DNA from: Schaalia canis | Lineage (GTDB): Bacteria > Actinomycetota > Actinomycetes > Actinomycetales > Actinomycetaceae | Direction of reading: 5' to 3' | Assembly (NCBI RefSeq): GCF_003858455.1 | Contig: NZ_RQZF01000003.1 | Location: 124,001 to 188,000, forward strand | DNA: 64,000 nucleotides | Shown here: positions 1 to 64,000 of the stretch, piece after piece | Layout of the letters: every line of letters starts with the position of its first letter | How positions within the stretch are numbered: the first letter of the stretch is position 1 | Translations under genes and position numbers: made by a program | The notes under the pieces: model-generated | The model's input: the letters and a program-made list of their open reading frames with translations, nothing else | Databases searched by the model: none | Told to the model about the DNA's origin: nothing

Positions 1-335
1 ACCATACGTCCGGTGGAGTCAATCATGCTCAATGAGACAACGACCCACACAAGAAACAGCGCCCACAGTAAAGCACCCTGGGGGAAAGTAAAACCGCGAG
101 CGCCCACCCAGTACATTGCCATAATGAGGGCTGCAACAAGCCACACCATGTCCCCTGGCCCCAGCAGCCACCACATGAAGTATCCGGCAAAAGCAACATG
201 GAAAGGCCATGCGGCCATCAACGTCGCGCGATGTCCGCGTCCGTTGTCATAGGGACCGCCATGGTCGCGGCCTTCTTGTAAAGCGCTCAGGCGCTCCTCA
301 CGGGCACGTAGAACTCCCCCCGCCTGCTGCGTCAT
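1..335 (-). CDS. O-antigen polymerase/ligase-like membrane protein, N-terminal part (cut by window edge)
   Basis: The reading frame opens with ATG at 335 and runs off the left edge, giving about 111 residues with no stop. The first 38 residues are polar and probably cytoplasmic. They are followed by at least three hydrophobic segments (about residues 41-58, 60-76 and 84-104) rich in Trp and Phe, including GYFMWWLLGPGDMVWL. The start codon overlaps the stop of the upstream glycosyltransferase by 4 nt (ATGA), so the two are translationally coupled. In this setting (Wzz-like protein, two glycosyltransferases) a multi-pass protein is most likely a Wzy-type polymerase or O-antigen-ligase-family protein. 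That call is by context and topology only; no catalytic residue is visible. Confidence 0.6.
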   Translation of the reverse strand, partial: MTQQAGGVLRAREERLSALQEGRDHGGPYDNGRGHRATLMAAWPFHVAFAGYFMWWLLGPGDMVWLVAALIMAMYWVGARGFTFPQGALLWALFLVWVVVSLSMIDSTGRM

Positions 336-1699
336 GCTCGCTCCTGACGTGATGATGCCGCCTGATAGCGTCGACGCTGCTGGCGTTCCATCCGAGATGC
401 TCGTGTACGAGAACGCGCGTACAGCAGGGGGCCTTCAAGGAACCCGCGGATTTCTTCATGCGTGAGCGAAGCGGGCACATCAGGATCGGTGCCTGTCACA
501 CGTTCGGAGCCGGGGGCGACGCGTCGGGCAACCTTCAAGGCACGCGAGGCGAGCAATACCAGGGATGAGGGACGTTCCCACACGGACTTTGTCAGAAGCG
601 CTGCCATGCCCGAACCGTTCCCTCGGATTTGGCGTTCAAGCCCTTCAAAATCTGTGCGGTGGACGTGGTGGACGACTGCATCAGGGGTGTGGATGATTGC
701 GTAGTTCGCGCGCAAGACGCGGGCAAACATGTCGAGGTCTTCCCCGCCGCGGGTGAGGGTTCCTGCCCCCAGTGAGGGATCAAAAGGTCCGACCTCGCGC
801 AGGACATCAGCGCGGAAAGCCATACAGACGCCAGCCCCCACGCGGGCGGTGGTTACCGGGTAGAGCGGGCCACCCTCACCAGCCTCTCCAAAAGTGGCGA
901 GGGTCGGTTCTTCGCGTAAAGACCACACCCGTGGCGTCAGATCCTTAGGAAAACCACCGCGGGCTTCAAACCAGCGTTGTGTGCGGTGGGTGAGCTCGGC
1001 CGGGAGCACAATGCCTGTGGTGGCACCGATGCGCCGATTCGGGTCGGAGGCGAAGGGATCGCACAGGGCGCGTAACCACTGGGGGTCAACGAAAGCATCA
1101 TCGTCGGTGAAGGCGATAATCTCACCGCGTGCAGCGAGCACCCCCCGATTGCGTGCTCGTGATAGGCCGGGGCGCGGTGCGGAAATGATGCTCAGGCGGG
1201 GGTCGGTAATGTCTGCTAGGGCAGCGTGCGTTGCCCCTGACGCTGGGTCGTTATCGACCACGCAGACGTCGAAGTCATTGTGTTCTTGGGCGAGGACGGC
1301 TGTGACGGCTCGACGCAGATAGGGGGATGTGCCCATGGTACACATGACCACTGTTGCGCTCAGCGTGGCGCCAGCGCCTTCCCTCCAGGCCCGAGGTTTG
1401 ACCATCACCGGCGGAAGCTCTCGCAAGATCCTTGACAAAGATGCCGCTGGGGCGCAGTCAATAATGCGGGCGCTGCGGCCCTCACTACGCACGAGGACGA
1501 GGGCGCGCGGGTCGGCCTCGCTGCCGACAAGGACGTGGAGATCGCGCTCGTCCTCGTAGTGGGCAATGAGAGCGCCTTCTGCAATGGCACCTTCTTCTTC
1601 CTCTACCTGCTTTTGACGGCCGCGGGCAGACCCGTAGGCGCGGAAAAGCTCACTGGTGCTGGGAAGTGAACGCGACGTATTCCTGCGAGGAAAGATCAT
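332..1699 (-). CDS. Family 2 glycosyltransferase (GT-A fold)
   Basis: The product is 455 aa. An N-terminal extension of about 125 residues precedes a GT2 catalytic domain that starts at VVMCTMGTSPYLRRAVTAVL and carries CVVDNDPASG and the DxD-type IIAFTDDDAFVDPQWL. A further acidic motif, GGEDLDMFAR, lies near residue 320. It should move a sugar from a nucleotide donor onto a lipid-linked or polymer acceptor at the inner face of the membrane. The start at 1699 is chosen because AAGGAGG lies 9 nt upstream; the longer open frame to 1912 would overlap the end of the Wzz-like gene and has no such site. It is the fifth gene of the operon. Donor and acceptor are unknown. Confidence 0.85.
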   Translation of the reverse strand: MIFPRRNTSRSLPSTSELFRAYGSARGRQKQVEEEEGAIAEGALIAHYEDERDLHVLVGSEADPRALVLVRSEGRSARIIDCAPAASLSRILRELPPVMVKPRAWREGAGATLSATVVMCTMGTSPYLRRAVTAVLAQEHNDFDVCVVDNDPASGATHAALADITDPRLSIISAPRPGLSRARNRGVLAARGEIIAFTDDDAFVDPQWLRALCDPFASDPNRRIGATTGIVLPAELTHRTQRWFEARGGFPKDLTPRVWSLREEPTLATFGEAGEGGPLYPVTTARVGAGVCMAFRADVLREVGPFDPSLGAGTLTRGGEDLDMFARVLRANYAIIHTPDAVVHHVHRTDFEGLERQIRGNGSGMAALLTKSVWERPSSLVLLASRALKVARRVAPGSERVTGTDPDVPASLTHEEIRGFLEGPLLYARSRTRASRMERQQRRRYQAASSRQERA

Positions 1700-1811
1700 T
1701 GCGCGATGCCTCCTTGGGAAAGAGTGGTGCCACCAAGAACGGCGAACCATCGACGGTAGCAAGGGGTGCCCTGCCACGGGGGATCGTGAGTTCTCGTCAG
1801 TGTCGTGTGTC

Positions 1812-3404
1812 CTAGTGGGCAGGCCCCTGTGAACGTGGTGCCCCCGAATCAGGAGTGTTCGTGCTTGAGTGAGGACCGGGAATGATCGCCACCGTCGGAG
1901 CGCGATCTTCACCGATAATCAGATCGGTTGGGGAAGGGCGCCTTTTCACAGGTGCCTCCACCGGATTCTCAACTGCTTCTGCTTCATGGGACGGCAACGC
2001 ATCCGACATGTCCTCTTCAACGCCGTCTTCTCCCCCGCTGTCGGCCCGTTCAAAAACCAACTGCGGGTCAGGCAGTTGCGCATACTCTTCTGGGGTCAGA
2101 CGAGGAGCGGAGCTGTCTGTGGGGACAACCAAGGTGTAGGTGCCTTCGCCTGCAGCGTGAGAGCCACCGCCTGACGTGGCCCCCTGCTCATCAGCGGTTG
2201 AGGCAACACCCACCATGTCTTTACCGTCGGCGTAATACTTGGGTGGCAAGATGAAAGCGCCAATAAGCTGGCAGCCGCTGGCATCAATCTGGTCAACCAA
2301 CTGGCGCACCTCAGCCCTCGGCATTTGAATACCTGGGGCGATCGAGACATGTCCGGCATACGCCAAGGAACGCAAAACCTTCTCGCGAGGCGCGTGAAGA
2401 TCAATCACCAGAAGGTCCTCCCCGTTGCCCTGGTCGGCGTTTGCGTCAGCGACAGCGCTAATCAGCAGTTCAGCTTCGGCCTCGGTGGAATCAATAATAA
2501 GCGCGGCTCGTCCGCGATCTTTACCCGCTAGGACGGCCATGCGGGCAGCACCATACCAGCGGACAGCACCCTCGCCTGTCAGGTCAGGGCCCCAAACGGG
2601 GGCGGCCACAATCTCGGCAAGCTGAGCCGCGTCACGGATACGCGGGTCGGTTTTCTCTCGCAAAAGAACCACTAAAAGGCCTAAGAAAATACCACTGAGC
2701 AGGGACGCGGCAATGATTTTGACGCGGGACGGGCCAATGACAAGCGGAACTGCTGTATCCGGGGTGATGATCTGACCGGCCGGAGCATTGTAGTTTTCTA
2801 AGGTTGCCCGGCGGGACACCAGCGTTGTAATCGCACTAAAGATCGCATCACGCTGCCCCTGGGCGCTTGGCGAGCTTTCCGTAATGTTTTTAAGTTCGTT
2901 CTGATGACTGTCGATCTGCGCATCAAGGGATTCACGCAGTGCCTGAGCGCGCAGGCGAGCCAACTCAGCGCGCACCTGCAGATAAGCCTTTGCCAGCGCG
3001 GCGGAGGCTGCACGCGCACGATCAGGATTGGGATCGGTCCACGAAATCGTCAGCACCGCGCCAAGCGGATCAGCGGAGACACTGACATTTTCCATGAGGT
3101 CTTCCAAATACCAACCCGAGCCGAGGTGCTCCAGGGCACTTGAGGCTGTCTTAGCTGAGCGCACAAGCTCAACCTCGGTGGTCATATCCACTGAACCTGA
3201 GCGGGAAGGAACAGGCGTTTCCACTCCCAAAGGCGTGATCTGCACGGTGTTTGACGCCGTGTATTGCCGGGGGATCACCGTAACCGCTGCGGCGCTGAGC
3301 AAAAGCACCACGAAGAAGGTGATGGTGAAGGCCCGCCAACGGGTGTGCAGCACTCTATTGACAACCCGTGGTCCGGCAGAGGGTGGCAAGGTCAAAAGGG
3401 TCAT
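1812..3404 (-). CDS. Wzz-like polysaccharide chain-length determinant with degenerate kinase-like tail
   Basis: The 530-aa protein has the Wzz/polysaccharide co-polymerase layout: a short cytoplasmic N-terminus, a first membrane helix (about residues 26-44), an extracytoplasmic alpha-helical region with a long Glu/Arg/Gln-rich stretch (about 125-185), and a second membrane helix (about 225-247). The C-terminal half resembles a BY-kinase/ParA-like domain (LLVIDLHAP, and the hydrophobic strand AALIID), but no Walker A loop GxxGxGK(T/S) is visible, so kinase activity is unlikely. The last 100 residues are acidic and Pro-rich. It probably sets polymer length with the polymerase that follows. AGGAAGG lies 9 nt before the ATG, and the start overlaps the upstream gene by ATGA. 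Confidence 0.85.
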   Translation of the reverse strand: MTLLTLPPSAGPRVVNRVLHTRWRAFTITFFVVLLLSAAAVTVIPRQYTASNTVQITPLGVETPVPSRSGSVDMTTEVELVRSAKTASSALEHLGSGWYLEDLMENVSVSADPLGAVLTISWTDPNPDRARAASAALAKAYLQVRAELARLRAQALRESLDAQIDSHQNELKNITESSPSAQGQRDAIFSAITTLVSRRATLENYNAPAGQIITPDTAVPLVIGPSRVKIIAASLLSGIFLGLLVVLLREKTDPRIRDAAQLAEIVAAPVWGPDLTGEGAVRWYGAARMAVLAGKDRGRAALIIDSTEAEAELLISAVADANADQGNGEDLLVIDLHAPREKVLRSLAYAGHVSIAPGIQMPRAEVRQLVDQIDASGCQLIGAFILPPKYYADGKDMVGVASTADEQGATSGGGSHAAGEGTYTLVVPTDSSAPRLTPEEYAQLPDPQLVFERADSGGEDGVEEDMSDALPSHEAEAVENPVEAPVKRRPSPTDLIIGEDRAPTVAIIPGPHSSTNTPDSGAPRSQGPAH

Positions 3405-4447
3405 TGCGCACTACCTTCCTGTGTGGCGCGGGCGTCACTGTTAACACTACTTTCGGCGTCCCCTTCAGGGGAGGCGCCAATGTGAGGTCGAGGGGGAGCA
3501 GGTGGAACGCTCCCTTCATTCCTGGCCGCGCCCTGTGGTGTCTGTCCGCGGTCCTCCGCTGGAACGTAGGATCGCGCCCAGGCCAGACGCTCATTCAACT
3601 TACGGCGAAGAAGCCACGCGGCTACCCCATCGTGGCGGTCAATAGCGGGCACAAGTGCGCGGTGAAACTCAGCCAGAGCCGTGGCTTTTTGCACGGGCGG
3701 CATGGAGGCAATTCTCACGAGGCGTTCAAGGGGACGCCCGACGAGGCCCTCACTCAGCTGAGCAAATACGGCCGCCTGCTCCGGGCTCTCCCAGGAGTCG
3801 CGTCGCCACTGCGATGAGGCCGTGATCTGCGTGTCATGCATGCGGTAGAGAAGCCCCCACACTGGCAGGCGGCGTATTTTCGCCCCTGCGAGGGCGGCAC
3901 GCATCCATAGGTCGTAATCTTCAGCGGGCACATGCCGATAGCCCCCCAGGGCGTTCAAAAGCTCCCTCTTGGCAAGCATGGTCGGGTGAGAGACAGGGTT
4001 GGTGAGTAGCAGGTGCAAACCAAAGACCTCCGGGGCAATGCCAAACGGAGGTTGGGGTGACAGGCGGCGGCCTCGTGTCTCGATGATCTGGGTAAAAACC
4101 ATGTCGTCACCAGCGTGAAGGGCTGCTAAGGATCGCGTGAAACGCCAGGGCAGGCATTGATCATCGGCGTCCATGCGTGCCACAAGCGCTGAATCCGTGG
4201 CATCAAGAAGGAGATTAAGCGCCTGGGCGACGCCCCCGCTTCCCTCGTGGCGGATAATCCGCATCTTCCCTGCTTGACCAGCGCGCTCAGCCGCAGCGGT
4301 GGCCTCGTGAGCGGTAGCGTCCTGCGAGCCGTCATCCACAATGACGAGCTCAGCGTCACGGGGCATCGCGCGTAGGGTACTAGCTACGGCCTGAGCGATT
4401 GTGCTAGCCGCATTGCGGGCGGGAAGAAGAATGCTGAGTTCAGGCAT
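3401..4447 (-). CDS. Family 2 glycosyltransferase
   Basis: A compact GT2 enzyme of 348 aa. The domain starts at once with PELSILLPARNAASTIAQAV, followed by AELVIVDDGSQDAT and the metal/nucleotide-binding ALVARMDADDQCLPWR. Acceptor-side motifs follow, including HPTMLAKRELL and EDYDLWMRAALAG (ED as probable base). This WcaA/SpsA-like arrangement is typical of surface polysaccharide assembly. A TTG at 4456 opens the same frame three codons earlier. The ATG at 4447 is preferred because it sits inside the ATGCCTGA overlap with the preceding gene's stop, a normal coupling arrangement. The C-terminus is Pro-rich and probably flexible. The sugar specificity cannot be read from sequence. Confidence 0.88.
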   Translation of the reverse strand: MPELSILLPARNAASTIAQAVASTLRAMPRDAELVIVDDGSQDATAHEATAAAERAGQAGKMRIIRHEGSGGVAQALNLLLDATDSALVARMDADDQCLPWRFTRSLAALHAGDDMVFTQIIETRGRRLSPQPPFGIAPEVFGLHLLLTNPVSHPTMLAKRELLNALGGYRHVPAEDYDLWMRAALAGAKIRRLPVWGLLYRMHDTQITASSQWRRDSWESPEQAAVFAQLSEGLVGRPLERLVRIASMPPVQKATALAEFHRALVPAIDRHDGVAAWLLRRKLNERLAWARSYVPAEDRGQTPQGAARNEGSVPPAPPRPHIGASPEGDAESSVNSDARATQEGSAQ

Positions 4448-5213
4448 TGCGATCAAGGGCGGTCAGGTCACGATAGCGACGACGCATGGACATCAACGCA
4501 TGAGCCACAGCAATTACTGCCAATGCCGTATAGAGAACCGCAAAAGGCGTCACCGTGTGAGCCGCCCCTTCTGATGCGAGGCCCCACAGCAGGAAGGACC
4601 AGCACAACGTCCCAGGATCGGTGGGCAGGAGAATCCAGGAGCGGAGGTTGCCTCCGCGTGTTTGAGGCCGTCCCGCCGCGCGCACGAAAGCCTCGGCCAG
4701 GATCTGACTCAGGAACTGGGCAGAGGTGATCAACGCGTACACAAGAGCAACGAGGGCCAGCCACCACATGTGCGGCTGGTAAAGAGTAAGCGCAACCGCA
4801 ACGCTGAGATGGATAGCGGGTGAGCGGACGGCATCGACGACGTGGTCAAGCCACTCCCCCGCCTTTGAGGATCGGCCGGTGAGGCGAGCAAGCTGCCCGT
4901 CGGCGGAATCAAAGATGTAGCCCAGGGCCAATAGGACTGCCACGCCCACGCCTTGAAGAGGGTGAGGGGGTTGACTGAGCATGAGGACCATCCCTCCTAT
5001 AGAGAGGAGGAAAGAAATAGTCGTCACCATATTGGGCGTCATATGGCTGGCCGCACCAAAGGATGCAATCAGTCGCGCAGCGCGACGGTTCACCCAGCGG
5101 GTGTAGGCGGGCACACCATTGCCTGGTTTTTGTGCGGCGTCAAGGGTGGCGCGGGCCTGCTGGAAATGCTCGAACCACGAGGCACCCTCGGGAAGTTGAA
5201 GGGGGGCGCTCAT
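4440..5213 (-). CDS. CDP-alcohol phosphatidyltransferase family membrane enzyme
   Basis: The 257-aa integral membrane protein carries the complete CDP-alcohol phosphotransferase signature D-x2-DG-x2-AR-x8-G-x3-D-x3-D. It reads DSADGQLARLTGRSSKAGEW followed by LDHVVD at about residues 103-128, with all acidic ligands present. About five hydrophobic helices surround it. Such enzymes displace CMP from a CDP-alcohol and join the phospho-alcohol to an acceptor at the membrane. Because the gene overlaps a cytidylyltransferase on one side (ATGA at 5210-5213) and a glycosyltransferase on the other, the CDP-alcohol is probably made by the neighbour. The product may prime or decorate the polysaccharide of this operon rather than be an ordinary phospholipid; that is inference. 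Confidence 0.88.
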   Translation of the reverse strand: MSAPLQLPEGASWFEHFQQARATLDAAQKPGNGVPAYTRWVNRRAARLIASFGAASHMTPNMVTTISFLLSIGGMVLMLSQPPHPLQGVGVAVLLALGYIFDSADGQLARLTGRSSKAGEWLDHVVDAVRSPAIHLSVAVALTLYQPHMWWLALVALVYALITSAQFLSQILAEAFVRAAGRPQTRGGNLRSWILLPTDPGTLCWSFLLWGLASEGAAHTVTPFAVLYTALAVIAVAHALMSMRRRYRDLTALDRNA

Positions 5214-5716
5214 TGTGCCACTCCAGTGGCAGCAACGGTTGCACCGGCTTGTGCTGCTTCAGTGGCTTCGTGGGCAGGGGGTGCCGATTGCATTTCCTCT
5301 TCCACTTCGGCGGCGGAGAGGAATCGACGCAGCATCGTTGACGAGGTTGACGGGGTGTACGGCAGGTAGACGACCGTCGCTCCAACCTCAGCTAGTTCAG
5401 CTTCGAGGCGAGCGCCTTTTTCAGTGCCTTCCCAGTCATCACCCTTGAAGAGGACATCGAAAGGTTGGAGGTTCCATGCCAGGCGCTTGTCCTGGTCAAG
5501 GTCAACAACGACAGCGTCAACGAAGCGGAGGGAAGCAATGAGTTCACAGCGTTCGCGCAGGGGAATAACGGGTGGTCGTCCCTTCATGCGTTCGAGGGAT
5601 TCATCGGTGGCGACCCCAACAACGAGCCGATCGCAGCGTTCCCGTGCAGCACGCAAAATATTGAGATGCCCAACATGAAGCATGTCGAATCCACCGGGGA
5701 CATAGCCGATTATCAC
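5210..5716 (-). CDS. Cytidylyltransferase, glycerol-3-phosphate cytidylyltransferase (TagD)-like
   Basis: At 168 aa this has the size of a single-domain nucleotidyltransferase. It starts GYVPGGFDMLHVGHLNIL, containing the HxGH nucleotide-binding motif, followed by ERCDRLVVGVATDE, KGRPPVIPLRER and, near the C-terminus, YTPSTSSTMLRRFL in the position of the RTxGISTT motif. It should make a CDP-activated alcohol from CTP and an alcohol phosphate. It is the first gene of the polysaccharide operon and overlaps the CDP-alcohol phosphatidyltransferase by ATGA, which strongly suggests that the two act in sequence. The start is GTG with AAAGGAAA just upstream. The last 25 residues are an Ala/Glu-rich tail. 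The alcohol may be glycerol phosphate, but the sequence does not prove it. Confidence 0.88.
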   Translation of the reverse strand: MIIGYVPGGFDMLHVGHLNILRAARERCDRLVVGVATDESLERMKGRPPVIPLRERCELIASLRFVDAVVVDLDQDKRLAWNLQPFDVLFKGDDWEGTEKGARLEAELAEVGATVVYLPYTPSTSSTMLRRFLSAAEVEEEMQSAPPAHEATEAAQAGATVAATGVAQ

Positions 5717-5737
5717 GCCGTTTCCTTTGCTTAGACT

Positions 5738-5779
5738 GCTACTTCCCCCTTTTTCGTGAGTGTCGAGGGCGGAAGTAGC
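5738..5779 (-). promoter_or_regulatory. Inverted repeat in the untranslated leader of the polysaccharide operon
   Basis: GCTACTTCC (5738-5746) and GGAAGTAGC (5771-5779) form a perfect 9-bp inverted repeat with a 24-nt loop, 22 nt upstream of the first start codon of the operon. As RNA on the minus strand it would form a leader hairpin; as DNA it could be a regulator site. No T-run follows, so it is not an obvious terminator. Confidence 0.5.
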
Positions 5780-5834
5780 CTGACATAGTAATTCCAGCGT
5801 AAAACACTTCCGCGCCTCTCACCATCACTTTGGG

Positions 5835-6713
5835 CTAGCGAGAAAACACAACTGTTCGCGATCCGTCCATTAGAACGCGGTGCTCAGAGTGCCAGCGGAC
5901 GGCCTGAGCAAGGACGCGTCTTTCCACGTCCTGGCCCAATGCGACCATGTCGGCGGTTGAGTCGGCGTGGGTAACGCGGGTGACGTCCTGTTCGATAATG
6001 GGGCCTTCGTCAAGGTCAGGAGTGACATAATGCGCAGTTGCGCCAATAAGTTTCACGCCTCTTTCGTGAGCCTGCGCATATGGGCGAGCTCCCTTAAAAG
6101 ACGGAAGGAATGAGTGGTGAATATTAATGATTCGTCCCGCCATTTCTGCGCACACATTCTCTGAAAGAATCTGCATATAGCGAGCCAGAATCAATAGTTC
6201 AACATTTTCTGCACGCACGAGGGTCAACAGCTCTTCTTCCGCACGCTGTTTCGATTCCTTCGTCACAGGAACCAGAAGGAAAGGAATCCCGTAGAACTGG
6301 GCGACAGGGGCCAGATCAGGATGGTTGCCTACAACGGCAACAACCTCGATAGGAAGCCCCTGGGAGCGTTGACGATACAGCAGATCAGACAGGCAATGCC
6401 CCTCGCGTGAGACCATAATCACCGTGCGCAGCGGGCGGCCCAATTGGTCGACATTCCATGTGGCGCTAAAGCGCTGCTCAATTTCACGCATTCCTTCTTC
6501 AACCGGCTCACGGCCCACCGGCGAATCAACCTCAACGCGCATGAAGAACAGCCCCGAGTCGGGGTCTCCGAATTGCTGCGACTGAATGATGTTCCCGCCA
6601 ATACGCGTAATGACGCCAGTCACCGCGTGCACGATACCGGGCTGGTCCGGGCATGAGAGGGTGAGAACAAGCTTTTCCGACGTCGCAGCCGCGAGGGTTG
6701 AAGAATGTGTCAT
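5835..6713 (-). CDS. purU: Formyltetrahydrofolate deformylase
   Basis: The 292-aa enzyme hydrolyses 10-formyl-THF to formate and THF, balancing one-carbon units and feeding formate to purine synthesis. An N-terminal ACT domain (LVLTLSCPDQPGIVHAVTGV, ending near residue 90) is followed by a formyl-transferase fold with the catalytic trio: Asn and His in RIINIHHSFLPSFKGARPY, and Asp in YVTPDLDEGPIIEQD. Its length matches the family. The start at 6713 is chosen over an in-frame GTG at 6740. MTHSSTL leads directly into the ACT domain, and TACCCT lies 6 nt upstream, suggesting a leaderless transcript. It is a single-gene unit, divergent from the cystine transporter locus. Confidence 0.95.
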   Translation of the reverse strand: MTHSSTLAAATSEKLVLTLSCPDQPGIVHAVTGVITRIGGNIIQSQQFGDPDSGLFFMRVEVDSPVGREPVEEGMREIEQRFSATWNVDQLGRPLRTVIMVSREGHCLSDLLYRQRSQGLPIEVVAVVGNHPDLAPVAQFYGIPFLLVPVTKESKQRAEEELLTLVRAENVELLILARYMQILSENVCAEMAGRIINIHHSFLPSFKGARPYAQAHERGVKLIGATAHYVTPDLDEGPIIEQDVTRVTHADSTADMVALGQDVERRVLAQAVRWHSEHRVLMDGSRTVVFSR

Positions 6714-6719
6714 GGCCCT

Positions 6720-6725
6720 AGGGTA
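6720..6725 (-). promoter_or_regulatory. Probable -10 box of a leaderless purU transcript
   Basis: TACCCT on the minus strand ends 6 nt before the purU ATG. This spacing matches a TANNNT -10 element for a transcript that begins at or next to the start codon. No Shine-Dalgarno sequence is present, and the -35 region is not recognisable. Confidence 0.45.
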
Positions 6726-6749
6726 GCCCGCCCCGCTCACTGTTTTCCA

Positions 6750-6892
6750 CGAGTGGTCACATCCGACTGACCACTCGCATACCTTTACCCGTTGGCATCA
6801 TGGGCATTGAACTGTTACCTTTATGAACTGTTGTGATAGGTAGGGCCGTTGACCACTATTAACGCCCACCTCACACACCGACTTTGACCACT
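6750..6892. promoter_or_regulatory. Control region with four TGACCACT elements and a TGAACTGTT direct repeat
   Basis: CGAGTGGTCA (6750-6759) and TGACCACTCG (6768-6777) form a perfect 10-bp inverted repeat with an 8-nt gap. Two further copies of TGACCACT lie at 6850-6857 and 6885-6892, the last just before the ribosome-binding site of the leader peptide. TGAACTGTT occurs twice, at 6808-6816 and 6824-6832. TTGAAC at 6807-6812 could serve as a -35 box. The clustering points to one or more transcription-factor sites between purU and the cystine transporter unit. Confidence 0.5.
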
Positions 6893-6910
6893 CCTGAAGG
6901 GAACACTCTC

Positions 6911-6991
6911 ATGCAGACCCGCATGCACTCCTGGACGCACTCACTGCGCCACATGTGCTGCTGCCTGTGTTCCTGTCAAAGCGGCTTCTGA
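6911..6991 (+). CDS. Cysteine-rich leader peptide (26 aa) upstream of the cystine symporter
   Basis: A 26-codon frame starts with ATG at 6911 and stops with TGA at 6989-6991. GAAGGGA sits about 8 nt before the ATG, a good ribosome-binding site. The peptide has no resemblance to a folded protein. Its second half contains five Cys in seven codons (CCCLCSC, residues 16-22), preceded by the basic/His stretch SLRHM. Runs of codons for one amino acid in a short translated leader are the mark of attenuation by charged-tRNA supply. Here the next gene is a probable cystine transporter, so the amino acid and the downstream function agree. Actinobacteria are known to use Cys-containing leader peptides ahead of sulfur genes. 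The attenuation role is inferred. Confidence 0.7.
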   Translation: MQTRMHSWTHSLRHMCCCLCSCQSGF

Positions 6992-7047
6992 TCTTCACGC
7001 TCACCCTGAGCATCTCACTCACCGCCCGGCACCCGTCATGCCGACTA

Positions 7048-7085
7048 TGCGGTGAACTTCCGGCCGGACATGCCAACGCATTTTT
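7048..7085 (+). terminator. Candidate attenuator hairpin followed by T5
   Basis: TGCGGTG (7048-7054) can pair with CAACGCA (7074-7080) with one mismatch, and the intervening TCCGGCCGGA is itself a perfect palindrome. TTTTT (7081-7085) follows immediately. It lies 57 nt after the leader-peptide stop and 176 nt before the transporter start, where an attenuator would be expected. An upstream GGCA/TGCC pair (7029-7032, 7040-7043) could take part in an alternative fold. No folding calculation was made. Confidence 0.4.
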
Positions 7086-7260
7086 ACCGGCTTTCCCGGA
7101 CGCGGCACTGGCCTCGTCCATCAATTCACGATGACTGCCCAGCGGAATCGGACGTGGAACACACCCCTCCCCCTCTGCTCCCCACGGGCACTTATCCTCT
7201 GCGAAAAGCCTGACTTTCCCGGAAGATTACTGTCATCACCCTTAAACGAGAGAAACACTC

Positions 7261-8625
7261 ATGTCTGCAACCTCTACCGCCCCAGCGGCCCCTGAAACCT
7301 CATCTCGTCCTCGCAAGAGACTGCCCCTTCCCTCCTTCACCGTCCAGATCTTCCTGGGCCTGGGTATCGGCATTGCACTCGGCTTGCTTGCCTCTTACCT
7401 TCAGTCCAACGAGGGCGGCGGCGCGTGGCTGATTGCCACCATGAACTGGATTGGCTCCAGCTTCGTTACGCTTCTGAAAACTCTTGTGCCGCCGCTGATC
7501 TTTGCCGCAATGGTGGTCTCTATCAATAACCTCAAGGGTGTGGCCAACGCTGCGAGCCTGGCGGTTAAGACCCTCATCTGGTTTGCTATCACGGCCCTGG
7601 CCTCGGTTATTACCGGCATTATCTTGGGCCTTGTGATTAATCCGGGTCTGCACACCTCCATCACGAAGGACGCGGCCAACATGCCCTCGCGCGTGGGCCA
7701 CTGGTCGGACTTCCTGCAGGGACTTGTGCCGGGCAACTTCCTGGGCTTGGAAGTCCGAACCCGCGTGGTGGAAGACGTTGTCACCGCCTCGCCGTCCTTT
7801 AATGCCCTGCAGATTCTGGTCATTGGTATTGCCGTTGGTATTGCTGCACTCAAGGTTGGCGAGGCAGCCCAGCCTTTCATTGGTATCGTCGAATCCCTGT
7901 TAAAGGTGCTTCAGAAGGTCCTGTGGGGAGTTATTCGCTTGGCCCCCATTGGCACCGCCGGTCTGATTGGGCATGCGGTGGCCACCTACGGCTGGGATAA
8001 GGTCGCGTCCTTGGGCTGGTTCGTGCTGACGGTTTACATTGGTTTGCTGATCGTTGTCGGCGTCATTTACCCGGTGGTTTTGCGCCTAAACGGCCTTTCT
8101 CCCCTGGCTTTCTATCGCGGTGCCTGGCCGGCTATTCAGCTCGGGTTCGTGTCGCGTTCGTCCCTGGGGACCATGCCCGTCACGCAGCAGGTCACCTCGG
8201 ATAACCTCGGTGTGAACCCGGCTTACGGCTCCTTTGCCGTGTCTTTGGGTGCGACCACCAAGATGGATGGTTGCGCCGCCATCTACCCGGCAGTGGCCTC
8301 GATCTTCGTGGCTCAGTTCTTCGGCATTGAGCTGGCTATCACCGACTACCTGATTATCGCCTTCGTTGCCGTGGTCGGCTCGGCTGCAACCGCCGGCCTG
8401 ACAGGTGCGACCGTCATGCTGACCCTGACCCTGTCCACCCTGGGCCTGCCCCTGGAAGGCGTTGGCCTGCTGCTGGCTGTTGATCCGATCCTGGATATGG
8501 GTCGTACGGCTGTGAACGTTGCCGGTCAGGCATTGGTGCCCACAGTAGTCGCGGCCCGCGAAGGCCTGCTGGATCGGGTGCGCTTCATGTCGCGCTCAAA
8601 GGGCGAGGCTGTCGCGCAAGGCTGA
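7261..8625 (+). CDS. DAACS-family symporter, TcyP-like L-cystine transporter
   Basis: The 454-aa polytopic protein has the dicarboxylate/amino acid:cation symporter fold: a cytoplasmic N-tail of about 28 residues, around eight membrane helices, the Ser-rich hairpin SRSSLGTMPVTQQVT, the loop GATTKMDGCAAIYPAVASIF and the late motif DPILDMGRTAVNVAGQ. Where glutamate/aspartate carriers have NMDGTA, this protein has KMDGCAAIYP. That is close to the NGCAGIYP-type motif of the cystine carriers TcyP/YhcL, and it supports cystine rather than dicarboxylates. The Cys-rich leader peptide 270 nt upstream supports the same substrate. The ribosome-binding site is weak (GAGAG), which may matter for regulation. 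The gene is monocistronic and followed by non-coding DNA. Confidence 0.82.
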   Translation: MSATSTAPAAPETSSRPRKRLPLPSFTVQIFLGLGIGIALGLLASYLQSNEGGGAWLIATMNWIGSSFVTLLKTLVPPLIFAAMVVSINNLKGVANAASLAVKTLIWFAITALASVITGIILGLVINPGLHTSITKDAANMPSRVGHWSDFLQGLVPGNFLGLEVRTRVVEDVVTASPSFNALQILVIGIAVGIAALKVGEAAQPFIGIVESLLKVLQKVLWGVIRLAPIGTAGLIGHAVATYGWDKVASLGWFVLTVYIGLLIVVGVIYPVVLRLNGLSPLAFYRGAWPAIQLGFVSRSSLGTMPVTQQVTSDNLGVNPAYGSFAVSLGATTKMDGCAAIYPAVASIFVAQFFGIELAITDYLIIAFVAVVGSAATAGLTGATVMLTLTLSTLGLPLEGVGLLLAVDPILDMGRTAVNVAGQALVPTVVAAREGLLDRVRFMSRSKGEAVAQG

Positions 8626-8692
8626 GTGCGTCGCGCCTCTTGGTTGGTGATGCACCTGCTGCTTGCAGTGGCCAGGGGAGCACTGGCTGCAT

Positions 8693-8762
8693 GATGCTAC
8701 TTGGCTGCATCGCGCCCCTGGTTGCGTGATGCCACTTGGTTACATCGCGCCCCTGGTTGCGT
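8693..8762. repeat. 35-bp tandem repeat, two copies
   Basis: Two adjacent 35-bp units (8693-8727 and 8728-8762) differ at only three positions. Each starts GATGC and ends CCCCTGGTTGCGT, and the start of a third copy (GAT) follows. The units contain no coding frame or obvious dyad. A diverged relative (GATGCACCTGCTGC) occurs just upstream near 8649. Confidence 0.85.
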
Positions 8763-9168
8763 GATACTAGCAGTCAGGGGCATTGAGCCTCCTGCATAGC
8801 TGACCTGGGCACACTATGGCGGGTGTGCGAGCGGTTTTCCCCGCTTGTGCATGCTCGTGTGCCTCACGTCGTTTGTCGTCCTTTTCTTCTAGGCGCGCCT
8901 ATCTCTCTTGGTTGCACCTGTGTTCCCTGGTCGCTTGTGTTACGCCAGGCCCGGGTGTTTTAGTGCAACCAGGCGCATGCGGTGCAACCCGAAGCCGCCA
9001 GCAACACCTTCTAGGCTTGCATCTGACACCTTTAGGGATTTCCCGACCCTCATCCCCTCCAATCATCAGACCATTTTTCTGTAATTTTCAGTACGGCGAA
9101 GGCGAGGCAAGGGCGACTTTTCCGCATAACCTCGTTCAAAGTCGGCGGAGAACAAGCGAAAACCACCG

Positions 9169-9305
9169 TCGGTGGCGGGGTGGCTCTGACCTGGGGTTTT
9201 ATGGTTAAATAGGGCCTATCAGAGCCTGTTGAAAAGCACTGTTTATGGTCGGTGGCGGAAACGTGAGTAAAGCCGCAGGTCAGAAGGGGTGTTTTTCGGG
9301 AGGGG
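9169..9305 (+). promoter_or_regulatory. CRISPR leader
   Basis: This is the non-coding DNA directly before the first, best-conserved repeat. GGCTCTGA (9182-9189) and TCAGAGCC (9219-9226) form a perfect 8-bp inverted repeat around an AT-richer stretch (TTTTATGGTTAAATA) that could hold the promoter. GTCGGTGGCGG occurs twice, at about 9169 and 9249. GTCAGAAGG, identical to the first nine bases of the repeat, also appears at 9279-9287, 27 nt before repeat 1. The leader side is inferred from repeat decay at the other end. Confidence 0.6.
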
Positions 9306-10068
9306 GTCAGAAGGCTCCTAGCGCCATAAGGTGCATTGAGACGTTACGGTTTGTCACCATGCAAACAACACCGATCTCCCTGTCAGAAGGCTCCTAGCGC
9401 CATAAGGTGCATTGAGACCAGTAAAGCAAGAAGCTGTGTGTCCCCGTCTCCGATGGTCAGAAGGCTCCTAGCGCCATAAGGTGCATTGAGACCCAAAATA
9501 GAACCTAGTAGTGAGCAGTCCATTCTCATTGTCAGAAGGCTCCTAGCGCCATAAGGTGCATTGAGACGTGTTGTGGTGCCTTCGTGTGGGGTGAGTTTCT
9601 TTGGTCAGAAGGCTCCTAGCGCCATAAGGTGCATTGAGACTTCGGGTTCTCGATGACGATGTCATCTTTGCCGGACGTCAGAAGGCTCCTAGCGCCATAA
9701 GGTGCATTGAGACTCGACAGAATCACCGCGTTGCCACTCAGGTTAATACCCGGTCAGAAGGCTCCCAGCGCCATAAGGCGCATTGAGACGATGACTTTCA
9801 CGTCCACGCCAGCGGCCATGAGCAGTGGTCAGAAGGCTCCCAGCGCCATAAGGCGCATTGAGACAAATACTCCTGATACGCAGAGAACGCCAACATTGCC
9901 ATCAGAAGGCTCCTAGCGCCATAAGGTACATTGAGACTTTTCGGGATAGTCCGTTGAGTAGATTTCATCCCCCAGTCAGAAGGCTCCCAGCGCCATAAGG
10001 TGCATTGAGACGAAGAACTTTGCCCCCGGCGCGCTAGGAGGATAGACCGTCAGAAGCCTCCTCGCACC
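9306..10068 (+). CRISPR. Orphan CRISPR array: ten 37-bp repeats, ten spacers, one decayed terminal repeat
   Basis: Repeats begin at 9306, 9382, 9456, 9531, 9604, 9677, 9753, 9828, 9901 and 9975, and a truncated, diverged copy lies at 10049-10068. Each full repeat starts GTCAGAAGGCTCC and ends GGTGCATTGAGAC. Spacers are 39, 37, 38, 36, 36, 39, 38, 36, 37 and 37 nt and all differ. Repeats 1-6 are identical and changes appear only from repeat 7 on, so the leader is on the left. Inside the repeat, GCGCC-ATAA-GGTGC forms a 5-bp hairpin that leaves an 8-nt 3' end ATTGAGAC. This is the layout of class 1 (type I or III) repeats whose processing leaves an 8-nt crRNA tag, and it gives left-to-right transcription. 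No cas gene is present in the window. Confidence 0.97.
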
Positions 10069-10095
10069 CACTCCCCCACTCCACAGCCACAGAAA

Positions 10096-10137
10096 AAGGC
10101 TGGTGGGGAGAACCTTTTGGTTCTCCCCACCAGCCTT
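10096..10137 (-). terminator. Strong intrinsic terminator of mdh
   Basis: A perfect 19-bp inverted repeat (10096-10114 with 10119-10137) has a TTTT loop. On the minus strand the hairpin is followed by TTTTT, so it ends the malate dehydrogenase transcript. It also separates mdh from the end of the CRISPR array. Confidence 0.9.
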
Positions 10138-10249
10138 CGAGCATCAGGCAGTCCTGGATGAGACTGTGCGGGATCGGTTTTTCAACGACCAGCCGCAAGA
10201 TGCCAGCACCCTACTATGGGGCTGTGCCTGTCATCCAGGAGGGCATCAC

Positions 10250-11272
<1,023 letters not shown>

Positions 11273-11470
11273 TTAGTGCCGCTGAGCATTTCCTGCCGAC
11301 GAGGATGGCCCCTCGCCGGACACGACCCTTCAAGGGTACGTTGTCAAAGCCTCTTTTGGGAGGGTACGCGGTCCTACTCCCCTCCCCACCCAGACGTGAC
11401 CTGCGGCATAATTGTTCGCTGGTCGCTGCCGATTGACGAGGGCGACGCACTCTCGCGCGGCAGACAGGTG

Positions 11471-12544
11471 TCAGAGCGCGCGAGGCTGTGCCGTGCTGTC
11501 ACGTATGACAAGTTCAGAGGGAACCACCCGCTGCGCTATCTGATGCGCATGTGAGCGGGAGGGGTGGTGCATCTGTTCAAGAAGGAGGTCGACAAGCTCA
11601 CGTCCGACAGAGTGGAAATCTTGCCGAACCGTCGTGAGAGCAGGTGCGGAGAACTCGGAGAGTTCAATACCATCAAATCCGACGACGGATACGTCATCAG
11701 GCACGCGCCGACCTGCATCATGAAGGGCTCGCATGAGGCCGAAGGCAATCTCGTCATTGGCGCAAAATACTGCCGTCACTGCAGGGTCCTCGGCTATTGA
11801 TTTTCCCGCATGGTAGCCGCTTTCGGCGCTCCAATCCCCCAGGTAGGGATCTGGCGCGGGGTAGCCTGCTTCTTCAAGGCTACGCCGCCATACGGCCCGT
11901 CGCAGGAGTGCTGAGCGCGAGTCGCTAGGGCCGGTGATGTGGGCGATGCGTTGATGGCCGAGGTCAAGAAGGTGGCGCATTGCCTCGTTCACACCATGTT
12001 CTTGGTTATGGACGACGGAGGGGTAGATATCAATAAATGCTGAGTCTGAGGCGACGACAGGCATATTCGCGGGAAGATTCAGGGCTGCGGGTTGGGCTTG
12101 CCCCGCCTGGATGATGATAAGACCATCAACGCTTTGCTGAGAAAGACGCCGACCCGCTTGGGTGAGCTCTTCTGTTTCGGGGTGTGCGACCTGGAAAAGG
12201 TTAATGGAGTAGCCTTTTTCTGCTGCTGCTTCAACAATCGAGGCAGCGATCAGGGCTTCGCCGGTCCGTGAGACTTGTTGCGTAATCACCCCAATGGTTT
12301 TGAATCGGCCATCACGTAGGGCACGAGCTGCCTGGTTTGGCGTATAGCCAAGTTGAGCCATTGCTTTAAGGACACGCTCTTTGGTTTCTGGTCGAACGTT
12401 CTGCGCGCCCGTTGACACCCTCGAAACGGTTTGTGCCGACACCCCTGCCAGTCGGGCAACGTCGGCGATCGAGGCGCTCTGGACACTGCGAGGGCCGGGG
12501 AGTCGGCCAGGCATTTGGGAAGTCGAGAGCTGAGGGGAGGGCAT
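11471..12544 (-). CDS. LacI-family transcriptional regulator of the adjacent sugar operon
   Basis: The 357-aa protein has an N-terminal helix-turn-helix (SIADVARLAGVSAQTVSRV, about residues 24-45) and the hinge region NQAARALRDGR. A periplasmic-binding-protein-like sensor domain follows, with FKTIGVI, DGLIII, HQRIAHITGP, FCANDEIAFGLMRAL and DVSVVGFDG. It is divergent from the ABC transporter/beta-galactosidase operon, and two copies of the same palindromic site lie in the shared intergenic region, so it very probably represses both units until a sugar binds. TAGGAT ends 6 nt before the ATG with no Shine-Dalgarno sequence, which suggests a leaderless message. The inducer is probably a galactoside, inferred from the LacZ in the target operon. 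Confidence 0.93.
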   Translation of the reverse strand: MPSPQLSTSQMPGRLPGPRSVQSASIADVARLAGVSAQTVSRVSTGAQNVRPETKERVLKAMAQLGYTPNQAARALRDGRFKTIGVITQQVSRTGEALIAASIVEAAAEKGYSINLFQVAHPETEELTQAGRRLSQQSVDGLIIIQAGQAQPAALNLPANMPVVASDSAFIDIYPSVVHNQEHGVNEAMRHLLDLGHQRIAHITGPSDSRSALLRRAVWRRSLEEAGYPAPDPYLGDWSAESGYHAGKSIAEDPAVTAVFCANDEIAFGLMRALHDAGRRVPDDVSVVGFDGIELSEFSAPALTTVRQDFHSVGRELVDLLLEQMHHPSRSHAHQIAQRVVPSELVIRDSTAQPRAL

Positions 12545-12550
12545 GGCAGC

Positions 12551-12556
12551 ATCCTA
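12551..12556 (-). promoter_or_regulatory. Probable -10 box of the lacI-type gene
   Basis: TAGGAT on the minus strand lies 6 nt before the ATG, consistent with leaderless initiation. The second operator (12570-12585) covers the position where the -35 region should be, so autorepression is likely. Confidence 0.5.
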
Positions 12557-12569
12557 TCAAAGCGCCCAA

Positions 12570-12585
12570 ATGTTTACGTCACCAT
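12570..12585. promoter_or_regulatory. Second LacI-type operator (imperfect)
   Basis: ATGTTTACGTCACCAT matches the perfect 16-bp operator at 12722-12737 in 14 of 16 positions. It lies upstream of the -10 box of the regulator gene. The two sites are 152 bp apart centre to centre, so looping is possible. Confidence 0.65.
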
Positions 12586-12721
12586 TCGACCAAGAACACA
12601 ACATCCCAAGGAGACCGCGAACTCCACATCAGATAACCCCCCGCTTTTGGTGCGATAACGTAAGTCTGTTACCCAATCGTTACACCAGAGTAGTGCGCCA
12701 CGCAGATCGAGAAGCTAGCCT

Positions 12722-12737
12722 ATGTTTACGTAAACAT
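12722..12737. promoter_or_regulatory. LacI-type operator of the sugar ABC operon (perfect palindrome)
   Basis: ATGTTTACGTAAACAT is a perfect 16-bp palindrome with the central CG typical of LacI-family sites. It lies about 97 nt before the start codon of the binding-protein gene and next to a possible -10 box (TAGCCT), where a bound repressor would block transcription. Confidence 0.8.
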
Positions 12738-12833
12738 TCGGACTCCTCCCCGACGGAGCCCAACAGATTGCGCATGAGAATACGCACCACCCCACACCGC
12801 GCACCCCGCGCACGACAAAGAAAGGGCTCGACG

Positions 12834-14141
12834 ATGAGCACCCTTCGTAAACTCCTTGCCCTCGGCACCACCCTCTCCCTCTCACTGACCCTCGCAGCAT
12901 GCTCAGGCGGCGCCGACTCAGGCGCATCCGGCAGCGCCGGGGGCGACTCCGGCAACACTTTGACTGTCTGGGCTTGGGATCCAGCCTTCAACATCTACGC
13001 CATGGAAGAAGCCGCCAAGGTCTACCAAAAAGATCATCCCGACTTCCAACTCAACGTTGTGGAAGTCCCCTGGGACGACCTCCAGGCAAAAATCACCACC
13101 CTCGCCCAGTCCCAGCAGCTCAGCGATCTGCCTGACATCTTCCTCATGCAGAACAACGCCTTCCAAAAGAACGTCATTAACTACCCCGAGCTTTTCTCGG
13201 ACTTTAAAGACACCCCCGTTGATTTCAGCCAATTCCCCACATCCGTAGTGGACTACTCCGTCATTGATGGCATCAACTACGGCATCCCCTTCGACTCCGG
13301 CACCGCAATTACTGCCCTACGCACCGACATCCTTGCTGAGGCTGGCCTGAGCGTCCAAGACTTCACTGACATCACCTGGGATCAGTTCATCGAAAAGGGC
13401 ACCATCGTCAAAGAAAAGACCGGCAAGCCCATGTTTGCTACAACCGCAGGCAGCTCAGACCTGATCATGATGATGATGCAAAGCGCGGGTGCTTCCCTCT
13501 TCGATAAGGACGGAAACCCCGTTATCGCAGACAACAACGTCCTGCTCAAAGCTGCGGAAACCTACAAGAAGCTCATTGATTCAGGTGTCGTCATCGAAGT
13601 GAACTCCTGGGACGAGTCCATCTCTGCCTTCGTCAACGGGGGCGCAGCCGGAACCCTCAACGGCGTGTGGATCTCTGCCTCGATCCAAACTGCCAAGGAT
13701 CAGGCCGGAAAGTGGGCTGTCACCAACGTTCCCTCCCTCGTTGGCATTGACGGCGCAACCAACTACACCGCAAATGGCGGCTCATCCTGGGCAGTCAGCT
13801 CGAACGCCAACCGCGATCTTGCCGTTGACTTCCTTAACTCCACCTTCGCAGGTTCCACTGATTTCTACGACACGATCCTGTCGTCCTCAGGAGCTATCGC
13901 CAACTGGATTCCCGCAGGCAAGTCTGATGCCTACGCAGCACCCCACGACTTCTTCGGAGGCCAGGCCATCTACGCTGATGTCGTTGGCTTCGGTGAGAAG
14001 GTGCCGTCCAACAATACCGGCGTGTACTACTACGAAGGGCGCGACGCCGTCTCAGCCGCACTGACCAAGATCATCAACGGTCAAGACCCCAAGGCTGCCT
14101 TCGCTGAAGCTCAGGCAACCGTCGAGTTCGCGATGAAGTAA
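12834..14141 (+). CDS. Sugar ABC transporter substrate-binding lipoprotein
   Basis: This is a 435-aa extracellular solute-binding protein of family 1 (MalE/MsmE type). It has a lipoprotein signal peptide with lipobox LAAC (Cys at residue 22), a Gly/Ser-rich tether, then LTVWAWDPAFNIYAMEEAA and the typical DLPDIFLMQ, GTLNGVWISASI and GGSSWAVSSNANRDLAVDFL segments. It captures the sugar outside the membrane and delivers it to the two permeases that follow. The start at 12834 has AAAGGG 7 nt upstream and begins the signal peptide; the longer open frame to 12543 runs across the operators and is not used. A strong hairpin follows the gene, so it is probably made in excess over the permeases. The ligand is probably a galactoside, from context. 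Confidence 0.94.
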   Translation: MSTLRKLLALGTTLSLSLTLAACSGGADSGASGSAGGDSGNTLTVWAWDPAFNIYAMEEAAKVYQKDHPDFQLNVVEVPWDDLQAKITTLAQSQQLSDLPDIFLMQNNAFQKNVINYPELFSDFKDTPVDFSQFPTSVVDYSVIDGINYGIPFDSGTAITALRTDILAEAGLSVQDFTDITWDQFIEKGTIVKEKTGKPMFATTAGSSDLIMMMMQSAGASLFDKDGNPVIADNNVLLKAAETYKKLIDSGVVIEVNSWDESISAFVNGGAAGTLNGVWISASIQTAKDQAGKWAVTNVPSLVGIDGATNYTANGGSSWAVSSNANRDLAVDFLNSTFAGSTDFYDTILSSSGAIANWIPAGKSDAYAAPHDFFGGQAIYADVVGFGEKVPSNNTGVYYYEGRDAVSAALTKIINGQDPKAAFAEAQATVEFAMK

Positions 14142-14147
14142 ACCCCC

Positions 14148-14181
14148 GGGCTCGCCCTGCCTCCCCGCGCAGGGCGAGCCC
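14148..14181 (+). terminator. Intra-operon hairpin between binding-protein and permease genes
   Basis: GGGCTCGCCCTGC (14148-14160) pairs perfectly with GCAGGGCGAGCCC (14169-14181), and CTCTTTTC follows. A hairpin here probably acts as a partial terminator or an mRNA stabiliser that raises the binding protein relative to the permeases. Confidence 0.75.
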
Positions 14182-14267
14182 CTCTTTTCAGGGCACCCGC
14201 TTCTCAGGAGCCCCTGCTCTCAGGACATCTGGCTTAGTTTCCTTCTCACCTCCATCGGAGACCTCAT

Positions 14268-15194
14268 ATGAGCACAGCGACCCCAGGCGCCTCCAGGTCA
14301 CTACTGCCTTCCCGCGCCTCTCTCAACCGCAAGCGAAACCTCGTGGGCTGGGCCTTCCTCATGCCCGCCACCATCCTCATCACCGTGATGAGTTTCTACC
14401 CCATGGTGCAGGCCTTCCTCCTGTCAATGAAGACAGGCCGAGGCTCCCGACTCAGCTTTGCTGACCCACTGTGGTTCAACTACGAAAGGCTCATGGGGGA
14501 CGAAATCTTCCTCATGACCTTGAAAAACACCTTCATCTACCTCATCATCCAGGTGCCCATCATGCTGGTCCTGGCCCTGATCCTGGCGGTGCTGCTCAAC
14601 AATCCCACCCTCAAGTGGAAAAGCATGTGGAGAACCGCCATCTTCCTGCCCTGCGCGGTTTCCCTCGTCTCCTACTCCCTGGTGTTTCGCACCATGTTCG
14701 CCACCGACGGTTTCGTCAACGACGTCCTCATGAGCATTGGATTCATTGACTCCCCCGTTAACTGGCTGGGCCAACCCGACACCGCACGATTCGTCATCAT
14801 CCTGGGTCTGCTGTGGCGCTGGACCGGCTACAACATGGTGTTCTTCCTAGCCGGCCTGCAAACCATTGACCGCTCCACCCTTGAAGCCGCCCGCATTGAC
14901 GGCGCCGGCCCCTTCAAAACCTTCTGGTATGTGACTGTTCCGCAGCTTAAGCCAATGATCCTTCTGACCGCGATCATGTCCACCAATGGCACCTTGCAGC
15001 TCTTCGACGAGTCCTGGAACCTGACCAAGGGCGGCCCCGCCTACACGTCGATGACCATGTCCCACTACCTCTACGAGCTCTCCTTCCTGAAGAACCCCAA
15101 TTTCGGCTATGCGGCCGCCATCTCCTATGTGATTTTGATTCTGGTAGCCATCTTGGCATTCATCCAAATGAAGGTCGGTGACAAGCGTGACTAA
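14268..15194 (+). CDS. Sugar ABC transporter permease (MalF/UgpA type)
   Basis: The 308-aa membrane protein has six predicted helices and the binding-protein-dependent transport signature (EAA loop): EAARIDGAGPFKTFWYVTVP at about residues 205-224. It forms one half of the channel with the next gene product. GGAGA lies 6 nt before the ATG. It is the second gene of the LacI-controlled operon, and its end overlaps the start of the partner permease. No ATPase gene is present in the operon, so a shared MsmK/MalK-type ATPase encoded elsewhere must drive it; that is inferred from the family. Confidence 0.95.
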   Translation: MSTATPGASRSLLPSRASLNRKRNLVGWAFLMPATILITVMSFYPMVQAFLLSMKTGRGSRLSFADPLWFNYERLMGDEIFLMTLKNTFIYLIIQVPIMLVLALILAVLLNNPTLKWKSMWRTAIFLPCAVSLVSYSLVFRTMFATDGFVNDVLMSIGFIDSPVNWLGQPDTARFVIILGLLWRWTGYNMVFFLAGLQTIDRSTLEAARIDGAGPFKTFWYVTVPQLKPMILLTAIMSTNGTLQLFDESWNLTKGGPAYTSMTMSHYLYELSFLKNPNFGYAAAISYVILILVAILAFIQMKVGDKRD

Positions 15195-15996
15195 GTACCT
15201 GCGCCAAATCCCCGGATACCTGACCCTGACGATCTTCTCAATCTTCTCGGTATTCCCCCTGTACTACATGGCTGTCAGCGCTACCCACACCAGCCAAGAC
15301 GTGCTGGCCTCTCATATGCTCCCGGGTAGTAACCTCCTGGCAAACTTCTCAGACCTGCTTGCCCAGCAAGATGTCGCCTCCGCCATGTGGTACTCAGCGG
15401 TCAACGCTATCCTCGCCACCGTCTTTTCCCTCGCCGTATGTTCCATCGCTGGCTACGGCTTCGAAATCTACCACTCGCGCGGCAAAGACCTGCTCATGTC
15501 GATCCTGCTGCTGGCCATGATGATCCCCTTCGCGGCCACAATGATCCCCCTGTTCCAGCTCTTCGCCAAGAACGGTCTGGTGAACTCCATCTGGGCGGTC
15601 ATCCTTCCCACCATCGCCACCCCGTTCCTTATCCTCCTTTTCCGCCAAGCCTCGCGTTCCTTCCCTCATGAAGTTCTTGAAGCTGCGCGTCTTGACGGGC
15701 TCAGCGAGATCGCAATCTTTGCACGCATCTACATCCCCACCATGCGCTCGACCTACGCTGCGGCAGCGGTCATCACCTTCATGGCAGCGTGGAATAACTT
15801 CCTGTGGCCGCGTGTCATCTTGGTCGACAACGCCTACCAAACCATGCCCATGCTGATCTCCAACCTGTCCGCTGGTTACACCACGAACTACGGCGTGCTC
15901 ATGCTCGCGGTCCTTATCGCGTCACTGCCCGCCATGGTCGTCTTCCTTATCCTGCAGCGCGCCTTCACCGAGGGCATTACAGGAGCAATCAAATGA
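15187..15996 (+). CDS. Sugar ABC transporter permease (MalG/UgpE type)
   Basis: The second channel subunit, 269 aa, has six helices and the EAA-loop signature EVLEAARLDGLSEIAIFARI near residues 161-180, followed by the late motif FMAAWNNFLWPRVIL. Two in-frame GTG codons are possible starts. The one at 15187 overlaps the stop of the previous gene (GTGACTAA) and lies 12 nt after AAGG. The one at 15178 is only 3 nt from it, so 15187 is preferred with modest confidence. The stop codon overlaps the beta-galactosidase start by ATGA. Start uncertainty does not affect the function call. Confidence 0.94.
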   Translation: MTKYLRQIPGYLTLTIFSIFSVFPLYYMAVSATHTSQDVLASHMLPGSNLLANFSDLLAQQDVASAMWYSAVNAILATVFSLAVCSIAGYGFEIYHSRGKDLLMSILLLAMMIPFAATMIPLFQLFAKNGLVNSIWAVILPTIATPFLILLFRQASRSFPHEVLEAARLDGLSEIAIFARIYIPTMRSTYAAAAVITFMAAWNNFLWPRVILVDNAYQTMPMLISNLSAGYTTNYGVLMLAVLIASLPAMVVFLILQRAFTEGITGAIK

Positions 15997-18900
15997 CCTC
16001 TCACCGCGATCCCTCCTCCCCTCTCGCCCTTCTCCACCCGTCAGAGCAACGTGGCCTGACAGACCCCAGCTACTACGCTGAGGGCACCCTCCTTCCCCAC
16101 TCGGACCACCTGTATTACGCCTCCCGCGACGAGGCCGACGCAGGCGCCTCGTCGTTCATCCGCTCCCTGAACGGCACATGGAAGTTCCACTACGCCCCCT
16201 CCCCCACGCTTATTCCCACAGGGTGTGAGTCCCCTGAGTTCGACCACAGTTCCTGGGATGACCTGCCCGTTCCTGCCCACATTCAACTGCACGGCTACGA
16301 CCGCCCCCAGTACGTCAATACCCAGTACCCCTGGGATGGCAACGAGGATGTGCCCCGCGATCACGCACCCGTCGATTTCAATCCTGTGGGGTGTTACGCC
16401 ACGACTTTCGAGGGCGGCCTCAACGGCACAGATCGCGTGAGCATTGTGTTCCACGGCGTGGAAAGTGCCTTCTCACTGTGGCTGAATGGCCGCTTCGTGG
16501 GCTGGGCAACCGATGGTTTCACGCCTTCAGAGTTCGATCTGACTGATCTGCTGGTGCCGGGCACCAATACGTTAGTCGTCAAGGTGTTCAAGTGGTCGGC
16601 TCAATCCTGGATTGAGGACCAGGATTTCTTCCGATTCAGCGGGATCTTCCGCGATGTGGAGCTGCGCCTACGCCCGCGAGCGCATGTAGAGGATCTACAG
16701 GTTCTCACCCCCGTGGAGTGGGGCGAGGATGATGCCGTGCGCGCCCGTATTCTCCTGGCTCTGACAGTGCAGGGCGAGGGCGAGGCGCGCGTCCATTGTG
16801 AGGGGGTGGGTGAGGCCGCGTTGATTTCGGCTGAGGAGGCTCACGCTGCTGGACTGCTGTCGCAGGTGGCGGCTGCGTCGGCCTTGCCGGAAGCGATCCC
16901 CAGCGCGCCAGTGCCCACCCGCACGCTCTTCTACGCGCTTGACCTCGACACCCCGCACCTGTGGAGCGAGGAGGACCCGCACCTCTACGCGCTGCACATT
17001 ACCGTGGCCGCCTCTGACGGACAGGTCTGCGAGTATGTGCGCCAACCCGTGGGCGTGCGCCGCTTTGAGAGCGCTGACGGCCTGCTGCTGCTTAATGGCA
17101 AACGACTGGTGTTCCGCGGGGTGAACCGGCACGAGTTTGGTCCGCAGGGTCGCGTCATGGACGAGGCTGCCATCCGTGCTGACCTGCTGGCGATCAAGGC
17201 TTACGGGCTGAACGCGGTGCGCACAAGCCACTACCCCAATAGCAGTAGCTTCTACCGTCTGTGTGATGAGCTGGGCCTGTATGTCATTGATGAAATGAAC
17301 CTTGAATCCCACGGGTTGTGGGATGAGATCCGTTTCCATGACCTGCCTCTTTCACAGGCCACCCCAGGGGATCGCCCGCAATGGACTCACACCCTGCTGT
17401 CGCGGGCGCGTTCCATGCTCATGCGTGATCGCAACCATCCGAGCATCCTCATGTGGTCATGTGGAAATGAGTCCTTGGGTGGTGGGAACCTGCTGGCCGT
17501 TGCCGACTACTTCCGCAGCGTTGATGGGCGCCTGGTTCATTACGAGGGCGTGCACTATGACCCGCGTCTGCCTGACACAACGGATGTTACCTCGCAGATG
17601 TACACCAGTGCGGCTGACATTGAAGAGCACCTCCGCACTCATCGTGAGAAGCCGTTTATCCTCTGCGAGTTCGCCCACACGATGGGGAACTCTTTTGGCG
17701 CGGTGGATAAGTACATGGATCTTGCCCGCACTGAGCCTTTGTTCCACGGTGCGTTCATCTGGGATTTCGCTGACCAGGCTCTACCTGCTCGTGATCGTTT
17801 TGGGCGGGCCTATGACGCTTACGGTGGCGATTTTGGGGATCGCCCCCACGATGGCGACTTCAGTGGAAATGGCATCTTTTACGCTGATCACACGCCCAAG
17901 CCGTTCATGCAGGCTGTTCAGCATGTGTATCAGCGTCTGCGTACGCGCATTGATGAGAATGCCTTCACGGTCACGAACGAGTACCTTTTCACTTCCTCGG
18001 CTGCTTTTGACTGTGAGCTGAGGCTCGCTCGCGAAGGCCAGGTCATTGCTCAGACAACGGTTGCCACAGATGTTGCCCCTGAAAGTACGCGCACCTATCC
18101 CCTGCCCTGGTCGCTGGTGGAGAAAATGGCCGACGCTAGCGACGTACCACACACTGGCGGCAGCGGTGTTGGCGATGGTCGCGGCAGCATTGGCAGCGAG
18201 TACACGGTGACTGTCACTTGGCGTACCCGCACAACCTCGCCCTGGGCTGAGGCTGGTCACGCTGTGGCGTGGGATCAGCAGGTCTTTACGCTCACGCAGG
18301 CGGCCTCTGGCGAAGAAGCCTCCACCACAGCCTCCTCATTCCCCCAGAGCACCACCGCCTCTCACCCGCTGCGCGTCATTGAGGGTATTCACAACATTGG
18401 TGTTCAAGGTGAAGGATTTGCCCTGCTCTTTTCTCGGGTCAGCGGCCAGCTTGTCTCCTTCCGTGTGGAGGATTCGCAGGCAGGCCCTCACTCCCCTCGT
18501 GAGCTGCTCACCCGCCCACCCCACGCCAACTTCTGGCATGCGCCCACTTCCAATGAACGAGGCTGGGGCGCCCCCGCAGAGGACGGCCAGTGGCTGCTTG
18601 CCAGCCGCTACGCCACTCTACGCGGCGGTATTGACGGCTTGAACGTGGAGCACGGCGAGCACAGCGTGACGGTGCGCGCCACCTTCGACCTGGCCACGCG
18701 GCCGACCTCGTCCTGCAGTATCGACTACGAGGTCTGGGCCGACGGCCGGGTAGAGGTCACCCAGCGTCTGACGCCGAGCACAGACATGGGCACCCCACCA
18801 GAGTTCGGCATGCTCTTCCAGATTCCAGCCGACTACTCCCGCCTACGCTGGTATGGGCACGGCCCCGCTGAATCCTATGTTGACCGCCAGCAGGGGGCTC

Positions 18901-19304
18901 TGCTGGATGTGTGGGAATCGACCGTGAGCGAACAATTCGCCCGATACATTCGCCCGCAAGAATGTGGCTCTCACACGCAGGTCCGTTGGGCAACCCTGAG
19001 TGACGCGGACGGTGTTGGCATCGGCTTTTCCTGCGAGGGTTGGCCGGTTCGGGGGCGCAGCGAGCTTGACACGCCCGTGTTCGGGATGGAGTTTTCTGCC
19101 CTGCCGTGGAGCCCCTTCGAGGTCGAGAACGCCACCCATCCCACTGAGCTGCCACCCGCCCACTCCACCTGGGTGCGCCCGGCCCTGATGCGTCGAGGGG
19201 TGGGCGGTGACAACTCCTGGGGAGCCCGCACCCATCCCGAATACTGCCTGCCAGCGGGAGAGGAACTGATTTTCCGCTTCTCCTTCTGGCCGGTCACACC
19301 GTGA
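15993..19304 (+). CDS. lacZ: Beta-galactosidase, glycoside hydrolase family 2 (LacZ type)
   Basis: The 1103-aa protein has the length and five-domain order of LacZ. The order is an N-terminal jelly roll (SLNGTWKFHY), immunoglobulin-like domains, a TIM barrel with FRGVNRHEFGPQGRVMDE and VRTSHYPNS, another immunoglobulin-like domain, and the C-terminal beta-sandwich (bgaSmall) with YGHGPAESYVDRQQGA. The acid/base is Glu493 in SCGNESLGG and the nucleophile is Glu559 in FILCEFAHTMGNS. There is no signal peptide, so it splits the imported sugar inside the cell. AGGAG lies 8 nt before the ATG, which overlaps the permease stop; the longer open frame to 15804 is excluded. Placement as the last gene of the LacI/ABC operon points to lactose or a galacto-oligosaccharide as substrate. 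Confidence 0.96.
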   Translation: MTSHRDPSSPLALLHPSEQRGLTDPSYYAEGTLLPHSDHLYYASRDEADAGASSFIRSLNGTWKFHYAPSPTLIPTGCESPEFDHSSWDDLPVPAHIQLHGYDRPQYVNTQYPWDGNEDVPRDHAPVDFNPVGCYATTFEGGLNGTDRVSIVFHGVESAFSLWLNGRFVGWATDGFTPSEFDLTDLLVPGTNTLVVKVFKWSAQSWIEDQDFFRFSGIFRDVELRLRPRAHVEDLQVLTPVEWGEDDAVRARILLALTVQGEGEARVHCEGVGEAALISAEEAHAAGLLSQVAAASALPEAIPSAPVPTRTLFYALDLDTPHLWSEEDPHLYALHITVAASDGQVCEYVRQPVGVRRFESADGLLLLNGKRLVFRGVNRHEFGPQGRVMDEAAIRADLLAIKAYGLNAVRTSHYPNSSSFYRLCDELGLYVIDEMNLESHGLWDEIRFHDLPLSQATPGDRPQWTHTLLSRARSMLMRDRNHPSILMWSCGNESLGGGNLLAVADYFRSVDGRLVHYEGVHYDPRLPDTTDVTSQMYTSAADIEEHLRTHREKPFILCEFAHTMGNSFGAVDKYMDLARTEPLFHGAFIWDFADQALPARDRFGRAYDAYGGDFGDRPHDGDFSGNGIFYADHTPKPFMQAVQHVYQRLRTRIDENAFTVTNEYLFTSSAAFDCELRLAREGQVIAQTTVATDVAPESTRTYPLPWSLVEKMADASDVPHTGGSGVGDGRGSIGSEYTVTVTWRTRTTSPWAEAGHAVAWDQQVFTLTQAASGEEASTTASSFPQSTTASHPLRVIEGIHNIGVQGEGFALLFSRVSGQLVSFRVEDSQAGPHSPRELLTRPPHANFWHAPTSNERGWGAPAEDGQWLLASRYATLRGGIDGLNVEHGEHSVTVRATFDLATRPTSSCSIDYEVWADGRVEVTQRLTPSTDMGTPPEFGMLFQIPADYSRLRWYGHGPAESYVDRQQGALLDVWESTVSEQFARYIRPQECGSHTQVRWATLSDADGVGIGFSCEGWPVRGRSELDTPVFGMEFSALPWSPFEVENATHPTELPPAHSTWVRPALMRRGVGGDNSWGARTHPEYCLPAGEELIFRFSFWPVTP

Positions 19305-19339
19305 ACACCTGACTCAACGGCGCGTTAGGTGTTCATGTT

Positions 19340-19391
19340 ACGAAGCGGCCGCCTCCCCTCCTGTCACTCTCCGGGGAAGCGGCCGCTTCGT
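19340..19391. terminator. Bidirectional hairpin between lacZ and pgi
   Basis: ACGAAGCGGCCGC (19340-19352) and GCGGCCGCTTCGT (19379-19391) are perfectly complementary, and inner CTCCCC/GGGGA pairs extend the stem. It lies between two convergent genes. No T-run follows on either strand. Confidence 0.75.
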
Positions 19392-19430
19392 TATGACATT
19401 CGCTCAGCTACAGTGCCTCGCTCAATGCTG

Positions 19431-21107
19431 TCAGCCTCGATGCTTGCGGTAGTACTCAATGAGGGCGCGGGTCGACTGATCCTGCGCTGCCAGAGCAGCG
19501 GCGTCGCCCTCAATAGCGGGCATAATCTGCTTTGCCAGGACCTTGCCCAACTCCACGCCCCACTGGTCGAAGGAATCAATGCCCCACACTGCACCCTGAA
19601 CGAAGGTGATGTGCTCGTACAGGGCAATGAGCTGGCCCAGCACTGAGGGGGTCAGTGAGGGAGCCATAATCGAGGTGGTGGGGCGGTTGCCGGTGAACAC
19701 GCGGGCAGAGACGATCTCTTCAGCGGTGCCTTCCGCGCGCACCTCCTCTGAGGTCTTGCCGAAAGCCAGAGCCTTCGTTTGGGCCAGGAAGTTCGACAGG
19801 AACAACTCGTGCATGTCAGCGTCGCCGTCAGCCAGCGGCCATGCCGGGTTAGCAAAAGCAATGAAGTCGGCGGGAACCATGCGGGTGCCCTGGTGGATAA
19901 GCTGGTAGAAAGCGTGCTGGCCGTTCGTGCCAGGCTCACCCCAGAAGACTTCGCCGGTGTCGTAGGTGACGGGGGTGCCGTCGCGGCGCACGGACTTGCC
20001 GTTGGACTCCATGGTGAGCTGCTGCAGGTAGGCCGGGAAGCGGTGCAGGTACTGGGAGTAGGGCAGGACGGCGTGGGTGTCAGCGCCCAGGAAGTTGCCG
20101 TACCAGACGTTGAGCAGGCCCATAATAAGCGGAACGTTCTCACGGGCGGGAGCCTCGGCAAAGTGGCGGTCCATTGCGTGGAAGCCAGCCAGGAAGTCAG
20201 CGAAACCTTCGGGGCCAATCGCAATGGCGAGGGCGGTGCCGACGGCGGAGTCCACCGAGTAGCGGCCGCCCACCCAGTTCCAGAAGCCAAAAGCGTTGGC
20301 GGGATCAATACCGAACTCAGCGACCTTATCGAGGGCGGTGGACACGGCCACGAAGTGCTTTGAGATCGCTTCAGCGGTGGAAGCCTCGTCGGTGGCCAGG
20401 CCGCGCTCACGCAGCGCGTTGAGGAACCATTCGCGCACGACCTTGGCGTTGGTGATGGTCTCCAGGGTGGTGAAGGTCTTGGAGGCGACGATAACCAGCG
20501 TGGTTTCCGGGTCAAGGTCCTTGGTGGTTTCGCCAGCGTCGGTGGGGTCGATGTTGGAGATGAAGCGGCACTTCAGGCCCTCTTGAACGTAGGGGGCAAG
20601 AGCCTCGTAGGCCATGACGGGACCCAGGTCGGAGCCGCCGATACCAACGTTGACAACGGTTTCCACGGGCTTGCCGGTGATGCCCACCCATTCGCCGCTG
20701 CGGACGCGCTCAGCGAAGGCATACATCTTGGCCAGCTCAGCGTGAACGTCTGCGATGGCATCCTGACCGTCAACCATGAGCGTGTCGGTGGCGGGACGAC
20801 GCAGCGCGGTGTGGAGGACGGCGCGGTCTTCGGTGACGTTAATGTGTTCGCCGGCGTACATGGCGTCACGCAGCTGGGCAACATTGGTCTGTTCGGCTAG
20901 AGCAAGAAGGTCGTCGAGGACGTCCTCGTCAATGAGGTTCTTGGAGAGGTCAACGTAGAGGTCGGCGGCGCTGAGCGTCCACTTCTGGGTGCGCTGAGGG
21001 TCGGCGGCAAACCATTCGCGCAGGTCAGGGTCGAAGGTGTCGGCACGCAGGTCGAGGGCCTCCCACGCGGGGGTCATGGTTGGGTCAATGGGGGTGAGGT
21101 CACTCAT
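19431..21107 (-). CDS. pgi: Glucose-6-phosphate isomerase
   Basis: The 558-aa enzyme converts glucose 6-phosphate to fructose 6-phosphate. Family signatures are present in order: [55 protein letters not shown] (second PGI signature), the catalytic Glu region [12 protein letters not shown], the His-containing [16 protein letters not shown], and the C-terminal [16 protein letters not shown]. Length is standard for the long form. AGGAGAAG lies about 8 nt before the ATG. The gene is a single transcription unit convergent with lacZ and divergent from the acyltransferase gene. It links the sugar-uptake operon to glycolysis with pfk nearby. Confidence 0.98.
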
Positions 21108-21312
21108 GCTGAGTCTTCTCCTACTGTCCGGTGCGCCTATCGTTTCTCCAAGGCACGCATACTGTTCAAGGGTAGCGCTCAGCGCGCCCGACCGCGATTG
21201 GCCTGTGCGGGTTTTGTTCGCAAAAGGACGATATTGGCGCTTCGTATCGGGCGTCTGTGCTCCCTCGGAGGTATTTTTCGTTGAATAGCCGCGCCTGTCG
21301 CCTTAGGACCGT

Positions 21313-21318
21313 TACACT
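21313..21318 (+). promoter_or_regulatory. Probable -10 box of the acyltransferase gene
   Basis: TACACT ends 6 nt before the GTG start and there is no Shine-Dalgarno sequence, suggesting a leaderless transcript. A TTGAAT at 21281 is too far away to be a normally spaced -35 box. Confidence 0.45.
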
Positions 21319-21324
21319 GCACCT

Positions 21325-22371
21325 GTGAGTACCCGTGACGCAACCCTTGACATTGCTAAAGGCTTAGCGATTATTGCCATTGTTGTTGGCCATGTCCTGC
21401 GTGGCCTTGGTAATGCTGGCATTGTCGTCAAAGACGGGGGTGGGTATCTGCTCGCGGATCGGGCGATCTATTCCTTCCACTTGGCGGTATTCGCTGTTGC
21501 GGCTGGCCTGCTGGTAGCGGGCGCTGTTGATCGACGAGGCGTTGGCCCCTACCTGCGGCATCGTCTGGTGACCTTCACCTGGCTGTACGTCCTGTGGAGC
21601 CTGCCTCTAGGCGCGTTGCAGGTGGTGTTTTCTGGCAGTGTCAACCACGGGAAAGATTGGGCGACAGTCCTGAACCTATCTCAACCTCAGAATCACATGT
21701 GGTTTTTTCCGTGGATTGCTGTGTGCAGTCTGGTTGTTGCCCTGTGGCGTCCATGGTTGACGAGGGCGAGGGCGGCGTGTGCGGTCCTCGTTTCTATGGC
21801 GCTGAGCCTAGCGGCCTGGGGCTGGTTTGGGCCCGTCATTTTCTTACAGGGGCACGGTTTAACAGCGTTCTTTGTCATCGCTGCCTGCGTGGGCCTTTCT
21901 GCTTTCCAGCGGCTGCGCGGAAGGCTCGGCGTGTGGCATGAGCTGCCTGTGTTTCTTGCCGCCACGGTGGCCTGGCTGCTTCTCATGGTGATGACTCCTG
22001 CTGCAGGTCCCACCTATTCGAAGTTAGAGCGGACGGTTCCCAATATTGCGGTGAGTGTGCTCGCAACCTGCCTGGGTGTCGGGGCTGTTGTTGCTGCCTC
22101 TGCTCTGCTTTCGCGCGTGGCAGTAGTCTCTGAGACCTTGGCCTATGTTGGCGTACATTCTTTGGAGATTTTCCTTGCTCACACCCTGGCCACGGCCGGG
22201 GTACGCATTGCCTTGTCGAAGATCGGCCTGACAGACCCCATACTTCATCTTCTGCTGGGAACTATTGCAGGTGTGGTTGTGCCCCTGGCGCTGTGGGGGC
22301 TGACCAGGCGCTACCTTCCGTGGCTGTGGCAGGCACCAAAGATCTGGACCCAAGCGCCGCTCAGCCGTTGA
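21325..22371 (+). CDS. Acyltransferase family 3 membrane protein
   Basis: The 348-aa protein has about ten hydrophobic segments and begins with the characteristic DATLDIAKGLAIIAIVVGHVL, matching the RxxxxDxxKGxxIxxVVxGH pattern of acyltransferase-3 (OafA/NodX-like) proteins. The His that ends the motif is the presumed catalytic residue. Such proteins transfer acetyl or other acyl groups to surface glycans or other exported molecules across the membrane. The start is GTG at 21325 without a ribosome-binding site. It is not linked to the polysaccharide operon at the left of the window, though its product could modify that polymer. The substrate is unknown. Confidence 0.88.
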   Translation: MSTRDATLDIAKGLAIIAIVVGHVLRGLGNAGIVVKDGGGYLLADRAIYSFHLAVFAVAAGLLVAGAVDRRGVGPYLRHRLVTFTWLYVLWSLPLGALQVVFSGSVNHGKDWATVLNLSQPQNHMWFFPWIAVCSLVVALWRPWLTRARAACAVLVSMALSLAAWGWFGPVIFLQGHGLTAFFVIAACVGLSAFQRLRGRLGVWHELPVFLAATVAWLLLMVMTPAAGPTYSKLERTVPNIAVSVLATCLGVGAVVAASALLSRVAVVSETLAYVGVHSLEIFLAHTLATAGVRIALSKIGLTDPILHLLLGTIAGVVVPLALWGLTRRYLPWLWQAPKIWTQAPLSR

Positions 22372-22390
22372 CGCACCTCGTAAAACCTCA

Positions 22391-22450
22391 TGTACGTCTG
22401 AGCGTTTTATGTACACGGCACACCACGTACATAAAACGCTCAGACGTACA
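22391..22450. repeat. 24-bp perfect inverted repeat with 12-nt loop
   Basis: Left arm 22391-22414 (starts TGTACGTCTGAGCG, ends TTTTATGTAC) is exactly complementary to right arm 22427-22450. It lies between the stops of convergent genes, 19 nt after the acyltransferase stop and 20 nt before the pfk stop. It could be a bidirectional terminator, but the arms are longer, more AT-rich and have a larger loop than the other hairpins in this window, and no T-run follows. Confidence 0.85.
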
Positions 22451-22470
22451 CATCGGCACAATATAAGCGC

Positions 22471-24801
22471 TCAGTGCTTGATGCTCTCCGCGTCGGCAAT
22501 ATGCACCGGCATCAACTCAGCTTGGCTGTTTTGCAGTGACACTGCCTCAAGCACCGGGCGAAGATCCATCCACCACTGGTTGTAGGGGCGGCGGTTGACC
22601 AGGTCAAGGTCCTCATCCATGCGTTCAACTGGTCGAGCTTCAATATGATTGCCCACCATGCCGATGTAGACGGCCGCGGCTTTGCCTTGCTCGAATTGAT
22701 CTTCAAGGTAGCCCAGCGCCTTATAGACCAGTCGGGTTGCAAGCAGACGGTCATACGGTGAAGGCGCCCCACCTTGCTGGAGGTGGCCAAGGGCTTGGTG
22801 GCGAACGTCGAAGAGGCCTTCACCAACGGCTCCGAAGGCAGTGGCAAGGAAATCTCGATCATAGTGGGGGGAAACCCCTTCGTTGACCAGCACCAGGAAG
22901 AGGCGACGTCCAGCTTCAAAGGCCGCACGCAGAGTGCGGGCATCGTCGTCAATCTTGGATAGAGATGCGGGTTCCTCGTTGAGGTAAGCGTATTCTGCGC
23001 CGCTGGCCAGGCCAGACATAAGGGTCAGGTAGCCGCAGCGACGTCCCATCATTTCTGCAACGAAGCAGCGCCGTGAGGCGGCAGCCGATTCCTTGATGCG
23101 GTCCAAGGCCCACACGGCGTTGTTGAGCGCGGTGTCGGCGCCAATGGACAGTTCAGAACCGGGAAGGTTGTTGTCGATGGAAGCCGGAACAAGAACCATG
23201 GGGATGCGGAATGCCGGGTAGCGGTCGCGTTCGGCGGTGAGTTCGCGGACGGATAGGTAGGCGTTGAGGCCGCCGATGACGAGCAGGGCATCAATGTCAT
23301 TGCGTTCGATGGCCCGACCCAGCGAGTAGAACTCTTCAATGGTGGGCACCGGCCTGCGGGTGCCAAGTTCGGCGCCGCCTTGGAAAGCCCAGCCTTCAAC
23401 GTCGCGCCATTCAAGTTCACGGACGCGGTTGTCAGCAAGGCCAGCCCAGGAACCGTCAATGCCGAGCATCGTCCATCCGCGTGCGATTCCAAGGCGCACA
23501 GCGGCGCGCGCCGCAGTGTTCATACCGGGGGCGAGGCCTCCTGCGTGGAGGATTGCAACGCGGGCGCCTCGTTGGAGGGGGCCGCCGTGCAGGTCGGTGA
23601 GCTGCTCAGGGAGGCCATCGGTACGCGTCTGCTCATTGGTGGGAGCAGGGGGTTCGGAGAGAATCTGGTTGATGGCGTACATCGTCGTGAAGGACGATCC
23701 GCGCGCCTCTTGAGCGGCAGTGTAGTTTCCGTCTGCGATGTAGCCCTTCACTGCGCGGGTGGCGAGGACGGCTTCCATGAGGGGGATGCGCGTAATGCGG
23801 TTGTGTCGCACGCCCAGGATGCAGGGGTTGTTGTCGAGGCTGCCGGTGAGGATTTCTTGAACGGCAGCGTAGCCAAGGAGGGTGGACATCCAACGGTCGT
23901 AGGCTGAGGGAGAGCCACCTCGTTGGACGTGGCCAAGGATCGTGATACGGGCATCTTGGCCGGTGCGGTCTTTGAGCGCTGCCGCAATGCGGGTTGCGCT
24001 CATGGCCTCGCCAGCCTGGTCGGCCGCTCCTTCAGCAACGAGGATGATGGATTCGCGGCGGCCTGCTTCTCGCCCTCGGGCGAGCTTGTCGCACATGTCG
24101 TCTTCCCAGCCCGGGCCTGCGGGGGCCTCTGGGGTGAAGACGTAGTCGGCGCCTCCTGCTACGGCTGCCATGAGGGGCAGGTATCCGCAGAAACGCCCCA
24201 TGACTTCAACGATGAAGGTGCGTTGGTGGGAGGCTGCGGTGGAGGTAATTTGGTCCATTGCGTCGACGATGCGGTGCAGGGCGGTGTCTGCGCCGATGGT
24301 CATGTCGGTTCCGACCATGTCGTTGTCGATGGAGCCTACGAGGGCAACGACGGAAAGCGTCGAGTGTTTTTCTGCGGTTTCAGCGTCGATGACGCCTTCG
24401 TCGCGCAGTTCTGCAACGTGTTGGGACCATTCGCTGCGGAACTCGTCTGTGCCGGTCAGGGAGCCGTCACCGCCGATAACGACGAGTCGGTCGATACCTC
24501 GTTCAAGGAGGTGTTTGGCTGCGCGGTGTCGCCCTTCGTAGTCGCGGAACTCAGGGCATCGGGCGGTGCCGATGACGGTCCCGCCAGCAGGGAGGATATT
24601 GGACACGTCAGACCATGCCATTTCACGGATGGAGTCTCCTCCTGCGACGGCTCCGGCCCATCCTTCAAGGATGGCAAAGGGGTGTGCGCCGTGGGCAAGG
24701 GCTGAGCGTACGACGGCTCGCACGGCAGCGTTCATGCCTTGCGCGTCGCCTCCAGAGGTGAGGATGCCGATTTTAATATCCGCGTATTGGGAACCCGCCA
24801 C
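22471..24801 (-). CDS. pfk: 6-phosphofructokinase, eukaryote-type tandem-domain form
   Basis: The 776-aa enzyme consists of two PFK domains joined head to tail; ordinary bacterial PFK is about 320 aa. The N-half keeps the active site: GILTSGGDAQGMNA, VVIGGDGSLTGT, LVGSIDNDMVGTDMTIGADT with the catalytic Asp of IDND, EVMGRFCGYL and GHVQRGGSPSAYDR. GGDGS and VGSIDND (Gly at both positions where PPi enzymes have Asp and Lys) predict use of ATP. The C-half has GGLNAYLS and ASIDNNLPG, so the catalytic Asp is Asn and the loop is lost; it is presumably a regulatory half, as in animals and fungi. GTG at 24801 is chosen because GGAAGGA lies 9 nt upstream; the TTG at 24819 overlaps that site. Confidence 0.95.
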   Translation of the reverse strand: MAGSQYADIKIGILTSGGDAQGMNAAVRAVVRSALAHGAHPFAILEGWAGAVAGGDSIREMAWSDVSNILPAGGTVIGTARCPEFRDYEGRHRAAKHLLERGIDRLVVIGGDGSLTGTDEFRSEWSQHVAELRDEGVIDAETAEKHSTLSVVALVGSIDNDMVGTDMTIGADTALHRIVDAMDQITSTAASHQRTFIVEVMGRFCGYLPLMAAVAGGADYVFTPEAPAGPGWEDDMCDKLARGREAGRRESIILVAEGAADQAGEAMSATRIAAALKDRTGQDARITILGHVQRGGSPSAYDRWMSTLLGYAAVQEILTGSLDNNPCILGVRHNRITRIPLMEAVLATRAVKGYIADGNYTAAQEARGSSFTTMYAINQILSEPPAPTNEQTRTDGLPEQLTDLHGGPLQRGARVAILHAGGLAPGMNTAARAAVRLGIARGWTMLGIDGSWAGLADNRVRELEWRDVEGWAFQGGAELGTRRPVPTIEEFYSLGRAIERNDIDALLVIGGLNAYLSVRELTAERDRYPAFRIPMVLVPASIDNNLPGSELSIGADTALNNAVWALDRIKESAAASRRCFVAEMMGRRCGYLTLMSGLASGAEYAYLNEEPASLSKIDDDARTLRAAFEAGRRLFLVLVNEGVSPHYDRDFLATAFGAVGEGLFDVRHQALGHLQQGGAPSPYDRLLATRLVYKALGYLEDQFEQGKAAAVYIGMVGNHIEARPVERMDEDLDLVNRRPYNQWWMDLRPVLEAVSLQNSQAELMPVHIADAESIKH

Positions 24802-25044
24802 AGAAGTGTTTCCTTCCAAAAATGGGCGAGGCGGAGCGCCTCACCGCACTACAGTCCTCCAGTTTAGTGCGCTCAAGCCACGATGGGGAGTGGAGGCGAC
24901 TCCGCGTTATTCGGTCTCGTCCTTTGTCACATCCGGGCGTCGTCTTCCACTCTTTAACACTCTGGTAAAATACAGGGTTGCATCGAGTGTACGAGCCGCC
25001 GGCGGCCTCGCCGGATTCACGGTGAACAAGAGAGCCGCACTGTC

Positions 25045-25899
25045 ATGACCACCGACCCCAATATCCCCGCTCCGCAGATTTCCCAGCGCCTTCACAAGGT
25101 CCGAAAACTTCAAGAGCAAGAAGCGTCAGAGCGCCGCGCGGACACTCAACGACGCCTCATTGAAGCAGGCCGCCAGATTATCGCCGAACACGGAGTGGGG
25201 GGAACTTCAGTCAATCTCATCACCTCCAGGGCTGGCTTCACCCGTGGAGCTTTCTACTCCAACTTCACCGATATGGACCACTTCGTGCGGATGGTCATCC
25301 GCAATGAGTGGAAACGTACCCTCTCACGGGCTTACACCGCTTTGCGAGGCAGTGACACCACTGTTCAAGGGCTTGGCTTCGATGAGGATCCCTCACTTGA
25401 GACTGCTCAGCACATTCCTGATCAGGTCGACAGCGATAAGGTCATTGCCGGGCTTCATGCCGCGACCGAAAGTTTCTTTCGTGAGAGCGAGGCTTGCGCA
25501 CACGTTGACGGGAAGGAACGCTTCACTGAACTGGCAACCCGTATTCTGGGTGCCCTCCCTCAGGACCGGGAAACCCTGTTGCTGTGGACAAGCATCAGCA
25601 ACTACCTGGTGCGCTGCGCAGACCCCTCCCACTCAACCATTGTTGCCTTCCGCAATTTCCGCCAGGGTATTGATCTCTTCGTTGAATCAACCTTGGAGCG
25701 CCTTGACCTTGAGTGTGTTGTCAGCGCTAGTGACGTCGTCGATCTCGTAGTGTCTCTTGGTTTGCGTTCGATCCGCAATGATCTGATTGGCACCACTGAC
25801 AGTAATCACGTTTCAGCCATTGCTGATGGTCATTCCTCTTTAGCGGCGCGCGTTTTCCCGCTGATCTTGCCTCTTGTGGTTCATCGGAGGCACGACTGA
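25045..25899 (+). CDS. TetR/AcrR-family transcriptional regulator
   Basis: The 284-aa protein is long for the family. A charged N-terminal extension of about 30 residues (RLHKVRKLQEQEASERRAD) precedes the TetR DNA-binding domain. The helix-turn-helix is RLIEAGRQIIAEHGVGGTSV and the recognition segment is SRAGFTRGAFYSNFTD, at about residues 34-80. The C-terminal ligand-binding half shows no recognised subfamily. It is divergent from pfk and convergent with a DAACS symporter gene, so either could be a target. The 240-nt pfk-tetR gap contains TAAAAT near 24966, a possible -10 box. No clear dyad was identified as its operator. The ligand is unknown. Confidence 0.9.
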   Translation: MTTDPNIPAPQISQRLHKVRKLQEQEASERRADTQRRLIEAGRQIIAEHGVGGTSVNLITSRAGFTRGAFYSNFTDMDHFVRMVIRNEWKRTLSRAYTALRGSDTTVQGLGFDEDPSLETAQHIPDQVDSDKVIAGLHAATESFFRESEACAHVDGKERFTELATRILGALPQDRETLLLWTSISNYLVRCADPSHSTIVAFRNFRQGIDLFVESTLERLDLECVVSASDVVDLVVSLGLRSIRNDLIGTTDSNHVSAIADGHSSLAARVFPLILPLVVHRRHD

Positions 25900-25926
25900 G
25901 GGATCTGCACCGCCGGTGAAGAGACA

Positions 25927-25953
25927 GCGCGGCATGACCGCGCGTTTCTCTTT
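25927..25953 (+). terminator. Intrinsic terminator of the tetR-type gene
   Basis: GCGCGG (25927-25932) and CCGCGC (25938-25943) form a 6-bp stem with a CATGA loop, followed by GTTTCTCTTTA. It lies 27 nt after the stop codon. Confidence 0.7.
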
Positions 25954-25975
25954 ACGCGGCTTCGAAGTCTCTTGA

Positions 25976-26007
25976 AAAAGTGCGGGCGCGCCGTTGTCGG
26001 CGCGCCC
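25976..26007 (-). terminator. Intrinsic terminator of the DAACS symporter gene
   Basis: GGGCGCGCCG (25984-25993) and CGGCGCGCCC (25998-26007) form a perfect 10-bp stem with a TTGT loop. On the minus strand a CTTTTT run follows shortly after the stem. It lies 28 nt beyond the symporter stop codon. Confidence 0.85.
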
Positions 26008-26034
26008 ACACTAATGTTGGAGACGAAGATGGTG

Positions 26035-27471
26035 TCAGGCAGAGGTGCCGTTCACCTTAGCGGAGGCTTCAAGTTCCTCAGCCGTCACAACGCCTTCGAC
26101 GGAAACCTGATCAAGGTAGGCCATGCCGTCAAAAGAAAGCTCGCGAGCATTCTCAGGGTGGGCTTCTACGCCCAGACGCCCATCAGCCATCTTGTCAACG
26201 ACCAGGGCGATAGCACCGTCACCGGTGACGTTGGTGGCTGTGCCAAAGGAATCAAGGGCAATGTAGGTGGCGATCATGAGGGCCACATTCGCCTCGTTGA
26301 AGCCAAGCATGGAGGCCAGAAGGCCGGTGGCGGCAACGATAGCGCCACCAGGAACGCCGGGGGCTGCAACCATCGTAATGCCCAGCATGAAGATGAAGCC
26401 CACCCACTGCGTAGCGGTCACTTCAATGCCTTGGGTGTAAACGATAGCGAATGCGAAGGCAAAGATCTTCGAGGTTGAGCCAGCCAGGTGGATGGTGGCG
26501 CACAGCGGCACGGTGAAGGAGGCAACGGCCTCGGAAACACCGTTCTTACGCACCTGACGCAAAGTAACAGGGATCGTTGCAGCGGACGAGGAAGTGCCCA
26601 GCGCCGTCAGGTAAGCGGGGAGCATCGTCACCAGGGCCTTGATGGGGTTGGTACGAGCGTAGGCTCCAGCAAGGAGGTACTGGGTCAGGAGGATAACAAC
26701 CTCAAGTGCGAGAACAACAAGCACCACCGTGACAAGAGTCTGCATGATCGCCCATGCCTCGCCGGTGTAGGTGAGGTTGAGGAAGATACCAAAGATGTGG
26801 ATCGGCAGCAGGGGGATAATGACGCGCTCAATGAGTGCCTTGATGATTGCGCGGAACTCGATAAAGCCCTTGCGTAGAACGCCACGAGGCACCATAGACA
26901 GGCCGATGCCAATGACGAAGGAAAGTAGCAGCGCCGTCATCACGCCAACGGGAGCCTGCATTTCAATAACGAAGAAAGGCGAGAGGGCGGAGCCTGGTTC
27001 GGCAACTTCACTCAAGCTTGAGGGGTCAAGAAGCACAGGGAAGAGCGTTGCGCAGGCAAGGTAGGTGATGAAACCGGCAAAGAGGGTGGAACCGTAAGCG
27101 ATCGCTGCGGTGATGCCCAGCCATTTTCCAGCGCCTCGTCCCAGGTCAGCGATGGCTGGGGTGACCAGACCAATGATGATCAGGGGAATCGAGAAGGAAA
27201 GGAATTGTCCGAAAACAGCCGAGAAGGTGGCGAAGATTCGTCCGACCGCTTCGGGGACAAGGGGATTGCCTCCGACGGTAACTGATCCGAGGACGAGTGC
27301 CAGAACAATCGCCAGAAGCACCCATACGAGGATGCCACCTTTTGCGAGGACAGCGCGCATATCAGGATTCCTTGAGATTTCCAGATGTAATGAATGAGTA
27401 CCTTCAGCCTTCACGGCTTCTTTCACTTTGTCGACGACCGCCACATGGTGAGACATCCGATCTGCCCACAT
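26035..27471 (-). CDS. Dicarboxylate/amino acid:cation symporter (DAACS family)
   Basis: The 478-aa polytopic protein has about eight membrane helices, the Ser-rich re-entrant hairpin LGTSSSAATIPVTL, the substrate loop VPLCATIHLAGSTSKIFAFA and the late motif NVTGDGAIALVVDK. It is a sodium- or proton-coupled carrier of amino acids or dicarboxylates. The substrate is open: HLAGST replaces the NMDGTA loop of glutamate/aspartate carriers, so it differs from both GltP and the TcyP-like protein at 7261-8625. AGGAG lies 5 nt before the ATG at 27471. It is convergent with a TetR-family gene and divergent from lysX, and each has its own terminator or promoter region. Confidence 0.88.
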   Translation of the reverse strand: MWADRMSHHVAVVDKVKEAVKAEGTHSLHLEISRNPDMRAVLAKGGILVWVLLAIVLALVLGSVTVGGNPLVPEAVGRIFATFSAVFGQFLSFSIPLIIIGLVTPAIADLGRGAGKWLGITAAIAYGSTLFAGFITYLACATLFPVLLDPSSLSEVAEPGSALSPFFVIEMQAPVGVMTALLLSFVIGIGLSMVPRGVLRKGFIEFRAIIKALIERVIIPLLPIHIFGIFLNLTYTGEAWAIMQTLVTVVLVVLALEVVILLTQYLLAGAYARTNPIKALVTMLPAYLTALGTSSSAATIPVTLRQVRKNGVSEAVASFTVPLCATIHLAGSTSKIFAFAFAIVYTQGIEVTATQWVGFIFMLGITMVAAPGVPGGAIVAATGLLASMLGFNEANVALMIATYIALDSFGTATNVTGDGAIALVVDKMADGRLGVEAHPENARELSFDGMAYLDQVSVEGVVTAEELEASAKVNGTSA

Positions 27472-27532
27472 TCACACTCCTATTCACCCTTCACCACGGG
27501 AGTCAATGCAATATGGTGAGACTGAAAGACTG

Positions 27533-30500
27533 ATGAGCACCGGAAGATCACGCATGGATAAGGCCCTCACGCTTCACTCCCTCAAAACCTCCATTAAGAA
27601 CGCACTTCCCGATTGGATCGGATGGATGTGCTTCATTGCAGCAGGTTGGAGCGTTATTGAACTCGCCCTCGCCGCATTTCCTAACACTCTGGTTGACACC
27701 GTTGGTACTGTTTTCGACCTTTTCAATGTCATTCACGGCCCGTCGCTCTTCCTTGCAGGGCTCATGTTCATCATCGGAACCGCAGCTTTTCGCCGCAAGC
27801 GCTTCATCGTCCTCCTCCTGACCGTTATCCAAGCTATCGTTCTTGTTACTAACGCTCTCTTCCTTGCTTTTGTTGGTATCGACGCCATTGAGGACGTACC
27901 CACAAGTTTCATCATCCAGGTGTGGGCGAATAGTGCGATCAGCATTGGCCTCGTTGCATTGATTATCTGGGCACGCTCGTCCTTCCCAGCTCCCGTCCAT
28001 GCACGTTCAGCTCGAACCGCCTTCATCCGCCTGCTTGTTGGATCAGGCATCGTCTTAGTCACGGCTTTCATCACCACCTGGCTTTTCCCCGGCAACCTCA
28101 AGAGCGCTGGCGCGAAAGCTCTGTGGGCCATTCAGTCAGCCACCGGTTACTCCTCGCTTATCAGCAGTGCAGAGCTTCCCGCAGGGGGAAATCTCCTTCT
28201 CGCGTCCCTCCTTTCCCTCGCCTCGTTAATCGTCCTTGTTGTCTCCCTTCACGGATTCCTACGCGCTCAGGGCGTTCCGCCCCGAAACGACGCTGAAGAC
28301 CAGCGCCTGCACTACCTGCTTGCCCATTTCCCGGCAGACTCCTTGGACTATTTCGCCACCGGCAACCGTCGCGCTGTCATTTTCAGTCCCGATTCTCAGG
28401 CGGCCGTTTCCTACGCGGTGTCCTCTGGTGTTGCCATGGCCGGTGGCGATCCCATTGGCGACCCAGCCAGTTGGGATGCTGCCATCAGCACGTGGATGAA
28501 AGCCATGTACGCCCAGGGCCTCACTCCGGGGGTCATGTCTACCTCCGAGCGAGGCGCGCGTGCCTACAAGAACGCTGGTTTTACACTGCGGGCAATGGGC
28601 GACGAAGCTGTTATCGAGGTACCTCTATTCACCCTGAATGAGGCAAGTATGCGTCCACTTGCCGCCGCTAAACGACGCGTGGCACGCGCTGGGGTGAAGA
28701 TCGCCTGCCGCCCTCTTTCCTCCATCAGCGACGAGGAACTCGCGACCTTGAGTTCTCAAGCTGCCCTCTTCCGGGAGGGGGATGAACGCGGTTTCTCGAT
28801 GGCTCTTGATCGCATGATGAATCGCTTGGATGCCAGTCAGATGATTGTGACAGCTCACGCGCCTAATGGGGAGTTGGAAGGCATGCTCACCTTCGTTCCC
28901 TGGGGTCGTAAGGGCTTGTCCTTGAATCTCATGCGCCGTAATCCTGACAGCACCAATGGTGTCATTGAAGCAATGGTGCTTGCCCTCATTGATCTGTGCC
29001 GCGATTCGAATATCGACCGCATCTCCTTAAACTTCGCCATGTTCCGCAATGCTTTCATTGAAGGCAACGCTGTTGACGCCACTTGGGGGCAGCGCCTCCT
29101 ACGCCGTGTCATGATGCTTGCCTCACGGGTATGGCAACTTGAATCCCTTTACGAGGCCAACGCGCGTTACAACCCGACGTGGACAACTCGCTACCTGGGA
29201 TTCCTCTCTCCCGCTCACCTGACGGCGACCCTCATCGCCGCTGCCCGCCTGGAAGGCTTCCTGCCCGCGTGGGGTGAACCCACCCCCGAACTGCCAACCT
29301 GGTTGGGGAATCGTGAGCACGCGGCAACCATTTCGACCTTCTATGCTGATGCGGCACAGGTAGCGCTTCCTCCGCAACGTTTGAACGATCAGCAGCACAC
29401 GCGCCACGCTAAAGCTCAACGCCTCATGGAAGCAGGAATGGATCCCTATCCGCCGGGCGTTCCAGGCATGGCCCCCACAGCTTTGGCCTCGATTATTGCC
29501 ACCCCGGAGTCTCATCTGAAAGAACCCACAACATGCCACGCTCGCGTTGGCGCTCGCAGGCATCACGGTGGACTACGTTTCATGGATCTTTTCGACGGAA
29601 AAGCCACTCTTCAAGCTCACTTCGCTGCTGATACAACCCAACGCTACGAGCTCCTAAATCTGGTAGACGTCGGTGACCTCATTGAGGTCGTGGGGAACTT
29701 GGGCCACTCCAACACCGGTGAACTCACCCTTTTTGTCACGTCATGGCGGATGCTTGCCAAGACGCTACGCCCAGTGAACCCGCCGCAGCAATACGTTGAT
29801 CGTACGACGCTGGCACGCCATCGGAGCGCGGAACTCATCAACCAGCCACGCTCTCTTGAGCTTTTGCGAATGCGCTCGCGGGCGACCTCTGCGATTCGTG
29901 AGTTCCTCAACGAACGCGGCTATCTCGAAGTGGAAACCCCGATCCTCCACGCGGTCAAGGGGGGTGCGAATGCTCGGCCCTTCGTCACCCATCTCAACGC
30001 CTATAACTCTCAGGTGACTCTGCGTATCGCGCCCGAACTCTACCTCAAGCGCCTGATGGTCGCCGGAATGACAGCGGTCTACGAAATAGGTCGCTCCTTC
30101 CGCAATGAAGGCGTGGACCGCACGCATAATCCCGAGTTCACCTCCCTTGAGGCTTACGAGGCTGGCGCCGACTACACCGTCATGCGTGAACTCACCGAGT
30201 CCCTCATCCGAGCGGCTGCACGCACAATTCACGGACGTGAGGTCGTGTGGCAACCTCGGGAAGTGGTGGAGCGTTTCATTGCCAACCCCCTGCCTGACTC
30301 ACCCGCCCTGCACACCACCGATACCCTCCCCCACGATGCCCCTCATGATGGCAAGCAGGCGATGATGTCCGCCGCGCAGTGGGCAACCCACCGTGAAGTT
30401 TTTACCGAGGCCGCTCACCTGGTCGAGGTCGACCTTTCTGCGCCGTGGCCCGTGATGAGCGTCTGTGAGGGAATCTCGCGTGCGACTGGCCGCTTCGTCA

Positions 30501-30994
30501 GTATGGATTCTTCAGCCGAAGCCCTCCACGCCCTCTGCCGTGATCAGGGAGTTGACGTCCCCGCTGATGCGACTGTGGCGTCCATGATCAATGAACTCTA
30601 TGAAGAGCTCGTTGAGCCTCGCACCGGTTATCCCACCTTCTACACGGATTTCCCCGCCGAGGTGTGCCCCCTGACTCGGATCCACCGTGAGGACCCGCGC
30701 CTGGCGGAACGCTGGGATTTAGTGGCTTTCGGCATGGAAATCGGAACCGCCTACACCGAACTTACTGACCCGCGCGACCAGCGTGAGCGTTTCCTCGCCC
30801 AATCCCTTGCTGCCGCTGCGGGGGATCCTGAAGCCATGAGTGTCGACGGCGAGTTCCTCGATAGTTTGGAGCTGGGAATGGCTCCAACAGGAGGTATGGG
30901 AATGGGTGTGGATCGTATGGCCATGCTCCTATGCGGCACTGATATTCGAGACGTTATTGCCTTCCCATTTGTGAGGCCCCTCAATGACAACTAA
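27533..30994 (+). CDS. lysX: Bifunctional lysyltransferase/lysine-tRNA ligase (LysX)
   Basis: This 1153-aa fusion charges tRNA with lysine and moves lysine onto phosphatidylglycerol, lowering surface charge and raising resistance to cationic peptides. The N-third holds about six membrane helices. Next comes an MprF-type transferase (DUF2156) domain with SVSYA-like GVAMAGGDPIGDP, GARAYKNAGF and SLNFAMFRNAF. The C-half is a class II LysRS: an OB-fold (LRFMDLFDGKATLQ), motif 2 FRNEGVDRTHNPEFTSLEAY and motif 3 GMGMGVDRMAMLL. ATG at 27533 is used; it has only a weak ribosome-binding site, and ATG at 27554 is an alternative. It overlaps the DUF998 gene by 11 nt. Confidence 0.95.
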   Translation: MSTGRSRMDKALTLHSLKTSIKNALPDWIGWMCFIAAGWSVIELALAAFPNTLVDTVGTVFDLFNVIHGPSLFLAGLMFIIGTAAFRRKRFIVLLLTVIQAIVLVTNALFLAFVGIDAIEDVPTSFIIQVWANSAISIGLVALIIWARSSFPAPVHARSARTAFIRLLVGSGIVLVTAFITTWLFPGNLKSAGAKALWAIQSATGYSSLISSAELPAGGNLLLASLLSLASLIVLVVSLHGFLRAQGVPPRNDAEDQRLHYLLAHFPADSLDYFATGNRRAVIFSPDSQAAVSYAVSSGVAMAGGDPIGDPASWDAAISTWMKAMYAQGLTPGVMSTSERGARAYKNAGFTLRAMGDEAVIEVPLFTLNEASMRPLAAAKRRVARAGVKIACRPLSSISDEELATLSSQAALFREGDERGFSMALDRMMNRLDASQMIVTAHAPNGELEGMLTFVPWGRKGLSLNLMRRNPDSTNGVIEAMVLALIDLCRDSNIDRISLNFAMFRNAFIEGNAVDATWGQRLLRRVMMLASRVWQLESLYEANARYNPTWTTRYLGFLSPAHLTATLIAAARLEGFLPAWGEPTPELPTWLGNREHAATISTFYADAAQVALPPQRLNDQQHTRHAKAQRLMEAGMDPYPPGVPGMAPTALASIIATPESHLKEPTTCHARVGARRHHGGLRFMDLFDGKATLQAHFAADTTQRYELLNLVDVGDLIEVVGNLGHSNTGELTLFVTSWRMLAKTLRPVNPPQQYVDRTTLARHRSAELINQPRSLELLRMRSRATSAIREFLNERGYLEVETPILHAVKGGANARPFVTHLNAYNSQVTLRIAPELYLKRLMVAGMTAVYEIGRSFRNEGVDRTHNPEFTSLEAYEAGADYTVMRELTESLIRAAARTIHGREVVWQPREVVERFIANPLPDSPALHTTDTLPHDAPHDGKQAMMSAAQWATHREVFTEAAHLVEVDLSAPWPVMSVCEGISRATGRFVSMDSSAEALHALCRDQGVDVPADATVASMINELYEELVEPRTGYPTFYTDFPAEVCPLTRIHREDPRLAERWDLVAFGMEIGTAYTELTDPRDQRERFLAQSLAAAAGDPEAMSVDGEFLDSLELGMAPTGGMGMGVDRMAMLLCGTDIRDVIAFPFVRPLNDN

Positions 30995-31811
30995 GACTGT
31001 TCCTGCTTCGTGCCGCCGCACGATTGTTTTCGCGTCACTGCTTCTCTTTTTCGGTGCCCTGGCCTACAACAACTGGGCCCTCAGCCCGACCTACAATCCT
31101 GAGTTGCCGGCTGCCTCGGCCTTCGTGTCAGAGTACTCTGTCCCCTCCGAGCCGCACTCTGCGATCTTTAGAGGGATGGACGCAGCTTCGGGCGTACTCG
31201 TGGCGATCGCAACGTTGATGGTCGGTGCGCACCGGCATCTCCTGCGCGTCTCAGGACGCGTGACGCGCTATATGGCGCCTCCCGAGGGGTGGAGTATTCT
31301 CGCGTGGTTGGGCGCTCTCCTTTTCGGGATCGCTACTCTTGCTGATGCGATCTTCCCCATGACCTGCACGCTCTCCACGCTCTCCCCCGCAGAAGCTGCA
31401 GCCCCTCCCTGCGTGGGCCCTTTGGCTTCAGCCCATGACATCACCTCGACCTTAGCTGGCGCGGGTGCGATCATCGCCCTTGTCGCAACGACACTGCTTC
31501 TTGGCCGCTACTACGGCAAGTCCTGGCATCGTGCGCCTATGATGTGGGCGTTTATTCTTCTTGCCCTCTGCCACGTAGTGAGTGCGTCCTACACCTTCGT
31601 TGCTGCCCTGATGCCAGGCCTGCCTTTCCTGGGATATGTCCAGCGTCTGTCAATCGCTGCTCTATCGTTGTGGGCAATCCTTATGGTGCTCACTCCAACC
31701 GGGCGTGCTCTGTTGGAGGGCCGCCATCGGGTTGCTTCCCAGTCGCTCTCTCATGTTCTTATCCGCGCGACTGGCCAGACTGCTCCCTCTCCTGAACCCG
31801 CACGCACCTAG
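30984..31811 (+). CDS. DUF998 family membrane protein
   Basis: The 275-aa protein has about six hydrophobic helices. The first, FASLLLFFGALAYNNWAL, is followed by an extracellular loop ending in EPHSAIFRGMDAASGVLVAI. Around residue 125 a loop carries two Cys (PMTCTLSTLSPAEAAAPPCVG) that could form a disulfide outside the membrane. The overall pattern matches DUF998. It overlaps the end of lysX (ATGACAACTAA), so it is translated from the same message. Its position between lysX and a hydrolase suggests a role in membrane-lipid or envelope maintenance, but no biochemical function is established for the family. Confidence 0.75.
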   Translation: MTTKTVPASCRRTIVFASLLLFFGALAYNNWALSPTYNPELPAASAFVSEYSVPSEPHSAIFRGMDAASGVLVAIATLMVGAHRHLLRVSGRVTRYMAPPEGWSILAWLGALLFGIATLADAIFPMTCTLSTLSPAEAAAPPCVGPLASAHDITSTLAGAGAIIALVATTLLLGRYYGKSWHRAPMMWAFILLALCHVVSASYTFVAALMPGLPFLGYVQRLSIAALSLWAILMVLTPTGRALLEGRHRVASQSLSHVLIRATGQTAPSPEPART

Positions 31812-31858
31812 AAGTAGACCCATGACCAGTTTTAGCGCCCCTGTTACGGGAGACTGAC

Positions 31859-32944
31859 ATGGATTCCGTGTCCCGTCTTCACCACTGGGCGCGCGCTCGT
31901 CAGCGTGTAAAGATCGGCCCACGTACGCTGACAGTGCTCGATACTGGAGTACCGGCCCCGCCCTTAAGGTCCTGTGAGCGGGACGCGGTTCTTATCCTCT
32001 CGGGTGTTGCCGTCCCCTGGCTGGATTGGGTGGACGTCTTGTCCCTCCTGAGTCCTACCCAGCGCGTGATCCTCGTCGAGCGGGAGGGACTGGAGGGAGC
32101 GGGACCAATCGGTGAGGGCCCGGTTGTCTCCTTGCCTTCCTCGTCCGAAGGCACCGCCGCGTCCGACGACCCTGCCATGTCCGAGCGCCCCTCCACCTCC
32201 GAAGGCATCGCCACCCCCGAAGGTCTCTCCCCTTCGGGGCTGCCGTCTCTGTTTGACGAGGCCACCGCCCTTGTCGGACTCCTTGATGCCTACCAGATTA
32301 GGCGGGTGCGCATACTTGCTCATTCAATGGGGGCCTTCATTGGCGAGGCTTTTGCCCGTCTCTTTCCCGATCGCTGCGAGCTTCTGGTTTTCGCGGATGG
32401 CTCCTGTGTGAACGAGTCTGACCTCCCCGCGCAAGCCTCTCCCTCGCCTGTTGTTGAGTGTCCTCGGGCAGGAGTCCTTGAACGCTTCACTGCGTATTGG
32501 ACGAGGTACGCGTGGGCGCGTTCCTGTGTCGCCCGTTTACTGTGGTGGCCGCGCCGTCGAGGTCTGGCAACGCTTCCTCCCGGGACGGAGCGCGCCCTCG
32601 CTCTTGAACTTTTCACTGATGAGCGTTTCATTCGTGCGACAGTGCGCGAAATGAGCATCTATCGCCTGTGGGCCGATGAAGTGGTGACCCTTGCGCGTGC
32701 TTTTCCTCTGCGATCAGAGCTGCGGGTGCTTGTGGCAACCCGACATCGGGTGTTCCAGGACCCGTGGGTTCGACAACAGCGTGCGCGCTTTGAGGCTCGC
32801 AATGCCGAGATCGCGCGGCATCAGCACTCTAGCAGCAGGCAGATACAGAATTCCTTTGAGGTTCTTTCTGCTTCACATTTGCTGATGCGCGACAACCCCG
32901 AGCTTGTTGCCTCTGCGGTCAGCAGGTGCCACGAAGCGTCCTAG
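31859..32944 (+). CDS. Alpha/beta hydrolase with low-complexity insert
   Basis: The 361-aa protein has an alpha/beta-hydrolase core. The early strand is DAVLILSGVAVPWLDWVDVL. The nucleophile elbow is RILAHSMGAFIGEAFARLFP (Ser in AHSMG at about residue 161), with FADGS downstream. A late SASHLLMRDNPELVASAV supplies the probable catalytic His. Between the first strands and the elbow lies a Ser/Pro/Glu-rich stretch of about 45 residues (PSSSEGTAASDDP, then SERPSTSEGIATPEG) that looks like an unstructured insert made of drifting repeats. There is no signal peptide. It is the third gene after lysX, with a 47-nt gap, and is probably in the same operon. A lipid or ester substrate is guesswork. Confidence 0.82.
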   Translation: MDSVSRLHHWARARQRVKIGPRTLTVLDTGVPAPPLRSCERDAVLILSGVAVPWLDWVDVLSLLSPTQRVILVEREGLEGAGPIGEGPVVSLPSSSEGTAASDDPAMSERPSTSEGIATPEGLSPSGLPSLFDEATALVGLLDAYQIRRVRILAHSMGAFIGEAFARLFPDRCELLVFADGSCVNESDLPAQASPSPVVECPRAGVLERFTAYWTRYAWARSCVARLLWWPRRRGLATLPPGTERALALELFTDERFIRATVREMSIYRLWADEVVTLARAFPLRSELRVLVATRHRVFQDPWVRQQRARFEARNAEIARHQHSSSRQIQNSFEVLSASHLLMRDNPELVASAVSRCHEAS

Positions 32945-32962
32945 ACGCAGCTCAACAGGGTC

Positions 32963-35371
32963 CTACGAGGATGATGTATCGGACGGGCGGCGGAGGATAA
33001 GGACTGTCACACCTGCACCCACGCACAGGGCGAAAATGGCAACCGCCTTCGCTACATGGGCTCCGGTTTCAGCAAGAAGATCGACGCTAGGTGGCTGGGT
33101 GGAGCTGGGCTTTACAGCGCTTACTGGGCTCTTCTTCAGATCCGGGTAGGCGGCTACCTTCACCGGCATCTTCAATGTTTTTCCTGTGGTGCCGATAGCC
33201 AAAACCGTGTGCTCGCCAGGTGTGAAGTCATTGGGGATGGTCCAGGTGACCTTAGCGATACCCATGGAATCGGCGCGTACTAAGCCCATTGTCTTGCTGC
33301 CGGCATTCATGACGAAGGTGACAACCTCGTTGGAGGCATAGCCCGAGGCAACTACTGTCATCGTCGCCCCTGGAGACAAGGTCAGGTCGGTGGTCAAACC
33401 GATCTTTTCAATTCCCGCACCGAGTTCGGCCGGGTTGATCTTCCCCTCGACAACGGTACTTTCAAGAGTGCTGGGCGCATTTGGAGTTTCGGGCTTCTTC
33501 AGCGGAGAGTTCTCGGCCGGGGGAAGCTGCGCAGGTGGCACCGTGAGAGTTTCAAGGCCGTTTTCCCAGGCGTTAATAGCACTTTGAAGATTCGAGCTGC
33601 CAGCGTTACTGAGGGCCTCGTTGATCCTGTCCTGGGCATTGCCTGTTCCAGCATTCGGGCCGGGAGTGGACGGCTCCGGGGTTGAGGGTGCTTGCGGTGC
33701 AGGCAATGTCGTGTCTGCCCTGGCAGGAGGTTCAGGAGCCGGGGGATTCTCAGGTGTTGACGGCTTTTCCGGTGTTGAGGGCTTCTCGGGTGTTGAGGGG
33801 GTGTCAGGCGTTGCTGGTGGCTCAGAAGGAGCAGCAGGGCCCGGTGTTGTTCCGGCAGAACCAGCCGACCCGTCAGCGCCCGGCGCCTTGGGTTGTTCGG
33901 GCGTATCTGGAGACTGGCCTGATGGTGGTGTTGAGGGGGCATCCGTGCCGGTCCCTGTCGAAGGATCAGAGATGTCGGCAGCAGATTCACTGAAGCGAAA
34001 GCCCCGCTCGTTGGCGTAGGTTTCGATCAGCGACCCTTTCTTGCCGACAAGGGTCACCTTCGGGACATCGACGTAGGCAAAAGCATCGGGAGCTACAGCC
34101 GAGACTGTCTCAGGGAAAATGACCTGACGAAGAGAGGGAAGGATATTGAAGGATTGTGCCGGAACCGCTGTAATTCCTTCTTCAAGGACAACCGTCGTCA
34201 GCGCAAGCCTTTGAGCGATGGAATCCTGCGCCAGAACGGCTTTTCCGTTGACGACGAGGCGCGTCATGCCGCCGGGGATTGCCCGAAGAGAGGAGAAATC
34301 CTTGGTGTAGAGGGCACCCTCGTAAGAGGCGTAGGTGGGATTGTCAGCGTGTACCTTGAGGGTCTTGAGTGCAGGAGCGGCAAAGGCGATCTTTTCATCG
34401 AAAGAAGTTGTCGCCTGGGGCAGGGTAAACGATGTCGCGGGTGCGGCAATAGGGTAGGCGATCAATCGTGTGCGATCGGCAGAAAATAGCGCGCACTCGT
34501 GATCACTCAAGTGCGTGTTTCCCTCAGCAACGTGGAAACAGGTAAGTGTGCCTGTGCCAGCATGTGTGTCGACGCGCGTAATCGAAGCAGGCAGGGTGAT
34601 GGATTCAAGTCCCTGGCTTGAGAACAGCTCGTGTGACAGGGCTACGACGGGCATGTCTTTGAGAAGGCTGGGCACTTCGAGCGTTTTCGCACGCTCTACG
34701 TCACTCACGCCCTTGAGTGCGACGCCTTGCGCATAACCATAGTGGTACGGTCCATCCGCCACTGTCACGTCATGGATTGTGTCAGTCGCATGATCGGCAG
34801 AGAAGTCTTCCAGGCTTTTGCGGAAATAGCCTGTTCCAAGGGCAGCATCGGAATGGAAGTATTCACCACCGATAAAGAGGATGTTCCACTGATGTGGAGT
34901 CTGCTGCACTGTGCCGGTCACTAGTGCGTTAGGGATTCCAGCGACGTCCAGCATCGCTTTGTAGAGATTGGAGTACCCCCGAGCACTGGCGACGCGCTTG
35001 GCGAGCACCTCGGCAGGGGTGAATGCAGCTACTTCCCCATCGCGGGCTGGACGTACATTAGCCACAATCCACGCGTGGATTTTCTGCGCCTGCGCGTTCG
35101 GCTCGCCAATTCCTGCGATGATCTGAGTGTGCACCATCTCTTTGAGTGCTGCGCGGTCCTCAGCAGAGTAGTTTCCCAGCAGCGGGCTGGAATCGCTGAT
35201 TCCAGCGGGCGGAAGTTCACGGAGGAAGTGCAGCGCATCACGATTGGCAATAAGGCGAGGGTGAGTAGCGCTCGCATCAGGTCCCTCATGCGCGTAAGCG
35301 GACAGAGGGGTAAGAAGGGCAGCGCTGAAGGCCACGGCGAAGGCCGAGGCCCCAATGAGAAGTCTCTTCAT
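32963..35371 (-). CDS. Wall-anchored surface protein with transglutaminase-like domain and LAETG sorting signal
   Basis: The product is 802 aa, with a signal peptide ending in LSAYAHE (about residue 28). Residues 90-180 resemble a transglutaminase-like fold: SARGYSNLYKAMLDVAGIP, HQWNILF (His160) and YFHSDAALG (Asp175). The usual Cys before GY is Ala130, so protease/transglutaminase chemistry is not expected. BspA-type leucine-rich elements follow (TLKVHADNPTYAS, LRQVIFPETVSAVAPDAF). Next is a Pro-rich stalk with repeated STPEKP units (about 495-580), an immunoglobulin-like domain, and a C-terminal LAETG, hydrophobic helix and RRPSD tail. LAXTG is the motif class E sortases are known to use. 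It is probably displayed on the cell wall; binding partner unknown. Confidence 0.85.
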   Translation of the reverse strand: MKRLLIGASAFAVAFSAALLTPLSAYAHEGPDASATHPRLIANRDALHFLRELPPAGISDSSPLLGNYSAEDRAALKEMVHTQIIAGIGEPNAQAQKIHAWIVANVRPARDGEVAAFTPAEVLAKRVASARGYSNLYKAMLDVAGIPNALVTGTVQQTPHQWNILFIGGEYFHSDAALGTGYFRKSLEDFSADHATDTIHDVTVADGPYHYGYAQGVALKGVSDVERAKTLEVPSLLKDMPVVALSHELFSSQGLESITLPASITRVDTHAGTGTLTCFHVAEGNTHLSDHECALFSADRTRLIAYPIAAPATSFTLPQATTSFDEKIAFAAPALKTLKVHADNPTYASYEGALYTKDFSSLRAIPGGMTRLVVNGKAVLAQDSIAQRLALTTVVLEEGITAVPAQSFNILPSLRQVIFPETVSAVAPDAFAYVDVPKVTLVGKKGSLIETYANERGFRFSESAADISDPSTGTGTDAPSTPPSGQSPDTPEQPKAPGADGSAGSAGTTPGPAAPSEPPATPDTPSTPEKPSTPEKPSTPENPPAPEPPARADTTLPAPQAPSTPEPSTPGPNAGTGNAQDRINEALSNAGSSNLQSAINAWENGLETLTVPPAQLPPAENSPLKKPETPNAPSTLESTVVEGKINPAELGAGIEKIGLTTDLTLSPGATMTVVASGYASNEVVTFVMNAGSKTMGLVRADSMGIAKVTWTIPNDFTPGEHTVLAIGTTGKTLKMPVKVAAYPDLKKSPVSAVKPSSTQPPSVDLLAETGAHVAKAVAIFALCVGAGVTVLILRRPSDTSSS

Positions 35372-35475
35372 TGCTCACAATCCTGCGCAATAGACGCACT
35401 TGTTAGGGGAATCTCCTCTCCGACACTACCAGTTCCGACAAGGGCGCACACCCCTTTTGGGAGAACATTTACCCC

Positions 35476-37161
35476 TCACTTCGTCACAGATGCTCGCTTG
35501 CAAAAATCCTCCCACTGGCGCAAGCCTTGGGGAGTCCACGCGACCTCCGCAATCGCCATCAAACGAGGAAAGATCAGAAAAGCAGCATCCTGAGGACCAC
35601 GCACAGTTTCACTCCACAAACATGCCTCGATACCCGTAATGTGCTCCTGGAGTGGTAGTGGGAACACCTCATATGGATCCCACTCATAGGCCTGTCGGGT
35701 CGGCAAACCTTCCGCGCACGCCCAGGTCAAGCCAAGGACATCGTCAACTTGTACCTTTTGGTCAAGATACACATGGCGAGCGTCAGAGTTGATGATACGC
35801 AGCTTACGCTCGCCTGCAGCTTCCATAAGGCGGCTAACCTCCCCTGCCGCACCGTAATTCCATAGTTGGACACTGTCCGTGGGCGCTTCCAAAGACATCG
35901 CGCCTTCTTGCCACACGGTAACGCGCTCGAAACCGCAGGCTTTCGCTTGGGCAACCACGCGGGCAACGACCTCGTCGTAGGCATCTTGACCAAGGGTTCG
36001 AAGCATTTTCAAGGCTTCATCGCCACCGACATGCAGGTGCTCGCCCCCGAAGATCTCGCGCACCTGCCTCATCACATGGCGGGTAAAACGCCAGGTATCG
36101 TCGTTGTTGAAATCAAGGTAGGAATGACCCACCTGCCAGCGCGTCCATGGGGGCACCCCCTGCCCCTGATCGTGGGTCGAGGCGCCCGCAGTGGCCAGGT
36201 GCGGTAGAGCGTGTAAGACGACGTGGTTGTGACCCGGAAACTCCAGCTCAGGCACAAGACGAACGTGCAAGTGAGCGGCGTAGGTGACGAGGTCGCGCAG
36301 CTCCTCTTGCGTGTAGTAGCCGGGGATCCCTGCCGTGATGCTCTCAAATCCGGCATTCATGGCAAGCACTTCGCTCATGGCTGCACCCGGTAGGTCAAAA
36401 CCAGGATCGGTGCCGGGATTGCACGCGCTTAAACCACCAATCCGATGCAGAGCGGTGTAGTCCGTAGAGTCCGCAGGTTCACGCCCGTCGTTGGTGATTT
36501 CGATGCGCCACCCTTGGTCGTCAACAAGGTGAAGGTGAAGGACATTGAGTTTGAGTATGGCAGTCGCGCGAATAAGATCGCGCAGCGCCTCAAGTGGAAG
36601 GAATGAGCGGGCCACGTCAATCATGAGGCCCCGGTGGGGGAATCGTGGAGAGTCCTCAACGACGCAGCCTTCACAGAGCAGCCCCGCGCCTGCAAGCGCT
36701 GCGAGGGTCAGCCCACCGTAGAAGAATCCCGTGGGTGTTGCCGCTTCAATCTGCACGTAGAGTCCGTCGTCCCAGCCGTTAGCAGGAGGCACTTTGTCGG
36801 CCGGTAGGCATGTGATGCGGTAGGCCTCAGCGCAGCATGTCGGGTCGGTGAGGGCGGCAACCTTTAGTGGAGTGCGCACCCCTTTGCCGCCGCTGGATGT
36901 GGGCGATACGAGTTGGGTTCCCTCGTCATTCCATCCACGCAGGCGTAGTGCTGCGATTATTTCGCGCCCGCCCTGGGCGTCTGTTGGCGCCTTGATATGC
37001 GTTTCACTCTTAGCGCCTGTTTCGAGAGCTGGCCTCTCCTGCAGCGCCCATATCCTCTGGTGGCTCGTGGGTGCGCTGTCAGATAGGCCTGTAATGGAGG
37101 CTGGAAGGGGAACGAGGCCGCAACCTGACAGAGCATCTGTAAAGACGGTGGTGGAGGTCAA
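35476..37161 (-). CDS. Beta-N-acetylhexosaminidase, glycoside hydrolase family 20
   Basis: The 561-aa enzyme removes terminal N-acetylglucosamine or N-acetylgalactosamine. A GH20b-like N-domain is followed by the catalytic TIM barrel beginning FPHRGLMIDVARSFLPLEAL. It continues with NVLHLHLVDDQGWRIEI, ELEFPGHN and the catalytic pair Asp381-Glu382 in HVGGDEALKML; Trp-rich VTVWQEGA and LWNYGA line the pocket. There is no signal peptide, so it probably acts on imported sugars. The start is TTG at 37161, supported by AAAGGAG 7 nt upstream. A small membrane-protein gene ends 18 nt before it, so the two are likely cotranscribed. The two Cys near residues 167-170 are unexplained. Confidence 0.94.
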   Translation of the reverse strand: MTSTTVFTDALSGCGLVPLPASITGLSDSAPTSHQRIWALQERPALETGAKSETHIKAPTDAQGGREIIAALRLRGWNDEGTQLVSPTSSGGKGVRTPLKVAALTDPTCCAEAYRITCLPADKVPPANGWDDGLYVQIEAATPTGFFYGGLTLAALAGAGLLCEGCVVEDSPRFPHRGLMIDVARSFLPLEALRDLIRATAILKLNVLHLHLVDDQGWRIEITNDGREPADSTDYTALHRIGGLSACNPGTDPGFDLPGAAMSEVLAMNAGFESITAGIPGYYTQEELRDLVTYAAHLHVRLVPELEFPGHNHVVLHALPHLATAGASTHDQGQGVPPWTRWQVGHSYLDFNNDDTWRFTRHVMRQVREIFGGEHLHVGGDEALKMLRTLGQDAYDEVVARVVAQAKACGFERVTVWQEGAMSLEAPTDSVQLWNYGAAGEVSRLMEAAGERKLRIINSDARHVYLDQKVQVDDVLGLTWACAEGLPTRQAYEWDPYEVFPLPLQEHITGIEACLWSETVRGPQDAAFLIFPRLMAIAEVAWTPQGLRQWEDFCKRASVTK

Positions 37162-37179
37162 GGTGCAGCTCCTTTGCTA

Positions 37180-37455
37180 TCAGATCTCCATGTCGGCTTT
37201 GAAACGCGACACCTTCCATAGGATAAACGCACTGATCAGGCAACCTCCAGCGAGGTTAAGCGAGAAGAGCCCGGGCAGATAGAAGGAGAGCGTCACCAGA
37301 GGCCCTTGCGGAACATCGGGCGGGTAGGGCAGGGCATGTGCGGCTGCACCGATGTAGGTCAGGATTGTCGCCAAGGCAAAGTGGCACAGGACGATAGCGA
37401 GGCCAATCCATAGGAGGATGGTGGCGAGCTTACGGTAGTGGAACGCGTTGAGCAT
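37180..37455 (-). CDS. Small membrane protein of unknown function
   Basis: The 91-aa product starts MLNAFHYRKLATILLWIGLA and has two strong hydrophobic helices (about residues 11-35 and 58-80) around a Pro-rich extracytoplasmic loop (HALPYPPDVPQGP). It ends with a short basic tail. AGGAG lies 6 nt before the ATG at 37455, which is why that start is used rather than the longer open frame to 37557. It lies 18 nt upstream of the GH20 gene, in the same orientation. I do not recognise the family; cotranscription with the hexosaminidase is the only clue to its role. Confidence 0.65.
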   Translation of the reverse strand: MLNAFHYRKLATILLWIGLAIVLCHFALATILTYIGAAAHALPYPPDVPQGPLVTLSFYLPGLFSLNLAGGCLISAFILWKVSRFKADMEI

Positions 37456-37639
37456 GGCGGGCTCCTCTCCGGGTGAACGACGCGTCATTGCTTCGTTATT
37501 TGTCAGAATATGGGATAAAAATAGCCCGCGCAATACCCTCCGCGCGAAAGGTGCCACTGCTAGTGCTCGCCAGCACTTTCAATCGACACGGTACTGCCCG
37601 ATTTGCACGGCATCTTCACGCACTATGCCTTTTACACTC

Positions 37640-37674
37640 GGGGCGGCGCCGCTTTCCTCAAGCGCCGCCGCCCC
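37640..37674 (-). terminator. GC-rich hairpin downstream of icd
   Basis: GGGGCGGCG (from 37640) pairs with CGCCGCCCC (ending 37674) about 30 nt beyond the icd stop. The stem is very GC-rich and no clear T-run follows on the minus strand. Confidence 0.55.
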
Positions 37675-37704
37675 AAGTTTGTTCGCCTTTCAGCGCCGAA
37701 AAGA

Positions 37705-38922
37705 TCAGCTCAGGCGCTTTTGCAGATTCTCATCCAGAGCTGCAAGGAACTCTTCAGTGGTCAGCCACGGCTGATCCTTACCCACGAGCAGCGCCAGATC
37801 CTTGGTCATCTGACCGGCTTCGACCGTTTTAATGACGACGTCTTCCAGGGTATGAGCAAACTCAGTCACCTCAGGGGTGTTGTCGAGCATACCGCGGTGG
37901 GCCAGGCCTCGGGTCCAGGCAAAAATTGAGGCGATGGGGTTGGTGGAGGTGGGCTTGCCCTGCTGATGCTGGCGGTAGTGTCGGGTCACGGTGCCGTGGG
38001 CTGCCTCGGCCTCAAGGGTGCGGCCATCTGGGGTCATGAGGACAGAGGTCATCAGGCCGAGTGAGCCGAATCCTTGGGCAACAATGTCGGATTGAACGTC
38101 ACCGTCATAGTTCTTGCAGGCCCAGACGTAGCCACCTTCCCACTTGAGGGCAGAGGCCACCATGTCATCAATAAGGCGGTGCTCGTAGTGCAGGCCTGCG
38201 GCTTCAAATTGTTCCTTGTATTCGCGCTCGTAGACCTCTTGGAAGATGTCCTTGAACTGGCCGTCGTAGGCCTTAAGGATGGTGTTCTTGGTGGAGAGAT
38301 AAACCGGGTAGCCGCGCTTGAGGCCGTAGGCAAAGGAGGCTCGGGCAAACTCAGTGATGGATTCATTGAAGTTATACATGCCCATGGCGACGCCGCCTTC
38401 TTCGGGGATGCGCACCACCTCGTGAACGATGGGCTCGGAGCCGTCTTCAGGGGTGTAGGTCAGGGTAATGGTGCCAGCACCAGGGAGTTTAAGGTCGGTG
38501 GCGCGGTACTGGTCGCCGAAGGCATGTCGACCGACAACGATCGGTTGGGTCCAGCCGGGTACGAGGCGGGGGATGTTGTCAATAATGATCGGTTCGCGGA
38601 AGATGACACCGCCGAGGATATTGCGGATGGTGCCATTGGGTGAGCGCCACATCTTCTTGAGGCCAAATTCTTCGACGCGGGCCTCGTCTGGCGTAATGGT
38701 GGCACATTTGACACCCACGCCGTGCTCTTTGATGGCATTGGCTGCATCAATGGTGACCTGGTCGTCGGTAGCGTCACGGTTTTGGATGGACAGATCGTAG
38801 TAGCGCAGGTCAACATCCAGGTAGGGGTGGATGAGGCGGTCTTTGATGAACTGCCAGATAATACGGGTCATTTCGTCGCCGTCGAGTTCGACAACAGGGC
38901 CGACAACCTTGATCTTCGCCAT
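37705..38922 (-). CDS. icd: Isocitrate dehydrogenase, NADP-dependent (eukaryote-like homodimer)
   Basis: The 405-aa enzyme oxidises isocitrate to 2-oxoglutarate, giving NADPH. It starts [19 protein letters not shown] and carries the substrate loop [20 protein letters not shown]. It also has [13 protein letters not shown], the metal-binding [20 protein letters not shown] and [11 protein letters not shown] for the cofactor adenosine. These match the homodimeric type II enzymes of eukaryotes and many actinobacteria rather than E. coli Icd. Length is standard. It is the only TCA enzyme between isocitrate and 2-oxoglutarate in this window. It is a single-gene unit with a hairpin after it, and its start codon lies just after GAGGAGC. 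Confidence 0.97.
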
Positions 38923-39000
38923 TGATGCTCCTCGGTTGAGATAGGACGCGGGGCATGAGCCCCCACACGCCCCCTAGATTACTCGATATCGAGATATCTG

Positions 39001-39300
39001 TCAGGGAGCCGCCACATTGACGTAGGGCGAAAAGTAGACAATAGTCGCCGCGAGAAGCAAAAGAACCGTCACATCAGCAACGCGATTACGCGAGGAAAAC
39101 CACGGCCGCCCTGGAATAAAAGCACGCAGAAGAGCAACAAGGGCCAATAGTGCAGCAACCATAAGAACAGCGGCGCGCACCCAGGACAGCAGAGCGAAAA
39201 GCACAACACACGCCACCCCCACAGCGACCACAGCAATCGTCACCAAACGTGCGACACGTTGATGAGGGGGCGCAGGCGGGAGAAATGACCGTTTTTCCAT
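39001..39300 (-). CDS. DUF3017-like small membrane protein
   Basis: The 99-aa product has a short Pro-rich cytoplasmic head (MEKRSFLPPAPPHQR) and three hydrophobic helices, the last preceded by GRPWFSSRNRVADVTVLLLL. The R-S-R-x-V-D-V-type motif before the last helix and the overall size match DUF3017 proteins, which are restricted to actinobacteria and have no known function. The start at 39300 is used because the frame upstream is in non-coding DNA; TAGACT lies 8 nt before it, so the transcript may be leaderless. It lies upstream of icd in the same orientation and is divergent from pta. Confidence 0.65.
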   Translation of the reverse strand: MEKRSFLPPAPPHQRVARLVTIAVVAVGVACVVLFALLSWVRAAVLMVAALLALVALLRAFIPGRPWFSSRNRVADVTVLLLLAATIVYFSPYVNVAAP

Positions 39301-39475
39301 CGGAATTGAGTCTATCACCGCTCCCAAAAGGGCCCTTCGCGCAGGACCTCGATAGGCCCTAGTTCCCTTGCTTCTGACAATCGCTGAAAAACCCCACAAC
39401 TTTGAGCGTTTTCACTTTCGATATGACCAGAACCGCAAACTAAACGACGCTCAGGGGCGATATTATGGAGGCGTT

Positions 39476-39568
39476 GTGACCACACCGGCCGCACCTCGAC
39501 GCCCACACATTGGCACGCCGAGGACTCACGTCCTACGCATCACACCCTACGCAAAGGAGCCCCCGTGA
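39476..39568 (+). CDS. Possible 30-codon upstream ORF coupled to pta
   Basis: A GTG start preceded by GGAGG (spacing 4 nt) opens a 30-codon frame rich in Pro and Arg. Its TGA overlaps the GTG start of pta (GTGA at 39565-39568). TATTAT at 39461-39466 is a possible -10 box, which would place transcription very close to this start. The arrangement would couple pta translation to the short frame, but the peptide is not recognisable and the frame may be fortuitous. Confidence 0.3.
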   Translation: MTTPAAPRRPHIGTPRTHVLRITPYAKEPP

Positions 39569-41052
39569 CTTCCCGCTACATCGTCATCCAGCCCGGCATG
39601 AACGATCTCGCAACCCAGGTGAGCGACCAGCTCGCCACCCTGCTGGAGGCGCGCGGCGGATTCACCCGCGTCAACCCCCTCGATGCCATCAAGGGCTCCT
39701 GCCCCATCGCCAACATGCCCACCGCCGTGCAGACCGTGCGCGACATCGAAACCGACTCCGTCCTCATTGACGCTGGCGAGTTTGCCGTCACCTCCATGGA
39801 CGCCTTCGGCTGGAACCTCAACCTTGCCGCATCCGCCAACGCCCGCGTGATTCTTGCTCTTGACACTGAAGGCGCCTCCGAATCACTCATTGCCGCTGAA
39901 ATTCATGGCGCACGCGCACGCGCACGCCGCCACCAGGTAACCATCGCAGCCGTCGCCCTGCCTGCCACTGTCGCCGCTCAGGTGTCCGTTGACGGCCTCG
40001 CCGTCCTGCCTCTGCCACTGACCGAGGCATCCCTGGCCGCCCTCGACGCAGTCGAGCTTCCCAACGTGGTCACCCCCCTGGCCTTCCAAGCTGACCTCAT
40101 TGAGCGTGCCCGCGCTAACCGCAAGCGCATTGTCCTGCCCGAACCCGAGGACGACCGCGTGCTCAAAGCCGCGGCCGAAGTCCTTGAGCGCCAGATCGCT
40201 GAGGTCATCCTCGTTGGTGACGAGGCCACCGTCCGCGCCCGTGCCGCTGAACTTGGCCTCAATATCGACGCCGCCTCCATCGTCTCCGTTGAGGACCCCG
40301 CCTACAACGAAAAGTACGCCGTTGAGTTCGCTCGCCTGCGTGAAAAGAAGGGCGTCACCGTTGAGCAAGCACGCGAAACCGTCAAGGACGTGTCCTACTT
40401 TGGCACGATGATGGTGCATATGGGTGACGCCGACGGTATGGTCTCAGGCGCTGCCCACACCACCGCGCACACCATCGTCCCCTCCTTCCAGATCATTAAG
40501 ACCGCCCCCGGCGTCTCGATCGTCTCCTCCATCTTCCTGATGTTGATGAAGGATCGCGTGTGGGCCTTCGGTGACTGCGCCGTTAACCCCAACCCCACCC
40601 CTGAACAGCTCGCAGACATCGCCGTCACCTCCGCACGCACCGCCGCTCAGTTTGGCGTTGAACCTCGCGTCGCAATGCTGTCCTACTCCACCGGATCCTC
40701 CGGATCTGGTGAAGATGTTGAAGCCGTTATTGAGGCCACCCGCCTGGCCCGCGAAAAAGCTCCCGAACTCGCCATTGAAGGGCCCATCCAGTTCGACGCT
40801 GCTGTGGATGCCGATGTGGCCGCCACCAAGCTGCCTGACTCCCCCGTCGCAGGCCAAGCCACCGTCTTTGTTTTCCCAGATCTCAACTCGGGCAACATCG
40901 GCTACAAGGCTGTGCAGCGCTCCTCCGGCGCCGTTGCCGTTGGCCCCGTCCTGCAGGGCCTCAACAAGCCGGTCAACGACCTGTCCCGCGGCGCCCTCGT
41001 CGAAGACATTGTGAATACCGTCGCCCTCACTGCCGTTCAGGCGCAGGGCTGA
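39565..41052 (+). CDS. pta: Phosphate acetyltransferase
   Basis: The 495-aa enzyme converts acetyl-CoA and phosphate to acetyl phosphate. The C-terminal 320 residues form a complete PTA_PTB domain, starting LIERARANRKRIVLPEPEDD. It includes DGMVSGAAHTTAHTIVPSFQIIKT, DCAVNPNPTPEQLADIA, AMLSYSTGSSGSGEDVE, VFPDLNSGNIGYKAVQ and GPVLQGLNKPVNDLSRG. The first 170 residues correspond only to part of the regulatory N-terminal half of the roughly 700-aa enterobacterial Pta; no P-loop is visible, so this is a shortened form. GTG at 39565 has AAAGGAG 5-6 nt upstream. ackA follows after 54 nt, forming the usual acetate operon that yields ATP during fermentation. Confidence 0.95.
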   Translation: MTSRYIVIQPGMNDLATQVSDQLATLLEARGGFTRVNPLDAIKGSCPIANMPTAVQTVRDIETDSVLIDAGEFAVTSMDAFGWNLNLAASANARVILALDTEGASESLIAAEIHGARARARRHQVTIAAVALPATVAAQVSVDGLAVLPLPLTEASLAALDAVELPNVVTPLAFQADLIERARANRKRIVLPEPEDDRVLKAAAEVLERQIAEVILVGDEATVRARAAELGLNIDAASIVSVEDPAYNEKYAVEFARLREKKGVTVEQARETVKDVSYFGTMMVHMGDADGMVSGAAHTTAHTIVPSFQIIKTAPGVSIVSSIFLMLMKDRVWAFGDCAVNPNPTPEQLADIAVTSARTAAQFGVEPRVAMLSYSTGSSGSGEDVEAVIEATRLAREKAPELAIEGPIQFDAAVDADVAATKLPDSPVAGQATVFVFPDLNSGNIGYKAVQRSSGAVAVGPVLQGLNKPVNDLSRGALVEDIVNTVALTAVQAQG

Positions 41053-41106
41053 GTATCCTAAACGCCTCACCTCTTTTCAGCTCGTAACCCCTGAAAGGCA
41101 CGTTCC

Positions 41107-42288
41107 GTGACTCAGTCTGTTCTTGTCATTAACTCCGGCTCTTCCTCGCTGAAGTACCAGCTCATTGACCCCGCCACCGGCGCATCCATCGCCAAGGGCT
41201 TGGTTGAGCGCATCGGTGAAGAAGACGGCCACATCCGCCACCACTACGGCGTGACCACCGTTGACGTCAACGAGGCAGTGCCCGACCACGAGGTTGGCCT
41301 GCGTGAGGTCCTTCGCCTCTTCAACGCCGTGGGCCCCAACCTTAACGATGCCCACATCGTTGCTGTTGGCCACCGCGTCGTGCAGGGCGGCAAGTACTTC
41401 TCTGGCCCGGCGCTCATCACCGACGAGGTTCGCCGCCTCATCGACGACCTGTGCGCACTGGCACCCCTCCACAACCCCGCCCACCTCAAGGGCATTGACG
41501 TGGCACGCGAGCTCCTGCCCGACATCCCCCACGTCGCCGTCTTTGACACCGCCTTCTTCCAGTCCCTGCCGGCCGACACCGCGACCTACGCCCTCGACCG
41601 CGCAACCGCAGAGAAGTACGCGATCCGCCGCTACGGCGCTCACGGCACCTCCCACCAGTACGTGTCCTCCCTCGTATCCAAGATGCTGGGCCAAAGCACC
41701 CTCAAGCAGATCGTTCTGCACCTGGGTAACGGCGCATCCGTGTCAGCTATTGACTCCGGTCACGCCGTTGACACTTCGATGGGTCTGACCCCGCTGGAAG
41801 GCCTGGTCATGGGCACCCGCACCGGCGACATTGACCCCGCCGTTGTCTTCCACATCCAACGTCAGTCCGGCATGAGCGCTGATGAAGTTGACACCCTCTT
41901 CAATAAGAAGTCCGGCCTGAAGGGTCTGACCGGCGAAAACGACATGCGTGCTGTGCGTCAGATGGCCACCGAGGGCAACAAGGATGCCCGCCTGGCTCTG
42001 GACATCTACGTCACTCGCATTATCAAGTACATCGGCTCCTACGCTGCAGAGATGGGCGGCGTTGACGTTATCTCCTTCACCGCTGGTATCGGTGAAAACG
42101 ATGCCGCCCTGCGCGCTGAGGTCTGCAAGCGCCTAGCCCCCTTCGGAGTTGAACTCGATGAGGATGCCAACCGCGAGCGCATTTCTGAGCCAACCACCAT
42201 TTCCTCTCGCAACTCTTCGGTGCGCATCATGGTGGTTCCCACCAACGAGGAACTGGCGATCGCCCGTCAGGCAATGACTCTGATCTGA
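41107..42288 (+). CDS. ackA: Acetate kinase
   Basis: The 393-aa enzyme makes ATP and acetate from acetyl phosphate supplied by the preceding Pta. Family signatures are complete: VLVINSGSSSLKYQLI at the N-terminus, VGHRVVQGG, DTAFFQSLP with the catalytic Asp, RRYGAHGTSHQYVS, HLGNGASVSAI, DTSMGLTPLEGLVMGTRTGD and FTAGIGEND. Length is standard. The start is GTG with GAAAGG about 8 nt upstream. The gene ends the pta-ackA operon and is followed by a long non-coding stretch with a strong hairpin. Confidence 0.97.
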   Translation: MTQSVLVINSGSSSLKYQLIDPATGASIAKGLVERIGEEDGHIRHHYGVTTVDVNEAVPDHEVGLREVLRLFNAVGPNLNDAHIVAVGHRVVQGGKYFSGPALITDEVRRLIDDLCALAPLHNPAHLKGIDVARELLPDIPHVAVFDTAFFQSLPADTATYALDRATAEKYAIRRYGAHGTSHQYVSSLVSKMLGQSTLKQIVLHLGNGASVSAIDSGHAVDTSMGLTPLEGLVMGTRTGDIDPAVVFHIQRQSGMSADEVDTLFNKKSGLKGLTGENDMRAVRQMATEGNKDARLALDIYVTRIIKYIGSYAAEMGGVDVISFTAGIGENDAALRAEVCKRLAPFGVELDEDANRERISEPTTISSRNSSVRIMVVPTNEELAIARQAMTLI

Positions 42289-42374
42289 GCGCGGCGGTGA
42301 AGGGATGAAGTGGGACTTTTCCGACTTCACCTTCATGTGATGAGCATATTTCCCCAGCTCAAGGCTGGGTGAGG

Positions 42375-42408
42375 CTGTGGCCCTGGACCAACCGGTCCAG
42401 GGCCACAG
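42375..42408. terminator. Perfect 15-bp hairpin after ackA
   Basis: CTGTGGCCCTGGACC (42375-42389) and GGTCCAGGGCCACAG (42394-42408) are perfectly complementary around AACC. An imperfect hairpin with arms starting TGAAGT and ending ACTTCA lies closer to ackA, near 42308-42331. The rest of 42289-42568 holds no gene. The site serves the convergent ackA and AAA-ATPase genes. Confidence 0.8.
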
Positions 42409-42568
42409 TGTTAGATTCACAGTACTAGGGCCGCAGCGCTAGGCGCGCACTATGCCTTCCGAGGCGAGCATTACAGGCTGACTTCTGGCAACCTATAATC
42501 CTGCGTGGTGTGGGCCCCTCACAAGACCCCGGGAGTGCAGCGAAGTAAGTCTGACTTCTGTTTTCTCT

Positions 42569-43753
42569 TTACAGTTCTTCCGCTTCATGCCTTTCGATGA
42601 AGCGGGCCATTCCTGGGACGGTGAAAGCCAGTTTCCCTCGCTCAGGAGCATAGATAGCACCTTTTTTGATGAGACTTGCTCTGGCGACACTCCAGTCAGA
42701 GTAGGTGCCTCCAAGGGTAGAAATCACGTCGGAGGCATCCATGACTTCCTGCCCGGCATTGACCATGGCTCGCATATATCGGCGTTCCTTTTCGGTGGCG
42801 CGATCCCAGCGAGAAGGGAAAAAACCTTGATCGAGGTGTTCAAATCCTCGATACACTGCTTCTTCAGCATCACGAAGAGAGAACTCTTTTTCTTGGGCAA
42901 TATCCCAGATCTGCTGCCCAAACACTTGGAGGAAGAAAGGGTACCCTTCTGCTTCTGTAACGAGATATGTCATGGCATCGCCGCTGTAGCGTGCACCGCA
43001 TTTTTCTGCTGGCTCTGCGAGAGCTTGTTCGGCCGCTTCTGCGCCTAGCGGTCCCACAACACGGTAATCGAAAAGACGTTCCGCGTAGGAACGCGCAGCG
43101 CTCAGTGTGGCGGGGAGCGTAGGCAAGCCAGCTCCGATGATGAAAAATGGCCACCCCTCCTGATGCGCGGCATGTTGTAGAGCAAGTAGGGAGCTCAGCA
43201 GTTGCGGCTCTAGTTCTTGCATCTCGTCAATGAAGAGAGCGCATCCTTTCCCAGAACCTTTTAGAGGCTCAATCAGCATCTCAACGAGATTCATGAGGCT
43301 GATCTCTAATCTCACAGGTGACTGATCGGGCGAAGAAAAACTAACTTCAATACCAGATCCAAGAACCTGAACTTTGAAGGATTCCACGCCCAGGAGAAGG
43401 CGACGCGAGGCTTTCTTGATGCGTTGATTCTTACTCCTCAGAAGAGCTCTCTCAAACTCGTCGGCCAGTCTCACTTGGTTTCCGGCATCGCCCTTCTCTT
43501 CACGGCGTCCTTCGAATTGGACTGTGAGCCAACTATGCTGCTCAGCCTGTTTCCTAAGTTGATTCAACAGCACGGTTTTTCCAACTCCACGCAGACCTGA
43601 AAAGATCAAACCTCGATTGGCAAGATTTCCCATGCCCACACGGGCTATCAACGTGTCGAAGCGCTCACGTTCAAGAGAGCGCCCTGCTAGGAGTGGCGGC
43701 ATCAGGCCTGAACCTGGATTGTACGGATTCAGCGCTGGATCTATGCCAAACAC
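42569..43753 (-). CDS. AAA/STAND-like ATPase with C-terminal winged-helix region
   Basis: The 394-aa protein starts with a family-typical NPYNPGSGLMPPLLAGRSLE. It has Walker A GLRGVGKTVLLNQLRK (about residues 53-68) and Walker B GCALFIDEMQELEPQLL, then a sensor region FFIIGAGLPTLP. The C-terminal 90 residues (RYMRAMVNAGQEVMDASDVI, then IKKGAIYAPERGKLAFTVPG) look like a winged helix. This is the ORC1/archaeal-ATPase-like clade of stand-alone ATP-binding proteins, often in variable regions and of unknown job. The GTG start lies immediately after AAGGAGA, which is unusually close; a TGA three codons upstream rules out a longer frame. The gene stands alone, and the DNA before it is unlike the rest of the window. 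Confidence 0.82.
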   Translation of the reverse strand: MFGIDPALNPYNPGSGLMPPLLAGRSLERERFDTLIARVGMGNLANRGLIFSGLRGVGKTVLLNQLRKQAEQHSWLTVQFEGRREEKGDAGNQVRLADEFERALLRSKNQRIKKASRRLLLGVESFKVQVLGSGIEVSFSSPDQSPVRLEISLMNLVEMLIEPLKGSGKGCALFIDEMQELEPQLLSSLLALQHAAHQEGWPFFIIGAGLPTLPATLSAARSYAERLFDYRVVGPLGAEAAEQALAEPAEKCGARYSGDAMTYLVTEAEGYPFFLQVFGQQIWDIAQEKEFSLRDAEEAVYRGFEHLDQGFFPSRWDRATEKERRYMRAMVNAGQEVMDASDVISTLGGTYSDWSVARASLIKKGAIYAPERGKLAFTVPGMARFIERHEAEEL

Positions 43754-43789
43754 TCTCCTTCATCGCGTTTGTGGACGGTCACCCTATCC

Positions 43790-43860
43790 TTCTATATACG
43801 ATTATAAAGCTGTATATAGAAAAAAATATACAGTCATATACGGCGATATAAAGAGGCATA
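43790..43860. promoter_or_regulatory. AT-rich overlapping palindromes upstream of the AAA ATPase
   Basis: TTCTATATAC (43790-43799) and GTATATAGAA (43812-43821) are a perfect 10-bp inverted repeat. The second arm overlaps another dyad, CTGTATAT (43810-43817) with ATATACAG (43826-43833). Further TATA words follow (CATATACGGCGATATAAAG). This 70-bp block is strongly AT-rich in GC-rich surroundings and lies 37 nt before the start of the ATPase gene. It looks like a multi-site operator or promoter. Confidence 0.7.
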
Positions 43861-44032
43861 CATTCTCCCCCGCGGGCGCCTCACTCCCCTGGCTCCCCAT
43901 GCCCTCTCAAAAGCAGGCACAATAGAGTGCAGTGTCTATACAACAGACAGCCCCAACAAGAAACAGTCCCGATAAGAGACCGTCCAGAACGTACAGACGG
44001 CGCCACCAGCAGCCGATATTCCAGGAGACCTC

Positions 44033-46123
44033 GTGAATTTCCATTCCCTCTACGATCATGGTTTTGCCCGCGTCGCCGCCGTATCGATCCCCGTGCATCC
44101 GGCGCGCCCGGAGCTCAACGCTGACGAGGTCATCGCCGCTGCGACGGTGTGTTCGAATGCGGGTACTGCGGTTGTCACTTTCCCCGAGCTCTGCCTGTCG
44201 GGCTACTCGCTGGATGACCTCTTCCTCCAGTCCACTCTTTTAGATGCGGTTGAGGCCGCCATTGTCCGCATTGTTGAGGCTTCCCGCGACCTCCTGCCCC
44301 TGCTGTGGGTGGGAGCGCCCCTGCGCCACGGCAACCGCCTTTACAATTGCGCCCTTGCCATCCACCGCGGCACAGTCCTGGCAGTCACCCCGAAGCGCCA
44401 CATCACGAACTACAACGAGTTCTACGAGAAGCGCCATTTCGCTGCTCCCACCGATCCCTTCCCCAAGACCATCGACCTGCCCTTCCTAACCCCCGAAGGG
44501 GAAGAAACCCTCGCTGTTCCTTTTGGCACGGTGGTCGTGTCGGCCGAGGATGTCCCAGGCCTGACCGTTTCTGCTGAGATCTGCGAGGACCTGTGGGTAC
44601 CTACCCCGCCCTCGACTATCGCAGCACTGCAAGGCGCGCACATCCTGGTGAACCTGTCTGCCTCCCCAGCGACGGTGGGCCGCGCTGCTGAGCGCTCCAA
44701 GCTGGTGGCGGCAACCTCGTCACGCCTGAAGACCGCCTACGTCTACGCCGCAGCCGCCGAGGGAGAGTCCACCACGGACCTGGCCTGGGACGGTCACACC
44801 ATGGTGTACGAGGCTGGCGTCGCACTTGCGGAGGGCGAACGCTTCTCACACAATGGCGCAACCTTCGCCTTTGCCGATGTTGACCTTGATGCGCTCGCGA
44901 ATTCCCGCGCCCGCTACAACTCCTTTGACGATAATGCCTCCGGCGTGATGGGGCTGACCATGGGAATGGCAACGATTCCGCCGATTCCTTTCCGCCTTAA
45001 CCCGCCGCGCGATGACCTTGGCCTGATCCGCGAGATTGAGCGCTTCCCCTTCGTCCCCTCTGACCCGGACCTGCTGGAGCAGGAATGTTGGGAGGCCTAC
45101 AACATTCAGGTGTCGGCCTTGGCGCAACGTCTGAAGGCAATTGGCAATCCCAAGATTGTTATTGGTGTCTCCGGCGGTCTTGATTCCACCCACGCGCTGC
45201 TGGTGGCGGCGCAGGCCATGGATCGTCTGGGCCGCCCGCGCACGGACATTTTGGCCTACACAATGCCAGGCTTTGCCACCACCGATCACACGAAGTCCAA
45301 TGCCTACAAGCTCTGCGAGCACCTGGGGACCTCTTTTGAGGAGATCGACATTACCCCGGCTGCTCGCCAGATGCTTGCCGATATGAAGCACCCCTTCTCC
45401 GATGGTGCCGACCTCTACGACATTACTTTTGAGAACGTCCAGGCAGGCTTGCGCACGGACTACCTCTTCCGCCTTGCCAACCATCACGGTGGCATCGTCT
45501 TGGGCACGGGTGATCTATCGGAGCTGGCTCTTGGCTGGTGCACCTATGGTGTGGGCGACCAGATGAGTCACTACGGTATTAACGCCGGTATTCCCAAGAC
45601 TATGATCCAGCACCTCATCCGTTGGGTCATTGCCTCCGATCTCTTTGGCGAGGATGCCTCGGCGGTGCTTGACTCGATCCTCAATACGGAGATCAGCCCC
45701 GAGCTCATCCCCACCACCGCGGGAAAGGCCCCGCAGTCCACTCAAGCCAGCATTGGCCCCTACAACCTGCAAGACTTCACCCTCTTCCACTTCCTGCGTC
45801 ACGGTGCTCGCCCCTCGAAAATTGCTTTTATGGCAATGCACGCTTGGGGGGACGCGGCGGCTGGCCGCTGGCCTGAAGGCTTCCCGGAGGATGCTCGGGT
45901 GGCCTACTCTCTGGGTGAGATCGTGAAATGGGAGCGCGTGTTCCTGCGTCGTTTCTTCGCCAACCAGTTCAAGCGTTCAGCAATGCCCAATGGCCCCAAG
46001 GTTCTTGGTGGCGGCTCCTTGTCGCCGCGCGGGGATTGGCGGATGCCCTCGGATGTGTCGGGCGCGGCTTGGCTGGCCGAATTGGACGAGGCCGTCGCGG
46101 GACTGGAGTTGGAGGTTAAGTAG
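44033..46123 (+). CDS. nadE: NAD(+) synthase, glutamine-dependent
   Basis: The 696-aa enzyme makes NAD from nicotinate adenine dinucleotide using glutamine nitrogen. The N-terminal nitrilase-like glutaminase domain contains TFPELCLSGYSLDDLF (catalytic Glu), VTPKRHITNYNEFYEKRHF (catalytic Lys) and VSAEICEDLWVPTPP (catalytic Cys). The C-terminal synthetase domain contains the PP-loop IGVSGGLDSTHALLVA and VLGTGDLSELALGWCTYGVG. Both match the long actinobacterial NadE (M. tuberculosis type). GTG at 44033 has AGGAG 5 nt upstream. A small SdpI-like gene follows 50 nt later. The upstream 279 nt are shared with the AAA ATPase gene, which faces the other way. Confidence 0.97.
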   Translation: MNFHSLYDHGFARVAAVSIPVHPARPELNADEVIAAATVCSNAGTAVVTFPELCLSGYSLDDLFLQSTLLDAVEAAIVRIVEASRDLLPLLWVGAPLRHGNRLYNCALAIHRGTVLAVTPKRHITNYNEFYEKRHFAAPTDPFPKTIDLPFLTPEGEETLAVPFGTVVVSAEDVPGLTVSAEICEDLWVPTPPSTIAALQGAHILVNLSASPATVGRAAERSKLVAATSSRLKTAYVYAAAAEGESTTDLAWDGHTMVYEAGVALAEGERFSHNGATFAFADVDLDALANSRARYNSFDDNASGVMGLTMGMATIPPIPFRLNPPRDDLGLIREIERFPFVPSDPDLLEQECWEAYNIQVSALAQRLKAIGNPKIVIGVSGGLDSTHALLVAAQAMDRLGRPRTDILAYTMPGFATTDHTKSNAYKLCEHLGTSFEEIDITPAARQMLADMKHPFSDGADLYDITFENVQAGLRTDYLFRLANHHGGIVLGTGDLSELALGWCTYGVGDQMSHYGINAGIPKTMIQHLIRWVIASDLFGEDASAVLDSILNTEISPELIPTTAGKAPQSTQASIGPYNLQDFTLFHFLRHGARPSKIAFMAMHAWGDAAAGRWPEGFPEDARVAYSLGEIVKWERVFLRRFFANQFKRSAMPNGPKVLGGGSLSPRGDWRMPSDVSGAAWLAELDEAVAGLELEVK

Positions 46124-46173
46124 CCTGCCGCTGGTGGCTGCGCATCTTGATCCCCCTCGTTGAAGGAGAGAAA

Positions 46174-46530
46174 ATGACAATTATTGCCATTGTCTGTGCT
46201 GTTCTGTTCATGTTTGCAGCGGTGCGTTTTGGCTTGCTCGCCCATTTTGCTCGCACGGACAGTTTGCCCTTTGAATCCTCGATGGGGATTCGCGCCCGCG
46301 AGGTTCGCGCCGACGTCGAGACGTGGAATAAGGCTCACCGGGCGGCATGGCCCCTGTATGCGGCGGGGGCAGGGGTATCTGCTGGCCACGGCGTCGCCTG
46401 CGCGTTGGCGCCGTGGGCTTCTGGCATTAGTGTGGGCGGTTTTTTGGCCGTCATTGTGGGCGCTGGTGTCGTGGTGCTGGTAGCACTGACGATTCTGTCG
46501 GAGAAGGCCGGGGTGTCCACCATTCGCTAA
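46174..46530 (+). CDS. SdpI/YhfL-family small membrane protein
   Basis: The 118-aa protein has three hydrophobic helices. The loop after the first carries ESSMGIRAREVRADVETWNKAHRAAWP, split here as MGIRAREVRADVETW and NKAHRAAWP, which matches the conserved GIRTxxTxxSxxTWxxxHR motif of SdpI-like proteins. In Bacillus, SdpI protects against a secreted killing peptide and signals its presence; most homologues have no known role, so immunity is only a possibility here. GAAGGAGAG lies right before the ATG at 46174. It follows nadE by 50 nt and is probably read from the same transcript. Confidence 0.75.
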   Translation: MTIIAIVCAVLFMFAAVRFGLLAHFARTDSLPFESSMGIRAREVRADVETWNKAHRAAWPLYAAGAGVSAGHGVACALAPWASGISVGGFLAVIVGAGVVVLVALTILSEKAGVSTIR

Positions 46531-46555
46531 AGGGGTGCGCTCCCTGGTTGCATCG

Positions 46556-47854
46556 TCATTTCGCCGTATTGTTCGGCCGTAGAACGAGGGCGGTCAGGGC
46601 GATCATCAAACCGCCGAGGGGCAGGACAATCATTGCTGAAGTCAGTGAGGTTGCCGCAACGATCAGGCCGACAATAGGCGGTGCGCAGAGGAAGGCCAGG
46701 CGGCCCAACCATGTGACGATTGTCAGCCCAGTGCCCACGGGAAGGCCAGGCAGGTCATCGGCGGCGTTCATAGCAAGAGGAACACTGGCAGCGCATCCAA
46801 TGCCTGCGGCAGCCATGCCAATGAGTGTGGTGGGAAGGGAGGGCCACAGTAGGGCGATGCCCATGCCGGCAACGATCAGAAGGCCTCCTGCCTGCAACGT
46901 GGCGCGAGCGCCGATGCGGGCGATGACACGGTCGGCAGCAAAACGCCCAAGAGCCTGGGTGGCGAGCATGGTCACGAAAGCGGCGCCGACTGCGCTGCCT
47001 GTGACGCCAAGCTGGTCGCGCAGGTAGAGGGCGGACCAGGTGGAGGAGGCGTCCTCAATGAGCATGCCCGCGATGGACATGAGGGTCAGGCTAGCTAGGA
47101 GGATGCCGACGGGGAGGGCAATGGTGGCCGCATGAGAAGACGCAGGATTGGCTGCGTCCAACGCCTGCGTTCCCTCTGGCATCTGCGCGGCGTCCAGCCC
47201 GGGCTTCGCACTGTCACGCCCTCGCAAAAGGAAGGGTTGCACAGCAACACCAAGCGCGACAAAACACAGAGACGAACCAATGAGGTGCAGTGGCAGGGGA
47301 AGAGAAATTCCAACGGCGATTGATCCAAGCAGCGCCCCGCACATGGCGCCAATAGACCAGCCTGCATGAAAGGAGTTGATAATAGGGCGCCCGTAGTGTT
47401 TTTGGACGCGCAGGCCATGCGCATTTTGGCCGACGTCGGTGATGGCGTCACAGGCACCTGCCATGAAGAAGCTCACGGCGAAAAGCATGTAGAGGACCCA
47501 CTTCAGTGCGCTGCTAGCGGCGTCAGTGTTGAGGGTGGCGAAGATGCCGACCATGCTCATCATGATGCCCACGCCGACCGTCCCCATTGCTGCAGTGCGG
47601 GCTGATGAGAAGCGTCGGATAATCCGCCCGGCAATCGGCCCTGCGGTGATGGCCCCCAAGGGGAATAGGGCAACCGTTAGGCCATATACCGGTTCGGAGA
47701 GGCCGAAAATGTCTTTGATCTCAGGGAAACGTGGTACTACCGCAGCGAAAAGCGCACCATTGGTAAGGAAGAGAGCAAAGACGGCCGCGCGGGCGCGGCG
47801 TAGGGTGAGGCTGCCGGGCGTGTTCGGAGTTTGAGTGGGGGCTGCGGAGGTCAT
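46556..47854 (-). CDS. MFS transporter
   Basis: The 432-aa protein has 12 predicted membrane helices in two bundles. The N-half shows FALFLTNGALFAAVVPRFPEIKDIFGLSEPVYGLTV and the loop GRIIRRFSSARTAAMG typical of the GRxxDRxGRR position. The central cytoplasmic loop is about residues 220-245. The architecture resembles the YbjJ/fucose-permease-like MFS group, but no substrate motif is clear. It lies 23 nt downstream of a DUF456 gene on the same strand and is convergent with nadE/SdpI. The ribosome-binding site is weak (GGGAAC). Confidence 0.85.
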   Translation of the reverse strand: MTSAAPTQTPNTPGSLTLRRARAAVFALFLTNGALFAAVVPRFPEIKDIFGLSEPVYGLTVALFPLGAITAGPIAGRIIRRFSSARTAAMGTVGVGIMMSMVGIFATLNTDAASSALKWVLYMLFAVSFFMAGACDAITDVGQNAHGLRVQKHYGRPIINSFHAGWSIGAMCGALLGSIAVGISLPLPLHLIGSSLCFVALGVAVQPFLLRGRDSAKPGLDAAQMPEGTQALDAANPASSHAATIALPVGILLASLTLMSIAGMLIEDASSTWSALYLRDQLGVTGSAVGAAFVTMLATQALGRFAADRVIARIGARATLQAGGLLIVAGMGIALLWPSLPTTLIGMAAAGIGCAASVPLAMNAADDLPGLPVGTGLTIVTWLGRLAFLCAPPIVGLIVAATSLTSAMIVLPLGGLMIALTALVLRPNNTAK

Positions 47855-47877
47855 GAGGTGTTCCCGTCGCCTGCACT

Positions 47878-48378
47878 TTAGTAGCCCAGCGCGGTGAAGA
47901 TCAGGCCCCCAATCCAGGCCGTGGTGGCAACCAATGCGGCAAGAAGCTCAATAACGATGGATAGTCCAACAATTTTCAGGGCTTCAAGGGTTGCCTTCCA
48001 TGCGTCTTGCGGGGATTGAAGGCGCAGGTATTCCATCGCGTAGATGACGGCAATCAGGCCCACAATGAAGCCCACTACCGGGATGATGAAGTAGCCAACA
48101 ACCGCGCCCACAAGGCCGGCAATCAACGTCGAGTTAGGAATGCCCGACTGGGCAAGTTTGCGTCCGGGAATCACGAATTTCGCGACAAAAGCAACAGCCA
48201 GGACGACAAGCGCGATCACGAAGACACTCCACGCCAGCGGGGTGTTGACATTGAACGCCCACAGGAAGATACCCCCTGCGATGAAAGGACCCGAGGGCCA
48301 GATCTGGACAATAGCGCCAACAATACCTGCCAGAATTAGCAGGCCGCTGAGGAAGAGGATGAGGAAAGAGACGCTCAC
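47878..48378 (-). CDS. DUF456 family membrane protein
   Basis: The 166-aa protein consists of about five hydrophobic helices with the Gly/Pro-rich signature GIVGAIVQIWPSGPFIAGGIFLWA and later GLVGAVVGYFIIPVVGFIVG, which match DUF456 (small actinobacterial and proteobacterial membrane proteins of unknown function). GTG at 48378 is preferred as start: GGAG lies 9 nt upstream and the protein then begins just before the first helix. The upstream ATG at 48393 lacks a ribosome-binding site. It is the first gene of a two-gene unit with the MFS transporter. Confidence 0.75.
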   Translation of the reverse strand: MSVSFLILFLSGLLILAGIVGAIVQIWPSGPFIAGGIFLWAFNVNTPLAWSVFVIALVVLAVAFVAKFVIPGRKLAQSGIPNSTLIAGLVGAVVGYFIIPVVGFIVGLIAVIYAMEYLRLQSPQDAWKATLEALKIVGLSIVIELLAALVATTAWIGGLIFTALGY

Positions 48379-48535
48379 TGCGGGACACTCCATGGTGGGA
48401 GGGATAGAAGTCCCTACCATCCTAGAGTGAAGCACCCTTTCCTACCTTCTGAGGATCTTCCTCCTGAATCCTGACCGCTAATGCGGAATAATGTGGGGAC
48501 GCCCGCTCTTCCTACTTCAACGACGAAGGACCAGC

Positions 48536-50818
48536 ATGAAGACTCGTTTAGTATGGTCGGCGCTGCTTGCCTCAGCTCTGGCTTTAACACCCCTGACACC
48601 TGCGTTAGCCGATGATCCGGCCACCGTCACCGTTGACATCTACGGCATTACTGACTTTCACGGGCACCTCGAAAGAGTGGTCCAGAAAGCGAAAGAGCCT
48701 GGCCAGCCCGATACGGTGGTTGACCCTGGCGCTGTCACCATGGCCTGCGAGCTAAAGAAAGCTCGCGACGCAAACCCCCATCTCCTTTTCGCTTCCGCTG
48801 GTGACAATATCGGCGGCTCAGCCTACACCTCTTCCATCTTGAAAGATGTGCCAACCCTTGAGGTCCTCAACGCCCTTAAGTTGGACGTCAGCGCCGTGGG
48901 CAACCACGAGCTTGACCTCGGCATTAAGGATCTCACCGACCGTGTATTCCCACTCGTGACCTTCCCTCACCTGGCCGCAAACCTCTCCGGCTCTGCCGCG
49001 CTTGATACCCAAGGCAATGGTGGTGGAGTGTTCATCAAGGACGTTCAGGGCATTACAGTCGCTTTCGTTGGTGCTCTCACTGACGAACTTCCCTCCCTTG
49101 TCTCCCCCAGCGCACTTGCGGGGCTGACAATCAGCCCCGCCCTGGCCGCCGCCAACGAAAAAGCCAGCGCATTAAAGGACGGCGACGCCGCTAATGGCGA
49201 GGCCGACATCGTCGTAGTCCTCACTCACGAGGACGCCGCCGACCAAGCCACTTTGTTCAACAAGTCCGTTGACGCTGTCTTTGCCGGGCACACCCACGTT
49301 GATTTCCTTGAAGTTGTCACCGGTAAAGACGGCAACAAGATTGCCGTCATTCAGGCCGACCACTACGGCTGGAATCTTGGCAAGGCCTCGATCAGTATTG
49401 ATCCAGTGTCAAAGACAATTACCGCGGTAGTTGCTGAATCTATTGACCTGCAAAAGTCCGATTGTGTGGATGACACCTACGGCGTGCAGGCCATTGTCGA
49501 CAAGGCTGTTGCTCAGGCGAAAATCGAAGGTGGAAAACCTCTGGCTCGAATCGGCTCGAACTTCTTGCGTGGGACAAATAAGGGCACTGACCCCGGTTCA
49601 AACCGTGGCACTGAGTCGACCGCGTCAAATATGCTGGCTGATTCTTTCGCATCATGGCTGACCGACGAGGTTGCCCACTCCGTGAAGACGCGCGTGGGTG
49701 TCATGAACCCCGGTGGGGTGCGCGCCGACCTTCTCTACGCCAAGTCTGATGACGAAGCGAGCGACGGTATTGTCACCGTCGGCGAGGCCTACACTGTTCA
49801 GCCTTTCGGTAATGAGATGGGCTATGCCCAGCTGACGGGCGCTCAGTTCCGTGAGCTTTTGGGGCAGCAGTTCCAGCCCGGTAAGGATCGTCCGGTTCTT
49901 ATGCTGGGGCTGTCACAAAATGTTGAGGTGACGCTCAATCAAGCGGCGGTGCGCGCGCTGGCAGCCATTAAAGAATCTGATGATCCTCAGATTCCAGCTT
50001 TGCGTGCCGCAGTTGTAGATTCGGTCATGATTGATGGGCAGCCCCTGAGCGATGACGCGCCTCTTCTTGTGGCAAGCAATAGTTTTGTCCTGGAAGGCGG
50101 CGACGGCTACCTGGTCTTCAAGGGTGTTCCTTTTGTGAATACGGGCTCCCTTGATCGTGATGTCACTGCACTGTATCTGAATAAGTTTGCTGCTGAGCCT
50201 TTGGTGGCGACCACGAAGAAACGCCAGATCGCAGTTGAGGGTGAGGCAACCCGCGTTAATAGCGCCCTCGATAAGCTGACTGCTTCCGTCTACGGTGCAG
50301 TTTATAGCAATGATGCAGAAAAGGCTCTGGGAGCAACCACCGTTGATGTGGAACTCCACGGCAAGAAGGTCGCATCAGCAGCGATTGATACGACTCCGGT
50401 GGCCTTGCGCCCGGAAACGGGGACGGCATCATTCAGTATTGACGTGCCGCGCAGTGCAGCCTCGCAGGTGTGTCTCAAGGATCCTGCCGCTCGCTGCTAT
50501 GCGCTTGCCGCAGTGTTGCGCAATGCTGCTGGCGAGGAACTCGCACGCCGCACTTTCGAGGTTCGTGCTCCTGCTGATCCGCCGTCTGTAACGCCACCAT
50601 CAGTGACACCTCCCCCGCCAACCACCCCGCCGGCGACGACGCCACCGGCAACAAAACCACCGTCAACAACGCCACCCGCTAAGAAGCCTTCCACTGAGGC
50701 TCCCGGAAAGAGCGGAAAGATTGCTCGCACGGGTGCTACTGCGTCCTACACGATAGGAGCGTTTGCGCTTTTGGCTATCGTCGGTGGAACACTCATGTTC
50801 CTACGTCGGCGTCGCTGA
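48536..50818 (+). CDS. Secreted, wall-anchored 5'-nucleotidase/UDP-sugar hydrolase-like phosphoesterase
   Basis: The 760-aa product has a signal peptide (cut after LTPALADD, about residue 24). A metallophosphoesterase domain follows with DIYGITDFHGHLE, SAGDNIGGSAYTSS, VGNHELDLGI, VVLTHEDAAD and FAGHTHVDFLE as metal ligands. The 5'-nucleotidase C-terminal domain includes NPGGVRADLLYA, PFGNEMGYAQLTG and NSFVLEGGDGYLVFKG. A Pro/Thr stalk (residues 690-730) and a C-terminal IARTG, hydrophobic helix and RRRR tail form a sorting signal of the LAXTG/LPXTG kind. It would dephosphorylate nucleotides outside the cell for salvage, and in host niches could also lower extracellular ATP/AMP. ATG at 48536 is preceded by GAAGGA. 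Confidence 0.92.
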   Translation: MKTRLVWSALLASALALTPLTPALADDPATVTVDIYGITDFHGHLERVVQKAKEPGQPDTVVDPGAVTMACELKKARDANPHLLFASAGDNIGGSAYTSSILKDVPTLEVLNALKLDVSAVGNHELDLGIKDLTDRVFPLVTFPHLAANLSGSAALDTQGNGGGVFIKDVQGITVAFVGALTDELPSLVSPSALAGLTISPALAAANEKASALKDGDAANGEADIVVVLTHEDAADQATLFNKSVDAVFAGHTHVDFLEVVTGKDGNKIAVIQADHYGWNLGKASISIDPVSKTITAVVAESIDLQKSDCVDDTYGVQAIVDKAVAQAKIEGGKPLARIGSNFLRGTNKGTDPGSNRGTESTASNMLADSFASWLTDEVAHSVKTRVGVMNPGGVRADLLYAKSDDEASDGIVTVGEAYTVQPFGNEMGYAQLTGAQFRELLGQQFQPGKDRPVLMLGLSQNVEVTLNQAAVRALAAIKESDDPQIPALRAAVVDSVMIDGQPLSDDAPLLVASNSFVLEGGDGYLVFKGVPFVNTGSLDRDVTALYLNKFAAEPLVATTKKRQIAVEGEATRVNSALDKLTASVYGAVYSNDAEKALGATTVDVELHGKKVASAAIDTTPVALRPETGTASFSIDVPRSAASQVCLKDPAARCYALAAVLRNAAGEELARRTFEVRAPADPPSVTPPSVTPPPPTTPPATTPPATKPPSTTPPAKKPSTEAPGKSGKIARTGATASYTIGAFALLAIVGGTLMFLRRRR

Positions 50819-50824
50819 CTCACA

Positions 50825-50862
50825 ATAAGTGGGCGGCTGGGATACCCCAGCCGCCCACTTAT
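50825..50862. terminator. Perfect 17-bp hairpin between convergent nucleotidase and fumC genes
   Basis: ATAAGTGGGCGGCTGGG (50825-50841) and CCCAGCCGCCCACTTAT (50846-50862) pair perfectly around a 4-nt loop. The hairpin starts 7 nt after the nucleotidase stop and ends 19 nt before the fumC stop, so it serves both genes. Confidence 0.9.
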
Positions 50863-50880
50863 ATGTTCAGGCCGCGACGT

Positions 50881-52281
50881 TTAGAAGTCGCCGGTCATGG
50901 AGCGCACGTCAAGTGCGGCATCCAGGTCAGCTTCAGTGAGTTCGCCGCGCTCCACGTAGCCCAGGTCAATGACGGCCTCGCGGACGGTGAGGTCATGCTT
51001 GACGGAGTGCTTGGCAATGGCAGCAGCGGCCTCGTAGCCAATGAGTCGGTTAAGCGGGGTGACGATGGAGGGTGAGGATTCTGCCAGGCGCAGGCAGCGT
51101 TCCTCGTTCACAGTGATGCCATCCACGCAGCGCTCAGCAAGAACGCGCGAGACATTACCGACGATGGTGATGGATTGGAGCAGGTTGGAGGCCATGACGG
51201 GCAGCATGACCAGCAGGTCGAAGTTGCCCTGTGCGCCAGCGAAGGCAATGGCGGCGTCATTACCGATAACCTGCGCGGCAACCTGAACGGTTGCTTCAGG
51301 CAGAACGGGGTTGACCTTGCCGGGCATGATGGACGAGCCCGGCTGCAGGTCAGGCAGATTGATTTCTCCCAGGCCCGTGCGCGGGCCTGACCCCATCCAG
51401 CGCAGGTCGTTTGCGATCTTCACAAGGGAAACAGCAACGGTGCGCAGGGCAGCGGACATTTCCACGAGGGAGTCTTGTGCGGCCTGGGCTTCGAAGTGAT
51501 TGTCGGCTTCACGCAGGGGCAGTCCCGTGTGCTGCGCAATATGTTCAATGACGCGGGCGGAGAAGCCTGCGGGGGTGTTAATACCGGTGCCAACAGCGGT
51601 GCCTCCCAAGGGCAGCTCAGCCAGGCGAGGCAGTGCTGCTTCCACGCGCTCAATGCCCTTAGAGATCTGGGTGGCGTAGCCGGAGAATTCTTGCCCGAGG
51701 GTGATCGGCGTGGCATCCATCAGGTGGGTGCGTCCAGACTTGACGACGTCTTTAAATTCAACGGCCTTCGCGGCGAGGGAATCGTGCAGGGTGTGCAGGC
51801 CGGGCAGGAGAACGTTAACAACAGCTCCGTATGCGGCGATGTGGATAGATGAGGGGAACACGTCATTGGAGGACTGGGAAGCGTTGACGTGATCGTTGGG
51901 GTGAATAGGGAGGTCCTCGGTGGAGGCCAGGGTGGCGATGACCTCGTTGGTGTTCATATTGGAAGAGGTACCCGAGCCGGTCTGGAAGACGTCGATGGGG
52001 AAGTGTTCGTCGCATTCGCCTGCGATGACGCGGTCAGCGGCGGCGACGATAGCCTTCGCTTGCTGTTCTGTGATAACTCCGAGCTCCTGGTTGGTCAGGG
52101 CTGCTGCGCGCTTGATGTGGCCAAGGGCGGCGATGTGGTGACTGTTGAGTCGTTCTCCTGAGATGGGGAAGTTTTCGACAGCGCGTTGGGTTTGCGCTCG
52201 GTAGAGCGCGTCAATCGGAACACGAACCTCGCCCATAGTGTCGTGCTCAATACGGTACTCGCCATTACCCTGCTGGGACAT
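50881..52281 (-). CDS. fumC: Fumarate hydratase, class II
   Basis: The 466-aa enzyme is the oxygen-stable, cluster-free fumarase. It has [77 protein letters not shown] and the superfamily signature [16 protein letters not shown] with the catalytic Ser. Length is standard. AAGGAGAG lies about 5 nt before the ATG. A plausible promoter lies about 33-60 nt upstream of the start. It is divergent from a class I fumarase gene, so the organism has both an oxygen-stable and an oxygen-sensitive enzyme for the same step. Confidence 0.97.
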
Positions 52282-52595
52282 AGCCTCTCCTTAGTAATTT
52301 TCACAATGAGTGCGTTATCTATTGTCCCCTATTTTTAGCAAAGAAGTAGGACGAAATTCCCCTTTCTATCACCATCCGCATCACGTTTCCGGCTCGGGAA
52401 TCCGTGGCATCCTCCCCCGCTCTCCTCCACCACCTAAGCCTGATATTCCAACAAAAAGAGGACCACGCGCTGGCCTCGGCAATCCTTCGAAAAGCTCCGG
52501 GGGACCCCTGTCCCCTATCCCTCTCATTGCGCCCCCTACCTTTAGAGAGTTGCCAACACATTGTTGCGAAAACTACCGGCGCAAAGGAGCCACTC
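52282..52595. other. Divergent promoter region between the two fumarase genes
   Basis: This 314-nt stretch has no gene. It must hold the promoters of both fumarases. A candidate fumC promoter lies at 52314-52341. On the fumA side AAAGGAG precedes the ATG, but no confident -35/-10 pair was found. No clear dyad for an oxygen-responsive regulator was seen. Confidence 0.6.
52314..52341 (-). promoter_or_regulatory. Candidate fumC promoter
   Basis: On the minus strand TTGCTA (52341-52336) and GATAAC (52319-52314) are separated by 16 nt, resembling sigma-70-type -35 and -10 boxes, and lie 33 nt before the fumC ATG. Confidence 0.4.
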
Positions 52596-54293
52596 ATGAC
52601 TGAGTTCTTCTACGAGGACATGCTTCCCCTCGGTGAAGACACCACCCAATACCGTCTACTCACCACCGAAGGTGTCGAAACAGTCGAAGGCCCCGACGGG
52701 CGCACATTCCTCAGCGTTGCTCCCGAAACGCTCTCCCTTTTAGCCGAGGCTGCGCTGCACGACATCTCCCACTACCTGCGTACTGCTCACCTTCAGCAGT
52801 TGCGCAATATTCTTGACGACGAGGAAGCCTCGGCCAACGACAAGTTCGTGGCCCTGGATCTGCTGAAAAACGCCGTCATCGCTGCAGGTGGTGTACTCCC
52901 CATGTGCCAGGACACCGGCACAGCTATTGTCTCCGCCAAGCGCGGCCAGCATGTCCTCACCGAAGGCCCCGACGAAAAGGCCCTGTCACGCGGCATCTAC
53001 GACGCCTACGTCAACCTCAACCTGCGCTACTCCCAAAACGCTCCCCTGACCATGTGGGACGAGAAGAACACCGGCAATAATCTGCCTGCTCAGATCGAGA
53101 TTGCCGCCGACACTAAGCCAGGCCACGAGGCTGAATACTCTTTCCTCTTTATGGCCAAGGGCGGCGGCAGCGCCAACAAGTCCTACCTGTACCAGGAAAC
53201 CAAGGCTCTGCTGAATCCCGAACGCATGATGCAGTTCATTGAGGAGAAGATTCGCTCCCTGGGCACCGCAGCATGCCCGCCCTACCACCTGGCTCTGGTG
53301 ATCGGTGGTACTTCGGCGGAATATTGCCTCAAGACTGCGAAGTACGCCTCCGCGAAGTACCTTGATGCCCTCCCCACGCACGGAGACATCACCGGCCACG
53401 GCTTCCGCGACATTGAGCTGGAAGAAAAGGTCTTGGAGCTCACGCGCCAGATTGGTATTGGCGCCCAGTTCGGTGGCAAGTACTTCTGCCACGATGTGCG
53501 TGTTATCCGTCTGCCCCGCCACGGGGCCTCCCTGCCTGTTGCGCTGGCTGTTTCTTGCTCGGCTGACCGCCAGTGCAAGGCGAAGATCACCTCCGAGGGC
53601 GTGTTCTTGGAAGCGTTGGACACTGATCCGGGTCGTTTCCTGCCTGACATTACCGACGCTGACCTGGATGCCGAGGCTACCGGCGCCTCCTCAACGGGTA
53701 AGGGTGCTGCGGTCACGATCGACCTTAATCGTCCGATGCCGGAGATCCTCGCTGAACTGAGCAAGCACCCGATTAAGACTCGCGTCTCCCTCAATGGCAC
53801 CATCATTGTGGCTCGCGACATTGCCCACGCCAAGATCAAGGAACGCCTGGACGCTGGCGAGGAGATGCCTCAGTATCTCAAGGATCACCCCGTGTATTAC
53901 GCTGGCCCGGCCAAGACCCCCGAGGGCATGCCCTCAGGTTCCTTCGGCCCCACCACTGCGGGCCGCATGGATTCCTATGTTGACCAGTTCCAGGCCGCAG
54001 GCGGCTCGATGATTATGCTCGCCAAGGGCAATCGCTCCAAGGCCGTCACCGACGCCTGCGAGAAGCACGGTGGCTTCTACCTCGGGTCAATTGGTGGGCC
54101 TGCTGCTCGCCTGGCTCAGGACTGCATTAAGAAGGTCGAGCTGGTGGAATACCCCGAGCTGGGCATGGAAGCCATTTGGAAGATCGAGGTCGAGGACTTC
54201 CCAGCGTTCATCGTTGTTGACGACAAGGGCAATGACTTCTTTGCTGGCACTCAGGAAGTCACCCTGACGATCGGCAAGCGTCCCGGCCTGTGA
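52596..54293 (+). CDS. fumA: Fumarate hydratase, class I (iron-sulfur)
   Basis: The 565-aa protein is a class I fumarase, which uses an oxygen-labile [4Fe-4S] cluster. It has both halves fused, as in E. coli FumA/FumB. Cluster ligands fit Cys104 in [12 protein letters not shown], a Cys in [14 protein letters not shown] and one of the Cys in [12 protein letters not shown]. The C-terminal beta domain includes [38 protein letters not shown] and [18 protein letters not shown] at 52596 has AAAGGAG 6 nt upstream, and the longer frame to 52404 lies in the promoter region. The divergent fumC suggests switching with oxygen, as in enteric bacteria; this is inference. Confidence 0.95.
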
Positions 54294-54330
54294 GCATAGG
54301 CTGTTGAGTGCCCGCGCAGCGGCGCTCATA

Positions 54331-54374
54331 ACAGTGTGAGGGGATGGCCCGTATGGGCCATCCCCTCACACTGT
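54331..54374. terminator. Perfect 20-bp hairpin between convergent fumA and adhesin genes
   Basis: The arms at 54331-54350 (ACAGTGTGAGGGGATGGCCC) and 54355-54374 are perfectly complementary with loop GTAT. It lies 37 nt after the fumA stop and 61 nt before the adhesin stop. Confidence 0.9.
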
Positions 54375-54434
54375 ATCTCCCCCGGAATATCAGCAGCTCA
54401 TATTGCCGTGGGCTACATCTGTCAAGACCTGAAT

Positions 54435-57400
54435 TTACGCATCTGTCTGACGGCGTCGATAGGCTGCTGCAAGCATGGCTGCAGCCAAGATGCCTCCACC
54501 CGCAATGAAGAAGGTATCCGCACTGGTTCCCCCCGTGAACGGGAGAGCAGGCGGGGTGATCGCAAAGTTTTGGATTGCCCCGAGATCAATCTGGGTTCCC
54601 AGCTCCTGAGCGGAGATATTTCGTCTGATAGGTTCACGTGACCGGCGATAGCCGATGGGGGCTGCGGTTTCCGTCAGCGTGTAAGCTCCTTCATCTCGAA
54701 CGAGTACCCGGAAGTAACCGCCACGATGGTCTTTGTCAGGCCCAGCGCACTGACTTGGCGCATCGGCGACACAGTCCGCAACGGTCAGCGCGGCGGCATT
54801 GCCTCGCTGCAGAGTCCATTCGGAACCCGACAGTGGGGAGGCTTGAGGGGAGGCATCTACCTTGCGCCAAATAATAGGCGTGTCATTAGGCGCGTTAGGG
54901 ATAGGCGCGGGAAGAGCCACATCGATGATGCCGTCCACCATGTGGGGGAAGTGGTGCGTGCGCCCATCCTTACGGAATCCGGCAGGGGCCGCGAGTTCCT
55001 GCACTGTGTAGTCTCCCCATTTCAGCTGGGTGACTTTGAAGAATCCCGGTCGGTTATCTTTATCGAGGCCGCCGCAGGCGCCGCTGATACAGTCTTCAAC
55101 AGTTACGCCCGAAGGGTGCGAGGGGCCTCTGAGCGTCCATGAGCTTCCACCCAGGTGAGCCCCGGTCGCTTTGTTCGTTTTTTGCCACGCAAGGCTGGCG
55201 GGTTTGGTGGTGTTCATAACGCGACACAGGACGCGGTCAGCGCCTGCAACACGTAGACGGTCCGCAGCAACCAACACGCTTTGGAAACGCTGACTTGGAG
55301 GCTTGACGCTTCCGGGAGCCTCGGAGCAGACCCATTGACCGGCTTCATAAGCGACGGCTTCTGGGGCATTGCTGTTCTCTGTCAGTGTGTAAAGCGATGC
55401 GGAGACGGGGGTCTCTGCCGTTCGACCGTTGCCGGTGACGAAATATCCCGCACCAGTGAACTTCCTGTGCCTGAGCTGAAGCGTCCAGCTGGATGCCGGA
55501 AGCGGGTTCGAGGCCCATGGGGCACTGACAGTCTTTTCGAGGGTCACCGTGGGAACGTAGACCCGCAGCTCATAGTCTTCAACTTCACCTGCTGTGGTGA
55601 CTCCAGTGGGAAGCATTTGGTTATCGTCAGCCACATCAGCAATGCGTAGCCGCATGTAGGTATTTGCTGAGCCTGGCTCACCGGCGACAGATCGCTTCAC
55701 GTCGCTTGGGACTGTCCAGACGAGCGTAGCCTTCGATCCAGAGCACGTCACGACATTGCTCCGCTCATTGGGGTTGTTGAAGTGGCCATCGCGGTTCCAG
55801 TCAATCCAGCCAGCAACCTTCCCTGGCCCTTGACAGGGCACATCCTTTGTCAGGGTTCCCCCAGGGCCAACGAGGATTCCCTCTGTCCGCAGTTCCCCGG
55901 CATTGAGCGCATCCTCATCGCTGGGCTGTTGCCCGGATTGATCATCCTGGTCAGCCCCGGCACTGGCAGAGTAACGAGAATCAGCATCAATTAGTTGGCC
56001 AAGCCGAGTGGGGCCAGGTATAACCGTTGCTGGCCTTGTCTCCATAAGATTGGCACCCACATGCGCTTCATGGGTTGAGTTATTGGCTGGTTGTCCCGCT
56101 GACCATTTGGGTTGGAAAAGGGAACCTGCAATGCCGTAGCTTGATGGCGCATCACCAAAATCAGAAGCGATCACCATGCCAAGGGCAACAGCAGAATATC
56201 CACTACCCTGCATGCGAATGGTTGCACCATTAGCGCCTTCCATAAACATCACAGCACCAGGACCGCCAACACCACTTGGTGTGCGGTAGCGGCCTTGGTT
56301 TTGGTAGACGCACTCTTTCCCACTCGGAATCAAGCGCAGAAGCTGCGTGCTGTTGATGTCAGCATCTAGGTAACTACCACGGGCGAAGGTCGGACAGCCA
56401 TCGGATCGGAGGGTGTCCAGGACGCGCCATTTCGTGCCTGGGTTCCAGGCGTACGCTTGAATCCACTCGTCCCTGTCCCCACCGTCGTATGCACTTGAGG
56501 CCTCAGCATCTGCAAAAACAAGCCCGTTTAGGGGGATGTTTCTTTTTTGTCCGGAAGGCTCAACAAGCTCTGCCGAACACTGAATATTGAAGCTCACTTC
56601 CGAACTAAATCCAGAAGCTGTGTATTTCTGTCCCGCGATCGACCCATTACCGTTATAGGCATAACCATTTGCCAGGCCAATAACCATTTCATTCAAGTTG
56701 GTGTAGTGCTCGGGGTACGTCTCCCAAGAAGCCCGCACTTCACCCCCACTACTCCATTGACCGCCCTTGCCACTGTTATAGAGATTATCGAGGACGTCTC
56801 CAGCCCATGCTCCTGGAACTGTTGCGACAAGCGGTCCTCTCGCTTGAACGTCCGGCACTCCCGATCGCGCACTGTGGTACGTCAGGTTCGAAAGAGTGCA
56901 TTGTGTCAGCAAGTAGCCTGATGTACCAAAATCCCGGTAGTTCCTAATCGTTCGCGGTCTACCGTAGTTAAGAACAGGCACATCAGGGCGAGAGGTCCCC
57001 GCGAAATCGTCGTTGTAATTTCCCCATTGGAGCCACTGGATCCATTCCTTGTACCTGCCACTACCTCCCTTTGCAAACACTGCGGGCAGAATACTGGGGT
57101 CACGAGGCACTGCGGATGTCCCACTTGGCTGGCGAGCACGGAAGAAGCCGGAGTACCCTGCAGGCGATTCTTCAGGCTTTTTCTCGCCTGCTACCTCTGA
57201 GCCTTCATCCTTTTGAGGCTCGACTGTTTCAGCAGCAGAGCCTTCCTCGGTGGCTTCGTTTGCGTCGCCAACTGGGGCGCCAGAAACGTCGGGACTGCTC
57301 GCTCCCTCATTCTCACCATCTTTACTCCCGGTGCTGACCTCGTCGTGCTGTGACGGGACTTGATGATCGTCCGAGGTCCCTCCAGGTTCCTGGTCGCGGA

Positions 57401-57656
57401 GGTCATGACCATGAATACCTGGTTCGCGGGCATCGTCCCCCTCAACCGCGGCACGATAGATGTCACTTTGAGCCGACTGAGCCTGATCTGAGTCCCTCTC
57501 AAGGGCAATATCAATAGCGAAGGAGCTATTGAGTGCCGCCAGCATGCTGAGGGTGAGAAAAGCCGCAAAGGAGGACCGAAGGATGCTGCGGCGCGGCTGA
57601 TGAGCGCGCGCACGCAATGAAAGAGCGAGCCTACTGTCTCGCTTTCCGTGCTTCAC
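54435..57656 (-). CDS. Large LPXTG-anchored adhesin with GEVED and Cna-B-like domains
   Basis: The 1073-aa product has a long basic signal peptide with the hydrophobic core ILRSSFAAFLTLSMLAAL. It continues with an acidic unstructured region (about 55-165) and a Trp/Tyr-rich CshA-like N-domain. A GEVED-type domain contains WIDWNRDGHFNNPNERSN, YMRLRIADV and TAGEVEDYELRV. Three prealbumin-like domains follow. The last two carry Lys in WQKTN/WRKVD and Glu in VQELAAP/LTETAAP, as in isopeptide-bonded SpaA/Cna-B folds. Both also have a DC...C pair likely to form a disulfide. The end is LPFTGG, a hydrophobic helix and RRRQTDA, a standard sortase signal. GTG at 57656 has AAAGGA 7 nt upstream. It is probably a fibrillar host- or partner-binding protein; the ligand is unknown. 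Confidence 0.88.
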   Translation of the reverse strand: MKHGKRDSRLALSLRARAHQPRRSILRSSFAAFLTLSMLAALNSSFAIDIALERDSDQAQSAQSDIYRAAVEGDDAREPGIHGHDLRDQEPGGTSDDHQVPSQHDEVSTGSKDGENEGASSPDVSGAPVGDANEATEEGSAAETVEPQKDEGSEVAGEKKPEESPAGYSGFFRARQPSGTSAVPRDPSILPAVFAKGGSGRYKEWIQWLQWGNYNDDFAGTSRPDVPVLNYGRPRTIRNYRDFGTSGYLLTQCTLSNLTYHSARSGVPDVQARGPLVATVPGAWAGDVLDNLYNSGKGGQWSSGGEVRASWETYPEHYTNLNEMVIGLANGYAYNGNGSIAGQKYTASGFSSEVSFNIQCSAELVEPSGQKRNIPLNGLVFADAEASSAYDGGDRDEWIQAYAWNPGTKWRVLDTLRSDGCPTFARGSYLDADINSTQLLRLIPSGKECVYQNQGRYRTPSGVGGPGAVMFMEGANGATIRMQGSGYSAVALGMVIASDFGDAPSSYGIAGSLFQPKWSAGQPANNSTHEAHVGANLMETRPATVIPGPTRLGQLIDADSRYSASAGADQDDQSGQQPSDEDALNAGELRTEGILVGPGGTLTKDVPCQGPGKVAGWIDWNRDGHFNNPNERSNVVTCSGSKATLVWTVPSDVKRSVAGEPGSANTYMRLRIADVADDNQMLPTGVTTAGEVEDYELRVYVPTVTLEKTVSAPWASNPLPASSWTLQLRHRKFTGAGYFVTGNGRTAETPVSASLYTLTENSNAPEAVAYEAGQWVCSEAPGSVKPPSQRFQSVLVAADRLRVAGADRVLCRVMNTTKPASLAWQKTNKATGAHLGGSSWTLRGPSHPSGVTVEDCISGACGGLDKDNRPGFFKVTQLKWGDYTVQELAAPAGFRKDGRTHHFPHMVDGIIDVALPAPIPNAPNDTPIIWRKVDASPQASPLSGSEWTLQRGNAAALTVADCVADAPSQCAGPDKDHRGGYFRVLVRDEGAYTLTETAAPIGYRRSREPIRRNISAQELGTQIDLGAIQNFAITPPALPFTGGTSADTFFIAGGGILAAAMLAAAYRRRQTDA

Positions 57657-57964
57657 GAGGCATTCCTTTACTCAACGGCTCACACATGATGGGATGCGCG
57701 CCGTGTGACACTGTGCGGGATTAAACCGTATGGGATAAACGGTGTAGGGGATGAGGGGTCCGGCATGAAGAAAAACCGCGGACTGCAGATTTTCATCGCC
57801 TTCCCTATTGGCTTAAATCCTACTATTTCTCCCTATTCGAAGGCCAGTTTCATGGAAAACTACACAGAAGAACTTTTTCAAAGCTCACAAAAATAGCTAC
57901 GGCCTGCACATTTGGCAAAGCCATTTTATTTAGATCTCAACCCATATTAACTTTGCCCGACAGG
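57657..57964. other. Non-coding region between guaB3 and the adhesin gene
   Basis: About 308 nt hold the adhesin promoter and the end of the guaB3 transcript. ACCGT and ACGGT flank ATGGGATAA near 57726-57743 as a short dyad. The stretch 57770-57960 is clearly more AT-rich than its surroundings. A 43-codon open frame at 57765-57896 is not convincing. Confidence 0.6.
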
Positions 57965-59095
57965 TCAGTAATCCGACGGCCGATACGGACTTACCACCAC
58001 ATTCACTCGCTGCAAATCCTTCACCTCGGAATACCCCGTCGACGCCATCGTCCGACGCAGCGCCCCTACAAAGTTCAACGAGCCATCCGCGCGATGGGAC
58101 GGGCCATACAAGATCTCCTCCATCGTCCCCGAAGTCCCCACATACGCCCTCTGACCGCGCGGCATATCAGGATGGGTAGCCTCCGACCCCCAGTGCCAAC
58201 CGCGCCCCGGCGCTTCCTCAGCCCGAGCCAAAGCAGCACCCAACATGACAGCATCGGCGCCGCAGGCAATCGCACGCGACAGGTCACCCGAACGCCCAAT
58301 TCCCCCATCAGCAATGACATGCACATAACGTCCGCCAGACTCATCCATATAGTCCCGCCGAGCCGCAGCAACATCGGCCAGGGCCGTCGCCATAGGAGCA
58401 TGAACACCCAGAGACTGGCGAGTCGAGTGTGCAGCACCACCACCAAAGCCGACCAGCACGCCCGCCGCACCCGTTCGCATCAGATGCAGTGCAGCGGTAT
58501 CGGTAGAGACGCCACCAACAATGACAGGAACATCAAGCTCATAGATGAAGCGTTTCAGGTTCAAAGGCTCGTGGCGTGAGGACACATGCTCAGCAGACAC
58601 GGTCGTTCCGCGAATCACAAAGAGATCAACACCGGCCTCCACCACAGCCCGCCAATGCTGCTGCGTGCTCTGCGGTGACAACTTCCCCGCCACCACAACT
58701 CCGGCCTCGCGGATCTCACGCAGACGCTCGGTAATCAGCTCATTTTTAATGGGCTCAGAGTAGATCTGTTGGAGTCGCGCAATCGAACGATCCACCGGAA
58801 GTGCCGCAATTTCTTCCAAGATCGCCTCAGGGTTCTCATAGCGGGTCCACAGGCCCTCAAGATCAAGCACCCCAATACCGCCAAGGCGACCGAATTGAAT
58901 GACCGTCTGTGGACTCATCACCGAATCCATAGGGGCGGCCATAATCGGGATATCGACGTGGTAGGCATCAATTTGCCAGCCGACATTGACATCCTTAGGA
59001 TCACGCGTACGACGCGAAGGAACAAGGGCAATGTCATCGAGGGTGTAGGCGCGCCGTCCGCGTTTGCCGCGGCCAATTTCTACTTCAGTGCTCAC
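57965..59095 (-). CDS. guaB3: GuaB3-family IMP dehydrogenase-related protein
   Basis: The 376-aa protein has the IMPDH/GMP-reductase barrel without CBS domains. It contains YTLDDIALVPSRRTRDPKDV, IPIMAAPMDSVMSPQT, IGVLDLEGLWTRYENP, VIVGGVSTDTAALHLM, HVIADGGIGRSGDLSRAI and GADAVMLGAALARAEEAPG. In the catalytic loop, where IMPDH has GPGSICTTR, this protein has GGGAAHSTR, so the active-site Cys is His223. Classical IMPDH chemistry is therefore doubtful. Actinobacterial GuaB3 proteins have no settled function. GTG at 59095 is chosen because TAACAT ends 7 nt upstream (leaderless) and MSTEVEIGRG matches the family start; an ATG at 59119 gives eight more residues. guaB lies 2 kb away. Confidence 0.9.
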   Translation of the reverse strand: MSTEVEIGRGKRGRRAYTLDDIALVPSRRTRDPKDVNVGWQIDAYHVDIPIMAAPMDSVMSPQTVIQFGRLGGIGVLDLEGLWTRYENPEAILEEIAALPVDRSIARLQQIYSEPIKNELITERLREIREAGVVVAGKLSPQSTQQHWRAVVEAGVDLFVIRGTTVSAEHVSSRHEPLNLKRFIYELDVPVIVGGVSTDTAALHLMRTGAAGVLVGFGGGAAHSTRQSLGVHAPMATALADVAAARRDYMDESGGRYVHVIADGGIGRSGDLSRAIACGADAVMLGAALARAEEAPGRGWHWGSEATHPDMPRGQRAYVGTSGTMEEILYGPSHRADGSLNFVGALRRTMASTGYSEVKDLQRVNVVVSPYRPSDY

Positions 59096-59102
59096 ATGTC
59101 CA

Positions 59103-59108
59103 ATGTTA
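59103..59108 (-). promoter_or_regulatory. Probable -10 box of guaB3
   Basis: TAACAT on the minus strand ends 7 nt before the GTG start at 59095. No Shine-Dalgarno sequence is present, which fits a leaderless transcript. Confidence 0.45.
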
Positions 59109-59234
59109 TCCGCAGGCATGCGCGATGCGCGCCCCTGTCTTCTTCATTCCGCACATAAATACGCTAAAGTCGGGGCCGATAGCGCACACTGGGAACAGCA
59201 CTCGAAACCGCCGGCTCACGAAGGAGAATCTGTC

Positions 59235-59951
59235 ATGACAGCGCCTTGGACCGATGTGCCCTGGTTGGGGTTCGATACGGAAACAACTGGCATCAACCCC
59301 AGTTCTGACCGGATTGTGACAGCTGCGCTTGTCTTGCGTTTGGGGGGCGCCACTGCCGCCAGTGAGGATAAGACCCACACATGGCTGGCCGATCCTGGCG
59401 TCCCCATCCCCGAGGCTGCAAGTGCCGTGCACGGCATTAGTACCGAGTACGCGCGCGAACATGGCCGCCCCATTAAAGACGTGATTGACGAGGTTGCCGC
59501 CACTCTTGTTGCCCACTGGCAGCGCGGTTTTCCTGTGGTGGCCTTTAACGCGCCCTACGATGTGACAATCCTTGATGCTGAACTGGCCCGCCACGGTGTG
59601 CCAACCTTGGATGAACGTCTCTCGGGCGCACCTATGCTTGTGGTGGATCCTCTTGTCCTTGACCGGCACTTTGATCGTTTCCGTAAGGGTAAGAAGACCC
59701 TCACCACGATGGCTCCCGCCTATGGGATTGAGGCGGACGAGGATGCCCACACCGCTGAAGTGGATGTGGCGATGACCTTGGATGTCTTAGCGGCTATGGC
59801 AGCCAAGATCGAGGCACTTGCGGGACTGACTCCCCTGGAAATCCATGAACTTCAAGTGAGCGCCCATGCTGATTGGGCGGAAGACTTTGAAGGGTATCTG
59901 CGACGTCAAGGACGCGATGCGCACATCTCCCGCGCCTGGCCGCGTTACTGA
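59235..59951 (+). CDS. 3'-5' exonuclease, DnaQ-like (DEDDh)
   Basis: The 238-aa protein has the DEDDh exonuclease motifs: WLGFDTETTGINPSSDRIV (DxE), AFNAPYDVTILDAELARHG (second Asp) and a final His-Asp in DEDAHTAEVDVAMT. Between them are VHGIST and the usual helices. It resembles the epsilon proofreading subunit of DNA polymerase III but has no polymerase-binding clamp motif that I can identify. It may act alone in DNA repair or RNA turnover. AAGGAG lies 9 nt before the ATG at 59235; the longer frame to 59064 overlaps guaB3. It is divergent from guaB3 and convergent with the transaldolase gene, and a strong hairpin follows. Confidence 0.92.
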   Translation: MTAPWTDVPWLGFDTETTGINPSSDRIVTAALVLRLGGATAASEDKTHTWLADPGVPIPEAASAVHGISTEYAREHGRPIKDVIDEVAATLVAHWQRGFPVVAFNAPYDVTILDAELARHGVPTLDERLSGAPMLVVDPLVLDRHFDRFRKGKKTLTTMAPAYGIEADEDAHTAEVDVAMTLDVLAAMAAKIEALAGLTPLEIHELQVSAHADWAEDFEGYLRRQGRDAHISRAWPRY

Positions 59952-60042
59952 CATTGCGCGCATGACCGCCTACCGCTTGCGGTGTGCAGCTAGCAGCCCT
60001 GTAGCGCCGTAGCGCCTAGCGCCACTGTCATGATCTAGTGAA

Positions 60043-60076
60043 ACTTGTGGCCTCCCCATTTGGGGAGGCCACAAGT
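60043..60076. terminator. Perfect 15-bp hairpin between convergent exonuclease and transaldolase genes
   Basis: ACTTGTGGCCTCCCC (60043-60057) and GGGGAGGCCACAAGT (60062-60076) pair perfectly around ATTT. The hairpin ends 17 nt before the transaldolase stop. TAGCGCC occurs three times just upstream (60002-60022). Confidence 0.85.
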
Positions 60077-60093
60077 CTCTCATCAGAAAGTAT

Positions 60094-60783
60094 CTACTCG
60101 CGCGTCAGAAGATCTGTCCAGGTGTAGCGTCCGCCCACCAGGGCAGCAAAGTCATCATTTTGATCGGCAATGGCTGCATCGGTCGCAGGGTTGCCAACAA
60201 GGTGGGCAAGCACGTCAGGATGGGCGGTGATAGCGCCAATCCCCGCACGGACCAGTTCCAAAACCTGTTCGGAGTTCTTAAAGGATGCAGCCAGCACGTC
60301 AGAATCGAGCTCATGAGTGCGCAACATCTTGTGAATATCAGCAGCCACACGGACACCGTCAATACCGTAGTTGTCCATGCGATTGACGTAGGGAGCAATA
60401 TATTTAGCACCCGCTTTGGCCGCCATGAAGCCCTGCATGGACGAGTGAATACCCGTGGCAGTCACACGGAATCCAAGATCCGTGACACGAGGGATGGCAG
60501 CGTAACCTTCACGCGTCACGGGGATCTTGACGTAGAGGTCATTGCCAAGCTCAGCGCACAGTGCCTTCGCTTCAGCGATCATGTCATCGGTGGTGGTCGA
60601 GACAAGCTGGACGTGGAGCTGAGCGCGTGCGGGCAGGAGCTCACGGATCTCACACAGCACATCGACAGGATTCTTTCCGACGCGGGAAAGGATTGTCGGA
60701 TTGGTGGTAACGCCGTCTGCGGGAAGGTAGGACAGCACATCTGCAATGGCGGCAACATCTGCGTCGTCAATGAGGATCAGCAT
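60094..60783 (-). CDS. Fructose-6-phosphate aldolase/transaldolase family (FSA/MipB type)
   Basis: The 229-aa size fits the short FSA/TalC subfamily of transaldolases. It has ADGVTTNPTILSRVGKNPVD at about residues 24-43, VQLVSTTTDDMI, the Schiff-base Lys in NDLYVKIPVTREGY, TATGIHSSMQGFMAAKAGAKYIAPYVNR and VLAASFKNSEQV. Depending on residues not resolvable here it cleaves fructose 6-phosphate to dihydroxyacetone and glyceraldehyde 3-phosphate, or acts as a transaldolase. ATG at 60783 has AGAGGAAA about 5 nt upstream; the longer frame to 60819 has none. It lies downstream of guaB in the same orientation but with a 278-nt gap, so it is probably a separate unit. Confidence 0.92.
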   Translation of the reverse strand: MLILIDDADVAAIADVLSYLPADGVTTNPTILSRVGKNPVDVLCEIRELLPARAQLHVQLVSTTTDDMIAEAKALCAELGNDLYVKIPVTREGYAAIPRVTDLGFRVTATGIHSSMQGFMAAKAGAKYIAPYVNRMDNYGIDGVRVAADIHKMLRTHELDSDVLAASFKNSEQVLELVRAGIGAITAHPDVLAHLVGNPATDAAIADQNDDFAALVGGRYTWTDLLTRE

Positions 60784-61004
60784 TGATTTTCCTCTGTTCA
60801 GTCTCTGGGGATATGCCACGAGGGCATCTGTAAGAATGCCTTAAGAAGAGTCAGGCATTATTTATCTCTCAAGATACCCTAGGTTTTCGCACCCATCAGG
60901 GGCCAGAAGGCCTCTTCGTCGACAGAAAATCTCACGCCCCTCATTGAGCGCCCCGCGTAAGACTTACTCTGGCTCTTCCTCGGTCCTACAGCCCGAGCAC
61001 GCGG

Positions 61005-61036
61005 GAGGGCGGAGCCGCATACGCGACCCCGCCCTC
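61005..61036 (-). terminator. Hairpin downstream of guaB
   Basis: GAGGGCGG (61005-61012) pairs with CCGCCCTC (61029-61036), 26 nt after the guaB stop on the minus strand. No T-run follows, so the call is tentative. Confidence 0.45.
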
Positions 61037-61061
61037 GTCAGCCAAGTATGTCAGCCGCGAA

Positions 61062-62594
<1,533 letters not shown>

Positions 62595-62657
62595 TTAGGG
62601 GCTGGATTGACTCCCAAAGACCTCAGAACCAGAATCTGAGCGTAAGGGTGGCGAGTT

Positions 62658-63977
62658 TCACCCTGTTTCTTGGGCAGCGCGCAGGGGCGCGAGATAGCCC
62701 TCTTCGAGGGAAACGGGCAGGGAGGGGGTCAAGGGAAGACGCGCCAGCATGAGAGCGCTTAAGAGCGCCGCGAGCGCACCCTCGTGACTGTCTGCCTCTT
62801 CGCTGACTTCGCTATGCCCACGAGCAGTGGTGTTGCGCCATTGGCCGGGGGATTGCCGAAGATGGGTGTCAGCCCAGGTCATTGCCAGGGCAAAGTCGGC
62901 GCTGAGTTGGGCGAGCCACTCGTCCCGGCCCTCGTCATATTCAATGGTCTTTCCCAGAGCTTCGGTGGCGCTGACAGCCTCAACCAGTGGCGAAAGCTGA
63001 GCTGCCGAAGGCTGCACGACCTGTTGGATGAGAGGGGTGAAACCGTCTGCGCGCGCTGGCCAGGATGTGGCCATGATCCATCGGTAGATTTGCCATGCGT
63101 CGTGAAGCATCCATTCGGGCGCTTCATCACCGTCTTCGATGATGCGTGCGCGCAGGTGGAGGAGGTTTCGTACCCACAGGAAGTAGATGCGCGTGCGCTG
63201 CTCAGCGTCCAGCACTGCGCGTGTTGCCCTCGGGTGTGCGTGCGTTGCTGCGTGCCGCTGTTCGCCATGCGCATCGTCTGGGTGTAGCACTGTGGCCCAG
63301 ATGAGGGAGGTTGGGGGCAGGTTTTGATGGAGGGCGTGGGCGATGAATCGAGCACGATCAGCCCAGATACGTTCGCCGGTGACGTCGGAGGCCAGAAGGA
63401 ACACTCCGATGGCATAGACATTACTTCCGAGGTCGAAGGGGGCGCTGTGGTGTGCACCTCCTGCGGTCCTTATCAGTCCGTGTCGCGGGTCCCACCAGTG
63501 TTTTTCTTTGTCGCGCAGGAGGTGGCGCAGGTCGTCGAGAGCTCCGTCGATTCCTGCTACTGCGGCGTGGGCGAGGGCCTCGGCGATGATGAGGGTCTGC
63601 TCGTTGTTGTGGGGTCGGCTGTGCTCGGTGGGCTGGGCGGTGGGCGAGGGAGTGCTCCCAGAGCGAGTTGCGTCATTGGGCTCTCCTTCGGTTGCACCTG
63701 AATAGTAGAGGTCGTGCAGCGCAGTGTAGTGCTGGGCGGCACTTGGGCGGGCTTTGGTTGAAGCTGCCTGCGCATCCGCGTGTGAGAGGTAGAGTGCTGC
63801 AAGGCTCCAAAGTGTTGTGCGATGGGCGTGGTCAACAAGAAGCTGTGGGGCAGGCGTGTCGTCCAGAGGAGCGGATGCGGTGTCCGCGATGAGCTTGTCG
63901 TTCAGAGAGGCGATAAGCAGGCGGATTTCTTCGTCGAATTCCTCGCGCACGACCTGGTGTGACCACGGCGTCTGCAT
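62658..63977 (-). CDS. Unrecognised mostly alpha-helical protein
   Basis: The product is 439 aa with no signal peptide or membrane helix. It is rich in His, Ala and Trp and appears almost all helical, in about ten helix pairs. Distinct stretches are HAHRTTLWSLAALYLSHAD, KEKHWWDPRHGLIRTAGGAH, DLGSNVYAIGVFLLASD, YFLWVRNLLHLRARIIEDG and LHDAWQIYRWIMATSW. The helix-pair pattern with Trp/His/Arg-rich turns is reminiscent of alpha/alpha-barrel sugar epimerases or glycosidases, but I cannot match a family motif, so no function is given. A Ser/Thr/Pro-rich loop interrupts it near residues 110-130. ATG at 63977 is supported by AAAGGAG 6 nt upstream, so the gene is complete. guaB follows 72 nt downstream, possibly cotranscribed. 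Confidence 0.7.
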   Translation of the reverse strand: MQTPWSHQVVREEFDEEIRLLIASLNDKLIADTASAPLDDTPAPQLLVDHAHRTTLWSLAALYLSHADAQAASTKARPSAAQHYTALHDLYYSGATEGEPNDATRSGSTPSPTAQPTEHSRPHNNEQTLIIAEALAHAAVAGIDGALDDLRHLLRDKEKHWWDPRHGLIRTAGGAHHSAPFDLGSNVYAIGVFLLASDVTGERIWADRARFIAHALHQNLPPTSLIWATVLHPDDAHGEQRHAATHAHPRATRAVLDAEQRTRIYFLWVRNLLHLRARIIEDGDEAPEWMLHDAWQIYRWIMATSWPARADGFTPLIQQVVQPSAAQLSPLVEAVSATEALGKTIEYDEGRDEWLAQLSADFALAMTWADTHLRQSPGQWRNTTARGHSEVSEEADSHEGALAALLSALMLARLPLTPSLPVSLEEGYLAPLRAAQETG

Positions 63978-64000
63978 GTTCAGCTCCTTTGCTGGCATGG

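Follow-up and report, generated by a model that had tools for sequence, protein, structure and literature searches.

Poly-Cys leader ORFs have been described in several actinobacteria, namely before the cys operons of mycobacteria and Propionibacterium acnes and before cbs of Bifidobacterium longum (Seliverstov 2005, PMC1262725; Shell 2015, PMC4633059; both as far as the available excerpts go). For the mycobacterial cys leaders, pyrimidine motifs were weakly suggested as Rho sites in the excerpt of PMC1262725, and the mycobacterial poly-Cys short ORFs of Canestrari 2020 are treated as translational attenuators in those of PMC13236596 and PMC9031893. A further system, metL of Streptomyces lividans, is a leader with Cys and Met codons before the amino acid importer metNIQ; how termination occurs there is left unclear in the excerpt of PMC8079986.

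The leader reported here, from Schaalia canis (genome of 2.58 Mb), shares with the poly-Cys leaders of the cys operons and cbs, as the cited excerpts present them, a Cys run near the stop, a position upstream of cysteine genes and the lack of a conserved terminator. It differs from them in its target, a gene for a DAACS transporter, and in having a Shine-Dalgarno sequence of its own, whereas the mycobacterial leaders are called leaderless in the same excerpts. Like metL it is an actinobacterial leader that stands before an importer, probably likewise for an amino acid; metNIQ, in contrast, is an ABC transporter, the control of which is ascribed to methionine by the authors of PMC8079986 in the excerpt available. 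Cysteine leaders of actinobacterial sulfur genes were thus already known (PMC1262725, PMC4633059, in their available parts), as an earlier note on this DNA had said; what appears to be new is the transporter as presumed target and the finding that leaders are common before it in the class. That note knew of no case with TcyP, and no description of a DAACS transporter as target of a cysteine leader was found by us in the open-licence PubMed Central literature either.

The leader frame and the transporter gene of Schaalia canis

The window, i.e. the whole 64-kb stretch of DNA that was analysed, contains the following features of the locus.

6896..6903, + strand: plausible Shine-Dalgarno sequence of the leader ORF, GAAGGGAA (direct reading; identical in Schaalia sp. 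Marseille-Q2122)
6911..6991, + strand: leader ORF of 26 codons for 26 aa, MQTRMHSWTHSLRHMCCCLCSCQSGF (ATG at 6911, TGA at 6989-6991; read and translated)
6956..6976, + strand: candidate regulatory run Cys-Cys-Cys-Leu-Cys-Ser-Cys, TGC TGC TGC CTG TGT TCC TGT (direct reading; identical in Schaalia sp. Marseille-Q2122)
6992..7260, + strand: C-rich, G-poor spacer (38% C, 20% G), candidate Rho-loading region without a terminator-like site (composition, pattern scan)
7246..7253, + strand: weak Shine-Dalgarno-like sequence of the transporter gene, ACGAGAGA (direct reading; GAGAGA also precedes the start in Schaalia sp. Marseille-Q2122)
7261..8625, + strand: DAACS symporter (SDF, PF00375) of 454 aa, the GCAxxYPA loop of which is of the TcyP type; probably imports cystine (Pfam, alignments)

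The frame of 26 codons announced by the earlier note is present, its ribosome-binding site is plausible, and the five Cys codons do lie within a stretch of seven (C16, C17, C18, L, C20, S, C22 of the peptide). The Cys run does not stand directly before the stop as had been claimed, since four codons (Q, S, G, F) intervene, and the distance from the leader stop to the transporter start at 7261 on the same strand, given as 270 nt, was measured as 269 nt. As in the actinobacterial cysteine leader-peptide attenuators, the Cys codons are clustered near the stop of a short ORF, which lies upstream of and in line with what its substrate loop suggests to be a cysteine or sulfur gene. A Cys leader before the same gene is also found in relatives, namely in the sister species and in most of the family and class genomes read, but is missing from 18 of the 19 that belong to other families of the same order. 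Among all frames of 10-60 aa on both strands of the window, the leader alone has five Cys in seven codons, and dinucleotide shuffles yielded one such frame in 60, a mean of 0.017 per window compared to one in the real sequence. No Pfam match to the leader peptide was obtained, the single Rfam match was on the opposite strand and under the cut-off of its family, and the promoter scan at the locus found none.

The transporter matches PF00375 with 306 bits. Its identity to the cystine symporter TcyP (YdjN) of E. coli, a member of the same DAACS family, is only 30% (144 bits), which is overall no closer than to GltP (29%, 153 bits), with DctA following at 25% and 120 bits. SRSS and the substrate loop GATxxxxGCAxxYPA are common to the transporter and E. 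coli TcyP, and the Cys of this loop is absent in GltP and DctA. The classification as a cystine-type, TcyP-like carrier in the earlier note agrees with the loop, but finds no support in overall similarity. Since the loop is of the TcyP type, the transporter probably imports cystine, and the cysteine leaders lend this assignment independent support.

Within the genus, a DAACS gene of the close type (E below 1e-90) was found in two of 35 genomes, and three further genomes gave distant DAACS matches only (24-27% identity). Among the genomes searched, Schaalia sp. Marseille-Q2122 proved closest, with a transporter of 91% identity. A leader profile made from eight leaders, one row of which has a wrong residue near its start, matched strongly in the same two genomes (E 2e-11 and 4e-11), the leaders of which are themselves rows of the profile; in the 35 genomes nothing else scored better than E 0.0098, and no convincing second leader was seen. 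Three short-frame hits (L326, L327 and L330) looked by eye antisense to an open reading frame and were therefore taken for chance.

The leader of the sister species, MQTRMRSWPHSLRHMCCCLCSCQSFL, shares 22 of 26 residues with that of Schaalia canis; H6R and T9P are two of the differences, both missense with the frame intact, and the region around the leader has diverged. The earlier note had looked for conserved Cys codons accompanied by synonymous drift: the Cys run is indeed kept, but drift is absent, as all 18 of the 18 conserved residues with degenerate codons have the identical codon. The transporter genes of the two species, in the same comparison, have identical codons at 224 of 394 positions (57%), a rate at which 18 of 18 would be expected with a P of about 4e-5 (2e-4 if the rates are residue-specific). 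The identity of all 18 of these codons suggests that selection acts on the leader RNA as well as on the peptide.

A DNA search of 213 family genomes with the leader gave strong hits in the two Schaalia species only; the next hit (L117, E 1.8e-4) is antisense of a gene taken by eye as cysteine desulfurase and was rejected. In the Schaalia canis genome itself, TGYTGYTGYNNNTGY has matches at 27 places, four of which, besides the leader, have an in-frame start before the Cys run (L101, L109, L111 and L113). A palindrome at 6751-6776 was rejected as a dedicated operator: the genome has 35 copies of this 26-bp palindrome, 33 of which lie in one 68-kb stretch, so that it is not specific to the transporter gene.

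Cysteine leaders before related transporters

The survey covered 213 genomes of the family, 34 of them with the transporter at E below 1e-90, and 394 genomes of the class, 109 of them with the transporter including our own. The upstream regions were read for all 34 family genomes and for 107 of the 108 others of the class, leaving out G302, where the contig ends; G399 (L233) is counted in the class set with a short upstream stretch only. The surveyed sequences are related by descent, so that none of the counts given below are counts of independent events.

As detector in the class we used HxDLxR or a close variant within the last 26 residues plus a Cys near the end. This rule was written after the first hits had been seen, and the reverse strand is therefore the fair comparison: an HxDLxR...C leader preceded the transporter in 79 of 107 class genomes in sense and in 0 of 107 in antisense orientation. 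The leaders are spread over 21 of 38 genera. A second rule, at least three Cys in the last 13 residues with no motif, added one sense locus and two loci on the opposite strand. A cruder count from before the motif was applied (frames of 8-45 aa with at least two Cys in the last nine residues, within 350 nt) gave 20/34 forward and 2 reverse in the family, with 2.8 expected in shuffles, 53/107 forward and 9 reverse in the class (9.8 expected), and 8/32 forward and 3 reverse in alphaproteobacterial relatives (4.6 expected).

By inspection, a Cys leader of some type is present in 31 of the 34 family genomes, which represent 14 genera, 13 of them with such a leader. Hence the expectation that relatives carry Cys leaders before the related transporter proved mainly right in the family and in the class; points against it are three of the 34 family genomes and, in the class sample, the other families of our own order, where one genome of 19 has a leader and 18 have none. 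The three family genomes in which no Cys leader was found are those of genus g17 (L145-L147), the transporters of which are the next-closest with 69-71% identity.

The leaders of the family fall into several types. One has an HxDLxR-like motif followed by Cys, e.g. MLNPWNLTMRHDVDLRRQASMLCASGTCC (L170), another is the MCCCMR type (L150, L152, L158 and L161, with variants in L148, L162 and L164), most of this type having a GGAG-type Shine-Dalgarno sequence before GTG, and the remaining ones are those with poly-Cys ends (L202-L205) and the Schaalia type. To the eye, the leader of L161 (MCCCMRQAFAMC) is intermediate between the MCCC and the HxDLxRQASAMC leaders. We also asked whether the Schaalia leader is homologous to the remaining leaders of the family, and dropped this idea: a leave-out profile of the MCCC-type leaders ranked the Schaalia peptide 3rd of 1863 without composition correction but 1720th of 1863 with it, and the same test with earlier profile rows gave rank 3 of 1839 without and 107 of 1839 with correction. 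We therefore regard the Schaalia leader as of the same kind by position and content and do not claim homology.

The motif HxDLxR...C of the class leaders is shared with the NCBIfam family NF042934, which is annotated as 'cis_reg_atten, putative leader peptide' with a cut-off of 27 bits, and for which no paper was found by name in the open-licence PubMed Central literature. A Nocardiopsis leader scores 20.9 bits against this model, i.e. below the cut-off. The Schaalia peptides, unlike NF042934, are without the HxDLxR motif and gave no match at E up to 10, and neither did the Schaalia canis genome at E up to 0.001. NF042934 was found in 49 of 60 class genomes (in 44 over the cut-off) versus 0 of 14 control genomes. 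Eight of these 60 genomes, our own not counted, have the transporter, and in four of them NF042934 directly precedes it, over the cut-off in G253 and G271 and below it in G242 and G267.

The gene following an NF042934 leader was read in 30 loci, one per genome. It codes for a rhodanese in seven loci, a nitrite/sulfite reductase (NIR_SIR) in three, a PAPS reductase in two, and an APS kinase, CbiX and a CysM-like PALP enzyme in one each, together 15 of 30, with DUF4395 in seven more. The others were a luciferase-like monooxygenase (three), an NMT1-type binding protein, ROK and POR (one each), and two loci were unreadable by the rule used. In at least half of the 30 loci, the setting of NF042934 leaders, as judged from these neighbours, is thus sulfur and cysteine metabolism. 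NF042934 resembles the leaders studied here in that it precedes the transporter in some genomes and sulfur genes in others, and in the motif found at the 79 class loci.

Spacer composition, RNA folding and the readout of the leader

In view of the comparative results, which support the earlier note's interpretation of leader and transporter as an attenuation system, we consider ORF 6911-6991 to be a cysteine-responsive attenuator leader of the transporter gene with a probability of about 75%, whatever the readout; supply of Cys-tRNA is the presumed signal. With regard to the readout, termination by Rho is our preferred candidate. No terminator-like site was found in 6700-7300 by a simple pattern scan, which was applied to the locus in the window only, so that the intrinsic terminator between leader and gene that marks a classical terminator/antiterminator attenuator was not seen here. 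The C excess of the spacer is strongest in 7164-7241 and recurs in the relatives: of 141 loci, 100 were scored with a leader, and after one with a spacer of under 25 nt had been dropped, the spacer between leader and transporter had more C than G in 98 of 99 cases (on average 47% C and 25% G), compared to 35 of 69 stretches before the leader. Taking the last 150 nt before the transporter start, C exceeded G in 99 of 100 leader loci, in 27 of 41 loci scored leaderless, a control blurred by some loci that do have leaders by later inspection, and in 32 of 60 generic intergenic regions of the Schaalia canis genome.

The C-rich, G-poor spacers and the lack of a terminator-like site in the window favour Rho-dependent attenuation. 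This composition is as expected for loading of Rho and suggests its involvement without proving it, but the spacer of the window is predicted to fold and would then not provide the expected unstructured stretch. The course of events that we infer, from leader translation and stalling to the cysteine response with Rho as effector and cystine as substrate, would be as follows. Transcription would start upstream and a ribosome would translate the leader. With enough Cys-tRNA, it would pass the Cys codons and leave at the stop, and the bare C-rich, G-poor spacer could then load Rho, by which transcription would be ended ahead of the transporter gene. Under a shortage of Cys-tRNA, the ribosome would stall on the Cys run and cover the spacer or delay access to it; transcription would continue into the importer gene, and cysteine would be restored. 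We place Rho as the readout a little below even odds, and not at even odds, because a helix predicted in group g90 possibly covers the Shine-Dalgarno sequence of the transporter.

This helix bears on the strongest alternative, translational attenuation, in which stalling at the Cys codons would alter RNA folding or ribosome delivery and open the transporter start, with no termination of transcription. The poly-Cys leaders of M. smegmatis are described in this way in the available parts of two papers (PMC13236596, PMC9031893). Consensus folds were computed for three groups (20, 10 and 12 sequences), each of which has helices inside the leader codons. In g90 (10 sequences), 11 pairs also join the end of the leader to the bases from -1 to -15 relative to the transporter start and so cover the Shine-Dalgarno sequence of the transporter, which fits translational attenuation better than Rho. 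However, double changes occur in none of the 11 pairs, and no such helix is seen in the two remaining groups. Further points for translational attenuation are that in some lineages about 30-60 nt separate the leader end from the transporter start (as chosen by script), that the folds of leader cores are slightly more stable than those of synonymous-codon shuffles (none of 40 as stable), and that in the minimum-energy fold of the window a small local hairpin takes up part of the Shine-Dalgarno-like stretch of the transporter. As a general feature, pairing of the leader end with the start region was nevertheless rejected: at the 83 loci that have a leader and a gap of 45 nt or more, the duplexes averaged -19.4 kcal/mol compared to -20.2 kcal/mol for shuffled leader ends, and only four of these loci did better than 38 or more of their 40 shuffles. 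The strong C excess of the spacers is also not required by translational attenuation, which we consider a serious possibility that falls appreciably short of an even chance.

Classical attenuation of the trp type, with a terminator and an antiterminator hairpin, is improbable. The spacer of 269 nt would be long enough for it, and the segment from 6890 to 7290 is more stable in its fold than shuffled versions (z -4.9), but the scan of 6700-7300 gave no terminator-like site, the corresponding segment of the sister species is not unusually stable (z -1.1), and by eye no downstream hairpin is common to the two Schaalia folds. Odds about as low can be given to the idea that the conserved element is an RNA structure, in which the Shine-Dalgarno region of the leader pairs with the Cys-codon stretch and the reading frame is incidental. 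It would account for the lack of any synonymous change in sense codons between the two Schaalia species; both folds do pair GGGAACAC, from the Shine-Dalgarno region, with GUGUUCC from the region of the Cys codons, and the leader of the window folds better than 481 of 500 synonymous variants. Against it stand the missense changes H6R and T9P within an intact frame, the Cys leaders kept by other actinobacteria with a different RNA sequence, and the agreement of the Cys codons with the probable function of the gene. Finally, a chance Cys-rich frame with no function is very improbable in view of the chance estimate, the conservation and the class-wide association, even if the profile test gives no link to other leaders.

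Cysteine leaders and sulfur nutrition

The putative cysteine-responsive leader could be part of something wider. It is conceivable, if on balance doubtful, that one actinobacterial leader system, marked by HxDLxR or by Cys runs, makes both the import of cystine and the assimilation of sulfur depend on the supply of cysteine, in many lineages via Rho. The nascent peptide may help stalling in such a system, because many leaders have only one or two Cys codons and conserve H-V-D-L-x-R as a peptide while its codons vary synonymously; in Schaalia, the Cys run may replace the motif.

With these results, the transporter joins the genes that are apparently under the control of cysteine leaders, and leaders of this kind prove to be common before it in the class, 'putative leader peptide' in NCBIfam being the sole prior label found for them. 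A short leader with a single target gene is a simple object for testing how cysteine leaders without terminators work, a question that has stood since 2005. For the biology of Schaalia and its relatives, the leaders are evidence, independent of the transporter sequence, that places these DAACS carriers in sulfur nutrition.

The 26-bp palindrome and half-sites upstream of the leader

In the region upstream of the leader, a 26-bp palindrome is followed by two shorter half-sites that lie between it and the leader.

6751-6776: palindrome GAGTGGTC-N10-GACCACTC
6850-6857: half-site TGACCACT
6885-6892: half-site TGACCACT, just 5' of the leader's Shine-Dalgarno sequence
9306-10011: CRISPR-like array, ten repeat copies of about 37 nt each, spacing 73-76 nt

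The palindrome, often with a CGC...GCG extension, is region-bound. A pattern count in the S. canis genome gave 35 copies, 33 of them inside one 68-kb stretch (contig C13:19691-87560, loci L289-L292) and another at C35:74420; the reversed-pattern control gave 0 matches in the same genome. Most copies are situated between predicted frames, next to genes that, judged by eye, are housekeeping-like. A slightly shorter form of the palindrome, used for the count in 35 Schaalia genomes, was found 37 times in the nearest relative identified, Schaalia sp. Marseille-Q2122, where the places are only partly listed, 21 times in G011 (20 within 64 kb), 16 times in G016 (within 128 kb) and once in G025, with 0 copies in the remaining 30 genomes of the genus. 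The palindrome may be a chromosome-domain site or a mobile element.

The half-site motif TGACCACT is over-represented in the window (7 occurrences versus 1.7 expected), and the half-site before the leader's Shine-Dalgarno sequence is conserved in Schaalia sp. Marseille-Q2122. The CRISPR-like array is located a short distance 3' of the transporter gene.

Leader RNA in related lineages

For the actinobacterial genus g90 (loci L175-L188), a consensus fold built from 10 sequences has a helix of 11 pairs between the leader end and the last 15 nt ahead of the transporter gene, which hold its Shine-Dalgarno sequence, so that the readout in this lineage may be translational; none of the 11 pairs showed a double change among the 10 sequences.

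Across 67 HxDLxR leaders taken from transporter upstream regions L145-L283, synonymous variation is seen at the H, V, D, L and R codons. Their 54-nt cores, 59 of them distinct, are predicted to form slightly more stable folds than shuffled versions with synonymous codons, 0/40 of which were as stable. Therefore, peptide and RNA alike may be under selection in these leaders.

Genes behind NF042934 leaders

Among 30 class loci matching the putative leader peptide family NF042934 (L294-L323), reading of the loci placed a rhodanese gene after the leader in 7 and a DUF4395 gene in another 7. This frequent position behind such leaders hints at a role of DUF4395 in sulfur metabolism.
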